From a virus: a DNA stretch of 45,378 nt. Position 1 is the first letter of the stretch. Each line of letters begins with the position of its first letter. Below, piece by piece: positions 1-45,378 of the stretch. The notes under the pieces are model-generated. The model saw only the letters and a list, made by a program, of their open reading frames with translations. It was not told where the DNA came from and ran no database searches. Location of the stretch: positions 1 to 45,378 of IMG/VR virus record IMGVR_UViG_3300037247_000528. One strand, given 5' to 3'. Position numbers and translations under genes: made by a program.

Positions 1-81
1 CGTTCTTGTGTGGCCCCTCAACACCGATGGCCTCCACCCCGGCTAGGACATCGAGAATGCGCTGCTGCGCTCCACTGATAC
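1..81. repeat. 81-bp terminal direct repeat (left copy)
   Basis: Identical to bases 45298-45378. Because the reading frame of the HerA-like gene continues through the join without a break, this is either an assembly overlap of a circular molecule or a short terminal redundancy. A repeat of 81 bases suits an assembler k-mer overlap better than a physical phage terminus. Confidence 0.97.
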
Positions 82-1306
82 CATCCACTGCGCTGACCTC
101 AGAACTCACGGGCTCCCTGATCGGTGCCCGCGTCGGCGCCGGCGTAGGCTCACGGCCGATCGGCGCGGGCGACTGTGGAAGCGGCACCTCACTCGCACCA
201 TTCAGCGCAGCGGCTAGGCGCTCCGAGATCTTGGAGAGGCCGGCGGCAGCATCACCGACAATGCGCTCTAGCTTCTTGCGCTCTTGGTGAACCTGCCGAA
301 TGGTCGCTGTGTGGCCCCGCTCGGCAGTTGCCACGGCCAACTCGACACGTCGCTCTAGCACCGCTTCATCCGGTGGCGCCTGTGTCTTCCGGGCCAGGGT
401 GAGGTCGCGTCTACTGGTAGCGAGGTCCCGACGTAGGCCAGCGATGTCATTGGCTTCGCGCTCAGCCTCGGCCGGCAGGTCGGACAGTTGGGGCAGCAGG
501 GCCTTCACCTTTTCAGTAGGCTCCGGCGCGACGAACGCCATGCGAGCACCGGCTTTCGGGTGTGTCGTCTGGACCCCGCCGACATGAACCCGGGCGACCA
601 CCTTACTGAGCGCCGGCCCGAATGCGAAGAAGTCGCCTTCGCCCAACACTCGCAGTTGATGCTGTTCGTCCCTCCCCACAAGGCCCAATTCCTCAGACGC
701 CCGTTTCATGTCAACATCGAGCCCCGTCCGGCCGATGAGCTTGTTGTTGCACTCCGCCGCCGCGTCCTTGTGGAGTTTGGCCAAGCGCTGCGTTGCTAGC
801 ACGGCGCAGAAGCCCCTCTTGCGGCCCCGCGTCGCTAGGTCCACGACGGCACCGGCGCTCTCGGCGTCACCCTTCTGCGGGCAGTAGACATGTGCCTCAT
901 CCACGATGACGAGTGCGGGGTGCCACAGCTTCTTCGGCGCGTTGATTAGCGCCTCTAGGAAGTGGCGCACAAAGCGCACGCGCTCATGGGCTCGGAGCTC
1001 ATAGATGTCAAGGATGGCCGACGCCTTCAATTCGAGAAGCCGCTGGGCCAACAAGGCAGCCGTGCGCGGGTCCGTCGCCGTGTCGCCACCGGCTTTGGCG
1101 GCCAGCACGTAATCGAAGCGCTCGCGTAGGCTGGCGAACTCGCCCTCCGGGTCGATGACCAAGTGCTGAACGTGCCCGAAGGTCTGCTCAAGCAGCCGCC
1201 GGATGCACCAGGACTTCCCGCCGCCCGAGTTGGCCTGGACGAGTAGCCGACTATCGATGAGCGTATCCAGGTCACAGAGTACGCCGGGACCGATCTCAAA
1301 CCTCAT
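1..1306 (-). CDS. HerA/DUF87-like ATPase, N-terminal part (gene continues at 45378-44888)
   Basis: The frame is open from ATG 1306 to base 1 and continues across the circular join to a stop at 44888, giving 571 residues. The start follows a strong SD (AGGAGG) just upstream. Walker A is ANSGGGKSW near residues 25-33, a HerA-like strand LVIDPEGEF lies near 49-57, Walker B LVIVDEAH near 132-139, and the GRKRGF...ATQR segment near 161-173 is typical of HerA/FtsK-type motors. A charged, probably coiled-coil stretch follows (about 280-360), then tandem winged-helix repeats in the C-terminal part. HerA family proteins are hexameric DNA translocases; a role in DNA processing or packaging-linked recombination is inferred. 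It overlaps the stop of the upstream 92-residue gene by 11 nt. Confidence 0.85.
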   Translation of the reverse strand, partial: MRFEIGPGVLCDLDTLIDSRLLVQANSGGGKSWCIRRLLEQTFGHVQHLVIDPEGEFASLRERFDYVLAAKAGGDTATDPRTAALLAQRLLELKASAILDIYELRAHERVRFVRHFLEALINAPKKLWHPALVIVDEAHVYCPQKGDAESAGAVVDLATRGRKRGFCAVLATQRLAKLHKDAAAECNNKLIGRTGLDVDMKRASEELGLVGRDEQHQLRVLGEGDFFAFGPALSKVVARVHVGGVQTTHPKAGARMAFVAPEPTEKVKALLPQLSDLPAEAEREANDIAGLRRDLATSRRDLTLARKTQAPPDEAVLERRVELAVATAERGHTATIRQVHQERKKLERIVGDAAAGLSKISERLAAALNGASEVPLPQSPAPIGREPTPAPTRAPIREPVSSEVSAVDGISGAQQRILDVLAGVEAIGVEGPHKN

Positions 1307-1574
1307 GGGTTCCCTCCTCTTGTGGCGGCTCAGCGTGCTCTCCGTGGGGCTGTGGGGCTCCTAGGGCGTTGATCTGCGCGCGGATGCCTGCGACATACTC
1401 AGCATCGCCAGGACAGCAAAGCCCCAGGCTAGGCTGGGTCATCTCCTCCAGCACGGCCCGCATGGCAGCGCGAACCGACTCCATGATCTCCTCTGCGCTG
1501 TACGCCTGCCGCGTGGGATCCAGGGCGGCCTCTACCATCTCCGCCAGCTCCGTGTGGCGATCCTCTATGCTCAT
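1296..1574 (-). CDS. hypothetical protein, 92 aa
   Basis: Unrecognised acidic, mostly helical protein starting MSIEDRHTEL. The start is set by an ATGA overlap with the end of the adenine methyltransferase gene, and that gene's last codons supply the GGAGGAG SD. Two Cys in LGLCCPGD are the only notable residues. It sits between a methyltransferase and the HerA-like ATPase in one transcription unit, so a role in DNA metabolism is possible but unsupported by motif. Confidence 0.7.
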   Translation of the reverse strand: MSIEDRHTELAEMVEAALDPTRQAYSAEEIMESVRAAMRAVLEEMTQPSLGLCCPGDAEYVAGIRAQINALGAPQPHGEHAEPPQEEGTHEV

Positions 1575-2209
1575 GACTCCTCCTCCTGCGTGGCGGCGCC
1601 CCACACCACGATGGCGCTGGGGAACGGCGCGCTGTTCTTGGCCCCGCCGAACTTCAGGCGGCCAGGCAGGAAGCGGACTTGCTCGGCTGTCATCGTGGCT
1701 CGGTCAACGAACGCACCACGAAGGGCACACGAGAGGTTGTCTAACGAGATGCGCTTCACGCTGGTCATCACGTACTGCTGCCACCAGCGCGTATCCGTCC
1801 GCGCCGGCAACAGCGCCACCACCATGCCCGCGTTGCCGCACTCGACTTCGCGTACGGCCTTCTCGATCCAGTCGGGCTGTCCCGATATGTATTCCGTGAT
1901 GTGGTGGCCCCGACTAACGCACCGCTTCTTCTTGCACTTGGAGCGGCAGGGATGCTCAGGCTCGCCATAGGGGGGATTGACGTAGGCACACCGGCAATGC
2001 CAGGGCTGCTTCAGCCCATCCATCGCCTCGGTGCTGCCGTCCATGAAGCGCCCGCCGTTCTTCTCTATCAGCCAGGCTGAGTAGTGGAGCTCACGCTGGC
2101 CGCACGGGTCTAGGTCAGGCTTGAACTCGGCCCATATCCGGTCCATGAAGTCCTTGGGCGTGGCCCAGTCCGTCGTCTGGGAACGCAGCATGTAGGCGCG
2201 CTCAGGCAT
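1571..2209 (-). CDS. DNA N6-adenine methyltransferase (phage Dam-type)
   Basis: About 212 aa. DWATPKDF near the N terminus and the catalytic NPPYG motif about a third of the way in identify the phage-type Dam family, which transfers a methyl group from S-adenosylmethionine to adenine N6. The C-terminal half has the family-typical LLPARTDTRWW and a FLPGRLKFGG segment. A Cys-rich insert (HPCRSKCKKKRC) follows the NPPY motif and could bind zinc. ATG 2209 is preferred over GTG 2215 because spacing to the SD is better. No cognate restriction nuclease is adjacent, so it is probably an orphan enzyme protecting phage DNA. Confidence 0.85.
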   Translation of the reverse strand: MPERAYMLRSQTTDWATPKDFMDRIWAEFKPDLDPCGQRELHYSAWLIEKNGGRFMDGSTEAMDGLKQPWHCRCAYVNPPYGEPEHPCRSKCKKKRCVSRGHHITEYISGQPDWIEKAVREVECGNAGMVVALLPARTDTRWWQQYVMTSVKRISLDNLSCALRGAFVDRATMTAEQVRFLPGRLKFGGAKNSAPFPSAIVVWGAATQEEES

Positions 2210-2411
2210 CGGCACACGCCTTCTCCCACGCTCTCAGCTTGGCCTGGTCGCTCGCTGCCTGGCATGGGCAGGCGTGCGACTCGGCGCAACTGATATGGCT
2301 TATCTGGTAGCACGATGAACAGGTCAAAATCCCTTCTTCTTCGTCCGTCTCGTCGGTGTCGAGAAAGCTGATCTTGCAGATCGCGCAGTGGCCAGGGTCG
2401 TCGTCGGTCAT
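2202..2411 (-). CDS. small RING/PHD-like zinc-binding protein, 69 aa
   Basis: Eight potential zinc ligands are arranged as CAIC, CSSC, HISC and CPC with an acidic loop (DTDETDEEEG) between the first two knuckles. The spacing is close to cross-braced RING or PHD fingers, although the last pair is C-x-C. No catalytic domain accompanies it. The end overlaps the methyltransferase start, so the two are probably translated together. Function unknown; a protein- or nucleic-acid-binding adaptor is plausible. Confidence 0.7.
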   Translation of the reverse strand: MTDDDPGHCAICKISFLDTDETDEEEGILTCSSCYQISHISCAESHACPCQAASDQAKLRAWEKACADA

Positions 2412-2554
2412 GCCTTCCCTCGCATCCCCCGGAACACCCCCATGTGCGCCTTCGACGTGCGCGTGTGGCCCTTCTTGCGCGGCTTGGCTGCGCCTATGCC
2501 ATCAGGGTAGAGGCGCCGGCGGCTGTTCTTGCGGAACGCTGCCTTGCGCTTCAT
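2408..2554 (-). CDS. small highly basic protein, 48 aa
   Basis: Starts MKRKAAFRKNSRRR and is rich in Lys/Arg throughout, with no acidic cluster, which suggests nucleic-acid binding. ATG 2554 was chosen because it follows an SD-like GGAGGG and forms an ATGA overlap with the stop of the preceding gene; the longer open frame upstream is a shadow of that gene. Not recognised as a family. Confidence 0.55.
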   Translation of the reverse strand: MKRKAAFRKNSRRRLYPDGIGAAKPRKKGHTRTSKAHMGVFRGMRGKA

Positions 2555-2778
2555 GGCGAGCCCTCCGGCCATTCGCCCTTCGCACGACGCCGGGCGGAAT
2601 CCGACCGCGCAGCGAGCGAGATTGTGAGGTGCATCGCCATCTGGTGCTGAAGCCAATGGAACAACCGACCGGGCCTGCACCAGCTATCGATCCAGAAGCT
2701 CATCCAGGACAAGCCCCTTTCTATCATGTGAAGCACCACGTATGCCGAGTGAATCATGTAGTAGCGAACCCATTTCAT
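2551..2778 (-). CDS. hypothetical aromatic-rich protein, 75 aa
   Basis: MKWVRYYMIHSAYVVLH opens a Trp/Tyr-rich, partly hydrophobic N-terminal half, followed by a hydrophilic Arg-rich tail. It could be a peripheral or single-pass membrane protein; no family recognised. The start is 18 nt downstream of the transglycosylase-domain stop, with a GAGGGA SD. Its place directly after the TM/SLT pair would allow a membrane-linked role, but this is only context. Confidence 0.5.
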   Translation of the reverse strand: MKWVRYYMIHSAYVVLHMIERGLSWMSFWIDSWCRPGRLFHWLQHQMAMHLTISLAARSDSARRRAKGEWPEGSP

Positions 2779-2795
2779 CGCGAATCCCTCACTCC

Positions 2796-3086
2796 CTACG
2801 GGCAACCGGGCCAAGGTTGCCAGCCGCGCTGCTGGTACAGCTCGTAACCGGCGGCGATGTTTAGCTCAGGCACTAATAGTTCCTCAACAGTCCAGCGATG
2901 TAGCACTGAATCGACCTGGAAGAGGCCAACATAAGGCCCGTTTCTGGCCGCCGGGTTGCCGCCGGATTCGCACATCATGACCTCCCATGCGTATTCCCAT
3001 CGCTCGCCGAAGGCTTCTTGGAAGCCCCGGACGAACTGGCGCCATTGGTCCGCGTCGTTGGGTAGTAGGGCTCCTGCATCTCCCAA
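2796..3086 (-). CDS. SLT-type lytic transglycosylase domain (start or frameshift uncertain)
   Basis: The reading frame encodes a compact soluble-lytic-transglycosylase/lysozyme-like domain: catalytic Glu in MMCESGGNPAA, then YVGLFQVDS and a downstream LNIAAGYELYQQRGW segment as in the SLT fold. These enzymes cleave peptidoglycan between MurNAc and GlcNAc. There is no good ATG in this frame near the domain; the nearest candidate is TTG 3086. The gene above (2975-3304) is in the +1 frame relative to it, has a strong start and encodes a transmembrane N terminus, so a -1 shift around 3050-3090 would make a membrane-anchored muralytic enzyme. Confidence 0.6.
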   Translation of the reverse strand: MGDAGALLPNDADQWRQFVRGFQEAFGERWEYAWEVMMCESGGNPAARNGPYVGLFQVDSVLHRWTVEELLVPELNIAAGYELYQQRGWQPWPGCP

Positions 3087-3304
3087 CAGATCGCGGCGAG
3101 CTCCTCCTCCTGGGGACTCAATCCGGTCTTCCACGGCTCGATCTCGCTGGCACTGCCCATCCGCTTGCTCTTGTCTACAGGCCGCGCCTCGGTCCGGCGT
3201 CGGCCACGATCTCGCCATATGTCGCTCCCGAGCCACAGCACCGCGATCAGCGAGGCCAGTATGAATGCCCCATCTATCATGTAGAACAGAACTCTCGCGT
3301 CCAT
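2975..3304 (-). CDS. transmembrane N-terminal protein, possibly fused to the SLT domain by frameshift
   Basis: ATG 3304 sits behind a near-ideal SD (AGGAGG). The protein begins with a hydrophobic helix (IDGAFILASLIAVLWLG) followed by a charged region, i.e. one transmembrane segment with a cytoplasmic or periplasmic stalk. The frame runs on to 2975, but the last ~35 residues are Ser/Lys/Thr-rich and look like an out-of-frame reading of the transglycosylase domain, whose coding signal takes over in the -1 frame from about 3080. Either programmed frameshifting, a recent mutation or a sequencing error would explain this. Confidence 0.6.
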   Translation of the reverse strand: MDARVLFYMIDGAFILASLIAVLWLGSDIWRDRGRRRTEARPVDKSKRMGSASEIEPWKTGLSPQEEELAAICWEMQEPYYPTTRTNGASSSGASKKPSASDGNTHGRS

Positions 3305-3355
3305 CGCTTCCTCCTGCCATGCTCACCACCGCCAGGAGGAGCAGGGCGCCGCGTT

Positions 3356-3556
3356 TCAGGCAGTGCCTCCATGGGCTTTGAGCACCTTGATCGCCAGACG
3401 CAGATGCTCTCGTGTCTTGATCGGCATGACATCGAACCGATTGACGATGTTGGCTTCGAGCCATCCCGCTGCGAACAGCGCGGCCTCCTTTTCGTCGCCT
3501 TGGCTTATCATCGCTTCTATCCCTGCTAGTTTCTCAACTGAGTCATGCGCTTCCAT
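3356..3556 (-). CDS. hypothetical protein, 66 aa
   Basis: Helical, soluble, starting MEAHDSVEKLAG. ATG 3556 follows an AAGGGAG SD that lies in the last codons of the HNH-like gene; the longer upstream frame is a shadow of that gene. No family recognised. Confidence 0.6.
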   Translation of the reverse strand: MEAHDSVEKLAGIEAMISQGDEKEAALFAAGWLEANIVNRFDVMPIKTREHLRLAIKVLKAHGGTA

Positions 3557-3558
3557 CT

Positions 3559-4296
3559 TCAGTCTCCCTTCCTGTGTTCCGTCCCGCAGTCGGGACACGT
3601 ACACCGCTCCGTTTTCGGTTCGTCCGAATCGCCGCCCTTCAGCAGCCTCACCACCTGAGCCACGGTGCTGCCCCCCAGCCGCGCCACCACCGCCGTGTCC
3701 AGCGCCCACTGCGGGTTGTCGTGCGCGCACACGGCCTGCCGCGCCTTCTCTCCTAGGAGGTAGACGTCACCCCAGGCCGCCTCGCCGCCGAGCCGCAGTT
3801 CAAACGTCTGCCAGGATCGCACTCGGTCGTACACCGTCTGCCAGGCTACGGGCCGGTCCTCATTCTTGGTGAGTTGCTTCGCGGCCTCGATCCACCACTC
3901 GGGCATCCACTCGATCCGCTCCTTGATCGCCCACGCCACCTGACACTGCGCCTGGTAGCAGACAACCGCCGCCTTGTCCGCCGCGTGCCATTCGGCGGCC
4001 AGCTTCTCAACCTCCCAGTAGCGCTTGTCGAGGGCCAGGTTGTCGAGGGCCACGGGCGATCGGAAGTCGCCGCCCTTAGTGCCCACGTACCACGCGCCTT
4101 GTATTGAGAAGGCCCACTCGCCCGCGTGCAGGCTCCGGTGATGGTCGCGGCAGAGGGGGACTTCAGGCAGGTGGTCGTGAGTGCCGCCCATCCCCTTCCC
4201 CGCTGGGCCTTCGCCCTCGCGGTGGTGGTGCTCACGCTGCGCGGGGCGTGAGCAGCGCAGGCAGACCTCGGTGGCATCCGTGCCGGGTGGGGTCAT
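3559..4296 (-). CDS. HNH-like zinc protein, 245 aa
   Basis: The N-terminal ~60 residues carry VCLRCSRPA, EHHH and PLCRDHHRSLHAGEW, the order and spacing of a Cys-type HNH nuclease or its inactivated relatives. The middle is helical and Trp-rich, and the C terminus has CTCPDCGTEH, a second zinc site. HNH proteins nick or cut DNA with a divalent metal. The N- and C-terminal metal sites on one chain are unusual; function beyond DNA binding or cleavage is inferred. Confidence 0.6.
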   Translation of the reverse strand: MTPPGTDATEVCLRCSRPAQREHHHREGEGPAGKGMGGTHDHLPEVPLCRDHHRSLHAGEWAFSIQGAWYVGTKGGDFRSPVALDNLALDKRYWEVEKLAAEWHAADKAAVVCYQAQCQVAWAIKERIEWMPEWWIEAAKQLTKNEDRPVAWQTVYDRVRSWQTFELRLGGEAAWGDVYLLGEKARQAVCAHDNPQWALDTAVVARLGGSTVAQVVRLLKGGDSDEPKTERCTCPDCGTEHRKGD

Positions 4297-4526
4297 GGCT
4301 CTAACTCCTCCATGAGGTCCAGCCAGGTGATCCCCACGAACTCAGGGCACTTGCAGCCCTTTGGATCGCCGAGACGCCGCCAGCCAACGACGCAGTGGAA
4401 CTCAGACTCCCACCACCAGTGGTTGCGTAGGACGTGCCCGCAGTCACCGCACTTCATGGAGGCCATCTTCGTCGTGAGGATCAGGAGCACCGAGCGTGTA
4501 ACCCTGGCTTGCGCTGGGCCTGTCAT
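4293..4526 (-). CDS. Cys/Trp-rich small zinc-binding protein, 77 aa
   Basis: Contains KCGDCGHVLRNHWWW, then a lone Cys and GCKCPEF, consistent with one zinc site. ATG 4526 overlaps the stop of the 38-residue gene upstream (ATGA), which fixes the start; a second ATG about 20 codons in has no SD. It overlaps the HNH-like start by 4 nt. No family assigned. Confidence 0.6.
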   Translation of the reverse strand: MTGPAQARVTRSVLLILTTKMASMKCGDCGHVLRNHWWWESEFHCVVGWRRLGDPKGCKCPEFVGITWLDLMEELEP

Positions 4527-4639
4527 CGCTTCGGCGCCTTCGCCCTGTCGGCCTGGTCCTTCGCCAAGCACTCTTTCCTCCAACACAGCCGAGCGGTGCT
4601 GGGCTCGCCGCAGACATAACAGGACTGGTCCGGCTTCAC
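4523..4639 (-). CDS. small Cys-rich protein, 38 aa (GTG start)
   Basis: GTG 4639 overlaps the stop of the annealing-protein gene (GTGA), and its stop overlaps the next ATG (ATGA). The sequence has CYVCGEPSTARLCWRKEC, a compact four-Cys knuckle, followed by a Lys/Arg tail. Precise coupling on both sides argues that it is a real gene despite its size. Confidence 0.65.
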   Translation of the reverse strand: MKPDQSCYVCGEPSTARLCWRKECLAKDQADRAKAPKR

Positions 4640-5355
4640 GCTGGTGGCTCCACCTGGCGCAGAGCCTTCTCCTCACTCATGGCCTTGAGGATGCGGGCGG
4701 CCTCAGCAGTTGTCAGCCCCGTCAGGTGTATCTCGGTGCCCTGGGCGGCCTTGGGCTCGTGCTCCATCATCCAGTCGAAGGCGGCCTTTTCGTCCTTGCC
4801 GAAAAGCTCGTTGAGGCTGGCGCGGATGCCCTTGCGCTGGTTGTCGCTCATGGGCGCGCCCATCGTCGCCTTCGCCGCCTCCTGCTGTCCGTTGTAGCTC
4901 TCAACGGGCCCACGCTTGGCCGGCGCCCGACGCTGTACGGGCGAGTCCGTCACGCTGCCGTCCTCTGCGAAGTCGTCACAGAACTGAGTACCCAGGCCGA
5001 GCGCGGCGAGAGCACGGCCTATGGCCTTCGTCTCCGCCTTCTCAATGAAGTCCCCGAAGTCGCTCTGGGTCTCACTGCCATAGCCCGTGGCCAGGGCGCC
5101 TATCTCCCCCGGGGCCTCAGCCGGTACGCAGACGGTGGCCTTGAAGATGGCGTGCGAGTCGCTGTGCTCAAGCATCTCCGTTGTAAGCTGGGCGTTGGGG
5201 TGCTTGTCGCGCAGCCACACCAGCCGCCACTTGACCTCTAGGTACTCGTTGACGACTTCGACCCAGTTGTTCCCCTCCTTCTTCTTCCGCGTAAGGCGCA
5301 GCAGGTGCTTGCTGGGATCGAACGCCTTGGCGGCCTTCTCGGGCTTCTCGCTCAT
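4636..5355 (-). CDS. Rad52/Sak-like single-strand annealing protein
   Basis: 239 aa. The N-terminal half has the pattern seen in phage annealing proteins of the Rad52/Sak type: a strand-rich region (EYLEVKWRLVWLRDKHP), GYGSETQSDFGDFIE and the helix KAETKAIGRALAALGLG near residues 107-124. The C-terminal half is a Pro/Arg linker and a small helical domain that may contact other replication proteins. Such proteins anneal complementary single strands during recombination-dependent replication. Its neighbour upstream (5352-6065) is the coiled-coil protein that commonly accompanies them. Confidence 0.65.
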   Translation of the reverse strand: MSEKPEKAAKAFDPSKHLLRLTRKKKEGNNWVEVVNEYLEVKWRLVWLRDKHPNAQLTTEMLEHSDSHAIFKATVCVPAEAPGEIGALATGYGSETQSDFGDFIEKAETKAIGRALAALGLGTQFCDDFAEDGSVTDSPVQRRAPAKRGPVESYNGQQEAAKATMGAPMSDNQRKGIRASLNELFGKDEKAAFDWMMEHEPKAAQGTEIHLTGLTTAEAARILKAMSEEKALRQVEPPA

Positions 5356-6065
5356 GATCGCGCCGTGACGCCTTCCTCCGACACCGCCTTGACGCCAGGG
5401 ATGGTAAGGTCGCCCTTCAGAGTCCGCGCTAGGTCGTTCAGGACCGGCATGTTGGGCAGGATTAGCTCGACCGCACGCTGCCCCTCGGCGTAAGCCCCCG
5501 CCAGTGCTTGGAGATCCGTAACCTCGGCGTGCCAGGTTACCTTGACGTGGACGGCACCGCTCGGCACCTCTGCCGGCGCCACGGTCGGGGCCACTACGGT
5601 TTCGGCGCGTTCCCTTAGCGTCTCGGCACGTCCGTCCTTACCCGCTTCCTCGTGCGTCTCGGCTTGCTTCAGTAGGTGAACCCGTTCGCGTTCCGCCTCT
5701 GCATCGAGCCTGGCCTGCGCCTCAGCCTGTAGGCACCGCTGCGCTTGGCTATAGGTGAGTACGGCGGCCTTGATGGTCGTTTCGGCTTGTGCCAGCCGGT
5801 CTACGGCAGGCTGGAATAGCTCCATGACCTTCTTCTTGGCCGCATCCATTGGCCGCGTGATGGATAGGCGGACGTCGGTCAGAGCCTTCTGCCGGCCCTT
5901 GATCTTCGTGAGTAGGGTGCTGCTGACCGCCAACTGGTCGGGCGTCGCTATCACGAGCTCGGTCGCTGGTGCGACAAGCGCAACGATCTCGCCTTCCTCG
6001 CGTAGCGCAGCGGCCGTCGCCTCTGCAATCGCAGCGGCCTGCGTGTCCTTGTCTTCGTTCCCCAT
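5352..6065 (-). CDS. coiled-coil protein next to the annealing protein, 237 aa
   Basis: Long heptad-rich Ala/Glu/Lys stretch (about residues 85-155) after a helical N terminus, then a small C-terminal domain. Similar proteins sit beside phage recombinases and are sometimes called structural or host-nuclease-inhibitor-like, but none of these roles can be shown here. ATG 6065 overlaps the preceding stop (TGATG) and has a GAGGAA SD. Confidence 0.65.
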   Translation of the reverse strand: MGNEDKDTQAAAIAEATAAALREEGEIVALVAPATELVIATPDQLAVSSTLLTKIKGRQKALTDVRLSITRPMDAAKKKVMELFQPAVDRLAQAETTIKAAVLTYSQAQRCLQAEAQARLDAEAERERVHLLKQAETHEEAGKDGRAETLRERAETVVAPTVAPAEVPSGAVHVKVTWHAEVTDLQALAGAYAEGQRAVELILPNMPVLNDLARTLKGDLTIPGVKAVSEEGVTARS

Positions 6066-6307
6066 CACCGTTCCTCCATTTCTGCCGCTTCCTCGCGTTC
6101 CTGTAGCGAGGGGTTCAGGTCGTTCTGTATTCCGAGCTTCAAGCGTTCCGCTGGCGTCAGGGGCAGGTCTGCTTGCGACAGGCCCCCGTTCTCCCTCTCG
6201 TGGTACAGCCCCAGGCGTGCCCGCCGGTCTTCCCGGAGCGGGTCGCCGAGATCGTGCTCGAGATCCATGTCGAAGAAGTCCTCCGGGCCGGCGGTAGCCG
6301 TGGTCAT
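6065..6307 (-). CDS. hypothetical acidic protein, 80 aa
   Basis: Strongly acidic N terminus (EDFFDMDLEHDLGD) and a Glu-rich C terminus; probably helical. Translationally coupled on both ends (ATGA above, TGATG below). No family recognised. Acidic small proteins in this position can be DNA mimics or antirepressors, but nothing in the sequence proves that. Confidence 0.6.
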   Translation of the reverse strand: MTTATAGPEDFFDMDLEHDLGDPLREDRRARLGLYHERENGGLSQADLPLTPAERLKLGIQNDLNPSLQEREEAAEMEER

Positions 6308-6639
6308 GGCAACCTCAGCGCGTCGGCCAGGGCCTTGGCGTAGGCGTGCTTCTTTGCCACCGAGGTTACGGCGTAGCCTCTGTTAGTCTCGGCCAGGAGG
6401 GATAGCTCCGTACACTTTGCGAACCCTGCGTCGTGCGCAGCAGTCCCGAACCTGCCAGGGTGCAGCACCCTACAACCGAGCCATCGCAGATCGCCGATTG
6501 GCAATTCCTTGGCCGCTATGTAGAGATTGCGTCGGTTCACTGTGAGCCCCTTCGGCCAGCGCTCGAAGAATCGCTCCACGGACTCGCTACAGGCGTCCTG
6601 GCCTGCTACCCATTCCTGCGTCACCTTGAGTTGTTTCAC
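6304..6639 (-). CDS. hypothetical protein, 111 aa
   Basis: Mixed alpha/beta composition. The N terminus holds a possible helix-turn-helix stretch around NRRNLYIAAKEL, and the C-terminal AKKHAYAKALADAL is a helix. Overlaps the next gene by 4 nt. No confident family. Confidence 0.6.
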   Translation of the reverse strand: MKQLKVTQEWVAGQDACSESVERFFERWPKGLTVNRRNLYIAAKELPIGDLRWLGCRVLHPGRFGTAAHDAGFAKCTELSLLAETNRGYAVTSVAKKHAYAKALADALRLP

Positions 6640-7049
6640 GCTCCGTCTCCTCTCAGCCGCGCCGCCCCGTCGGTCATCGTCTGCCCGATCTCGCCGATCT
6701 CGTGTAGGAGATCCTCAGCGAACCCGGACAGCTTCACGCCCTTGCGGGCTAGCTGAAGTCGTGCCTCGTGCTCCACACTCCCCAGGCCAGCCCGAATGCC
6801 GTCGGCAGGGCGAACAGCAGGCGCACCCACACTGGGATCGTGGCGATCATCTCGTCTATCGGTGTCATCGGGGGCCTCCCTCTTCTTCTTGCAGTTGCAT
6901 TGGATGTAGTGCCCCTTGGGCGTGGCGACGAAGTGGCACCGGCCCGCGTGGCTCTCGTGGCCGCAGTCGGGGCACGTAGTGGGGGCTAGCGAATAGTCCA
7001 GCCCTCTGCGATCCGCATCGTCCATCTGCGTCTCGACAAACTCGCTCAT
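6636..7049 (-). CDS. zinc-ribbon hypothetical protein, 137 aa
   Basis: CPDCGHESHAGRCHF and YIQCNCKKK give a four-to-six Cys/His metal site near residues 25-55; the C-terminal half is a helical region (ARKGVKLSGFAEDLLHEIGE). ATG 7049 overlaps the stop of the HNH gene (ATGA), so the longer in-frame extension upstream was discarded. Confidence 0.65.
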   Translation of the reverse strand: MSEFVETQMDDADRRGLDYSLAPTTCPDCGHESHAGRCHFVATPKGHYIQCNCKKKREAPDDTDRRDDRHDPSVGAPAVRPADGIRAGLGSVEHEARLQLARKGVKLSGFAEDLLHEIGEIGQTMTDGAARLRGDGA

Positions 7050-7561
7050 GGCCCACCGCCTCGGGCTGCGGCAACGCGCAGCGTACGGGCGCGGCGGCTT
7101 GCAGCGCGGCATATACGACATGCGCGGCTGCCGTCGGGATAGCGATAGGTGTTGAGCAGATCGTATGGATGTCCAGTGGGGCAGTGGGTCGCGGTGGCGT
7201 TATGGGCTGCGAAGGATTCGCCACGCAGGATGTTTGCCCGACTTATGACAAGCTCTATGTGTGATAGGCGTACACATGACCGAACCCGACAGAGATGATC
7301 GCTTTCCAGGCCGTCCGGGATAGGGCCACGTTCCTGTTCGTATAGCCAACGGTGGGCGAGGCTGAACCCCTGCTCATTCCAGAAGTGCCCGTAGCCGTCC
7401 GGGTAAAGGCCCGCCGTCCATAGCCAGCACGGCCCGAGGTGTGGCGCGTACTCAGGCACGGGGCCGTCCTTGTTGACCTTCGCCCAGAAGCGCTCATGTA
7501 CGGGTAAGCTGGCGAACCGTCCAGCGATGCGAGGTTGTGGGGTGGTAAGATGAGAGGGCAT
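7046..7561 (-). CDS. HNH endonuclease (HNH_3-like)
   Basis: 171 aa. FWAKV near the N terminus, PCWLWTAGLYPDGYGHFW, SLAHRWLYEQ, DHLCRVRSCVRLSHIELV and a C-terminal CRICRA knuckle match the small HNH_3 homing-type nucleases common in phages. The metal-binding and general-base His residues are present. The enzyme nicks or cuts DNA and could be a free-standing mobile nuclease. Start 7561 is supported by AGGAGGT upstream. Confidence 0.85.
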   Translation of the reverse strand: MPSHLTTPQPRIAGRFASLPVHERFWAKVNKDGPVPEYAPHLGPCWLWTAGLYPDGYGHFWNEQGFSLAHRWLYEQERGPIPDGLESDHLCRVRSCVRLSHIELVISRANILRGESFAAHNATATHCPTGHPYDLLNTYRYPDGSRACRICRAASRRARTLRVAAARGGGP

Positions 7562-7638
7562 GGGAGCCTCAACCTCCTGTGCTACGCGGCCCGGCGTTAC
7601 ACGCGCCGTGGCCGCTCTCATTGTACCACACCCAGCCA

Positions 7639-8202
7639 TCACGCCTCCCCCTTCGCGCGGGCCAGGGCGGCGCGGGCATCCATCACGGGCCGGTAGTGCT
7701 CCCAATCGTTCTTCTCCCAGACAGCGCCGTATGCCTTCTGCAACTCTTCCAGCGCCCAGGTCAGGGAGTCGCGCAGCGCCTCGCGCTCCGCGTCCCTCTC
7801 GTCCAGTAGCACGGCCAGGCGCTCGGCATCGCCCTGGATGATGCCTAGGCGGGTAGCCAGCAGGCCCACGTCGTTGTCATCGAGGCAGGCTTGCGCCCGG
7901 ATCGCCTCCACCAGCCGCTTCGCGTCCTTGTCGCGGGGCACGGCAATCACGTCGCGCAGTAGCGCCTCGGTGCCGTCGCGCTCACCGGAATGCTCCTCCA
8001 TGGCGGCTTGGGCGAGGGTTTCGATCTCGGGATCGTGTGAGCGCTCGTAGATTTCGTGCAGCGCTCCCGCCATGAACGCCTTGTCGTTCCGTAGTTCCGA
8101 GCACTTCGTCTCAAGGCGGGCGATTTCGTCCATTGCTGTGCCCATATTGGTGTGCGGTGCCGCGCCCGGTTGGTGCTCTGCTCGGCTCGCTTGGTGGGTC
8201 AT
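7639..8202 (-). CDS. coiled-coil hypothetical protein, 187 aa
   Basis: Mostly charged helix with heptad-like periodicity (around MDEIARLETKCSELRND and a later Glu/Arg-rich part). Soluble, no enzyme motif. Start is coupled to the winged-helix gene stop by ATGA. Function unknown. Confidence 0.6.
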   Translation of the reverse strand: MTHQASRAEHQPGAAPHTNMGTAMDEIARLETKCSELRNDKAFMAGALHEIYERSHDPEIETLAQAAMEEHSGERDGTEALLRDVIAVPRDKDAKRLVEAIRAQACLDDNDVGLLATRLGIIQGDAERLAVLLDERDAEREALRDSLTWALEELQKAYGAVWEKNDWEHYRPVMDARAALARAKGEA

Positions 8203-8471
8203 GACGCGGCCTTTGCGGCCTTCCGGCCCGCAGGGGTCAGCTTGTAGCGTGTCAGCAAGCTGTGCCCCAAATGGCGAATCAGGTCGCGCTTTAGCAACGC
8301 CGCAACGGTGGCTCTGCCGACGCGACGGACCGAACCGCCCCTACCCAACCCACCCTTTTGTATCGTAGGCTTGCTGTCACTCCAACAGCCCAGCTCCCAG
8401 CCATCGATCATGTTGTGCAGCACGGCCAGTTGGCTGTCGCTCAGCTTGCTTGATTCTGCTGCCATGTTCAT
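8199..8471 (-). CDS. small winged-helix DNA-binding protein
   Basis: 90 aa with SQLAVLHNMIDG, GRATVAALLKRDLIRHL and YKLTPAGRKAA, i.e. helix-turn-helix followed by a wing, as in MarR/PadR-like small regulators. Either of two ATGs (8471, 8465) would serve behind AGGAAAGG. It may act on early transcription; the target is not visible. Confidence 0.65.
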   Translation of the reverse strand: MNMAAESSKLSDSQLAVLHNMIDGWELGCWSDSKPTIQKGGLGRGGSVRRVGRATVAALLKRDLIRHLGHSLLTRYKLTPAGRKAAKAAS

Positions 8472-8480
8472 GTACCTTTC

Positions 8481-8609
8481 CTAGTAGCGGTCCAATCGCT
8501 TGGGCGAGACCCCCGGCCCCACGGCTAGGGGCCTCGCTGTTTCTAGGCTCAGCTCATCCCCAGTCTCCCTTTCTCCCCGTCTATAGGGGCTGGTTCCCGT
8601 GGTGGGCAT
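8481..8609 (-). CDS. possible small protein, 42 aa
   Basis: A short frame starting MPTTGTSPYRRG behind GGAAGGG and ending just before the SD of the winged-helix gene. It fills a gap that would otherwise be non-coding, but overlaps the preceding gene by 29 nt and has no recognisable domain. Confidence 0.3.
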   Translation of the reverse strand: MPTTGTSPYRRGERETGDELSLETARPLAVGPGVSPKRLDRY

Positions 8610-8823
8610 CCATGCCCTTCCGGCTGCGTCCTTGCAACATGGCCACGGGGACGGACACGGCACCGAATACGAACGATGCAAACCAGGAGGTTAGACTGGT
8701 GGGGGGTGGTGCCGTGCCCGTCTCCATGTCCATGCGTACCGAGGAGCCGCGAACCAGGGTGGTGCTGGTGGCAAGCCGGGGCATCGCGCCCCTGAGGCTG
8801 GTTCGCAGCTCGTCGCTAAGCAT
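8581..8823 (-). CDS. hypothetical small protein with a hydrophobic segment, 80 aa
   Basis: Contains a single hydrophobic stretch (SWFASFVFGAVSVPVAML) that could cross a membrane. ATG 8823 overlaps the end of the preceding gene; the SD is weak and distant. No family recognised. Confidence 0.45.
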   Translation of the reverse strand: MLSDELRTSLRGAMPRLATSTTLVRGSSVRMDMETGTAPPPTSLTSWFASFVFGAVSVPVAMLQGRSRKGMDAHHGNQPL

Positions 8824-9127
8824 CGACGGCTCGCAATTCCTCTGCGCGGCGGTAGAACTCCGCCTCTGCGGCGGGGAGGGTGCTGAAGCTCACCAGATTC
8901 GGCTCAGACATAGCAATATGTTTGACGGGGCATTCTCGCCTACGACAAAGGATAGGAAGATCAGGGCCAGCCACTTGATATCGATTCTCACTCCTGTGTG
9001 GAACCGCAGCGGGTGCCGCCTGTTCATTACTGATCACCAGTAGCTGCCCCTCCCAGTGCACACAGCGCTCGACATGCGGCGGGCAGCCGCACTCGCGCTC
9101 GGCGCGGTAGCCGTTGGGGCTAAGCAC
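8816..9127 (-). CDS. hypothetical Cys-containing protein, 103 aa (GTG start)
   Basis: GTG 9127 lies after AAGGCGG and overlaps the stop of the small RHH-like gene. The N-terminal region has ECGCPPHVERCVHW, later a CRRRECPVKH segment, so a zinc site is possible. An alternative frame in the same place (ATG near 9028) encodes a short peptide with a hydrophobic stretch (IKWLALIFLSFVVG), and I cannot exclude that this is the real product. Confidence 0.45.
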   Translation of the reverse strand: MLSPNGYRAERECGCPPHVERCVHWEGQLLVISNEQAAPAAVPHRSENRYQVAGPDLPILCRRRECPVKHIAMSEPNLVSFSTLPAAEAEFYRRAEELRAVDA

Positions 9128-9272
9128 CTTTTACCGCCTTGATGATGTCCTCTACGACATGAGCCGGGCGCCGCCCCGCTTTCTGGGCCTCAGCATCCAC
9201 CCATTCCTTGAGTTCCTTGAGGATGATCCAGTTGGCCTGAACCTTACCGTCGGGCAGTGTTTTCGTAGGCAT
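9120..9272 (-). CDS. small putative DNA-binding protein (RHH-like), 50 aa, first gene of the early operon
   Basis: MPTKTLPDGKVQANWIILKE opens a basic protein whose size and strand-then-two-helices pattern (second helix in PAHVVEDIIKAVKGA) recall ribbon-helix-helix repressors. It follows a promoter directly, and repeated CTAGGGT boxes overlap that promoter, which would suit an autoregulator. The family call is by pattern only. Confidence 0.6.
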   Translation of the reverse strand: MPTKTLPDGKVQANWIILKELKEWVDAEAQKAGRRPAHVVEDIIKAVKGA

Positions 9273-9279
9273 GATACCT

Positions 9280-9309
9280 ACCCTAGCATGGCACCCTAGG
9301 GTTTGTCAA
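9280..9309 (-). promoter_or_regulatory. early promoter with CTAGGGT operator-like repeats
   Basis: On the minus strand, TTGACA (9309-9304) is followed after 18 nt by TAGGGT (9285-9280), an actinobacterial-like TAnnnT -10. The next ATG (9272) is 7 nt further, so the transcript may be leaderless. The palindrome ACCCTAGGGT (9293-9302) and a half site (9280-9286) overlap the promoter, and a related CCCTAGG sits at 9468-9474. Confidence 0.6.
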
Positions 9310-9551
9310 GCCCTTGGCACAGGAATCTCAGAAGTTTTTTCGGCCCGTCGGAAATGCAGAAGCCGCCAAGAAGGCGGCCCCTGGCGCCTAGCCATCGAGA
9401 CGACTAGGGAGATAACGGTGGTAGCGGCGGCCGGGCGTCAAGCCCGAACTTCTTCTACACTAGGCGTCCCTAGGTTTCCGAGACCGACAGCCCCACCCGG
9501 TAGCCAGCAATCTCACCGCACCCTCACCCTACCACGCTTTGCGGCACCCGT
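9310..9551. other. intergenic region between lysis and early operons; possible terminator
   Basis: No credible gene. It contains a GCCGCC-aagaa-GGCGGC hairpin (9362-9378) and a smaller CGGGC/GCCCG stem (about 9432-9446). Either could end transcription of the leftward lysis operon, but neither has a clear T-run, so the terminator call is weak. A CCCTAGG box at 9468-9474 resembles the early operator. Confidence 0.5.
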
Positions 9552-10280
9552 CTACGGGCGCGTCAGGTAGTGAAGCGCCGCTTTGGTCTCAGGCTTCAGC
9601 GGCAGGCCCATCCGCGCGTACTCGGCGGCCTCGTCCAGTATCTTCAGCAGGGCTAGGATCTGTTCGTCTGTTGCTGCCATGTCTTCCTCCTTTGCAAAGG
9701 TGATCTGTCCAATTCGCGCCATGACCTGGGTGCCAGGGCAGGCCGTCCAGGTGTCGGTGTCGTTGGGATCTCGGAAGTCCTTGTGCCCGAAGATCACGCC
9801 CCGATTGGGCGTCACCACCCCCAGGTTTCTCATGCCCCGGTCGTACTTCAGCCAGCCCCACCACTCAGACAGCACGCCCACCCATGGGCCGATGTCGCGG
9901 GCCAGCTCGAAGTTCCCTTCCAGCGCCAGCGCGTAGCCCTCAGTGTTGTGGCCTCTGGTATGCGCGCCCGTCCTGACCTGCCCTCGCCCCTCGCAGACTA
10001 CGAACTTGCCGCCGGCCATGAGGAACCCGACGTCGTTGTACGGCACGTCGAGCCCGAGATCCGGGCGGATCGTCTGTAGCTGGCGCATCTTCCCCTTGAT
10101 TTCGTTGTGAGACTCCCAGACGTTCGGCGTGGCGTCGTTGTCGATCACGACAGTGTGATGCATGATGGCGTGGGTGCGCCGGTTGCTCGGTACGGTGTAG
10201 CCCAGCCGGGGCAACGTCACGTCGGCACCCCAATCGCGCCGGTCCATGTAGAGTAGGTTGGTGCCGATCTGTAGCCTCAT
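9552..10280 (-). CDS. endolysin: N-acetylmuramoyl-L-alanine amidase (Amidase_2/PGRP type)
   Basis: 242 aa. RRDWGAD near residue 14, the zinc-site strand IMHHTVV (39-45), YNDVGFLM (81-88), TGAHTRGHN (104-112) and a late His/Cys pair in IFGHKDF and TACPG (about 166-183) are the amidase_2 signature. The enzyme cleaves the MurNAc-L-Ala bond. After the catalytic domain there is only a short helical tail (about 45 residues) and no clear cell-wall-binding domain. ATG 10280 is coupled to the preceding 27-residue gene by ATGA and has GGGAGGA upstream. Confidence 0.9.
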   Translation of the reverse strand: MRLQIGTNLLYMDRRDWGADVTLPRLGYTVPSNRRTHAIMHHTVVIDNDATPNVWESHNEIKGKMRQLQTIRPDLGLDVPYNDVGFLMAGGKFVVCEGRGQVRTGAHTRGHNTEGYALALEGNFELARDIGPWVGVLSEWWGWLKYDRGMRNLGVVTPNRGVIFGHKDFRDPNDTDTWTACPGTQVMARIGQITFAKEEDMAATDEQILALLKILDEAAEYARMGLPLKPETKAALHYLTRP

Positions 10281-10360
10281 GCCAATCCTCCCGGTATCCA
10301 TGCCAGCGTGAGCCACAGCCACCACAGGACGACGTAGGCGGCGACGGTCAGGCAGTACAT
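10277..10360 (-). CDS. 27-aa single-pass membrane protein in the lysis cassette
   Basis: A Leu/Trp/Val-rich transmembrane helix (LTVAAYVVLWWLWLTLAW) makes up most of the protein. GGAGG precedes ATG 10360, and the stop overlaps the endolysin start. The size and location suit a holin modulator or spanin-like lysis peptide, but no lipobox is visible. Confidence 0.6.
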   Translation of the reverse strand: MYCLTVAAYVVLWWLWLTLAWIPGGLA

Positions 10361-10361
10361 C

Positions 10362-10553
10362 CTAGCCTCCGCTTCCCCGCGCCATGAAGTACCAGCCGAT
10401 AGTCAGGAGCCAAGGGGTGTTGTACTCCGTCGGCGGCATCTCGTGGTAGGCCAGCAGGTACGCCACGGCGCCCAGCGTCATGCTGATAGCCAGGACGGCC
10501 CTGACCCTGAGCAGTCCCCCTACGCCGGTGAGTGTCTTCCAGATCTCCAACAT
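10362..10553 (-). CDS. holin-like membrane protein, 63 aa
   Basis: Two hydrophobic stretches (VRAVLAISMTLGAVAYLLAY and PWLLTIGWYFMA) separated by a short polar loop, typical of class II holins. Holins form the membrane lesions that release or activate endolysin. Good SD (GGAGGG) and position two genes upstream of the amidase. Confidence 0.65.
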   Translation of the reverse strand: MLEIWKTLTGVGGLLRVRAVLAISMTLGAVAYLLAYHEMPPTEYNTPWLLTIGWYFMARGSGG

Positions 10554-10555
10554 GG

Positions 10556-10828
10556 TTACCCTCCTTGCCTCAGTTGTTGAACTGCGCCGCAGCTACCCAC
10601 TGTCGTCTCAAGCTTGCCGAGCGTGACCTGGATCGCTGTCAGCTCCGTGCTCATTTGCTCGAGCGCTCGTACCTGCTGCTCGCCCAAGGTTTCCAGCTTC
10701 GCTAGGTGGGCGCCCGTGCTGGGGTTGCCGTTCTTCCCGTCGCGCCGCTGCATTGCGATTACCGCAACGGCCACCCCGAGTAGCGTCACCAGCACCCCTA
10801 GCAGAGCCCAGACTACTTCTGTTTCCAT
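10556..10828 (-). CDS. membrane-anchored coiled-coil protein, spanin/holin-like, 90 aa
   Basis: A single N-terminal transmembrane helix (VVWALLGVLVTLLGVAVAVI) is followed by a long amphipathic helix with coiled-coil character. This topology resembles inner-membrane spanin or holin-associated proteins. SD GGAGGG lies within the end of the preceding 34-residue gene. Confidence 0.6.
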   Translation of the reverse strand: METEVVWALLGVLVTLLGVAVAVIAMQRRDGKNGNPSTGAHLAKLETLGEQQVRALEQMSTELTAIQVTLGKLETTVGSCGAVQQLRQGG

Positions 10829-10834
10829 TCCATC

Positions 10835-10939
10835 CTACCCTCCTATCCGGGCCCCTAGAAAGCCCGCACAGGCGCCGCTGATTAGCACCGTGACCAGCGT
10901 GGCCGCGAAGAGGAGCAGCAAATGCTCTTGCCACGTCAT
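10835..10939 (-). CDS. 34-aa membrane protein in the lysis cassette
   Basis: MTWQEHLLLLFAATL... is one transmembrane helix with a small Gly/Arg C terminus. The start overlaps the stop of the tail gene (ATGA), and its final codons provide the SD of the next gene. Function is inferred only from position at the head of the lysis genes. Confidence 0.6.
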   Translation of the reverse strand: MTWQEHLLLLFAATLVTVLISGACAGFLGARIGG

Positions 10940-11292
10940 CGCGTCGCCGCGTACCGCAGGATCACATCGCCGAAGCTCAGCACCGTCTCGGAGTCATCGT
11001 CGGTTCGGCGCAGCGTGTGAAAGTACGTGCCGGGCAAAAGCGCGAGCGTATCCGTGTCCGCTATCGCCACCCGGCATACGCCGTTCGTCGGATCCGTGAG
11101 TGTGATGCCGCTGCTGGTCGTCTTCGTGATGTCCGCCGTGGCCGAGGCCGCCCGCTCACGCATCACCCATTCAAGGCCATAGCTGGTGATGTCCACGGCG
11201 GTGCCGTTGGCATCGACAACCGTGAAGTCCAGTGATCGGTCCTCGCCGATGAATAGGTTCTTATCGGTTGCGATCGGTGCTTCGACGCTCAT
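10936..11292 (-). CDS. Ig-like/BppU-like baseplate or fibre protein, 118 aa
   Basis: A single beta-sandwich-like domain: KNLFIGEDRSLDFTVVD, ITSYGLEWVMRER, then GVCRVAIADTDTLAL and GTYFHTLRR. This pattern is common in phage baseplate upper proteins and small Ig-like structural proteins. It lies at the end of the tail operon. Confidence 0.6.
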   Translation of the reverse strand: MSVEAPIATDKNLFIGEDRSLDFTVVDANGTAVDITSYGLEWVMRERAASATADITKTTSSGITLTDPTNGVCRVAIADTDTLALLPGTYFHTLRRTDDDSETVLSFGDVILRYAATR

Positions 11293-12110
11293 GACTGAAC
11301 GGCCTCCAATTCGATGACGGGTGTATCCGACGCAGCCAAGGTAATGAGCGGCGTGTCGGAAGCTGAGAGGGCGATGACGGGTGTGTAGGACGCGGCAAGC
11401 TCGATCACTGTCGGGCCAACGACCCCCGCTGTCACCGTCGCTGTGCCGAAGGCTTCCAAGCTGGCGATCCCGCTGGCTGTGATAGTGACTGCGCCGGTTG
11501 TGATGGTCGCCGTACCAAAGGCTTCCGTGCTAGCGATGCCACCAGGTGACAGCGTGATACCAGCCAGCGTGACGGTGGCAGTGCCGAACGCTTCCGTGGA
11601 TGCGATGCCGCCAGGCGATAGGGTAACGACGCCCGCCGTCAGCGTGGCCGAGCCAAACGCCTCAAGCGAAGCTATTCCGCTCGGGGAGAGACTGACAGCC
11701 CCAGGCGTAACGGTGGCGCTACCGAAGGCTTCCAGGGAAGCGATGCCGCTTGCGGTGATAGTGAGGTCAAGCTGAGCCGTGCCGAACGCCTCTAGGCTGG
11801 CGATACCTGAAGGCGAGAGCGTGACCGCGCCCGTGCTGATGGTCGCTGAGCCGAATGCCTCAAGCGATGCTATCCCACCCGGCGAGAGGGTGATGCCGGC
11901 CAGGGTGATCGTTGCGGACCCGAACGCTTCCAGGCTAGCGATCCCACCAGGGGCCAGCGTGACGGGGCCAGCGGTGATCGTTGCGGAGCCGAAGGCTTCG
12001 GCGGATGCTATGCCGCCAGGGCTGAGGGTTTGAGCCAGTCCACGAAAGGTATCCCCGTCCCGAAGGGCGGAGCCGCCAGCTGACTTTCGGAAGACAAAGG
12101 AGCCGGCCAT
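11289..12110 (-). CDS. repetitive tail protein with nine GIASxEAFG repeats
   Basis: 273 aa. After about 27 residues comes a tandem array of nine ~20-23-residue repeats with the core GIASxEAFGxAxx (consensus start TLSPGG or TITASG). The C terminus changes to about four ~10-residue repeats of the form VIxLxASDTP. GIAS-type repeats occur in phage fibre and surface proteins and are probably beta-rich. The DNA repeats (about 69 bp) could expand or contract, altering host contact. Confidence 0.7.
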   Translation of the reverse strand: MAGSFVFRKSAGGSALRDGDTFRGLAQTLSPGGIASAEAFGSATITAGPVTLAPGGIASLEAFGSATITLAGITLSPGGIASLEAFGSATISTGAVTLSPSGIASLEAFGTAQLDLTITASGIASLEAFGSATVTPGAVSLSPSGIASLEAFGSATLTAGVVTLSPGGIASTEAFGTATVTLAGITLSPGGIASTEAFGTATITTGAVTITASGIASLEAFGTATVTAGVVGPTVIELAASYTPVIALSASDTPLITLAASDTPVIELEAVQS

Positions 12111-12111
12111 G

Positions 12112-12303
12112 TTACTTGAAGCTCACCTTGTATCCGTAGGTAGCCAGCTTACTTTCCAGGGCGGTCTGCTGCGCCACGCTCAGAGCAACGTCCACTTGAA
12201 GCGTGATCTCGTTCAGGTCGCTGTCGCGCCTGCGGCTGCGAATGGGCACGGGAATCTCTGCCAGGATGTCCTCGAAGGTCACTTTCTTCAGGTGAATCTC
12301 CAT
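12112..12303 (-). CDS. hypothetical small structural-region protein, 63 aa
   Basis: Starts MEIHLKKVTFEDILAEIP; mixed alpha/beta, with VDVALSVAQQTALESKLATYG as a possible helix. It follows the fibre-like gene closely and ends 2 bases before the repeat-protein gene. Function unknown. Confidence 0.6.
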   Translation of the reverse strand: MEIHLKKVTFEDILAEIPVPIRSRRRDSDLNEITLQVDVALSVAQQTALESKLATYGYKVSFK

Positions 12304-12306
12304 GGC

Positions 12307-13437
12307 CTAACCTCTCTGCGTCATTGCAAAGCTGTACTGCTTGATGTTCCGGTCGGATGATGCCAGATTCTCGATGCCGCAGACCAGCTTGAGGCCAGTC
12401 GTAGCCCCTGGAAGGTTAGCTATAAGCGTCACGCTGGCCTCCTCTTGCATATCCGTATCGAGAATCTGTACGATGATCTCTGGCACGGCTTCGTTAACTG
12501 TAATGACAAGGAAGTGCTTTGCTGTGTCTCCTGCCAAGCCGGAATCCTGTATGTTCTGGGTCGCCCCATCCTTAGAGATAGCCTGAAAGTTAGTGTCAGG
12601 GACACCCGTGCTGAAGCGGATACCAACGAAGTGCCCAGCGGGATTGTCAGAGGCAACTAGCGTTGCGCCGTCTTGGTCAGTCAGCCCGGCCCAGAACCGG
12701 ATGGATGTTGTGGCCGAGAGTTTGAATCCAGCTCTCAGTTGTGTGTGGGCCTCTCGCCCATTGACAAGGTCAGTCTCCCCCGCTGCAAATTGCAGGAACG
12801 CGTCGGTGTTGATCGTCGCTCCTGTGTTCTGCTGGAAAAAGGCTCCATCAGAGTCCACGTCAGAACTTGAGGAGTTATCAACGGCATTGCCGGCAGCCAG
12901 AAGCCCTTCACTTTGAGGGATGACGGCCGAGCTGTTCTTTGGCGTGCAATGACCCCAGACCATATTGGATTTGACCCAACCGCTCCGCAGATCGGAAAGG
13001 GCATCCGTGATCACCCGCTTGTCGGTGATCTGGTTATTGGCGTGGGTGTTGTCGTTCGCGGGGACGTAGAGCGTGGCCAGCACAACGTCATCGGCGGGGA
13101 TGGCGGGCAGCACGGGCTCAGCAGCCGCCGTTCCTGCCGTCACCACCACGGTCCCTGATGTGTTGACGGTGATGAGATCAAAGCGCGGGTTGGTGCCGTC
13201 CGCCGCTGTCACGGACACATCCGCCTGAGCATCTACCTCGATGATCCCGCCGTTGATCCGCACGATACCGGAGGCTACATCGACGGTCTGCGCGGCAGGG
13301 GACGACTCCGTAACGGCGCAGCCCAGCACGACCGATGTGCCGTTGAAGGCAGCAGCCAGGATGTCGATGTCTACCTTGTCGGGCTCGGCCTGGTTCGCGT
13401 GAAAGGCATCCGCTTCGTTAGGGATTGTGAAAGCCAT
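12307..13437 (-). CDS. tail fibre / receptor-binding-like protein, 376 aa
   Basis: The N terminus (AFTIPNEADAFHANQAEPD) and a DSFRxxxxx-like region (TNPRFDLITVNTSGTVVVTAG) resemble the N-terminal domain of many tail fibres. The C-terminal ~200 residues look like a beta-jelly-roll (for example FWAGLTDQDGATLVASDNPA) and probably contact the host surface. No depolymerase motif was seen. Confidence 0.65.
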   Translation of the reverse strand: MAFTIPNEADAFHANQAEPDKVDIDILAAAFNGTSVVLGCAVTESSPAAQTVDVASGIVRINGGIIEVDAQADVSVTAADGTNPRFDLITVNTSGTVVVTAGTAAAEPVLPAIPADDVVLATLYVPANDNTHANNQITDKRVITDALSDLRSGWVKSNMVWGHCTPKNSSAVIPQSEGLLAAGNAVDNSSSSDVDSDGAFFQQNTGATINTDAFLQFAAGETDLVNGREAHTQLRAGFKLSATTSIRFWAGLTDQDGATLVASDNPAGHFVGIRFSTGVPDTNFQAISKDGATQNIQDSGLAGDTAKHFLVITVNEAVPEIIVQILDTDMQEEASVTLIANLPGATTGLKLVCGIENLASSDRNIKQYSFAMTQRG

Positions 13438-13443
13438 ATCGCT

Positions 13444-13620
13444 CTACCCTACGGTCTGCGCTTCCGCTCCCGGCGTCGGGTGTGCCTTCCGCTTGGCCTC
13501 GGCCTCTCCCAGCAGCACGTCGATCTCCTCCTTGAGGCCCTGCTGTAGCACCTTGAGCTGCCTTCGCTTCTCGCCCATCTCCCTGTTCTGGCGCAGTAGT
13601 GTCTCAAGCCTCGTTACCAT
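13444..13620 (-). CDS. small coiled-coil protein, 58 aa
   Basis: Starts MVTRLETLLRQNREM and is a single charged helix with heptad pattern. ATG 13620 lies inside the end of the preceding gene, which is common here. Function unknown; position suggests a tail-assembly role. Confidence 0.6.
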   Translation of the reverse strand: MVTRLETLLRQNREMGEKRRQLKVLQQGLKEEIDVLLGEAEAKRKAHPTPGAEAQTVG

Positions 13621-13972
13621 TGCGCTTCCTTTCCGGCCGGCCGTGGTAGACCCCCGGCCTGCCCATCTGCTCAGTCGCCCGCACGCCGCCCGGTATGTGC
13701 CGGCGCAAGTCGCTATTCCATGCCGCCTCTTTCCCCGCCTCTTTCTGGATGTCCGGGTTCGAGCTGAAGCCGAGCGGCGCCCCGGTCCGTATCAGCAGGG
13801 CTTGGTCGAAGATGATGCCCTCGGCCTTCGCGATCTCCTCTGCATCCTTGGCCTTCTCACGGAGCGCGTTTGCCACGTCTAGGGCAGCATTCCAGGGCAG
13901 CTCTGTCGCCCGGCCACCAATGATGAGTAGGACGTTCGGCCCCTCTTGTCGGACGCTGATGCTCTTGCCCAT
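13604..13972 (-). CDS. hypothetical structural-region protein, 122 aa
   Basis: The N terminus SISVRQEGPNVLLIIGGRA is beta-like; the middle is a charged helix (REKAKDAEEIAKAEG); the C terminus is Arg/Gly-rich. TGATG overlap with the upstream gene fixes ATG 13972. Confidence 0.6.
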   Translation of the reverse strand: MGKSISVRQEGPNVLLIIGGRATELPWNAALDVANALREKAKDAEEIAKAEGIIFDQALLIRTGAPLGFSSNPDIQKEAGKEAAWNSDLRRHIPGGVRATEQMGRPGVYHGRPERKRNGNEA

Positions 13973-14379
13973 CACAGCTTGAAGATCTTGTCGGCCCCGC
14001 TGTCCCAGGCCACCGTGATGTCGCCCGAGTTCGGCGTCACCGGCAGGCCCGTCGCCGTGTCGATGTAGAAGATCAGCAGGCTCGTGGACTCCACGCCGCT
14101 TTCGAAGAAGCCCACAATTGACTCCGAGACATCGCCAGAGACGGCCGACCAGGTCTTGTCGGCGGCGTCGGCCACGCCGAGCGTGACAGTCTTGGACGCC
14201 AGCGCATCCGACTCCGCTACCCTGCCAGCACCGGGAACATCATCGAGAGCGTTGTCCACGTCGATGTTCACGGTATAGTCCGCGTTGTCCACCAGGAGGA
14301 TGCGGATTTCCTGGGTATCCCAATCGAGGCTCCCATCGAGGAAGCCCTGCCTTCCTATCCCGTACAGTGCGTTTGCCAT
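13972..14379 (-). CDS. phage structural protein (fibre-associated, 135 aa)
   Basis: MANALYGIGRQGFLDGSLDW and ILLVDNADYTVN are typical of a conserved small phage protein found next to tail fibres in many siphoviruses. Beta-rich, no enzyme motif. SD AAGGTAAGAC upstream. Confidence 0.65.
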   Translation of the reverse strand: MANALYGIGRQGFLDGSLDWDTQEIRILLVDNADYTVNIDVDNALDDVPGAGRVAESDALASKTVTLGVADAADKTWSAVSGDVSESIVGFFESGVESTSLLIFYIDTATGLPVTPNSGDITVAWDSGADKIFKL

Positions 14380-14436
14380 GTCTTACCTTCCTTTCTTATT
14401 CGACTTGCGTTGAGATCGTGCCTTGAGGATTGGCAT

Positions 14437-15915
14437 CTAGAACAGCTCTCCCCACGTCCACGAAGCCGAAGCCTCATGCGACGACCCACTGACCGCCTCA
14501 GCAGTGATGGTGGCGTGTTCGCCGGGATTCAGCTTCTTGTCGAGTTCATCAATGTTGATCAGCAGGGAGTCCGTTTTCCCCAGCGTTACCGTCAAGGCTT
14601 CTCGGCCGGTCCCCGAAGTCACCCCCGTTGCAGCGACATCGGTGGAGATCACCGACACGGCAGCATCCACGTCCGTGAAGGCAACTGGTCCCTCCAGCGT
14701 GGACTGGATGCGTACCCTGAAGATGATGGCCTTAGTAGCGTCGGTCGCCAGAGAGATGAACTCAGGCCTCACCCGGACGCGGTTGATCTCGCCCTGGTGG
14801 ATCAGGTTGTCCTTGATGGAGAGTATCGGCGTCTCCGTCGTCCCCAGCCCGGTTATGGCATTCGACGCCCCGTGGAGGACGGAGTCCTCTACGATGTGCC
14901 CTTCGGCGAAGCCCGCCATCGAAGAGGTCTTGACAGTCAGGTTGCTCGTGTTCGACGTGTTCTCCGCCGTCATGTGGAGAGGCAATGTCGGGTTCTGGAG
15001 GGATGGGCTGGTGTTGGCGTTAGCGAATTGGATGGTGTGAACCGTGTGATACTCACCGCTCTCGGGCTCCTCTATGGCGAAGGAGATGAGCCCAAAGCCC
15101 AGCCATTGGTAGCGAATCTGGAACACGTTGCCCTTCGTTGGGTCGAGGACGGGGAGAGCGCCACTACCATCTGCCACGTCCTGGTTCCATGAGGACTGGG
15201 CAATCCAGGTCTCCGTCGCTGCGACGCCGGCGACCGTCTCGGCGAACGTCCCTGCTACGCCCGTCGTGTCCGTATCCACAAGCGAGAAGGTGCCAGTCTT
15301 GTCGCCGTCGCTCCAGGCTTTGAAGATCACGGTGGCATTGTGGATGCTCGCACTCCAGCCGGCGCCGGTGTCGGAGAAGTCCGCTGCGGCTATTTTCACT
15401 GCCACCTCCCGTGCGGTATCACCACTGATGACCGCGACGGTCTTAGCCACTCCGTCAAGATTGATGGTGATGTCGCCCGATGCCGTGACCGCGCCGCTGG
15501 TGATGGTTACGGTCTGGACTTCGGGCTTGCCCTTCTCCCGGCGGAGGATGGAGAACGTCGCGCCGTTGTAGCCGAAGAACAGCCCGTCGCCGACATCCCC
15601 GATTCCAGCCAGCTGGAGGGAGTTAGCCACGCCCGTTGTGAAGAGAGCCGTGAAGCGGACTAACGCGCCCTGCCCCGGCTCGTACTTCAGCGCAGTCTTG
15701 GAGAGCATGTGGGCGCCTGAGTTGGCTGCCGCACCGCTCTGCACCACCGCCATGCCGTCAGCCTGGGTGATCGTGCCCGAAGCGTTCTCCTGCTTCTCGA
15801 TCAGCTCGGTGTTGATGTTGTATGGGAACTGGAGCTGGACAACCGGTGTGGGCTGGGCTACCAGCGCCTCCCCGAAGGCCGCTCTCTGTGGTTTGTCTAC
15901 GAGTAGATGGCTCAT
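14437..15915 (-). CDS. large tail fibre/baseplate protein, 492 aa
   Basis: Extended beta-rich composition with an internal jelly-roll-like region and several Gly/Thr-rich segments. ATG 15915 overlaps the stop of the preceding gene (ATGA) and is preferred to the start four codons upstream. No recognised catalytic motif. It is probably a structural part of the tail tip. Confidence 0.65.
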   Translation of the reverse strand: MSHLLVDKPQRAAFGEALVAQPTPVVQLQFPYNINTELIEKQENASGTITQADGMAVVQSGAAANSGAHMLSKTALKYEPGQGALVRFTALFTTGVANSLQLAGIGDVGDGLFFGYNGATFSILRREKGKPEVQTVTITSGAVTASGDITINLDGVAKTVAVISGDTAREVAVKIAAADFSDTGAGWSASIHNATVIFKAWSDGDKTGTFSLVDTDTTGVAGTFAETVAGVAATETWIAQSSWNQDVADGSGALPVLDPTKGNVFQIRYQWLGFGLISFAIEEPESGEYHTVHTIQFANANTSPSLQNPTLPLHMTAENTSNTSNLTVKTSSMAGFAEGHIVEDSVLHGASNAITGLGTTETPILSIKDNLIHQGEINRVRVRPEFISLATDATKAIIFRVRIQSTLEGPVAFTDVDAAVSVISTDVAATGVTSGTGREALTVTLGKTDSLLINIDELDKKLNPGEHATITAEAVSGSSHEASASWTWGELF

Positions 15916-16520
15916 AAGATATGCCACTCACTTCCGTCGGAGATTAGCTTAATGGCATTATACTGTGTGGAGACGACTTGGGTAGTCTCACCATCTATCG
16001 TCTCTGTCCCGTCGCCGTCGATGGTGACAGCGTTGACTGTCGCATCGATCTTCTTGATGTAGAACACCTTGCCCGTCCTCCCCACCGCTGTCGGCAGCGT
16101 GGCGGTGAACGCCCCCGCCGTGGCGTCACAGAGGATCACGGTGTCGGAGTCGGTCGCGGTGTAGGCTGCTGTCTTGGTGACGAGGGCCAGTGACTCCGTC
16201 TGATCATCTTCCAAAGCATTGATCGCGCTGTGGATTTCGCTCATCGCTTCTGCCGTGATGTGCAGTCGCACGTTTGCCCCTGCCAGGTGGGCAGCCGGTG
16301 ACGTGCCTTCTTCGCCACGGCTGAGGCTTGACAGTACGTCGCCCGATCGCGCTTCGACCTTCAGAATCTCGTCATCGCTGGTAATGTGAAACGGAAACGT
16401 GCTGGGGAACTCAGCTCCCTCGCCGGCCTCGAGCGTGAGCGAGACAGCAACATCGGAGATGCCAGCGACCAAGGTTCCAGCAGCGCGATTCGCAACCTTG
16501 AGAAAGGTCGTCGCTGTCAT
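15912..16520 (-). CDS. tail fibre-like protein, 202 aa
   Basis: The N-terminal region contains the phage-fibre signature FLKVANRAAGTLVAGISD and TSPAAHLAGANVRLHITAE. The C terminus (VFYIKKIDATVNAVTIDGDG, followed by TTQVV) has the beta-prism pattern of short fibre tips. It is coupled to the genes on both sides. Confidence 0.7.
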   Translation of the reverse strand: MTATTFLKVANRAAGTLVAGISDVAVSLTLEAGEGAEFPSTFPFHITSDDEILKVEARSGDVLSSLSRGEEGTSPAAHLAGANVRLHITAEAMSEIHSAINALEDDQTESLALVTKTAAYTATDSDTVILCDATAGAFTATLPTAVGRTGKVFYIKKIDATVNAVTIDGDGTETIDGETTQVVSTQYNAIKLISDGSEWHIL

Positions 16521-16714
16521 TCGACTCTCTTCTGATTGCCGCGCCCTACGGCCTCGCGCAACATGCGCTCGAAAGTCTGAGGCGGGGCCCCGAGGGCGAC
16601 ACGAAAGATTGCGGCATCTGGTGGCACCCCAGGCTGAACGAACGCTATGTCTTCGTCATACAGCACTTCGTCATAGAGCGCGTTGTCGTACAGTGCGAGG
16701 CCCGGCGTGCTCAT
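16517..16714 (-). CDS. small tail protein, 65 aa
   Basis: N terminus has a YDNALYDEVLYDEDIAF repeat of Tyr-Asp units. The C-terminal part (PPDAAIFRVALGAPPQTFER) resembles the C terminus of the next gene (ADPAIYEVSLGEVPQTLPR), so a short domain has been duplicated. Probably structural. Confidence 0.6.
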   Translation of the reverse strand: MSTPGLALYDNALYDEVLYDEDIAFVQPGVPPDAAIFRVALGAPPQTFERMLREAVGRGNQKRVE

Positions 16715-17403
16715 TCGACCTGCGCCTGCGTGTCTTCCTGCAACTTCTTGGCAGTCAAGCGGGGCAAGGTCTGCGGCACTTCACCGAGCGAGACTTCGTA
16801 GATGGCCGGGTCTGCCGAGACAGCGAAGCTAACGATGAGTCGCGGTCCGACCCCGGAGCGTAGGGCCGTTCGGAAGTGGCTGCCTACCTGATCTGATTCC
16901 TGATCTTCGTCGCCTATGAAGAACGTCATGGCGCTACCTTCAACCCACTCAGGCAGGCTAATAATCTCTTGAGCCACAAGGCTGAGGTCTGGGGTGTCGA
17001 AGTCTACTCCAGCGGTCGTGGCCGCAATTCCAGGCCAAAGTACCTGCGCCCGTGTTCTGAGATTGGTGATACGGCCATGACTGGTGGCTCCGACCACGCC
17101 GCCATCAAACTCAGCATGTGTCGGCGTTTCCGAGTTAGCTATCAGGAGGCCATCGATGCGTGCGTTCACGATGACTTCCGCTTCGGTACTCGCAGCCTCT
17201 AGCCTGACGACAGCGCTCTTAATGCGCGCCTGACGTGGGATCGGCACAGACGAAAACCGGGCAGCGAAAGCGAGATTCGCCGATGGTATCGAGAGGAACC
17301 CGAGCGAGAGATTGGAGCCCGTAGCGAAGGCATGAACACCATCGCTGACATGGACAGGTACATCACTGTCGCCCGCTACCAGAATCTCGATATCGGTGAT
17401 CAT
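16711..17403 (-). CDS. hypothetical tail protein, 230 aa
   Basis: Beta-rich, resembling a carbohydrate-binding or DNRLRE-like jelly-roll structural module, with IKSAVVRLEAASTEAEV as a strand pattern. C-terminal residues resemble the small gene that follows. Coupled to the Gp37-like gene by an ATGA overlap. Confidence 0.55.
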   Translation of the reverse strand: MITDIEILVAGDSDVPVHVSDGVHAFATGSNLSLGFLSIPSANLAFAARFSSVPIPRQARIKSAVVRLEAASTEAEVIVNARIDGLLIANSETPTHAEFDGGVVGATSHGRITNLRTRAQVLWPGIAATTAGVDFDTPDLSLVAQEIISLPEWVEGSAMTFFIGDEDQESDQVGSHFRTALRSGVGPRLIVSFAVSADPAIYEVSLGEVPQTLPRLTAKKLQEDTQAQVE

Positions 17404-18470
17404 CGCTTCGGCCCCTCAAGGATGCCGTGAATCTCCTCGATGCGCCGATCCACCTGGACGCCGACCACGTTGAAGTCTACGGTCACATCATAGCCGATAT
17501 CCCAGTCGCGGTGGATGATCGTAGGCTCTAGATTGAGCGGCGTCATCCTGGCGGTGAGGGCCTTTAGCAGAGACTCATCGATCACCCGGTCACCGGCCAT
17601 CTGAAGCTTGTCAGCGACAGCTTCAGCCTGTCGGGCATCGACGTGTCTCTCCCGGCGGAAGCTAGCAGTGATACTAGCCGAGTCGGTCACCTCAAGCACC
17701 GTGCGGGCTGCGCCGGCCCCGGAGCCCAGCACGTAGACAGCATTCGCAATGCGCCGGTTGTCCCGCACGTATACGGCCTCGCCTACGTTGTCGCGGGCGA
17801 CGGAGAAGACTACGGGCGTATCGCCGCTGGTCACGGTCGCGTCGATGGGCTCGCTCACCTGGTATTGGTAGCCGGTACCGTTCGGCAAAAGCACGACATC
17901 ATGGATCACGTTGCCCTTCAGGGCGAGCTCTTCCAGCACAGCCAGCAGATTCTCCCATCGGGCGTTCTTGTCCACAGTCGCGCCAAAGCCGTGAGTACCC
18001 TGGGCTGTGAAGGTGATGCCGTCGAGCTCCCCGTTCACGTCGCGGTCGGAATCCGTGGGTGCGGTAAGATGATCCTCCACGTAGTGGATCATCGCCGTCT
18101 CCGCCACGATGCCGGTCTGGGCGTCGAAGTCGCTCCCGTCAACGTTGATCTCGCGGTTCGCCAGCCAGAAACCCTTGAGGTCCGGCCCTTGGAGTTTCCA
18201 GAGCTGGGTGATGGCATCGTACTCGGGCTGCTCTACGTGGCCGGCAAACCGGGAGACCTTATCTCGTAGAAGCTCGAAGACTGCATCCTCGGGAAGCCCC
18301 GGCTGAAGGTAGGGGAGGATGGCCGAGTCAACATCGTCCTTGTGGACGGAGATGCTGAAGGCCCCCGCCTTCACCGGCCGGCGCCACCACTGAAGCGACT
18401 TGAAGAAAGGCATCTGGCCCAGCACTGCCAGCGTGCGGGGGTTGCGGAATTGCAGGGTGTACTCAGCCAC
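17400..18470 (-). CDS. ReqiPepy6 Gp37-like tail hub protein
   Basis: 356 aa; GTG start 18470 overlaps the stop of the preceding gene. Begins AEYTLQFRNPRTLAVLGQM and carries the family-like LWKLQGPDLKGFWLANREI and a conserved RIANAVYVLGSG segment. This family (Siph_Gp37) is a baseplate hub component in phages of high- and low-GC Gram-positive bacteria. It lies between Dit and fibre genes, as expected. Confidence 0.75.
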   Translation of the reverse strand: MAEYTLQFRNPRTLAVLGQMPFFKSLQWWRRPVKAGAFSISVHKDDVDSAILPYLQPGLPEDAVFELLRDKVSRFAGHVEQPEYDAITQLWKLQGPDLKGFWLANREINVDGSDFDAQTGIVAETAMIHYVEDHLTAPTDSDRDVNGELDGITFTAQGTHGFGATVDKNARWENLLAVLEELALKGNVIHDVVLLPNGTGYQYQVSEPIDATVTSGDTPVVFSVARDNVGEAVYVRDNRRIANAVYVLGSGAGAARTVLEVTDSASITASFRRERHVDARQAEAVADKLQMAGDRVIDESLLKALTARMTPLNLEPTIIHRDWDIGYDVTVDFNVVGVQVDRRIEEIHGILEGPKR

Positions 18471-18705
18471 CGAACCTCGTCAGTAGTGCTGCCTTTAGGC
18501 CGGCGACCGTGGTAGCCGCGTTGAGGTCGGTAACGAGCTTCTCATCGGGCGTGGGCTGGCCCTCAGCCTGGAACCGGGCGAATTCCTCTGCGGTCAGCGG
18601 CTCCCGGCCCGTCTCGACGCCATCCCCGTCCTTGATGATCCAGTCGGTGCCCACGGCCTCGCGGGTCTCGATTACCTTTCCGGCACTGTAGAGTATGCTT
18701 TTCAT
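18463..18705 (-). CDS. hypothetical small tail-region protein, 80 aa
   Basis: Short soluble protein with IETREAVGTDWIIKDGDG and a C-terminal helix (LNAATTVAGLKAALLTRFGG). Strong SD AGGAGGG. Unknown family; position suggests tail assembly. Confidence 0.6.
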   Translation of the reverse strand: MKSILYSAGKVIETREAVGTDWIIKDGDGVETGREPLTAEEFARFQAEGQPTPDEKLVTDLNAATTVAGLKAALLTRFGG

Positions 18706-18714
18706 ATAGCCCTC

Positions 18715-19782
18715 CTAGGAGGAATCTCGCAACCGAACAGCGGCATAAAGAGCCGCCAATGTGTCAGTGACGGCGGGCGCTGGATCGGGCAGTCCGTTGT
18801 TAGCCCAGTTCGCCCCAGCATTGGCGTCAGTCCGCAGGATGGGTTCAGGAGCCGCTGTTATAGACGCGGCTCCCGCAGTGATCGGCACGGTCACGGCATT
18901 TACGGTATTCGGCCCAAGGAAGGAGCCGCCTGTCGCATCACTGACGTAAGCCAAGAAGTAATAGCCTGGTGTCAGCGTGAGGCTGATCGTATCCTCCACT
19001 GTGGTACTTGCGCCATCAATAGCGAGGGCGCTACCCCCATCTAGAAGCAAGGCACCAGGCGTCAACCCGTCAACCGACTCGTCCGCCTCATATACACCGA
19101 GCCGCACTTTTTCTCCCCCGTTAGCAGCGGCATCCACGCGCAGAGCGATCCGGTCAAAGGTCATGACCTGACGAACCGCGATGAGTATGAAAAGCACCCT
19201 ATCTGCCTGGGAAGCTTGCGCTTGACCGAGCGAGCTAAGCCAATACCAGCCAGGCACCGTGTAACGAGTCAGACCCGCTCGGGCTACATATGCTGGGGAT
19301 GGCACGGGTGCCCGCGTATACTCCCGCTCATCCGTCAGCGCCGTGATCGCGCCGCTCGGTGCGATCTGGAAGCTCGCCAACGGTATCTCCCAGGTCACAC
19401 CGTCCACCTGGGTCAGCGCGGGAATCGTGGTCACATCGTCGGCGCTGGTGATGATGACTAGGCGCACGGTGCGCGCCGCCCAATTCTTCTGAAGTACGAG
19501 GCGCCGGCCCGTGGTGCCAGCACCGCCAGGATCGTTGCTCGTAAGAGGATTGGAGGCGTCGTTCTCGTACACCGTGCCATCCACGACGGCGTGACCCGTG
19601 TTGGCGGTGATGTTGTTGTCGCCGGTAGACGTGACGGCAAGCTCGTTGAGGATGCCCGGCACGACGCCCACGTTGGCCCCTGTGGCGAGCCCCAGCGTCT
19701 CAAGTAGAAGGCGCAGTGCATCCTGGCTATAGGGACCGCCGTCGCCGACGCCATCTTGCCAGTAGAGGGATCGTTCAGTCAT
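18715..19782 (-). CDS. tail fibre/appendage protein, 355 aa
   Basis: The N-terminal ~170 residues have the pattern of a fibre N-terminal module (LYWQDGVGDGGPYSQDAL, LTDEREYTRAPVP), and the C-terminal half resembles a beta-sandwich binding module (VRLGVYEADESVDGL, PGYYFLAYVSDATGG). Good SD (AGGAG). A receptor-binding role is inferred. Confidence 0.65.
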   Translation of the reverse strand: MTERSLYWQDGVGDGGPYSQDALRLLLETLGLATGANVGVVPGILNELAVTSTGDNNITANTGHAVVDGTVYENDASNPLTSNDPGGAGTTGRRLVLQKNWAARTVRLVIITSADDVTTIPALTQVDGVTWEIPLASFQIAPSGAITALTDEREYTRAPVPSPAYVARAGLTRYTVPGWYWLSSLGQAQASQADRVLFILIAVRQVMTFDRIALRVDAAANGGEKVRLGVYEADESVDGLTPGALLLDGGSALAIDGASTTVEDTISLTLTPGYYFLAYVSDATGGSFLGPNTVNAVTVPITAGAASITAAPEPILRTDANAGANWANNGLPDPAPAVTDTLAALYAAVRLRDSS

Positions 19783-19786
19783 AGCG

Positions 19787-20623
19787 TCACACTCCTAGGA
19801 ATCGCGTCAGATAGTCCACCAGCGCCGTCACGGTCCCTGAGCTGACGGAGAAGGTGATTACATTGTTGCCCGGCTCAAGCGTCCAGAACCCGCTGTCTGC
19901 GGAAAGGAAGTCTATCTTGTTGATGCTGCCAATCTTGGCCGTTCTCAGCTTCGAGTCGATCACCAAGTTCTGGCCCGCGTTGATCGTGAGCCCCACAAAC
20001 TGGAGTTTCTTTCCGGTCGTGGTGTTGCGGATGATCGGGTTGGTACAGGCGCCAGGGATGGTGATGTCCGGGAAGCTCGGCATGTTGCCCAGATTGTTGA
20101 CGATGGTCGTGCCCGTCCCGTCTGCAAACGAGAGCGGCACGGTGATCGGCACCGACAGGCCCGAGCCGCTGTTGGCGACCGTCTCATTGTTCTCCGTCGG
20201 GTTGTACCAGGTCGGGTCCGGGCAGCGAAATGAGATAGCCACGCGGTCCATGAGCGGCCCACGGTAGTTGTTGAAGCGTGGCCCGTCTTCCACCAAGCAG
20301 TCGATGGCGTAGAGAGTAGCGGCCGGGGTGTATCTCAGGGTGCCCACGCCCAGCGCTGGGTTGAGCGCGGTGATCAAGGTCTGGTGCTGATCCTGAAGAT
20401 CCGAAAAGCTGGAGCCCTGCACGGTGAGATTGAGGCCGAGGAAGCGCGGCTCGAAGGTGAGGCGCTTCCATGTCTCGCCATCGCGGTTCGGCGTCTTCAC
20501 CGTGTCGTGCAGGATCGAAGGGATACCGGCGTTGCGGAGCGCCCCTAGCAGCGACAGCACCGTGCCATCGTCCAGGTCGATCACGTTGCCGTCGGCATCC
20601 GTGTAGGTGAGGGCAGTTACCAC
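19787..20623 (-). CDS. distal tail protein (Dit-like)
   Basis: 278 aa, GTG start 20623 with AAGGAG upstream. Contains KTPNRDGETWKRLTFEPR, LQDQHQTLITALNP and FRCPDPTWYNP, the typical order of siphovirus Dit/'tail component' proteins. Dit forms the hexameric base of the tail tip. It lies directly after the tape measure apart from the inserted lipoprotein gene. Confidence 0.8.
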   Translation of the reverse strand: MVTALTYTDADGNVIDLDDGTVLSLLGALRNAGIPSILHDTVKTPNRDGETWKRLTFEPRFLGLNLTVQGSSFSDLQDQHQTLITALNPALGVGTLRYTPAATLYAIDCLVEDGPRFNNYRGPLMDRVAISFRCPDPTWYNPTENNETVANSGSGLSVPITVPLSFADGTGTTIVNNLGNMPSFPDITIPGACTNPIIRNTTTGKKLQFVGLTINAGQNLVIDSKLRTAKIGSINKIDFLSADSGFWTLEPGNNVITFSVSSGTVTALVDYLTRFLGV

Positions 20624-20633
20624 ATCAGGCTCC

Positions 20634-20663
20634 TTGACAGGTCACACTCAGCGGGTGTATGCT
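20634..20663 (+). promoter_or_regulatory. plus-strand promoter for the lipoprotein gene
   Basis: TTGACA (20634-20639), 18-nt spacer, TATGCT (20658-20663), ending 32 nt before an ATG that has its own AAAGGAG. It overlaps the start region of the leftward Dit gene, so the two starts face opposite directions. Confidence 0.7.
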
Positions 20664-20695
20664 CAGCCTTGCCCCGCCGAAAGGAGAATAGCGCA

Positions 20696-21052
20696 ATGAG
20701 ACTCATCGGACTAACCCTGGCCCTCGGGCTTCTGCTGGCCGCGTGCACGAGTGGGGATGGCAGCGATCCCGATCGGATCCTACAGCTACCAACTGGCGAT
20801 ATCACCGAGATCGACTTTCGCCTACAGGCTCGCGCCGGCCTAATGGATATGGCTGGCCTAGTAGGGAATGTTCTGCTCGACCGTCCCCATATATGTGACA
20901 GCATTGCTGATCTGAACGCTGAAGACGCAGCGAAGCTCCTCATCATGGTGGAACGTCCCGGCGGTTCAGCTACGCCATTCAGCGAGGCTATCTCCGACGA
21001 CCAGCAACGGGCCGCCGCCATCATCAAAGAAGAGTGCGCCCGCATCCGATAA
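20696..21052 (+). CDS. plus-strand lipoprotein (moron-like), 118 aa
   Basis: ATG 20696 follows AAAGGAG. The N terminus MRLIGLTLALGLLLAAC is a type II signal peptide with a lipobox (LLAAC), so Cys17 is the probable lipidation site. The mature part is acidic and helical (TEIDFRLQARAGLMDMAG; IISDDQ-like C terminus ending KEECARIR). It is the only convincing plus-strand gene, has its own promoter and interrupts the tail operon between tape measure and Dit. Surface lipoproteins in this setting often alter the host surface or exclude other phages; that role is inferred. Confidence 0.85.
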   Translation: MRLIGLTLALGLLLAACTSGDGSDPDRILQLPTGDITEIDFRLQARAGLMDMAGLVGNVLLDRPHICDSIADLNAEDAAKLLIMVERPGGSATPFSEAISDDQQRAAAIIKEECARIR

Positions 21053-21059
21053 GCGCTCA

Positions 21060-23936
21060 TTAGACTCCCTCCGCCGCTAGCTGATCGCCCAGCTCTAGGC
21101 CGGCCATCTCTACCGCGTGCGTAATAGCGGCCGGGGACTTCTCCTCTACATTCACAATGACCGTGATGTTCTGAGCGGGCGTGCCCGCCGCGAGCGCTAG
21201 TGGCGCGCGAGCAGCCATCGGCACCCCCGGCCCCATGCCTACAGCCGGCGCAGTGCCACCACCGATAATCCCCGCACCGAACAGATTCTCGATTGCTGCT
21301 GGCCCAAGCTGCCCCGAGATGATGAGGCGGCGTATCTCGCGCCACATGCCTTGTTGCTCGCTCAGGGCATCGGTGACTTCCTCTACGGCATCCCTTTGTG
21401 CCGTGAGATCATCGATGATGGCAGCCTGGACATCCGGTGGTACGCCCATCTGCGTCATCGCCAGCTTGAGATCGGCTACCTGATCATTGAGGATCGCATC
21501 CATCTGAGCGGCGTAATCCCCCCAGAGACTCAGCGCCTCCTCCGCCGCGTCGCGTGAAACCCCGAAGATCGAGGCCAGCAACGCCGGCAGATCGCGGCGG
21601 TAGTCCTCGAATGCACGATCAATAAGCTCGAAGACCGACAGTTGGCTCTCAAGGCTGCGCGTCACACGCTCAGCCCCGACCGCTATCTCTTCCTCAACCG
21701 CTGCCAGGTCCCGCGCCGGCCCGAGTAGCGCCAGCACCTCCGCCTCAGTCATGTCCAGCGCATCTGCTACTAGGCGCACCGCTGCGTTTAGGTCCTGTAG
21801 GTCGCTTGCTAGTCCGAAGCGCAGGTCCAACTCCCGGCCTGTGAGGCCCGCCTGGGTGGCGAGAGTCGCGAAGGCACCAGCAAGTTCTTCCTCAGCAGCC
21901 CGCGCCGCGTCGATCAACGCCTGCTCTGTGTTGCGCGTCATCGCCTCAACGAATTGAAGCTGATCGCCGATGGTGGTGAAGTCGGCCGCCAGCATGAACT
22001 CCATGATCCGCTTGAGCTCTTCGGGGCCGACAGCTGGACGATCTAGGAAGGCAGTCTCGATACCATCGATGATGTTGTCGCCGACAGCCTCACCGAGATT
22101 GCTGGCGGCAGACAACTCCGAACTTGACGGTACGAGTGAATCCACAACTGCGTCCACAACGCTCACGCGCATGAGTTCTCGGTCTACCTGGCTAAGCAAC
22201 TGGCGCCCCACCGCCTGGCCACCTAACGCACCGAAAGCGGCTACAGCCAGGGCTGTCTCGACCCGGAGTTCTCGGACGCGAGCGCTTGCCTGCTCTGCGC
22301 CAGCAAGAATCGCACTGAAAGCCTGATTGGTTACGGCCTCTTCTTCGAGGCGAGCGAGTTGATCGTCCACTTTCCCAATTTCAAAGCGCAGCTTCTCAAG
22401 ATGCCCTTTCGCCACGAGACCACGCTCGCCGAACTCCTGAAACGCATCACCGACGATGGGGAGTTTGTTGAGCCCCAGCACCGAAACAGTAACGGCGAAT
22501 TCGATCAGGTCTTCGATGAACTTCAGCAAGTGGCGCCGGGCCTTGAGTGCGCTTATGCCCATCTCATCAAGGTCGCCCATGATAAGCTTTATGCTGCCAA
22601 CTATCAATACGGTCGCAGCCGCTATCGTTACGTGCGGGAACGCCAAGGCCATCACCACAGCAATCGCTGTAAGAGCCGCGATGAGCGGCACTTTGTTAGT
22701 CAATATGAACTCAACGAACGTGCGGAACGCCCCGGCTGTGTCCTCTATTACAGGACGCCAATCATCAAAGAACTGCCTCGCCGTGTCGAGCGCCTGGGGC
22801 AAGAACGTTTCAATCGCTGGGATCACGTCCTCACGCAGCGTTGCCACCAGCGCTCGTAGTCCCGGCTCCATTTCCTGGCCGATGGTGAACAGCACATCCT
22901 CGAAGCCCGAACGCAAGAGCGAGAGCTGCGCCCCCAGGCTTTCCAGTTGCTTCTCTGCAACCTCGGCTGTCGTGCCAGCCGCGTCTCGAAGCGCCCTCTC
23001 ATACTCCCTGATGGCCTCAGACGTGCCCAGCAGAGGCAGAATGACGCCCTGGATGCGAGCCGTGAAGCCCAATGCCTCCAGTGCCGCGACGCGCTGTTCG
23101 TCGCTCAGGTTGGTTAAGGCGCCCTCAAGATCGCCTACAATATCGGCCAGGTTGTTGATGTTGCCGCTCGCATCGAAGACTTCAACGCCCAGCCGAGCGT
23201 AGGCGTCGGCGCTATTCACCGCCGCCGAGGTCATGATCCGCAAGATACGCGCGAGCCCGGTGCCGGCCAGCTCACCCTTGACGCCCTGATCGGCAAACGC
23301 GGCCAGGACCGCGACGCCTTCCTCTACATCGATCTTGAAGCTCTTGAGCGCGGCACCGGCGTCTCTGGTAAGGGCGATTGAGAATTGCTCGACTGTTGCG
23401 TTGGCGAGCGTATTCGCCTTAACCAGAACATCCGAAACACGCACCATATTCTCGATATTCTGAGCGGTATCGTCCACGGTGAGCCCGAGCGCGGACTGTG
23501 CATCGGTGAGCAGGTCGGTGGCCAGAGCCATATCAAACATGCCCGCCTGTGCGAACGCGGCCACCTTCGGCAGAGCGCCGACGGATTGCTCGGCGCTAAG
23601 CCCCGCACTAGCCAGGAAGAAGTAGGACTCCGCCGCCTGCGTCATGGAGAAGGTGGTTGTCTTCGCCACGTCGCGGGCAGTCTTCTCCATTGTCTCGACC
23701 ATCGCATCATCGAGATCGCCCATGATCGCAATGCTCTTGGTCATGGCACTGTCGAAGCTGATGAAGGTCGCTGCCGCTGCCACGGCAAGGCCAGCCAGGG
23801 CGACGGCCCCAACCATCCCAGCCCGGCGTACCACCTTACGCATCTTGTCGGCGGCGTTGCCAACCCGCCCCAGCACCTTACTCGCCTGGTCGCGGGCTTT
23901 GATCAGGATGTTGATCTCACCCGCTGTTAGGCCCAA
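21060..23936 (-). CDS. tail tape measure protein (TP901-like)
   Basis: 958 aa. The N-terminal GLTAGEINILIKARDQASKV, a hydrophobic segment (about residues 40-60), the TP901 core (about 65-340, with ARDVAKTTTFSMTQAAESYF) and a second hydrophobic stretch near 410-440 match a tape measure protein, which sets tail length and helps DNA entry. No peptidase or lysozyme domain was seen. It overlaps the chaperone frameshift gene by 20 nt. Confidence 0.9.
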   Translation of the reverse strand: MGLTAGEINILIKARDQASKVLGRVGNAADKMRKVVRRAGMVGAVALAGLAVAAAATFISFDSAMTKSIAIMGDLDDAMVETMEKTARDVAKTTTFSMTQAAESYFFLASAGLSAEQSVGALPKVAAFAQAGMFDMALATDLLTDAQSALGLTVDDTAQNIENMVRVSDVLVKANTLANATVEQFSIALTRDAGAALKSFKIDVEEGVAVLAAFADQGVKGELAGTGLARILRIMTSAAVNSADAYARLGVEVFDASGNINNLADIVGDLEGALTNLSDEQRVAALEALGFTARIQGVILPLLGTSEAIREYERALRDAAGTTAEVAEKQLESLGAQLSLLRSGFEDVLFTIGQEMEPGLRALVATLREDVIPAIETFLPQALDTARQFFDDWRPVIEDTAGAFRTFVEFILTNKVPLIAALTAIAVVMALAFPHVTIAAATVLIVGSIKLIMGDLDEMGISALKARRHLLKFIEDLIEFAVTVSVLGLNKLPIVGDAFQEFGERGLVAKGHLEKLRFEIGKVDDQLARLEEEAVTNQAFSAILAGAEQASARVRELRVETALAVAAFGALGGQAVGRQLLSQVDRELMRVSVVDAVVDSLVPSSSELSAASNLGEAVGDNIIDGIETAFLDRPAVGPEELKRIMEFMLAADFTTIGDQLQFVEAMTRNTEQALIDAARAAEEELAGAFATLATQAGLTGRELDLRFGLASDLQDLNAAVRLVADALDMTEAEVLALLGPARDLAAVEEEIAVGAERVTRSLESQLSVFELIDRAFEDYRRDLPALLASIFGVSRDAAEEALSLWGDYAAQMDAILNDQVADLKLAMTQMGVPPDVQAAIIDDLTAQRDAVEEVTDALSEQQGMWREIRRLIISGQLGPAAIENLFGAGIIGGGTAPAVGMGPGVPMAARAPLALAAGTPAQNITVIVNVEEKSPAAITHAVEMAGLELGDQLAAEGV

Positions 23937-24255
23937 GGCGTTGCTCCTTGCGTTCGGCTAGAATGGTTTGCGCCGCAGCCATGACGCGTTCCGTCATTGG
24001 CCCCGTGGGGGCGTTCTTCGCGCTGTCCTTGGTAGTGGGCTTGTCGAGCTCGACCTTGACGCGCATGAAGTGCCGGAGGTCCAGGACTTCGTAGATCAGG
24101 CCGTAGGGCGCATTCTCCAGATCGTAGATGGCCTGTGTGATGCTGCATCCAAACTCCTCACAGTAGCGGTGAACCATCCACGAGTAGGGCGATGGGGGCT
24201 GGGCCCCCTCTTCGCCCGCTAGGAAGAGCCAGAGCTCTTTGTCTGACCTTTTTTT
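23917..24255 (-). CDS. tail assembly chaperone, -1 frame extension (GT part)
   Basis: The segment from about 24249 to 23917, in the -1 frame of the preceding gene, has no stop and continues as KELWLFLAGEEGA... then MVHRYCEEFGCSITQAIYDL. A stand-alone start at GTG 24177 is possible but not needed, because ribosomes slipping at the seven-A run (24255-24249) enter this frame directly. The C-terminal part is helical and Lys/Glu-rich. Lambda G/GT-type fusion proteins chaperone the tape measure. Confidence 0.85.
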   Translation of the reverse strand, partial: KKRSDKELWLFLAGEEGAQPPSPYSWMVHRYCEEFGCSITQAIYDLENAPYGLIYEVLDLRHFMRVKVELDKPTTKDSAKNAPTGPMTERVMAAAQTILAERKEQRLGPNSG

Positions 24256-24695
24256 GCCCCTGCGGTCATGCCCTCGTTGACGTAGCTCACGATCTCCCGG
24301 AAGAGCCAGTCAGCGGTGAATTCGTCCAGGTCCGCAACCGAGTCTTCATTCACCTTCATGTCGGCGCTCCAGCTTATGATGGCCGCATTCAGCATGGCCT
24401 TGCGGTCCAGCGTGGCAGCGTCAATGGCTGATGGTCCCTTCGCCCGCTCTTCCTTGGCGAAGACATCTAGCGGGTTGCACTCGTGGCCATCCTCTAGCTG
24501 CCCAGCGCATTTCGGGCAGCGCTTGAAGGGAGGCATACTACCCAGGCCACCCATGTCTTTGATCGTCTTCGAGGAGCGGCGGGAGAACGCCTCCCGCGCA
24601 ATATCGAGATAGCCCGATGAGACCTTGCGGATGGTGACCCACTGGCCCTCTTCGTGAGGATGGTCAAGCTTCTTGGTGATGCCCTTCGTATGCAT
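24219..24695 (-). CDS. tail assembly chaperone, unshifted product (G part)
   Basis: 158 aa. N-terminal helical region, a CPKCAGQLEDGHEC zinc knuckle, and a conserved C-terminal domain ending TAGAKKGQTKSSGSS. The zero-frame stop is a few codons after the slippery run. As in most siphoviruses, it lies between the major tail protein and tape measure genes. Confidence 0.85.
   Translation of the reverse strand: MHTKGITKKLDHPHEEGQWVTIRKVSSGYLDIAREAFSRRSSKTIKDMGGLGSMPPFKRCPKCAGQLEDGHECNPLDVFAKEERAKGPSAIDAATLDRKAMLNAAIISWSADMKVNEDSVADLDEFTADWLFREIVSYVNEGMTAGAKKGQTKSSGSS
24249..24255 (-). promoter_or_regulatory. programmed -1 frameshift site (A AAA AAA)
   Basis: Zero-frame codons GCA AAA AAA GGT present a run of seven A, a canonical X XXY YYZ slippery sequence. 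Sliding back one base opens the frame through 23917. A GAGC/GCTC stem and a GGGGGCC/GGCCC-rich stretch lie just downstream and could stimulate slippage. Confidence 0.85.
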
Positions 24696-24739
24696 ACCGC
24701 TGTCCTTTCTTGGCCTTCTGGCCTCTACTGAACTTCCCT

Positions 24740-25150
24740 CTAGGTCACTGCGCCGCTTGGGCGGAGCGTGAGCACGTATTGGTGGAACGCACCCCGGCTC
24801 GGGTTGCGGCTCGTCATTCTGATGATCGTCTCGACCTGGCGGGTGTCAGCGAGAGCCGCATCAAACGTCAGCTTGAGCGTCCGCGTCTCACCCTCGCCAT
24901 CCAGGGTCAGCGCCACGAGGCTGGTCGCCTGGTCATCGTATGGCCCTGTCAGCACGATCTCGCTCTTCTGCTCAATGCCGGTAGAGGCCCAACGATCACT
25001 CGCGTCGCCAGCGCTCGTCAACTCTTCCAGTATCTTCTCGACGGTGTAGCCGTTGATCTCGGTGACGTAGGCCGAGATATCCGTCAGAGCTCCGCCCTCA
25101 GAGGCATCGATCTCGATCTTGAGATCGGCGAATGCTTCTAGTGGTGACAT
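24740..25150 (-). CDS. tail protein, 136 aa
   Basis: Small beta-rich protein (LKIEIDASEGGALTDISAYV; GEGETRTLKLTFDAAL) located between the major tail protein and the chaperones, a normal place for a minor tail subunit. AAAGGAG SD. Family not assigned. Confidence 0.65.
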   Translation of the reverse strand: MSPLEAFADLKIEIDASEGGALTDISAYVTEINGYTVEKILEELTSAGDASDRWASTGIEQKSEIVLTGPYDDQATSLVALTLDGEGETRTLKLTFDAALADTRQVETIIRMTSRNPSRGAFHQYVLTLRPSGAVT

Positions 25151-25164
25151 CTTCTACTCCTTTC

Positions 25165-25899
25165 CTAGTTACGGACGAATCCAGTTGCAAAGGTCGCTGT
25201 CCGGCTGCCACCGGCGCCACCTGTGAACTCATGCTCGGTCAGCGTGTATCGCTCGACGTTGCCTGCCACGGTTTTGCGCTCGGCGTCCGGCGCAGACGTC
25301 ACAGCGGTGAACGTGATCAGGTCAACGAACGTGATGTCATCGTCGCTGTCCTTGATGATGATGACCAGGTTCGTACCCCCATCCAGGTCGAGCGCGTTGC
25401 ATTGCATGTAGCCGATACCGCCGGCGGTGGATGGCGCATTGCCGGCGCCCCAATCGTCGGAGGCCCCTTCTACCGGGCCCACGGCTGTCACGGTGCCGTG
25501 CGCGGCGCTAATCTGGCCCACGTCCGGGCCTTCGTCAGACTTGAACGCAATCTGCGCCTTCGTTAGTGCGTCCCTGGCCGGGCCTCGCGTGATGGTCGAT
25601 CGGGGTGCGTTCACCCCCACGCAGCGCCCGCCGATAGTGTTGCTCACCAAGGAATAGAAGAGCACTTGGTCGCCGTCCAGCGCTTCGATGGCCGGAAGGA
25701 TCACGCTGTCATAGAAGCCATCAACGGAGAAATCCCACTTCGACACACCGACAGACGCCCACTCGTCGGAACTTGCACCCAGCCCATCCTTTTGTTCGAC
25801 TATGCCTTCCTTACTTTCATCCAGCGTGGTGATGAGCGGCATAATGTCATAGCCCGCGTAGAGAATGAAGCCGACATCGCCTTGTCCTTTAAGCGCCAT
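25165..25899 (-). CDS. major tail protein
   Basis: 244 aa, beta-rich. LKGQGDVGFILYAGYDIMPL at the N terminus and WDFSVDGFYDS are characteristic of Gram-positive siphovirus tail-tube proteins. Position directly ahead of the chaperones and tape measure supports it. Coupled to the small gene upstream by an 11-nt overlap. Confidence 0.75.
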   Translation of the reverse strand: MALKGQGDVGFILYAGYDIMPLITTLDESKEGIVEQKDGLGASSDEWASVGVSKWDFSVDGFYDSVILPAIEALDGDQVLFYSLVSNTIGGRCVGVNAPRSTITRGPARDALTKAQIAFKSDEGPDVGQISAAHGTVTAVGPVEGASDDWGAGNAPSTAGGIGYMQCNALDLDGGTNLVIIIKDSDDDITFVDLITFTAVTSAPDAERKTVAGNVERYTLTEHEFTGGAGGSRTATFATGFVRN

Positions 25900-26152
25900 C
25901 GGGCACCTCCTCTGGCTTAGGTTGCGCCCCGACCTGTTCCACGCAGCCGCGTCGCAGCCAGCTCTCGATCAGGTCAACGGGCGGGTTGGCGATCCTGTCA
26001 CCCACGACATGGCGGACCCATTCACCCCGGTCCTCAAGCACAATCCTTTCGCCCGCTCGAATGCGGTCGCGGACGGCCAGCGATTTCGGGTAGCTGAACC
26101 CCTTAACGCAGCGGTAGGCCCCGCTCTTGGTCTCTCGCTTGGTTCCGGGCAT
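25889..26152 (-). CDS. hypothetical tail-completion-region protein, 87 aa
   Basis: Basic N terminus (PGTKRETKSGAYRCVKGFSY), then DRIRAGERIVLEDRGEW and a C-terminal helix. TGATG overlap fixes the start. No recognised family; probably structural. Confidence 0.6.
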   Translation of the reverse strand: MPGTKRETKSGAYRCVKGFSYPKSLAVRDRIRAGERIVLEDRGEWVRHVVGDRIANPPVDLIESWLRRGCVEQVGAQPKPEEVPDGA

Positions 26153-26358
26153 CACTCGACCTCCCATTTGTGGCCGCAGTCAACGCAGGCACGGCGCTTC
26201 GGCCCCTTGCCCGCGCCTGTGATCTCTTCGCTGTTCTTGTGGTCGCAGCCCTCAGCGGGGGCGCTTGGCGACGGCGCTCCGATGCGTTCTAGCTCTTGCT
26301 CGATGGCGGCCTCGACCAACGCCTTCGCTCCCGCTAGCTTCTCCAGAATGCTGCTCAT
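26152..26358 (-). CDS. zinc-ribbon small protein, 68 aa
   Basis: A helical N-terminal half, then CDHKNSEE... and CVDCGHKWEVE, giving a Cys/His metal site. Coupled at both ends within the tail-completion genes. Role unknown. Confidence 0.6.
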   Translation of the reverse strand: MSSILEKLAGAKALVEAAIEQELERIGAPSPSAPAEGCDHKNSEEITGAGKGPKRRACVDCGHKWEVE

Positions 26359-26732
26359 GCGGCCACCAGTAGGATCGCGTCGATGGTGCGCCGGAACAGC
26401 CCGGCGTCGGGTTCCTGCCCCGCTGCGCCGCCCTGCACGGTCACGTCCTTGAACGTGCCGATACCCGAGACGGCGGCCAGCTTCAGTTGCTCCCCCACCT
26501 CAGCGGCGTCGTCGCGATCCTCAGCCCAGGCTGTCAACTGAAAGCGAGGATGGCTCCCCACCACGGTTCCGGGCACCACCTGATCGGTAGGCTCCGAGAT
26601 GACCTGATAGGTCACGCAAGGGAAGTCCGTCCCCGACGGGAATGCGACCTGGTAGATGCGCTCCGCCGGCACCAACGCAGTCAGCCCCGCGAAGGCCGCG
26701 AGAACGTCGTGCAAGTCCTGTTCTATCGTCAT
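26355..26732 (-). CDS. DUF3168-like tail completion protein, 125 aa
   Basis: IYQVAFPSGTDFPCVTYQVI and RFQLTAWAEDRDDAAEVGEQ are the DUF3168 pattern (tail terminator, capping the tail tube). Position between the HK97 gp10-like gene and the major tail protein supports it. ATGA coupling upstream. Confidence 0.8.
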   Translation of the reverse strand: MTIEQDLHDVLAAFAGLTALVPAERIYQVAFPSGTDFPCVTYQVISEPTDQVVPGTVVGSHPRFQLTAWAEDRDDAAEVGEQLKLAAVSGIGTFKDVTVQGGAAGQEPDAGLFRRTIDAILLVAA

Positions 26733-27184
26733 CGCAACTCCGCTCTCAGCAAGTCCGCCAAGGCCCTGCCGAACTCGGCGGTCATCTCTCGTTTGTTCTC
26801 ATCTAGAGCAGGTCGCAGGAACGCCCTGGCCGGTTGGTGAGATGTGCGACCCAGGCTATCGGTGCCAGCGGAGCCGAACTCGATGCGCCGAGCGTAGACC
26901 ACGTTCGTGCCCACGGCGACCACATGGCTGCCAGGAGCGGGGCCGATATCCGTCCCGGTGCTGGGGGACTCCAGGCCATCACCGAAGCCGCCTACGTGGA
27001 TGGAGCGCCGGAGGTTGCCTGTCAGCACAGGGGCCTTCTGCTTCGCCGCGTTCATGGCGACCAGGGCAGCGGCCTTCAGCGCGTTGTCCAGGATGTTGCC
27101 CCGGTCGATCCCGTTGGCGACCCTGTTCAGGCGACGCTGCACGTTCTCAGCTCCGGTAATCCGAGCCTCGAAAGCAGCAACCAT
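26729..27184 (-). CDS. HK97 gp10-like tail completion protein
   Basis: 151 aa. ALVAMNAAKQKAPVLTGNLR and VYARRIEFGSAG, with a C-terminal HQPARAFLRPALDE, are typical of the HK97 gp10 family, which joins the tail tube to the connector. TAATG coupling to the previous gene. Confidence 0.85.
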   Translation of the reverse strand: MVAAFEARITGAENVQRRLNRVANGIDRGNILDNALKAAALVAMNAAKQKAPVLTGNLRRSIHVGGFGDGLESPSTGTDIGPAPGSHVVAVGTNVVYARRIEFGSAGTDSLGRTSHQPARAFLRPALDENKREMTAEFGRALADLLRAELR

Positions 27185-27543
27185 TACAGCAGCACCTCGC
27201 GCAGACTGAGCTTCGTGGTGATGCCCTGGGAGTCGTGCTCAACTCCGAGGATGTCATAGTTGACACCGCCCGAGACGAAACGGTGATTCGCTGGCTCGAT
27301 AGCCGTGAAGTCCCCGGCCAGCAGAGCCAGGTGCGTTCGGTCGGCGAAGGCCGGCAGGCGAACCTCACCGGCCGTGTCGGCGGCGATAGCGCACGCGATG
27401 TCTACCAGCCCAACGACGTTCGCCCAAACGTTCGTCGGATTGCCCTTCGTATTCGTGACCGTCTTCAGTTGCACGGTTCCCGTCACCGGAAAGTGCGTGG
27501 AAGTCGTGAGGGCTCCTGTGAGGCGAGAGTCGATTAGGGTCAT
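27184..27543 (-). CDS. head closure / head-tail adaptor protein, 119 aa
   Basis: Beta-barrel-like composition; ending SLREVLL. Located between the connector and HK97 gp10-like genes, the typical place for a stopper protein. Family assignment is by context and general pattern. Confidence 0.6.
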   Translation of the reverse strand: MTLIDSRLTGALTTSTHFPVTGTVQLKTVTNTKGNPTNVWANVVGLVDIACAIAADTAGEVRLPAFADRTHLALLAGDFTAIEPANHRFVSGGVNYDILGVEHDSQGITTKLSLREVLL

Positions 27544-28028
27544 CAGCCAAGCCTCACTACGTACAGTTGACTGCTACTCGCCGTACAGGTCACGTTGCCG
27601 CCATCATCATGCCCAATGTAGGCTTCGATGATTCCATTTGCTGGGATCGTTAAGAGGCCCGTACAACTAACCGATCCAGGCCGGCTTGCGGCCAGCACGT
27701 TCCGCGCCCAGTCAATCCCGGCTTCGACACCACTCAGGTAGATATGCCCCGTCCATGAAGCCCCGGCACTCACTTCGTATCCCATGTGCCAAGCGATGAG
27801 ATAGTCTCCGGCGGTGGCTATGACGATGCGGTTGTTGGCGACCTGTGGATCGACGCCAGGACAGGCTACGAGCGCTGTCTCCCAGAGCGTAAACTTCTGC
27901 GCCGCCCCTGTCGCAATAACCTGGCCGGCGCTCGCCGCATGGATGACCAACCCACCATATCCGACAGTGTGTAGCTTCGGCCAATCCGGGCCGTAAGCGC
28001 CCTCTCGACCAGCGTGTTCTACAGTCAT
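27543..28028 (-). CDS. C1q/TNF-like jelly-roll structural protein, 161 aa
   Basis: Strand pattern YLIAWHMGYEVSAG, TGHIYLSGVEAG and SCTGLLTIPANGIIEAYIG resembles the C1q/TNF-type jelly roll that appears in phage head decoration and fibre proteins. A role as decoration protein is suggested by its location among connector genes. ATG 28028 overlaps the upstream stop. Confidence 0.65.
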   Translation of the reverse strand: MTVEHAGREGAYGPDWPKLHTVGYGGLVIHAASAGQVIATGAAQKFTLWETALVACPGVDPQVANNRIVIATAGDYLIAWHMGYEVSAGASWTGHIYLSGVEAGIDWARNVLAASRPGSVSCTGLLTIPANGIIEAYIGHDDGGNVTCTASSSQLYVVRLG

Positions 28029-28414
28029 GTCACGCCCCTCAACGCTTGCTTCCAAATGCGCTCTCGCGCCGAGAACGGATCGTAGGCGAACTCAGCGAAG
28101 TCGAAGGCATCACCTGGGTCGCCTAGGCCGCTGTCGTAGAGGTTGCGCCACTGCTTAGCCTTCAGGCGCCACTCGGCGGCAGTCTTCGCCCCATCGGTCT
28201 CGAGGTCCATGATGCGAATCACCTTCTGGATGTAGAGCTCGCTGGATGCAATACCCTCTGCGGCCAACGCCGCGCCCAACAGCACCTCGCTCGCGCCCAA
28301 GTCCAGGAAGGCGTCGATCGAGTCGTCATCGAATATCTCATTGGCGATAACGGTGTCGCCGATGAGTAGCCGGACCCGGCCCCGGTCCGTCGTGGGGTCA
28401 AACGTGAAGACGAT
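28025..28414 (-). CDS. head-tail connector (gp6/Ad1-like), apparent ATC start
   Basis: VFTFDPTTDRGRVRLLIGDT and the acidic DDDSIDAFLDLG near the N terminus match phage head-tail connector proteins. The family-like N terminus reaches back to about 28414, where the only start-like position with good SD spacing (GGAGGTAGGCC) reads ATC. The nearest in-frame canonical alternative (TTG 28300) would remove the first third of the domain. It may be a rare ATC start, a stop-codon read-through from the previous gene in the same frame, or a sequencing error. Confidence 0.7.
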   Translation of the reverse strand: MVFTFDPTTDRGRVRLLIGDTVIANEIFDDDSIDAFLDLGASEVLLGAALAAEGIASSELYIQKVIRIMDLETDGAKTAAEWRLKAKQWRNLYDSGLGDPGDAFDFAEFAYDPFSARERIWKQALRGVT

Positions 28415-28417
28415 GGC

Positions 28418-28684
28418 CTACCTCCGGCTACGTCGCTTGCTCTTTGCTGGCGGCCTAGTCGCTAGTGCGGGCTCTTCGCTCAGCGCTGCGCCGATCTCCT
28501 GCCCAGCAGTCTCTACGGCCGCTGCGATCTCCGCCCCCTCACGCAACTCGACAGGCCCGTTCTGGATAATCACAGGGGTGCGGCCGTCCGCCATCTCGGC
28601 CCGCAACCCCTTCAGTTCATCTAGGATGGCCGCCAAATATTCGTCGCCAATCGTCATTGGCTTTGGCAGCTTCCTCTCAGCCAT
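28418..28684 (-). CDS. hypothetical head-region protein, 88 aa
   Basis: Helical, coiled-coil-like N-terminal half (DEYLAAILDELKGLRAEMAD), then a Pro/Lys/Arg-rich tail (KSKRRSRR). It sits just after the major capsid protein and is in the same frame as the connector beyond its TAG stop. Small proteins in this position are often connector or capsid accessory proteins. Confidence 0.6.
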   Translation of the reverse strand: MAERKLPKPMTIGDEYLAAILDELKGLRAEMADGRTPVIIQNGPVELREGAEIAAAVETAGQEIGAALSEEPALATRPPAKSKRRSRR

Positions 28685-28689
28685 CCGGC

Positions 28690-29853
28690 CTACCCGGTCC
28701 CGGCGCTTCCAACAGCGGCCTTCGGGTCTTGCAGGATACCACCGAGCACATGGCGGACCTTGTACTCGATGGAGTCGGTGCCGAAGTCCCCATCAAACGG
28801 AGCGGCAGACCCACCGCCCACGCGCTGGGCGTTCGGGCTCTTGATGAAGATTTCCGGCTCGGTGTGGCCGCGCAGGAAGCCGATCTCGACTGTGGGCCGG
28901 GCACTGGACGGGTTGGCCACGATGATCCACGACGTGTCGCCATTGGTGGTGGCGATGATCGGGATGTACGGGTTCACGTTCAGGCGTAGCCGGTTCTTCA
29001 TCCAGTTCACCGCTACCAAGGTCTGGGCCGAAGTCCCACCCCCATCCGTCAGCGCTCGGATTTCGAGCGCGTTCATGATGTTCTGCGCCACAACCTCCAG
29101 GGCGGGCGGTACGACCAGCTCAGCAGAATCAATCACAATAGGTTCGCCATCGGTATCGGTCTGATTGCCAAGCACCGTAAACGCTGTCTGAAGCGCCGTG
29201 ATGGAGAGCGCTACGTTGCCCGTAACGACGTTGCTGTTACCCGAGGCGAAGTGGGTTCCGTCTGGCCCCGTGGAATCGAAGAGCAGCGCGGTGACGAAGC
29301 GCTCTTCGGTACGCCGCGCAGCCCTGGCGAAGCGCATCGGGATATCCTTCAGCGCGTCCAGGTCATCGTTGATCATCGCCTCCCAGGAGAACGGAATCTT
29401 GCGCCCATACTTCGCCACGGCGTAGGTGTACTGCGTCTCCGAGAGATTGGACTGCGGGTATTCTTCCTGTTCGTTGACCTGGCCTAGCACCGCCTCAGAG
29501 CCGTCAATGGCGAAGCGCTTCACACTGCGGAAGTCCGAGACGGTCTTCACCGCTGCGTAGTTCGGATAGCTGACCGGCCACTCTCGGTAGTTCGCCAAGA
29601 GCTGCCGGTCCAGCACGTCGCCGAAGAGCAACGGGAAGTCGCTCGTAGTCAGCGCCTCTTGGAAGGTCCACAGGGCAAGGCGCTTCCCGTCCATGGCGTC
29701 GGCCATGAGCTTCGCGGCTTCGGCAAGCTGTACCTTGTATTCCGGCCCGCTCCGTTTCAACGACCGCACGCTCCGCCCAGCGTCACCGAAGAGGCGCTGC
29801 ACCGATGCAGACTCGGCCCGGATGTTTTCGATTACCTCTAGGAATTCTGCCAT
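28690..29853 (-). CDS. major capsid protein (HK97-fold)
   Basis: 387 aa. The N-terminal ~75 residues are helical, followed by DFPLLFGDVLDRQLLANYR, KYGRKIPFSWEAMINDDLD and ALEIRALTDGG, as in HK97-fold capsid proteins of siphoviruses. No autoproteolytic or lysozyme-like domain was seen. It follows the protease/scaffold and decoration genes in the usual order. Confidence 0.9.
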   Translation of the reverse strand: MAEFLEVIENIRAESASVQRLFGDAGRSVRSLKRSGPEYKVQLAEAAKLMADAMDGKRLALWTFQEALTTSDFPLLFGDVLDRQLLANYREWPVSYPNYAAVKTVSDFRSVKRFAIDGSEAVLGQVNEQEEYPQSNLSETQYTYAVAKYGRKIPFSWEAMINDDLDALKDIPMRFARAARRTEERFVTALLFDSTGPDGTHFASGNSNVVTGNVALSITALQTAFTVLGNQTDTDGEPIVIDSAELVVPPALEVVAQNIMNALEIRALTDGGGTSAQTLVAVNWMKNRLRLNVNPYIPIIATTNGDTSWIIVANPSSARPTVEIGFLRGHTEPEIFIKSPNAQRVGGGSAAPFDGDFGTDSIEYKVRHVLGGILQDPKAAVGSAGTG

Positions 29854-29883
29854 GTCATTGTCCTCCTAATCTCTCAGGCCGGC

Positions 29884-30834
29884 CTAGGTGAACGCGGCCA
29901 TCGGGATTTCGATGAACCAGACGCGGATGGACAGTGTACCGTCGCCAGTCGTGTACTCTGCCGCGCCGTTGTTATCGAGGTCGATGGCCTTGTTCGCCTC
30001 GGGAATGAAGCCAGCCAGGTTCAGCGGATCGATCAACGCGGCATCGGCGCCCGCCTCCAACAGCGCCGTGCATTGGGCCTCGGAACCGATCTCGCCGATC
30101 TCGTTGCTGGCGTTGTACTTCAGCGCGAGTTGATCACTGTTGTTCACCTGCACGAAGTCGGTGCCGCCGTGGTCTAGGAAGATAGCAACGCGCACAGGGA
30201 AGACCGCGAGATTGGCACCCGGCGTCGGCACGACCTCGATGTTGGTGGCCAGCAGCGCGTTGACCTGAGCGGCGCTGAGCTGGGTGTCCTTGTACTGGAT
30301 CAGGCCCGGCTCCACCTTGGCGCTGGTCACGGCCTCATCTGTAATCGAACCGGTCACCACAGCGTTTGAGGCCAGCGCAATGGTTGCGCCGAGCGGGATG
30401 TGCTGCACGTTAATGGTCGTGGTAGCGTTGGCCGAGACCACCTCTAGGGCGACCCCGAAGACGGCATCCATGCTGGCGGCGGTATTGTTGAGGCTGGTAG
30501 CCGGGGAGCCGGTCTGCGAGTCGTGGTAGTAGATGGTATCGCCGACAGCGATCCCCGTGCCTTCGTTGTCATCGACACTCAAATCCCAGACGCCGGGCCC
30601 GAAGTCTGCAACAGTCTCCGTCGCCCCCGCGCCTCCGTCGCCTTCGTCCAGCAAGGCAACGCCGGTCAGTACGCCGAGCCGCACCGGGTCGCCGCTATTG
30701 GGCGCGGCAGGATCATCGATAACCTGGGATAGCTGATAGCCGGGCTTATGGATTTGGTTCGTCGCGCCCATGGCGATCATCGCTGCGACCAGCGCAGCCA
30801 TTAGGCCAGTGAGCAAACTCAGGAATCTCTTCAT
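29884..30834 (-). CDS. capsid decoration-like (DUF2190) protein with a signal-peptide-like N terminus
   Basis: 316 aa. MKRFLSLLTGLMAALVAAMI is a convincing hydrophobic signal-peptide-like start, behind a GGAGAGGAG SD. Residues from about 22 onward (TNQIHKPGYQLSQVIDDP, GIAVGDTIYYHDS) match DUF2190-type head decoration proteins. A DUF2190 protein normally has no such leader; here it could be an artefact of the gene, an anchor, or a later addition. Confidence 0.7.
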   Translation of the reverse strand: MKRFLSLLTGLMAALVAAMIAMGATNQIHKPGYQLSQVIDDPAAPNSGDPVRLGVLTGVALLDEGDGGAGATETVADFGPGVWDLSVDDNEGTGIAVGDTIYYHDSQTGSPATSLNNTAASMDAVFGVALEVVSANATTTINVQHIPLGATIALASNAVVTGSITDEAVTSAKVEPGLIQYKDTQLSAAQVNALLATNIEVVPTPGANLAVFPVRVAIFLDHGGTDFVQVNNSDQLALKYNASNEIGEIGSEAQCTALLEAGADAALIDPLNLAGFIPEANKAIDLDNNGAAEYTTGDGTLSIRVWFIEIPMAAFT

Positions 30835-30871
30835 CGCTTTCTTTCTCCTCTCCTGCCTTTCCGCTCTACCG

Positions 30872-32185
30872 CTAGCTCCGGCCGGCGACAGCGATCTTCG
30901 CGCCGGACTCGGTTGCGCCGAGGCGCCGGAACGATTCTTCCAGTTCCTTGTCCGCCTTCTCTTCGTCCCCGGCGCCGACCGAGCCGCCCAAGCCCTTGAT
31001 GCTGCCAGACTCGGTGAGCTTGGCCAGGTACTCGATCTCCGCCTTCGTCGCTTCCTCGATGGCCGTGCCGAGCGCGTCCTTGTCGAGCGCGCCGTCCTTG
31101 GTGGGCGGCTTGGCCGACAGCGACTCTTCGAGCCGGGCCTGGGTCAGCTCGGGTAGGTGCTCGACCTTGGCCAGCACCTCAGTGACGATCTCACGGGCCT
31201 CGCGGAGCACAGCGCCTTCCTGAAGCCGGGCTAGCTCGGTGCCCTGCTTGGTCTGCGCTTCCTTCAGCTCGTCCCGCTCCTTCTCTGCGGCCTCCGCCCG
31301 GCCTAGCGCTTTCTTTAGTTCCTGTTCGCTCATCTGTGGGTCTCCCTTCTTGTGATCGAGAATCCGCGCACGGGCGGACTCCATCAGTTCCAGTACCTTG
31401 CCGCCGGCCCCGGCTGCTGTCACAAAGTCAACGCTGATGCCGGAGTCGAAGCGCTCCAACACCGGGCCCTTGCGCCCCTCCCTTTCCCCTTCCGACGCTT
31501 CGCCCATCGCCCTGATACTCACGCCGATATGTGGTGCCAGTTCGTCCAGGGCATCGCGGAAGGGCGCGATTACCTCCGCGTCGCCATAGAGACCGGGACC
31601 AGCGGGGCCTTCAGCCATCCAGCGGGCATCACCTGTCAGAGCCCCCACAAGATCACGCACAGAGCGCTCGGGGCGCTGCTTGTCTTCGCTCTCGGTGGGA
31701 TGGTCGAGGAACATGTGGGTGCCCTTGGGGAACGCTTTCGGGCCGTCGCGCTCTAGCACCTCCGCTGGATAGAAGGCAGCCGACCCCCAGCCAGGCTCAA
31801 TGATCTTGACGGATAGCGTGCCATCGCCACGCACGCTGGCTTCCTTAAGGGGGATAATGTCGCTAATGAGTTCGGGCGGCGCCTGCTCTTGAAGCCGGTC
31901 ACTGATGAGCTTGCCCAAGCGCTCAATGGCTCGAGTGATAGGGCCGGACTCTTCCTGTCGCGCTTCCTCGAAGGTGATCGCCCCATCCTCGCCAATCACA
32001 CAGCCCGCCTCCCGCATCCCGCCTGCCACGGTGTTAGCCTGACGGATCGCGCTGCCCTCGCAGTCGCTCTTGCCGGCCTCTTCACAGGCCGTGAGCGCGC
32101 CATTCGCCACCCGCACCCAAAGCGCTTTCTGCGCTGTTGATAGCCCCGCTTTGTGCCCCTCTACGTCTGCGGTTACGAACGGCAT
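30872..32185 (-). CDS. capsid maturation protease fused to scaffold, 437 aa
   Basis: N-terminal ~60 residues contain LSTAQKALWVRVANGAL and CEGSAIRQANTVAGG, a conserved accessory module. The protease domain follows (about 110-280) with HMFLDHP, GVSIRAMG (probable Ser nucleophile) and VDFVTAAGAGG. The C-terminal ~150 residues are a charged scaffold-like coiled coil. An internal ATG 31333 behind GGGAGA could start the scaffold alone (MSEQELKKALGRAEAAEKER). The start codon is preceded by a hairpin that includes the SD. Confidence 0.85.
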   Translation of the reverse strand: MPFVTADVEGHKAGLSTAQKALWVRVANGALTACEEAGKSDCEGSAIRQANTVAGGMREAGCVIGEDGAITFEEARQEESGPITRAIERLGKLISDRLQEQAPPELISDIIPLKEASVRGDGTLSVKIIEPGWGSAAFYPAEVLERDGPKAFPKGTHMFLDHPTESEDKQRPERSVRDLVGALTGDARWMAEGPAGPGLYGDAEVIAPFRDALDELAPHIGVSIRAMGEASEGEREGRKGPVLERFDSGISVDFVTAAGAGGKVLELMESARARILDHKKGDPQMSEQELKKALGRAEAAEKERDELKEAQTKQGTELARLQEGAVLREAREIVTEVLAKVEHLPELTQARLEESLSAKPPTKDGALDKDALGTAIEEATKAEIEYLAKLTESGSIKGLGGSVGAGDEEKADKELEESFRRLGATESGAKIAVAGRS

Positions 32186-32190
32186 AGGGA

Positions 32191-32220
32191 AAGGCCCTCC
32201 TGCCTTGAGCAGAGGGCCTT
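32191..32220 (-). promoter_or_regulatory. hairpin that sequesters the protease SD (or acts as terminator)
   Basis: AAGGCCCTC (32191-32199) pairs with GAGGGCCTT (32212-32220), a perfect 9-bp stem with a 12-nt loop. On the transcript the SD AGGAGGG lies at the edge of the 3' arm, 9 nt before ATG 32185, so it would be hidden when the hairpin forms. Confidence 0.7.
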
Positions 32221-32283
32221 GGGTGGCCTGGCGGCCGTAGGGGGCCTATTGCGTCAGCGTGTAGCTGAGATGTTGTCGCCTAT

Positions 32284-32312
32284 ATGGTATGGAAGGGTGC
32301 GGGGATTGTCAA
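32284..32312 (-). promoter_or_regulatory. promoter for the head genes
   Basis: TTGACA (32312-32307), 17-nt spacer, TACCAT (32289-32284) on the minus strand. It would give a leader of about 92 nt ahead of the protease start that contains the SD-occluding hairpin. Confidence 0.65.
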
Positions 32313-32378
32313 GGGGGAGGGCACTCAATCAGAGGACTTCAGACGTTCAATGGCCCTACCCCCTGACGGTCTCGTAAC

Positions 32379-32551
32379 ACGGCGGGCATACTTCCTTTGG
32401 GCTTCAAACATGACCTGCCCGCCGTTGATACCTTATGGTGCGCCGGGCATTTCACACGTGGATTTCAAGCCTGGAATGGCCCGGTGCGGTTTGGTCATGC
32501 AAGCGCGGGCACTACGAGGCTGGGCTCCAGACTACTGGTGGCCCGGCGCTT
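32379..32551. repeat. hairpin repeat array, downstream side (3 units)
   Basis: Unit A: ACGGCGGGCA (32379-32388) and its exact reverse complement (32416-32425), 27-nt loop. Unit B: CCGGGC (32443-32448) with GCCCGG (32479-32484), 30-nt loop. Unit C: AAGCGCGGGC (32501-32510) with GCCCGGCGCTT (32541-32551), one bulge, 30-nt loop, inside the coding 3' end. On the minus strand the loops of A and B carry TTGAAnyCC, and A continues CAAAG. Confidence 0.75.
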
Positions 32552-33304
32552 CCATTCTACCCACATGTCCTTGATCAGTTCCTTGACGGCCACGCGCATG
32601 GCGTCGTTGTGCAGATGTGCCGACACCTCCTGGCCGTCGCCGTTCTCGTGGACGCAGGGATACACCTTATTGTCTTTCTTGTGCTCGTGGCCCATCGGGC
32701 AGTCCGCCGGCCCAGTGCGGACCCGCGCCAGCGTCGCGGCCTTGCGAGTGTCGTAACACTCCCGGTACTTCCCACGCCCGAGCTTGACGATGGCCTCGCC
32801 GATCTGGTGTGCCACGACCTGGCCCTGCGGTGAGAAGGCGTTGCCCTCCGCCTCTTCGGTTGTCTTCACCATCTGGACGCCTCGCTCGCGCCTGGGGCGC
32901 TTGCCAGCGACGACGTGCAGGCCCATGTACTTCCAGACCTTGGCCACGTTGGGGAAGGCTAGGAAGCTGCCCGTCACGCCGACGATGCGAGCGAAACCGC
33001 CGTAGCCTAGGCCGGGGCAGGCGTCTACCCAGTCGGCCATGATGTGCTGCTTGACGAGGCTTCGCAGCATCTTCTCGATGGCCCGTTCCTGTTCTTCGAA
33101 TGAGGCCAGCGTGATCTTGTGCAGGTTCGTCCATTGCTCGGGCAGGCCGTCACGAATGATCGCCTTCATGCGATTGTTGACCATGACCCGGACGTGCTGG
33201 ACATCCCAGAGCAGGCGGGCGTAGTGGCCTAGTTCGGCTTCGATGCGGGGGAGATCGGCAGATGCAGTTTGGTCGTCAGGGAGTCGTTGGCCGTTGGTCT
33301 CCAT
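32495..33304 (-). CDS. IS110-type transposase C-terminal (Transposase_20/HhH) domain protein, 269 aa
   Basis: Coiled-coil-like N terminus, then ACPGLGYGGFARIVGVTG (about 95-112), FPNVAKVWKYMGLH (118-130) and a C-terminal helix region (HNDAMRVAVKELIKDMW), the order of the IS110 C-terminal domain. The DEDD/RuvC-like N-terminal catalytic domain of IS110 enzymes is absent. The catalytic-Ser position typical of 'SG' after the G-L-A/H motif here reads AG (VVAGKRP), so it may be inactive. An insertion at about 200-220 has C/H residues (CPMGHEH...CVH) that could bind zinc. Starts behind GAAGGA; flanked by hairpin repeats. A non-catalytic RNA- or DNA-binding role is possible. Confidence 0.6.
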   Translation of the reverse strand: METNGQRLPDDQTASADLPRIEAELGHYARLLWDVQHVRVMVNNRMKAIIRDGLPEQWTNLHKITLASFEEQERAIEKMLRSLVKQHIMADWVDACPGLGYGGFARIVGVTGSFLAFPNVAKVWKYMGLHVVAGKRPRRERGVQMVKTTEEAEGNAFSPQGQVVAHQIGEAIVKLGRGKYRECYDTRKAATLARVRTGPADCPMGHEHKKDNKVYPCVHENGDGQEVSAHLHNDAMRVAVKELIKDMWVEWKRRATSSLEPSLVVPALA

Positions 33305-33316
33305 GGTTCCTTCTTT

Positions 33317-33497
33317 CTAGCGCGGCACTCATGCTTTGGGCTTCACGAGACTGATGGCCGCGCGGCAAATCTCGGTCGGATTTCACCTGGGCAGTGGCTA
33401 CGCGGCACTACCACTTTGGGGGCACACCGGGCCTCAGTCAACGCTTGGCCACGCAGCAAAAGTCCTTTGGGGTTCGCGAGGGCGTTGGCCGCGCGGC
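33317..33497. repeat. hairpin repeat array, upstream side (5 GC-rich repeats, 40-bp period)
   Basis: Near-palindromic 10-bp repeats at 33317-33326 (partial), 33357-33366, 33397-33406, 33448-33457 and 33488-33497, with spacers of 30, 30, 41 and 30 nt. On the minus strand the repeat is GCCGCGYGGC and the spacers share GTGAAnCCCAAAG-type cores. Neighbouring repeats can pair, often with G-U pairs. The last copy abuts the stop codon of the 171-residue gene, and the first lies just before the IS110-like start. Confidence 0.8.
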
Positions 33498-34013
33498 TCA
33501 ATCCATCACCCGGCTCGACTCCCAGAGAGAACGCAACTGATCATCGGTAAAGACGGTAGTCACCGTCTGGTCGAGCTTGAGCTTCTGCTGTATCTGCTCT
33601 AGGAAGTTCACGTCCTGGATGAGGCCACGGGCCTTGACCGCGAACTCGCCCTTGGCTGCCTGGCACGTAACCTTATCGAAATCCCCGAGCCGAATGGTCT
33701 GGCCGCCGACATGCCAGAGGGTATCCATGAGCGAGTCGTCACCCTTCAGCAACTCGGGGTCATGGCGGCGCTGGCCAGTTAGAGCCGCCTTGCGGTCTTT
33801 CCGTATGCGGTCCTGGTAGACCTCCCGCACAGTCGTCACTGCGAACTCCCGCACGAAGGTGTCGCTGTGCCCTTCCTTTACAATCCGCTCTGCCGCGACA
33901 GCGAAGGCTTCGTTATGCTCGCCGCCTTTGCCCAGCGCTTCGTCCGTCCACTCGATGATGAGTTGGCGCAAGGTGGTTTCGGGCTTTGGTGAGGTGTTAG
34001 ACTGAGGGCACAT
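33498..34013 (-). CDS. hypothetical protein, 171 aa
   Basis: Strong AGGAGGTGA SD. Mixed helical protein with a conserved-looking central part (ERIVKEGHSDTFVREFAVTT and DRIRKDRKAALTGQ) and a C-terminal helix-rich region. No motif recognised. It lies between the zinc-ribbon gene and the repeat array; its stop codon is the array boundary. Confidence 0.65.
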   Translation of the reverse strand: MCPQSNTSPKPETTLRQLIIEWTDEALGKGGEHNEAFAVAAERIVKEGHSDTFVREFAVTTVREVYQDRIRKDRKAALTGQRRHDPELLKGDDSLMDTLWHVGGQTIRLGDFDKVTCQAAKGEFAVKARGLIQDVNFLEQIQQKLKLDQTVTTVFTDDQLRSLWESSRVMD

Positions 34014-34068
34014 CGGGAGTCACCTCCTGGTGTCGCGCGGCAGGCCGTCACTTGCGGCGCTGCCGCCC

Positions 34069-34239
34069 TTATTTTATCACATTCTCCGCGCTCACCGTCA
34101 ACACGCCGCCCTGTAGGTCGAGCAGCAACTGGGCGCCGCACCCTTTGCACCGAAGCCGCTGGCCTTTGATCTCCTCAGCCTGGGTGAGATGGCGGCCGCA
34201 TGATGGGCAGTGGATCGAGGTCGCGGTGGGAGGCGTCAT
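34069..34239 (-). CDS. Com-like zinc-ribbon protein, 56 aa
   Basis: CPSCGRHLTQAEEI and RLRCKGCGAQLLLDL form a four-Cys ribbon with the spacing of phage Com-type translational regulators, although these are usually next to mom. ATG 34239 overlaps the upstream stop (ATGA). Function inferred only as small nucleic-acid-binding protein. Confidence 0.55.
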   Translation of the reverse strand: MTPPTATSIHCPSCGRHLTQAEEIKGQRLRCKGCGAQLLLDLQGGVLTVSAENVIK

Positions 34240-34451
34240 TTAGGGAAAGCCCGGAATGCTGAAAGTCGCAATGCGAACGCCGACTGCGCAGTCGTCATGT
34301 CTTCTATCTTCAGGCCACACCAACGGCAATCGAGGCGGTCAAGCCACATTAGATGGCCGAGCATCGCGCCGCAGAGTTCTGGCGATACGATCACGCGGCC
34401 ACCCTCACGCGCACCAACGAGAGTCCGGATCTCGCTGGCTGTCAGGTCCAT
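34236..34451 (-). CDS. hypothetical protein, 71 aa
   Basis: DLTASEIRTLVGAREGGRVI and CRWCGLKIEDMTTAQSAFAL. A Cys pair may bind metal. TGATG coupling to the MuF-like gene supports ATG 34451 over the adjacent GTG. Unknown family. Confidence 0.6.
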   Translation of the reverse strand: MDLTASEIRTLVGAREGGRVIVSPELCGAMLGHLMWLDRLDCRWCGLKIEDMTTAQSAFALRLSAFRAFPK

Positions 34452-35293
34452 CACGCCGCTACCCTCACGCTAGCAGGCTGGCGGCGCAGCATCAGGCTGC
34501 ACCGGCACGCTGGGTGAGCTAGCGGCTGATCGTCACCAGAAGGAAAGGTGTCATTGAGCGGAATCCAGCCAGCCGCAGCGTTCGCCTCGCAGTCCGCATC
34601 GACTCGGCGGTCCCCAACATCGAGCCACGCCTTCTCCATTAGCAGGCCGGCCGCCATCAGGTCGTCAGCCACAGCGCGAGTGCCGACCGTATAGGCGTTG
34701 CCCGTCTCCGTCACCGCTACCAGGTGGGCCCGACTCCTGATGTGCTGCTGGGGTTGCGGTGTCGAGAAGCCCGCGTACCTTTCCCGGATGTTCCGAGCAA
34801 TCCGGTCATAGCTCTGGCCCTCGCTGAGCCCGGTAGAGATGATGGTGCGAAGGCCGCGCTTCGTCTCAGCGTTGACCCTGGCGACGGCCTCAGCGCCGTG
34901 GGTCTCAAGGAACACCGCCGCCCTCGGGTTGCCCAGATCGAACGCGCCCGTCACGCTGAAGTCCGCCATCGTGTGCCCTGCCCCGAGCAAGAGCGAGTCT
35001 TCGATGCCCTGTAATGTCCCCGCCGCGAAGAGCGACTCGCTGGCCGCAACGCTGTCGAAGATGGCCTCCCAGTCCGGCGGCAGTACATCGCCAGCGGCCT
35101 CGCTCAGCCTGCCTGAGAGGATGCCAGCCCGGCGGTTGAGCGCGGCAATAAACGCCGCTCCCTGCTTGCGGAAGGCGGCCTGCATGGCCAGCTCGATCTT
35201 GCGCTCGAGCGGATCCAGGGCGCGGAGCTTGCGCTGTGCAGTGAAGGCTTCGATGAGAGCGGTGAGGGCGGGAGCGAAAGCGCTACTGGCCAT
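34451..35293 (-). CDS. head morphogenesis protein (Mu gpF/SPP1 gp7-like)
   Basis: 280 aa. The C-terminal region has RSRAHLVAVTETGNAYTVG, AWLDVGDRRVDADC and HPACRCSLM, the Mu F-like minor head domain. These proteins link portal and capsid and may be ejected with DNA. It follows the portal gene and a small gene that overlaps it by 11 nt. Confidence 0.85.
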   Translation of the reverse strand: MASSAFAPALTALIEAFTAQRKLRALDPLERKIELAMQAAFRKQGAAFIAALNRRAGILSGRLSEAAGDVLPPDWEAIFDSVAASESLFAAGTLQGIEDSLLLGAGHTMADFSVTGAFDLGNPRAAVFLETHGAEAVARVNAETKRGLRTIISTGLSEGQSYDRIARNIRERYAGFSTPQPQQHIRSRAHLVAVTETGNAYTVGTRAVADDLMAAGLLMEKAWLDVGDRRVDADCEANAAAGWIPLNDTFPSGDDQPLAHPACRCSLMLRRQPASVRVAA

Positions 35294-35399
35294 CTGCCTT
35301 CTTTGCAGCTAGGCCCTTTACCATAGCGCGCGCGACACGCCGCCACGCCGCTTTGTACTCCGCCTCAAGTGCTGCTAGTAGCGCATCCGCTTCCTTCAT
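35283..35399 (-). CDS. small protein between portal and head morphogenesis genes, 38 aa
   Basis: MKEADALLAALEAEYKAAW... then a Lys/Arg/Ala-rich helix. ATG 35399 overlaps the portal stop by ATGA, and the stop overlaps the next gene's start by 11 nt, strong evidence for translation despite its length. Probably a single helix; role unknown. Confidence 0.7.
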   Translation of the reverse strand: MKEADALLAALEAEYKAAWRRVARAMVKGLAAKKADGQ

Positions 35400-36964
35400 G
35401 CCGAGCCTCCGTTCTTGCTGGCCTCGGCCATCTGCCTCAAGTCCTGTAGCACCGCCCCGAACTTCGCCTCCGTCGCGGTCGCGTTATCGTCTATCTGCTG
35501 AAGCATCTCATCGATGTTGTCTTCCCCCAACGCACTCAGCAGCATCCGGGCAAGCGCCTCCCTCTCAATAAGGTCTGCCGGCGCCTTGCCATCCAGGGTG
35601 AAAGCCTCGACAATCGCAGAGACTAACGCCCCTGTATCGCGCTCCAAGACGGGCGGCCAGTCCACGTCCAAGTGGTCGTTAAGCTCGCCGCGCCAGACCA
35701 CCATGCGGCTGTTATCGAGAGAGTCGGGCACGACGGTGCCCTGACCTTGTAGCGCACCGCTCGGCGTACCCACAGCCTGCATCAACACGTAGTCAGCGAT
35801 GTTGCCGAAGATGCCCGTCCACAACATCTGACGGGAACGCATCTTGAGCTCAGTGGGCCGGTCTAGCGTCTTCGCCGTGGCAAGGTTGCCCACATCAGCA
35901 TCGCCGGCCAGGATGGTGTGAGGAATGCCGGTTCCCGCCGCTACCATGAGCCACAGCATTCGGCCTTCCTCTGATGGCGGCGCCATGCCCCGCGTCTGGA
36001 TAGGCTGCATGTTCGCGCCCTCACTGCCAATAAACACACTCCCGACATTCGGCGGCGGATTCGTCTCAGCAGCCGAGACGGCCTGGCCTAAGGTGGTTTC
36101 GAGCTTCGTCTTCGCAGCGGCAACCCCAGCCTTGCCCTTGGCGGTAAGCTGCCAAGCGAATCGCGCCAGCGCCCTGTGTGTAGTGGCGTTATCCTCCAGC
36201 GCCTCCTTGACAGCCTTCGCCCAGTCCAGCGCCGGGTAGACCTCGGGTACGCCGAACTTCATGTGCGCGCTCCCGCCGACCCTAGTGTGATAGACCGGGC
36301 TCTCCCAGAAGACAGGATGCTGCCCGAAGCTCGTAGGCCGGCTGGATGGCCAGTAGCGGAAATCGGGATAGAACGCCTCGCGCTGTGTTATCTTCTGAGA
36401 ATCCCTAAACCGCAAATCTACCTTCCCAGCTTCCGTCCAGACGCGCCGGTAGTACCACGGCTCTTTAGCATCTTCGGGATTGGAGATGATGTCGCGGATT
36501 TCCTCCACAGGGATACCGCGCACCAGCACACGTCCCGTTGAGATGTTGGTGAAGAGCGCGAAGAAGAGGTTGCCCGTCACCTCAAGCTCCTGCTCATTCT
36601 CGATCAGGGCGTGGTGGTCGCTGAAGGCGGCTTGGTTCTTGGGGTCATCCCAGAACGCCTGCCAGACTTCGTTCAGCGCTTCTTCTTCGTACATGGTCTC
36701 GACGCCCTGGCCGAAGACGTAGCCTGTAGTAACCTCGACGGCGTGATTGATGAGCGGGTTCTTGAGCGCGGAAAGCTGAGCCCAGCGAATGATGCGCGCC
36801 AGCCCGTCGCGGCTGAAGTCGCGGGCGAACTGCTGGTCGAGCCTCAACCAGCCGATGTCTTCTTGAGCGAGCTCCAGTTCGGCGAGACGTTCTTCGAGGA
36901 GGGTGTTGGTGTTGCGTTCCTGCAAGTAGGCTTCGGTGATCGCGGCCTTAGTGGGCTTGGTCAT
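35396..36964 (-). CDS. portal protein
   Basis: 522 aa. An N-terminal coiled-coil-like stretch, then RIIRWAQLSALKNPLINHAV, TGYVFGQGV, NELFFALF-like ...TGNLFFALFTNISTGRVLV and PEDAKEPWYYRRVW, typical of portal proteins. Portals form the DNA-entry dodecamer. It follows the terminase and overlaps the small gene upstream by 17 nt, with GAAGGGAG as SD. Confidence 0.88.
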   Translation of the reverse strand: MTKPTKAAITEAYLQERNTNTLLEERLAELELAQEDIGWLRLDQQFARDFSRDGLARIIRWAQLSALKNPLINHAVEVTTGYVFGQGVETMYEEEALNEVWQAFWDDPKNQAAFSDHHALIENEQELEVTGNLFFALFTNISTGRVLVRGIPVEEIRDIISNPEDAKEPWYYRRVWTEAGKVDLRFRDSQKITQREAFYPDFRYWPSSRPTSFGQHPVFWESPVYHTRVGGSAHMKFGVPEVYPALDWAKAVKEALEDNATTHRALARFAWQLTAKGKAGVAAAKTKLETTLGQAVSAAETNPPPNVGSVFIGSEGANMQPIQTRGMAPPSEEGRMLWLMVAAGTGIPHTILAGDADVGNLATAKTLDRPTELKMRSRQMLWTGIFGNIADYVLMQAVGTPSGALQGQGTVVPDSLDNSRMVVWRGELNDHLDVDWPPVLERDTGALVSAIVEAFTLDGKAPADLIEREALARMLLSALGEDNIDEMLQQIDDNATATEAKFGAVLQDLRQMAEASKNGGSA

Positions 36965-37181
36965 GGGTGCTCCCTTCCTGCGAATTGCTCAGCGGGAAGT
37001 GTTCAGGCCAAGCCGCATTCATAAGGCGTGAATCGTCATAGCTAGCCGCTGCGCGGCGAGCCGCACTAATCGCCTTACCTACTAACTCATCAGCGACATG
37101 CATCGCATGAACAGCCGACGCGAACTCATCATCGCTAGGCGACGCGGTGGGGGCCTGGGATGGCTTGCTGCGCTCACTCAT
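36948..37181 (-). CDS. hypothetical small protein, 77 aa
   Basis: MSERSKPSQAPTASPSDDEF followed by a helix (HAMHVADELVGKAISAARRA). Overlaps the portal start by 17 nt. Unknown family. Confidence 0.6.
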   Translation of the reverse strand: MSERSKPSQAPTASPSDDEFASAVHAMHVADELVGKAISAARRAAASYDDSRLMNAAWPEHFPLSNSQEGSTHDQAH

Positions 37182-37200
37182 CACGCCTCATTCTACCACG

Positions 37201-38703
37201 CTAGACCGGGCTGATCGCTACCGGCTCATCATACACCACCGTGCCCTCGAACGGCGCAGGCGGCGGGACGAAGTAGGCCAAGAGCAGCGCGTCAGCGTCG
37301 TCAGGGCTGCGCCCCAGTCGCTTCTTGGTGTCGTCTTTCGGCTCGATCTTCACCCGGCCGCTAGCGTCAGGCTTGTAGCGCGGCGCGATGAGCTGAGCCA
37401 GGGTCGTGTCATCAAGCCCACTCAAATCCCAGCCGCCATCCTGGGAGAGTTCCCGCCCGAGCTCCCACCACATTTGGTCGCGCAGCTTGGGGAACCGCTC
37501 GGGGTTCGGCGCACTCTGACCAACGTTCACGGCATGGATGACCGGAGCCGCCCTGCCGCCGTTAGAGGCCAGCGCCTCATGCAGCATCCCCACGATGCCC
37601 CAGCCGATGCCGATCGCGTCCACCTTGACCGCTGTGGCCGCCGTCTCCCTGATCGCCCCCATGATGAGAGCTGTCGCCTCCTGGGGCTCCGGCGTGCGGG
37701 CACGCCATGTCCGGCCTACCTTCGCGCCGCGTCGCTCTCGCACCACGGTCCAATCGCCGCCGGCGCCAACATCGACGCCCAGCTCGACGGGGAGTAGCCG
37801 GCCTTCCTCCCACTCGCGTTCTTCCTGGCAGCGGCGCAACCATGAGAGCGGGATCACGCCGTCGCTGGTATCCTCAGGCACCATGCCGCGCACCTTCGAC
37901 TGCCAGAGCGGGCTACCCTCACCCCAGTCGCGGCGGGCTTCCTCGACGTAGAGCTTGCCCACCAGTAGCTCACGCAGTTCGTCGGGCACCTCTTCGTCGG
38001 TGAAGTTCGGCGACTCGAAGGCATCAACGCGGATCAGGTGCCACCCGGAGTCGGGCTTGAGCACCTTCATGCAGAAATGGCTCGACGGGTCATCGGGGTT
38101 GCCGATAGCGAGGATGCGGCACGCCTCATTCGTCATGAGCGACTGCGCCGCGTCGAAGAGCGCCTTGGGCACGCCCGACGCCTCATCGATAATGATCAGC
38201 ACGTAGCGGGCGTGGACGCCCTGGAAGGCATCGGGGTCATAGTCCGAGGGCTTGCGCCCGAAGGCGACGAGCTCCTCATGCTCCCAGCCCGCCTCGCCTA
38301 CATCCATCCACCATTCGGTCTGGTTAACACGCCCTGGCAACCGCCCCTTGGCGTGCGCGCGGCCAATCTCTCGCCACAGAATAGCCTTGACCTGAGCGCC
38401 GGTCCGGGCTGTCGTCACCACGAAAGCCTCGCCCGGCTCGTGGTCACCAAGCCACCACGCCACTAGTTGAGCAGCGGTCCACGACTTGCCGATCCCGTGA
38501 CAGGACTGCACAGCCACGCGGCGATGGCCCACGACAGCCTCTAGAATCTCGACCTGTTTGCTCCACGCGAACTCGCCTAGCCGCGCCCGAATGAAGCGCA
38601 CCGGCGCGCCAGCGTAGCGTTCCTCTGCGGGCTTGTCGCGTTGAAGTTTGAGCTGGGTTCTGGTAAGCGCGACCGCGACATCCATCGGGTCAAGCGCGAT
38701 CAT
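37201..38703 (-). CDS. terL: terminase large subunit
   Basis: 500 aa. Walker A SCHGIGKS (67-74), Walker B VLIIIDEAS (168-176), and nuclease-domain acidic residues in ELGVDVGAGGDWT (about 307-319), KVDAIGIGWG and DDADALLLAYF. It packages DNA into proheads and cuts concatemers. TAATG overlap with the small terminase-like gene. Confidence 0.93.
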   Translation of the reverse strand: MIALDPMDVAVALTRTQLKLQRDKPAEERYAGAPVRFIRARLGEFAWSKQVEILEAVVGHRRVAVQSCHGIGKSWTAAQLVAWWLGDHEPGEAFVVTTARTGAQVKAILWREIGRAHAKGRLPGRVNQTEWWMDVGEAGWEHEELVAFGRKPSDYDPDAFQGVHARYVLIIIDEASGVPKALFDAAQSLMTNEACRILAIGNPDDPSSHFCMKVLKPDSGWHLIRVDAFESPNFTDEEVPDELRELLVGKLYVEEARRDWGEGSPLWQSKVRGMVPEDTSDGVIPLSWLRRCQEEREWEEGRLLPVELGVDVGAGGDWTVVRERRGAKVGRTWRARTPEPQEATALIMGAIRETAATAVKVDAIGIGWGIVGMLHEALASNGGRAAPVIHAVNVGQSAPNPERFPKLRDQMWWELGRELSQDGGWDLSGLDDTTLAQLIAPRYKPDASGRVKIEPKDDTKKRLGRSPDDADALLLAYFVPPPAPFEGTVVYDEPVAISPV

Positions 38704-39101
38704 TACTTCACAAGCGTCAGGTGCTGTTTCAGCATAGGCTCGACCTTCTCGATGGGCTCGCCTGTCTCCTCGGCCAACGCCTCTGCCTGCTGGTGTAGGT
38801 CCTCGGGATCGAAGCGGTGCCGCTGGATTGGCAACCCCTCTGTGCGGTCAGCCAGGAACTTCACCGCCGTCATGTCGCCCTCAAGGGCCAGGCTCAGCAC
38901 CTTGACCGCCACGAGTTCGCGCTTCGTCTTCCGCCCAATCTTCTTATCGAGCTCGGCGTCGAGGGCGGCAGTGAGGGCACGATCCTTCTTGGGGCGGCCG
39001 CCAGCATTGCCGGATTGCCCTTTCGGGAAGGGCCGCCCCGGCCCATGGCCCCTGGCTGTTGCCACGCTGTTCTCAGCACTCGCTGTATTCGCCCTAGCCA
39101 T
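38703..39101 (-). CDS. putative small terminase subunit (DUF5681-like)
   Basis: 132 aa. Begins after a short N-terminal stretch with GRPFPKGQSGNAGGRPKKDR, the DUF5681 signature often found in genes next to terL. The C terminus is helical. A DNA-recognition role is likely by position. ATG 39101 was chosen over the upstream in-frame start because of GAGGA and overlap with the previous gene. Confidence 0.7.
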   Translation of the reverse strand: MARANTASAENSVATARGHGPGRPFPKGQSGNAGGRPKKDRALTAALDAELDKKIGRKTKRELVAVKVLSLALEGDMTAVKFLADRTEGLPIQRHRFDPEDLHQQAEALAEETGEPIEKVEPMLKQHLTLVK

Positions 39102-39300
39102 CACGCCGGTCCTCGGCCTTCTCATACACCACCTGGGGCTCTAGCCCCATGATGCCCAGCCACCAGCGCCCCGCCGACGACAGCGCGTACGGCGCCCCGA
39201 AGCGCTTCAGCGCGCCCTTCACGATGGTGGCCGCAAGCACTTCCTCTGGGTATAGGCCGGTGCGCTCATGCTGGTGCTGCCTGATAGGGCCTCGGGGCAT
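39094..39300 (-). CDS. hypothetical protein, 68 aa
   Basis: MPRGPIRQHQHERTGLYPEE then a helical basic region and WWLGIMGLEPQ. GAGGAGG SD. Its end overlaps the small terminase start. Could be a DNA-binding accessory of packaging. Confidence 0.6.
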   Translation of the reverse strand: MPRGPIRQHQHERTGLYPEEVLAATIVKGALKRFGAPYALSSAGRWWLGIMGLEPQVVYEKAEDRRDG

Positions 39301-39311
39301 TGCCCCTCCTC

Positions 39312-39494
39312 TCAGGGGACGTTGGGTAGGCGGGTGCTGGTAGCGCGGAGGTAGGCGAGGCCGCGCAGGTCCACGGCTTCTGAGTGGCGAGTGTAGGCCT
39401 CAACGCGGCGCATGTCTGAGAGGTAGCAGCAGGGACAGGCGTGCAGATAGTAGACATCGTGTTCCTTGCACAGCCTATAGTTCAGTACGTCCAT
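39312..39494 (-). CDS. small Cys-rich protein, 60 aa (possibly leaderless)
   Basis: MDVLNYRLCKEHDVYYLHAC then PCCYLSD, i.e. a Cys/His-rich start. ATG 39494 lies 6 nt after the -10 of a TTGACA/TACCCT promoter. Unknown function. Confidence 0.6.
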   Translation of the reverse strand: MDVLNYRLCKEHDVYYLHACPCCYLSDMRRVEAYTRHSEAVDLRGLAYLRATSTRLPNVP

Positions 39495-39500
39495 GCCTTG

Positions 39501-39529
39501 AGGGTACGCCGTGGTGGGAGCGTTGTCAA
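39501..39529 (-). promoter_or_regulatory. promoter with TAnnnT -10
   Basis: TTGACA (39529-39524), 17-nt spacer, TACCCT (39506-39501); the ATG follows after only 6 nt. The same architecture as the early promoter at 9.3 kb. Confidence 0.6.
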
Positions 39530-39714
39530 GGCGCGGCGTCGGGTTCGGGCAAGGCGGGCTGGGCAGCACGCCGCTCCTCGATGGCCCTCCTCAGCATCCG
39601 CCGGCCCTGAGCGGCTACCGCCCGATCGCCCTGCTCAGCGAACAGGCAGAGGCTGTTATAATCGTCCGGGTCCAGCTTGATCGTCACCTGGTTGTGTTCA
39701 CTCTTCTTGGCCAT
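39526..39714 (-). CDS. ribbon-helix-helix DNA-binding protein, 62 aa
   Basis: HNQVTIKLDPDDYNSLCLFA then GRRMLRRAIEERRA: one strand followed by two helices, the Arc/MetJ fold. GGAGG SD. Its coding end overlaps the -35 of the next promoter, so an operator there is possible. Confidence 0.7.
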   Translation of the reverse strand: MAKKSEHNQVTIKLDPDDYNSLCLFAEQGDRAVAAQGRRMLRRAIEERRAAQPALPEPDAAP

Positions 39715-39904
39715 GTGGCCTCCTTTCTTTCTCTTTCGGGCCGCCGTAGTGCCGCCCGAGCGTGATTAGCCACCAGAGCACATGTAGGTCGAAGTGCGCC
39801 TTGTGTGGGGGCCAGACATGGAAGTGTACGCCCAGCGAAGCCCACCAACCCTGAAAGGTATCCACCCGTACCCCATACTTACGTCCGACGTGCCACATTG
39901 GCAT
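39698..39904 (-). CDS. hypothetical His/Trp-rich protein, 68 aa
   Basis: MPMWHVGRKYGVRVDTFQGW, HKAHFDLHVLWWLITLG. Could be membrane-associated. Two in-frame ATGs are possible. Unknown function. Confidence 0.55.
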   Translation of the reverse strand: MPMWHVGRKYGVRVDTFQGWWASLGVHFHVWPPHKAHFDLHVLWWLITLGRHYGGPKEKERRPHGQEE

Positions 39905-39910
39905 CTTCCC

Positions 39911-40069
39911 TCATTTCCAGAGCCGCGCCCAGAAGCCTGTCCGGCTGAGCACGCGGCCTACAGCTTTGTTCTTCCCCCTTCGGGCGATCTTCTTGACGCT
40001 CCCGGATGTTACGGCGCGACTATCGGCGCTGAGGCGGGCGAGGCGGAAGAGCCAGCTAGTGATGCTCAT
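39911..40069 (-). CDS. small basic protein, 52 aa
   Basis: MSITSWLFRLARLSADSRAV then a Lys/Arg-rich helix (VKKIARRGKNKAVGRVLSR). ATGA overlap with the upstream gene. The amphipathic N terminus and basic rest suggest membrane- or nucleic-acid binding. Confidence 0.65.
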   Translation of the reverse strand: MSITSWLFRLARLSADSRAVTSGSVKKIARRGKNKAVGRVLSRTGFWARLWK

Positions 40070-40539
40070 GACTGCGGCACCTTGTCGATAGCGACTTGGG
40101 CGACTGGTACACCGTTCGCCTCACCATGAAAGAGCTGTATTAGATGATAGTCGGGATAGCACCTTCGGACCCGCCATGCATAGGTCGCTTCGCGGGTTTG
40201 CCTCAATTCCCAGCCGCAGTCCCGGCACGTAGCCGCAACGGATAGCGGCACCTCCTCAACGGGCTTGCCACCGACGGTGGCTTCGCCATCCCCGACCAGG
40301 ACGGCGCGGGCCTGGCAGCCTAAGCACTCACCGCAGAGTGGGTCGTGAAACAGCCGTATGTGGGGCTCCTGCCCAAGCGCGGCCCGACGTAGCATCTCCA
40401 CCAGCGTGTCCACGTCGCGGAGGGCGCGCGGCACAATCTCATGCGCCCTGTCGCTGCCAGCCACCCACTGCCGGAAGGTTGACTCGCCCACACTCCAGTT
40501 CACGCGCAGCCATTCCCGATCCTCTTTCGTCGTCTCCAT
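40066..40539 (-). CDS. zinc-binding hypothetical protein, 157 aa
   Basis: Helix-turn-helix-like N terminus (VGESTFRQWVAGSDRAHEIV), then CGECLGC and CRDCGW form a four-Cys site. Likely nucleic-acid binding. Unknown family. Confidence 0.6.
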   Translation of the reverse strand: METTKEDREWLRVNWSVGESTFRQWVAGSDRAHEIVPRALRDVDTLVEMLRRAALGQEPHIRLFHDPLCGECLGCQARAVLVGDGEATVGGKPVEEVPLSVAATCRDCGWELRQTREATYAWRVRRCYPDYHLIQLFHGEANGVPVAQVAIDKVPQS

Positions 40540-40540
40540 G

Positions 40541-40744
40541 TCACTCTCCCTTCGTTGCTCGGCCGGCGGGCGACTGCGCGGCCTCGTTGCTCCCGAACGT
40601 CAGGTGCCCCAGGCCATCCAGCCGGCGCAGCCACTCAAACGTCGCACCCACGTAGGCCCAACACCGGGCGCAGAAGGCGAGGCCCCCAATCTCGGCAACC
40701 GTCCATCCTCTGCGGCGGCAACCAGCGATGCAGCACGTACTCAT
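40541..40744 (-). CDS. Cys-rich hypothetical protein, 67 aa
   Basis: MSTCCIAGCRRRGW and LAFCARCWAYVGATFEWLRR: a compact metal-binding pattern. The start overlaps the methyltransferase stop (ATGA). Confidence 0.6.
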   Translation of the reverse strand: MSTCCIAGCRRRGWTVAEIGGLAFCARCWAYVGATFEWLRRLDGLGHLTFGSNEAAQSPAGRATKGE

Positions 40745-41355
40745 TCGGCCCCCTTCTTCGTCAGCGCGGCCAGCATCAGCCGCCCTATGTGCTCGGTGTA
40801 GGCTGGCGGGATCGCCTGGCGCACCTCGTAGCGCGTCGTAGCCCACGGCATTGCCATCGCCTCCATAATCTCGGCAGCGCTGAAGCCACCCGAATGATTG
40901 TTACCGCTGACCACAACGGGGCGCGTGCTGTGATCACACGGCGGTGTCAGGACAAGGCCCGGAAGAGACAGCTCGAACCAGCGGTGCCGGCGCACACGCA
41001 TACCGAACATCGAGCCACAGAGCACGACATCAGGCCGCATTGGGGCGCCCGGAACGTTCTCAATCACCCAGATTGTCCCCGCCTGCTGAAGGCGCACGCG
41101 CACAGCTCCCAGCAGGTCCGGGTAGCGCTTCCCCCTGTTGCGGTGGGAGTGGGCCAGCACCGAATATGCCTGGCACGGCGGGCTCGCGTGTATCACGTCG
41201 AACCCGTCCAGCGGGTACTCCATCGCGTCGGCCAGCACGAACTCGAACGGGTAGTTGGGCTGGGACTTGTGATCCACGCCCACTACCTCGAAGCCCGCAC
41301 GGCTATAGCCCATCGCGGCCCCACCAGCACCACAGAACAGATCAAGAAGCCTCAT
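40741..41355 (-). CDS. C5 cytosine DNA methyltransferase (short Dcm-type)
   Basis: 204 aa. Motif I DLFCGAGG (5-12), motif IV with the catalytic Cys in PPCQAYS (about 59-65), ENV, motif VIII RRHRWFE and motif X-like AIPPAYTEHIG. It is shorter than typical Dcm enzymes, with little room for a target-recognition domain. It transfers a methyl group to cytosine C5. No restriction partner nearby. Confidence 0.9.
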   Translation of the reverse strand: MRLLDLFCGAGGAAMGYSRAGFEVVGVDHKSQPNYPFEFVLADAMEYPLDGFDVIHASPPCQAYSVLAHSHRNRGKRYPDLLGAVRVRLQQAGTIWVIENVPGAPMRPDVVLCGSMFGMRVRRHRWFELSLPGLVLTPPCDHSTRPVVVSGNNHSGGFSAAEIMEAMAMPWATTRYEVRQAIPPAYTEHIGRLMLAALTKKGAE

Positions 41356-41699
41356 CCAGCGCCTTTCTTCGCCAGCTCAGCGGCCCTGCGTTTGAACACT
41401 TCCCGAATCAGCGTCTCAGCATCAGCGGTCTCCAGGATCTCCGCTGGCAGCTCTGCCAGCATTCCCTGCACCTGCCGTGACTTGTAGCCCTGGCTCATGA
41501 GCCCTGCCTGGGCGTCCCGTATCGCCGGGTTCACAGCGGCTTTCGCCTTCCTGGCCGGTTTCTGGCCGTTCTTTGACCCCTTCTTGGCCGAGCAGAGCGC
41601 GAAGTGGGGCACACGACGGATCTGCACGAGGTACGGCTTCCCGTCCTTCGCGTAGGCCCATTCGAGATCCTCAGCGAGGCCGCAGTCGTGGCACTTCAC
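41352..41699 (-). CDS. hypothetical protein with RuvA-domain-III-like C terminus, 115 aa (GTG start)
   Basis: N-terminal CHDCGLAEDLEW is a metal knuckle. The C-terminal half (DAQAGLMSQGYKSRQVQGML) resembles the small three-helix domain III of RuvA. A RusA-like resolvase lies nearby. GTG start overlaps the preceding stop (GTGA). Confidence 0.5.
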   Translation of the reverse strand: MKCHDCGLAEDLEWAYAKDGKPYLVQIRRVPHFALCSAKKGSKNGQKPARKAKAAVNPAIRDAQAGLMSQGYKSRQVQGMLAELPAEILETADAETLIREVFKRRAAELAKKGAG

Positions 41700-41917
41700 A
41701 GCCCAGCCATCCTCCGGCCAGCATCCTTCATGCTTCTCGACCGCCCTGTTGAGGGCGGCAAGCCATGCCGCCTACGCCATTCTAGCGCTAGCGGGCTACA
41801 CAGGTCGCCACACATCCAGGCCCCAGCGCGGTGTGGGCAATTCACACCGAAGAGTGTTTTGCCCGCAGCCGATTCCTCCTCGTACCGCAAGCGGTACTGC
41901 GCCCAGTCGCCGTACAT
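41696..41917 (-). CDS. Cys-rich hypothetical protein, 73 aa
   Basis: MYGDWAQYRLRYEEESAAGK; later VNCPHRAGAWMCGDLC, a Cys/His-rich region. GAGGAG SD. Unknown. Confidence 0.55.
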   Translation of the reverse strand: MYGDWAQYRLRYEEESAAGKTLFGVNCPHRAGAWMCGDLCSPLALEWRRRHGLPPSTGRSRSMKDAGRRMAGL

Positions 41918-41947
41918 CACTCCTCGCTTTCTCGCGCACCCAGGGGG

Positions 41948-42139
41948 CTAGTCTGCGCCTTCCTCTATACACTCCTGGCAGATGCGGCGTATTCGTTTCT
42001 TCCACCCGCCGCGCACCTGATAGCATTGGTACAGCCTCAATTCTGAGCAGCCACCACAGACGGCGTTACCGCAGCCGAAGCACGTCTTGTTCGTGTCGAT
42101 CTCGCAGTTGCCATCGGCGATGCCGCATCGGTTGCTCAT
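41948..42139 (-). CDS. Cys-rich zinc-finger protein, 63 aa
   Basis: NKTCFGCGNAVCGGCS... and RICQECIEEG give at least six Cys arranged like a RING/FYVE-type finger. AAAGGAG SD. Two adjacent ATGs (42142, 42139). Unknown function. Confidence 0.65.
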   Translation of the reverse strand: MSNRCGIADGNCEIDTNKTCFGCGNAVCGGCSELRLYQCYQVRGGWKKRIRRICQECIEEGAD

Positions 42140-42194
42140 CATCGCTCCTTTCGCCCCTCAAGGGCTCTCTGTCGCTCCGGGCGGCGCCGGGGCT

Positions 42195-42332
42195 TCAGCG
42201 CTTCTCAATGCAGAAACCTTGACGTTGCCGATGGTCCTCAAAGCAGGTTGGGCAGAGAGAGTCCTGGCAGTACTGACAGTGCCGCTTGTCGTCGCTCTCA
42301 AGCCCGCATTCGTCACAGAAGATCGTGTCCAT
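42195..42332 (-). CDS. Cys-rich zinc-finger protein, 45 aa
   Basis: FCDECGLES, HCQYCQDSLCPTCFEDH: eight potential ligands in 45 residues, probably a double zinc site. AAAGGAG SD. Its leader shares a GAGCGACA motif with neighbours. Unknown function. Confidence 0.65.
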   Translation of the reverse strand: MDTIFCDECGLESDDKRHCQYCQDSLCPTCFEDHRQRQGFCIEKR

Positions 42333-42405
42333 GCTTCGCTCCTTTCGTGTCGCTCCGCAGAGATTTACCAGGGTGGTGAGACGGGCGCCCCCGTACCCCC
42401 ATGGC

Positions 42406-42624
42406 TCACTCTTGCGAGTTGCGCTTCCTGAGCAGGCGAAGATCTCGCTCAATCCCCCTTCGTAGGTGCTGATACCGATCCGGCCACGGGTGGTGGCCAC
42501 TAGCAGCAATCTCTGTAAGCACTGCACCCGCTTCTGCCAGCACCTTCTCAATATCGTAGGCCAACGCCTCAGTCATCTTTCTAGCCATCACTACTTCCTC
42601 CTCTGTCGGCGGCTGCCCCCACAT
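42406..42624 (-). CDS. hypothetical protein, 72 aa
   Basis: MWGQPPTEEEVVMARKMTEA and a C-terminal basic helix (RYQHLRRGIERDLRLLRKR). ATG 42624 with GCAGGAG upstream is preferred over TTG 42657. Unknown function. Confidence 0.55.
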   Translation of the reverse strand: MWGQPPTEEEVVMARKMTEALAYDIEKVLAEAGAVLTEIAASGHHPWPDRYQHLRRGIERDLRLLRKRNSQE

Positions 42625-43113
42625 GTCAATCTCCTGCTGGGCAAGGTCGTCATACAAGCTTATCGTTCCCTTCTACCCGTGTCGCTCTCTCCCTGAAGAA
42701 CCAATCCGGTAGGAAATTGGGCAGAGATCACCCTTCACAGAGCGATCTCCAATACCGTACCGGCGAGGTCGCGGCGTTGGTCACACCTCCTAGTCCGCTA
42801 CCGGGGAACGTCCCCGATGCCTGCCCGGCAAGGCGCTTCCTCCCGCTGGCTAGGCGGGCGTAGGCTCTCGCGGCTTCGGACGCTAGGGGTCTCTTAAGGG
42901 TTTGCCGTCCTACAGCCGTCTCCCTGGCCTTCCCCGCTATCTCTGTGCCCGGTTGGGAGATCCGGCGCACCGTCCTTCGGCGAGTCTGCGGGGGCAGCAT
43001 CCGTGCTGCTATTTGTGGCCTAGTGGTCGCAGCGAGGAGACGGCTTACCGTTCCAGCGCGTGCTGGATGGACGTAGCCCCGAAACTTGTGTATACTGGGG
43101 GTACCTTCATCTT
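42625..43113 (-). ncRNA. candidate structured non-coding RNA (about 0.4-0.5 kb)
   Basis: No credible gene in about 540 bases. Stems (plus coordinates): 42724-42729/42744-42749; 42765-42769/42785-42789; CGGGGA/TCCCCG 42802-42807/42811-42816; 42842-42846/42854-42858; GTGCCCGG 42945-42952 with 42962-42970; GCAGCA 42994-42999/43004-43009; TCCAGC 43052-43057/43062-43067. A long-range helix CCGTCTCC 42916-42923 with 43036-43043 encloses two of them. A promoter at 43120-43149 reads leftward into it. Class unknown. Confidence 0.55.
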
Positions 43114-43119
43114 GTGGTG

Positions 43120-43149
43120 ATCCTACCACGGCCGGGCCCTCCGTGTAAA
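43120..43149 (-). promoter_or_regulatory. promoter reading into the inverted-repeat-rich region
   Basis: TTTACA (43149-43144), 18-nt spacer, TAGGAT (43125-43120). A CACGG...CCGTG dyad overlaps the spacer and may be an operator or attenuator. Confidence 0.5.
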
Positions 43150-43167
43150 GCGGGGGGTTTTGGTTTC

Positions 43168-43344
43168 TCATCGGCGCACGTTGAACTTGGCGCACTCAGG
43201 CGTGCCGCACTTGCCCGTCTCTATGTAGACGAATCTCCAACCGGCGGTGCCGTTGTGCAGGTGAATGCCGCCCACGCGCTCAACGTAGGCCGCTAAGTCC
43301 TTTGCTGAGGCTGGGAGACCCCAATCGGCCACAACGTCGCTCAT
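43168..43344 (-). CDS. hypothetical protein, 58 aa
   Basis: MSDVVADWGLPASAKDLAAY and a C-terminal IETGKCGTPECAKFNVRR with two Cys. AAAGGAGG SD. Unknown. Confidence 0.6.
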   Translation of the reverse strand: MSDVVADWGLPASAKDLAAYVERVGGIHLHNGTAGWRFVYIETGKCGTPECAKFNVRR

Positions 43345-43354
43345 GCTTCCTCCT

Positions 43355-43645
43355 TTACAGCTTCTTCCACTCGGCGAGGGCGTCCGTGCGGTCCTTCTGC
43401 GAGCACTTGCACGGCAGCTTTGAGATGCCCGCAGAGCAGCCACCGTCGTGTTCGCTCTCGGGCCGGCCTTCCAGCGCCTCCGCCAGCTTGAGCGCCACGC
43501 GCAGGGTGGCGGGGGTGAAGCCTGAGCCCTCGAACCATACCTCAGCGGTTATGCGAGCTTCACAGACACCGCAGGTGTAGCTTGAGCCATGGAAGCACTT
43601 GCCTTTGAGCGCGGCCAGCAGCGCCTTGGCGTGCTTGGTGTTCAT
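43355..43645 (-). CDS. Cys-rich hypothetical protein, 96 aa
   Basis: CFHGSSYTCGVCEARI near the N terminus and CSAGISKLPCKCS near the C terminus suggest two metal sites. Start coupled to the preceding gene (ATGA). Unknown. Confidence 0.6.
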   Translation of the reverse strand: MNTKHAKALLAALKGKCFHGSSYTCGVCEARITAEVWFEGSGFTPATLRVALKLAEALEGRPESEHDGGCSAGISKLPCKCSQKDRTDALAEWKKL

Positions 43646-43815
43646 GCCTTCCTCCTGCTGTTGGCGGTCCCTGTACGCCGCTTCAGCGCGTACACGCCGT
43701 GCTCATCGAGCGATGCCGGCCAGGTGCGCCGGTGGCCGCACTTCTTGCATCCACCGACCAGCTCGGGGCTGCCGTCAGGCTTCTCTACCACGAACCTGTG
43801 CGGCGGGCAGGTCAT
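43642..43815 (-). CDS. zinc-binding small protein, 57 aa
   Basis: MTCPPHRFVVEKPDGS then CKKCGHRRTWPA. Coupled on both sides by ATGA. Similar to other small phage zinc proteins; function unknown. Confidence 0.65.
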   Translation of the reverse strand: MTCPPHRFVVEKPDGSPELVGGCKKCGHRRTWPASLDEHGVYALKRRTGTANSRRKA

Positions 43816-44165
43816 GTGGCCCCCAGCGCCTTAGCGATGTCGCGCCCCAGCGCGGCCAGGGCTTGGTCGGCAGGCCCATCATGCAGGGCGCAGACACCGT
43901 GGCGATAGCACCGCTTGCAGCCCACAATGTCGGCCAGCGCCGCCAGCAGCGACCGCAGGTGGTTGACGGCCAGGGTGGCGTAGCTGGCGTCTTCGTCACT
44001 CTTAAACTCACCGATAGCACGTTCCTCTGGCGGCGCGTCATAGACAAGTCCTAGGCCAATATCGCCAGCCTCTTCACTGACAGATTGCCACGGCCTCGGG
44101 CTCGCCTTCGCCCCCAGCGCGGCCAGGTCCGCGAGTACGTTCTGGCCAGCGTTGTCCGGTGTCAT
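43812..44165 (-). CDS. hypothetical protein, 117 aa
   Basis: MTPDNAGQNVLADLAALGAK, then a region with FKSDEDASYATLAVNHLRSL and CKRCYRHGVC. AAAGGAG SD. The same family-like pattern (helix plus Cys pair) is common in phage accessory regions. Confidence 0.6.
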   Translation of the reverse strand: MTPDNAGQNVLADLAALGAKASPRPWQSVSEEAGDIGLGLVYDAPPEERAIGEFKSDEDASYATLAVNHLRSLLAALADIVGCKRCYRHGVCALHDGPADQALAALGRDIAKALGAT

Positions 44166-44317
44166 CGTGCGGCTCCTTTCTTCTGTAGCGCAGGCCAGTA
44201 CCACCGCTGGCACTTCGGGCACTTCTTCTGCCGCTCGCCGCGCCGCGTCCGGCGCTCTGCGTCTGAGTGCCAGTTCAGGTAGGTCAGATCGGGGCGTATG
44301 CAGCACGGCGCGGTCAT
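44162..44317 (-). CDS. zinc-binding small protein, 51 aa
   Basis: CCIRPDLTYLNW, then a basic linker and KKCPKCQRWYWPA. Both ends overlap neighbours by ATGA. Unknown. Confidence 0.65.
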   Translation of the reverse strand: MTAPCCIRPDLTYLNWHSDAERRTRRGERQKKCPKCQRWYWPALQKKGAAR

Positions 44318-44499
44318 CGCAACTTGTCCTTGAGCACTTCGAGGTAGAGCATGGCGTCTGCCATCTCCTCCTGGGCCTCTTCGATCATTTTCTCGGCGCT
44401 GTATTTATCCCAGCGCATGTCGTCGCGGCCGGTGCGGATGCACTCTTCCAGCACGCGGCGGACGCTGTCGGCCCTCTCTGCGTTGGTGCGGTTGGTCAT
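44314..44499 (-). CDS. hypothetical helical protein, 61 aa
   Basis: MTNRTNAERADSVRRVLEEC, then EKMIEEAQEEMADAMLYLEV. Resembles weakly the helical core of MazG-like pyrophosphohydrolases (EExxE/DA pattern), too short to assign. GGAGG SD; coupled to the RusA-like gene. Confidence 0.5.
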   Translation of the reverse strand: MTNRTNAERADSVRRVLEECIRTGRDDMRWDKYSAEKMIEEAQEEMADAMLYLEVLKDKLR

Positions 44500-44891
44500 G
44501 ACAAAGTAACCTCCACGTATTTCTGCCCCTTCTCGATGCGCATCTCGGGCGCGGCCAGCTTCAGGTGCCTGCTGTCGTCGTCTACCAGCACCCCCGCGTC
44601 CACCAGCCCATCCCAACATGGCTTGAGCATGGCCATGCAGTTATCGAGATCGCGCTGGCGGCGGTCCGGCACCACGAACACCACCTTGGCGGTTATTACG
44701 GTGTTCGGCCATTTCACCTTCGGGAACCCCGGCACTGGTGGCGGGCCGATAGGAGGTCCCATAGCCAGTCGCGCAGCAACCCAGCAGGCCGTACGGTACT
44801 CGCTGGTAGCAATGCCCTTGCGTCGCCAGTGAGGCCGGGCGTTCGGTGACAGCTCCTGTTGCGGCCAGGGCAGGCGCAGCACTAGGGTCAT
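44496..44891 (-). CDS. RusA-like Holliday junction resolvase
   Basis: 131 aa. RDLDN (80-84) and DGLVDAGVLVDDD (94-106) are the RusA metal-binding motifs; the N-terminal SPNARPHWRRKG is also typical. RusA cuts four-way junctions symmetrically, which helps clear branched DNA before packaging. Ends by overlap with the helical small gene. Confidence 0.9.
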   Translation of the reverse strand: MTLVLRLPWPQQELSPNARPHWRRKGIATSEYRTACWVAARLAMGPPIGPPPVPGFPKVKWPNTVITAKVVFVVPDRRQRDLDNCMAMLKPCWDGLVDAGVLVDDDSRHLKLAAPEMRIEKGQKYVEVTLS

Positions 44892-45378
44892 GCTAGGTGC
44901 TCCGGGAAAAGCAGCGCCGTGGCAGCGACGCTCCCGGCCTGTGGATAGTCAACGGCTCCGAGTGTCCGTAGGCGGCCAAGATTGTTGAAGTAGCCACCGC
45001 TCGTCGGCGATACACCGATCTGCTCTGCCAACTCGGCCTTTTCAACCGACTCCGGGTAGAGCTCAATCAGGGCCCGCAGGATCATGGCCTGCGATGCCGT
45101 GAGGACGGCGCACCAGGCATCGTGTAGGCCTACTAGCGTTGCAGGCGTTTCGGGCGGTCTGGCCATGCTCCGGCCAACATCGGTAAGGGCAACAGCCCCC
45201 GCTCGCGGATACACAACAAGCCCCTGTGAGCGCAGACGCCCCAGATTGTTGAAGTAGCCACCAGACGTCGGGCTGACGCCGGCGAACACGGCAACGACGT
45301 TCTTGTGTGGCCCCTCAACACCGATGGCCTCCACCCCGGCTAGGACATCGAGAATGCGCTGCTGCGCTCCACTGATAC
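44888..45378 (-). CDS. HerA/DUF87-like ATPase, C-terminal part (continues from 1-1306)
   Basis: This piece joins residues after about 420 to the gene start at 1306 through the circular junction. It holds two near-identical winged-helix-like units, each with VSPTSGGYFNNLGRLR followed by a short V-Y-P-x-A-G wing, about 88 residues apart. Such tandem units may bind DNA or mediate oligomerisation. Stop overlaps the RusA-like start. Confidence 0.8.
   Translation of the reverse strand, partial: ISGAQQRILDVLAGVEAIGVEGPHKNVVAVFAGVSPTSGGYFNNLGRLRSQGLVVYPRAGAVALTDVGRSMARPPETPATLVGLHDAWCAVLTASQAMILRALIELYPESVEKAELAEQIGVSPTSGGYFNNLGRLRTLGAVDYPQAGSVAATALLFPEHLA
45298..45378. repeat. 81-bp terminal direct repeat (right copy)
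   Basis: Identical to 1-81; marks the overlap of the circular sequence. See the left copy. Confidence 0.97.

What the first reader, a model, noticed from the sequence alone, without database searches (positions are those of the whole stretch)
32379..33497. Hairpin-forming 40-bp repeats flank an IS110-domain gene on both sides
Upstream of the IS110-like gene lie near-palindromic GC repeats at 33317-33326 (partial), 33357-33366, 33397-33406, 33448-33457 and 33488-33497, with spacers of 30, 30, 41 and 30 nt. Downstream are three inverted repeats with loops of 27, 30 and 30 nt (32379-32425, 32443-32484, 32501-32551), the last inside the gene's 3' end. On the minus strand at least three loops or spacers share a TGAAnCCCAAAG-like core although the flanking stems differ (ACGGCGGGCA versus GCCGCGCGGC); neighbouring stems use G-U pairs. 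A stem changing while its loop stays fixed suggests structured RNA or a transposase-type binding site. I saw no similar units elsewhere in the window. IS110 elements use non-coding 'bridge' RNAs, so a decayed or repurposed bridge-RNA-like system is one hypothesis; a REP-like array bound by the protein is another.
Basis: partly seen in the sequence, partly recalled or inferred. Interest (0 to 1): 0.9.

Follow-up and report, generated by a model that had tools for sequence, protein, structure and literature searches.

The report
Phage TIGR-TasA guide-RNA cassette
A phage carries a 1.8-kb insert encoding a small RNA-guided DNA-binding protein (TasA), seven two-spacer guide RNAs on either side of it, and a conserved but unrecognised partner gene, a variant of the recently discovered TIGR-Tas systems whose natural job is still unknown.

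Summary
The repeats are real and on the minus strand: seven hairpins against 0.01 expected in shuffles. Each has stem, CCA (box C), 9-nt spacer A, a UG...CCA loop (usually TGAAGCCCA), 9-nt spacer B, UG (box D). That is the published anatomy of a stem-loop TIGR array. The 'IS110-domain' gene is TasA (NCBIfam TIGR_Tas 133.5 bits, cut-off 100; profile matches TasR and TasH structures). It is not a transposase and shows no decay. About 60 homologous loci give the same blind result: a 30-nt loop with two variable 9-nt tracts between conserved boxes.

Three things go beyond the published text I could read. (1) The window and one relative (61% identical TasA) form a deep lineage; the window's upstream subarray shares palindromic edges like a dual-repeat array, its downstream one has separate stems. 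(2) A ~150-190-aa gene of unknown function (phrog_4604) lies just upstream of tas in 49 loci, all of stem-loop type, and in none of seven dual-repeat loci; the window copy is divergent (E=4e-4). (3) A sibling phage has a clean empty site: gene, arrays and partner move together.

No targets were found. Cultured cluster A mycobacteriophages carry the same system, with spacers varying in fixed stems, so function is testable.

The parts
32317..34081 (-). Inserted cassette (1765 bp): partner gene + 4-unit array + tasA + 3-unit array
   Evidence: Blastn against sibling phage L062 (portal 76%, capsid 94% identical): homology runs to 34082 and resumes at 32316, and the cassette is replaced by 2 nt (L062 5866-5867)
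33498..34013 (-). Divergent partner protein, 171 aa (phrog_4604-like family, function unknown)
   Evidence: Iterated family profile E=4e-4 among all ORFs of all loci, hhalign E=9e-6; same position as the family member upstream of tas in 49 other loci
33319..33497 (-). Upstream TIGR subarray: four units sharing palindromic edges (periods about 40, 51, 40 nt)
   Evidence: Sequence; scan; shuffles
33459..33485 (-). tigRNA unit 1: ACGCCCTCG | CGAACCCCA | AAGGACTTT (spacer A | loop | spacer B)
33408..33445 (-). tigRNA unit 2: AGCGTTGAC | TGAGGCCCGGTGTGCCCCCA (20-nt loop) | AAGTGGTAG
33368..33394 (-). tigRNA unit 3: CTGCCCAGG | TGAAATCCG | ACCGAGATT
33328..33354 (-). tigRNA unit 4: TCAGTCTCG | TGAAGCCCA | AAGCATGAG
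   Evidence: NCBIfam NF052498 133.5 bits, cut-off 100, E=9.8e-39; PDB profile: TasR 9mty 1.6e-29, TasH 21kl 2.4e-14; single-sequence 9mty E=2e-9
32512..32538 (-). tigRNA unit 5 (stem 32501-32551, overlaps 3' end of tasA): CCAGTAGTC | TGGAGCCCA | GCCTCGTAG
32450..32476 (-). tigRNA unit 6 (stem 32443-32484): TTCCAGGCT | TGAAATCCA | CGTGTGAAA
32389..32415 (-). tigRNA unit 7 (stem 32379-32425, box C is GCA here): GGTCATGTT | TGAAGCCCA | AAGGAAGTA

Best explanation
This is a phage-borne TIGR-TasA system of the stem-loop-array type, carried as a mobile cassette between two head genes. The minus-strand array is transcribed (inferred) and cut into seven stem-loop guide RNAs (inferred from the published stem-loop example). 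[quoted passage not shown] By homology with TasR, a TasA dimer holds one guide, spacer A pairs with one strand of the target DNA and spacer B with the adjacent stretch of the other strand, and the DNA is opened and bent. TasA has no nuclease domain, so it would bind and block rather than cut (inferred). No spacer pair matches the phage's own genome, so the most likely targets are competing phages, plasmids or host DNA (inferred, no target found). The upstream partner gene is proposed to be a dedicated component of stem-loop TIGR complexes, either holding the extended stem or acting as the effector recruited to TasA (inferred).
For: Unit anatomy matches the published rule motif for motif: edges begin UG and end CCA, loops begin UG and end CCA, 9-nt spacers. 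TasA exceeds the curated TIGR-Tas cut-off and matches TasR and TasH in the PDB. The scanner finds 260 same-strand units within 1.5 kb of homologous tas genes, against 16 on the opposite strand and 43 in the remaining 399 kb on both strands. A blind hairpin search gives a spike at a 30-nt loop (230 against about 20 for other lengths) with information only at positions 1-2, 12-20 and 30 and near zero in both 9-nt tracts. In 187 units, 7.79 of 8 stem positions pair, against 4.93 with arms shuffled, over 131 different 5' arms. The nearest TasA relative (61%) has 8 units, most with the same TGAAGCCCA loop, in an unrelated phage context. A sibling phage has the empty site. There is no self-target with 3 or fewer mismatches in the A-rc(B) order.
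Against: No RNA or protein data. Units 1, 3 and 7 deviate from the box consensus (loop CG start, CCG end, GCA box C) and unit 2 has a 20-nt loop, so some units may be inactive. No natural target was found for the window spacers or for cluster A mycobacteriophage spacers. The AF2 model of TasA alone was poor (pLDDT 40), so its fold rests on sequence profiles. The window's partner match is weak (E=4e-4).
Confidence: 0.93

Rival explanations
1. A degenerate IS110 element whose bridge RNA has decayed into a tandem array; the protein is a truncated transposase.
For: IS110 and Tas share the Nop-type RNA-binding domain; homologues in phage records are annotated 'transposase'; PHROG names the family transposase.
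Against: No DEDD domain; no Pfam IS110 hit even at E=10; TIGR-Tas model above cut-off. Twenty-nine genomic loci hit by the Tas model below its cut-off, most with ~400-aa IS110-like frames, show only 4 unit-like matches in 100 kb over both strands, and none has the partner. The array/Tas layout is conserved over dozens of phages, not decaying.
Confidence: 0.03
2. The hairpins are DNA or mRNA elements (REP-like sites, operators or terminators) bound by the protein, not guide RNAs.
For: Hairpins are GC-rich and intergenic; one overlaps the gene end.
Against: Two tracts of exactly 9 nt carry about zero information between strictly conserved boxes, which guides predict and binding sites do not. Stems vary freely but stay paired. 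Units lie on the tas strand. In near-identical phages the stems stay fixed while the 9-nt tracts change.
Confidence: 0.04
3. It is TIGR-TasA, but works in the phage's own biology (for example guiding integrase or host takeover at host sites) rather than competition between phages.
For: Faure et al. suggest TasA bending could aid integration; spacers do not match the phage itself; no phage target was found.
Against: Spacer turnover between near-identical M. smegmatis phages looks like diversifying selection, odd for a fixed host or attachment-site role.
Confidence: 0.3

Closest known systems
TIGR-TasA with stem-loop array (Peromyscus leucopus gut contig; Faure et al. 2025, PMC12045711)
   Different: Upstream subarray shares edges between neighbours (dual-repeat-like) while the downstream one has separate stems; a partner gene is present; box D is UG as in TasR rather than the CG of the actinophage group
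TaTasR / SpTasH dual-repeat TIGR systems (PDB 9mty, 21kl)
   Same: UG...CCA edge and loop repeats, 9-nt loop and spacers, homologous Nop domain
   Different: No RuvC or HNH domain; variable palindromic stems instead of fixed edge repeats; about 40-nt instead of 36-nt period
Cluster A mycobacteriophage locus (for example HermioneGrange gp73-gp75, annotated 'transposase'/hypothetical)
   Same: Stem-loop array between a phrog_4604 gene and tasA, same strand
   Different: Array on one side only (5 slots); loop CGAAACCCA; TasA about 27% identical
IS110 bridge-RNA transposons
   Same: Related RNA-binding domain and dual-guide, box C/D-like logic
   Different: No DEDD transposase domain, no two-loop bridge RNA, no element ends
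TIGR tasParB operons (PMC12045711)
   Same: Second gene operonic with tasA
   Different: tasParB goes with dual-repeat arrays; the gene here has no ParB hit and goes with stem-loop arrays

Membership tests
TIGR-Tas | Tas protein with Nop-type RNA-binding domain | tested here: met
   NF052498 133.5 bits over cut-off 100; TasR/TasH profile hits
TIGR-Tas | Adjacent array, upstream and/or downstream, many units | tested here: met
   4 + 3 units flanking the gene, shuffle mean 0.01
TIGR-Tas | Two 8-12-nt spacers per unit flanked by box C (CCA) and box D (UG), motifs matching between edge and loop | tested here: met
   9/9-nt spacers in all 7 units; UG/CCA in both positions with three deviating units
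TIGR-Tas | Stem-loop subtype: variable palindromic sequences in place of edge repeats | tested here: met
   Different stems in all three downstream units; paired stems across 187 units
TIGR-Tas | TasA subtype: no nuclease domain | tested here: met
   269 aa, no Pfam nuclease match
TIGR-Tas | Array expressed, processed and bound by Tas | not testable with these tools
   Needs small-RNA sequencing
TIGR-Tas | Guide-directed binding to both strands of DNA | not testable with these tools
   No natural target found
IS110 transposon | DEDD (RuvC-like) transposase domain plus Transposase_20 | tested here: not met
   No Pfam IS110 hit at E<=10; NCBIfam hits TIGR-Tas only for the window protein
REP/RAYT | Y1 HUH transposase beside palindromes | tested here: not met
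   Adjacent protein is a Tas protein; no HUH match
CRISPR-Cas | Long identical repeats and cas genes | tested here: not met
   No Cas or defence model match for the two cassette proteins; repeats are 9-13 nt and alternating

The most novel reading that the evidence does not exclude
Stem-loop TIGR systems are two-protein machines: TasA works with a dedicated partner (phrog_4604 family, helical, no solved relative) that dual-repeat systems lack, perhaps doing for the long tigRNA stem what L7Ae does for box C/D snoRNAs, or acting as the recruited effector. The window lineage, with shared edges upstream and free stems downstream, is a surviving intermediate between the two array types.
Probability: 0.5. 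Interest if true: 0.78.

Novelty: new variant of a known kind. Interest (0 to 1): 0.64.

Why it matters
What TIGR systems do in nature is open; the discovery paper found no natural target and describes TIGR systems generally as one protein plus an array. A partner gene tied to one array type gives a concrete handle on mechanism. The same system sits in about 75 records of culturable M. smegmatis cluster A phages, with fixed stems and changing spacers. That makes the questions of target, function and spacer turnover testable by phage genetics instead of by heterologous expression.

Tried and rejected
Rfam: no hit. Single-protein search of IMG/VR for TasA: none; the nine-member alignment gave 52 loci. 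Self-targets in the window: none with 3 or fewer mismatches in the order A-rc(B). All-against-all target search in about 625 kb of loci with shuffled-pair controls: not clearly above chance (42 hits with up to 2 mismatches against 27-31 shuffled, many of them the same hit in near-identical phages; the reversed order gave 40). BLAST of three cluster A targets against 50,697 phages: none; only exact ungapped 18-mers could have shown. IMG/VR exact scans for units 4, 6 and 5: 1, 1 and 2 hits in unrelated contigs, no sign of a shared target. Recurrent k-mers in spacers: marginal only. AF2 of TasA without alignment: too poor to use. Fold search with the partner model: nothing in the PDB (best E 3.8), only its own family in BFVD. 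Close relatives of the window partner in IMG/VR: none. Plasmids: none. PADLOC: no match.

Full report
WHAT IS THERE. The window is a 45,378-base IMG/VR virus record. On its minus strand, between a Mu-F-like minor head gene (34451-35293) and a head maturation protease (30872-32185), lie a 171-aa gene, four hairpin units, a 269-aa gene and three hairpin units. Read on the minus strand, every unit is stem, box C, 9-nt spacer A, loop, 9-nt spacer B, box D, stem. Box C is CCA in six of seven units. The loop is TGAAGCCCA or a one- to three-base variant in six units, and a 20-nt version in unit 2. Seven units are found against 0.01 expected in 1000 dinucleotide shuffles.

WHAT IT IS. In the TIGR-Tas paper (PMC12045711), edge and loop repeats both start UG and end CCA, spacers are usually 9 nt, arrays lie up- and/or downstream of the gene, and a second 'stem-loop' array type replaces edge repeats by variable palindromes. 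The window shows exactly this. The protein scores 133.5 bits (cut-off 100) against NCBIfam NF052498, 'TIGR-Tas system RNA-guided endonuclease'. A nine-sequence profile finds TasR (9mty, 1.6e-29) and TasH (21kl, 2.4e-14) in the PDB. With no nuclease domain, it is a TasA.

HOMOLOGOUS LOCI. Named-phage homologues come from Mycobacterium, Gordonia, Rhodococcus and Arthrobacter phages, with weaker matches in other phages; IMG/VR gave 52 loci. A motif scan finds 260 units on the tas strand within 1.5 kb, 16 on the other strand there, and 43 in the remaining 399 kb of both strands. Because that scan presupposes the motifs, I also searched for hairpins without any motif. Loop length spikes at 30 nt (230, background about 20). 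The 230 loops carry information at positions 1-2 (CA), 12-13 (CG), 18-20 (CCA) and 30 (C/T), and almost none at 3-11 and 21-29: two 9-nt spacers. Over 187 units, 7.79 of 8 stem positions pair, against 4.93 with arms shuffled; these units were chosen with a stem score, so the blind search is the cleaner evidence.

PARTNER GENE (not in the paper's main text). In all eight named-phage loci an annotated gene a short way upstream of tas encodes one family, phrog_4604, unknown function. A profile finds a member 42-1026 nt upstream, same strand, in 47 loci, rising to 49 on iteration. The loci without it are L010 (upstream sequence cut off), seven loci that have 36-nt-period dual-repeat arrays instead, and three with no array found. 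No partner-bearing locus has a clear dual-repeat array (four have only loosely scored stem-loops). After removing near-copies the split is 35 to 0 against 0 to 7, Fisher p=4e-8. Bacterial loci not used to build the profile also carry it: L068 and L069, and L067, which is a copy of L055. Among 399 Mycobacteriales genomes one (G001, included because it has Tas) has a Tas over the cut-off, and the same one alone has phrog_4604, 324 nt upstream. In phage records the close cluster A forms number about 75 for tas and 74 for the partner. The window's 171-aa gene is a divergent member: E=4e-4 against all ORFs and the best hit outside the core set, at the expected place. An AF2 model of a typical member (pLDDT 89.8, mostly helical) has no PDB match. 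The paper names only tasParB as a tasA neighbour, in dual-repeat loci, and otherwise describes one protein per system. I could not read its supplements.

CASSETTE AND LINEAGE. A sibling phage (L062; portal 76%, capsid 94%) lacks exactly 32317-34081, replaced by 2 nt, and has no Tas anywhere in its 43 kb. So partner, arrays and tasA moved as one. In the Tas tree the window and L010 form a long, fully supported pair outside the actinophage stem-loop group (39 rows) and apart from the dual-repeat loci; the deep forks are only moderately supported. The window's upstream subarray shares palindromic edges at about 40-nt spacing, close to the dual-repeat format; its downstream units have their own stems. 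The paper speculated about such intermediates; calling this one is inference.

TARGETS. Geometry inferred from the reported 8-nt 3' overhangs: target top strand = spacer A followed by the reverse complement of spacer B. No self-target, no clear excess in local searches against shuffled pairs, no convincing database hit. Cluster A phages keep stems in five slots while spacers change, as expected for guides under turnover.

MECHANISM, SHOWN AND INFERRED. Shown: array anatomy, Tas family membership, partner linkage, mobile cassette. Inferred by homology: processing into stem-loop guides, dimeric TasA with one guide, two-strand DNA recognition. Inferred without direct support: block-not-cut action on foreign DNA, and the partner's role.

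Noticed in passing
Cluster A mycobacteriophages, e.g. HermioneGrange MK820638 gp73-gp75 (L008 1690-3196); L034, L038-L049: Genes annotated 'transposase' or hypothetical are TasA; five hairpin slots between gp75 and gp73 keep their stems while the 9-nt spacers differ between near-identical phages.
   Followed up: partly
Mycobacterium phage Cueylyss MK359316.1, 45057-45128: Only the last 24 codons of tas remain (100% identical), with no annotated gene: a natural deletion of the TIGR locus, useful as a control phage.
   Followed up: no
window units 1, 2, 4, 7 (spacer B); also L026, L028, L052: Four of seven window B spacers begin AAG, and three unrelated phages share the B-spacer string AAGGAAAC; TCGAT recurs in B spacers of nine phage groups. 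Slightly above the null; could be shared targets or unit duplication.
   Followed up: partly
NCBIfam NF052498: The model is named 'RNA-guided endonuclease' but covers nuclease-less TasA proteins such as this one, so automatic annotation will mislabel them.
   Followed up: no
window 2229-2262 (minus): One isolated TIGR-like hairpin far from tasA; consistent with chance (one in 45 kb).
   Followed up: no
L011, L016, L017, L018, L020, L035, L037: IMG/VR phage contigs with dual-repeat TIGR arrays at 36-nt period beside TasA and without the partner gene.
   Followed up: partly
window 32284-32312 (minus): A sigma-70-like promoter (TTGACA-17-TACCAT) sits at the 3' edge of the cassette, is kept in the sibling L062, and likely drives the head protease gene.
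   Followed up: partly
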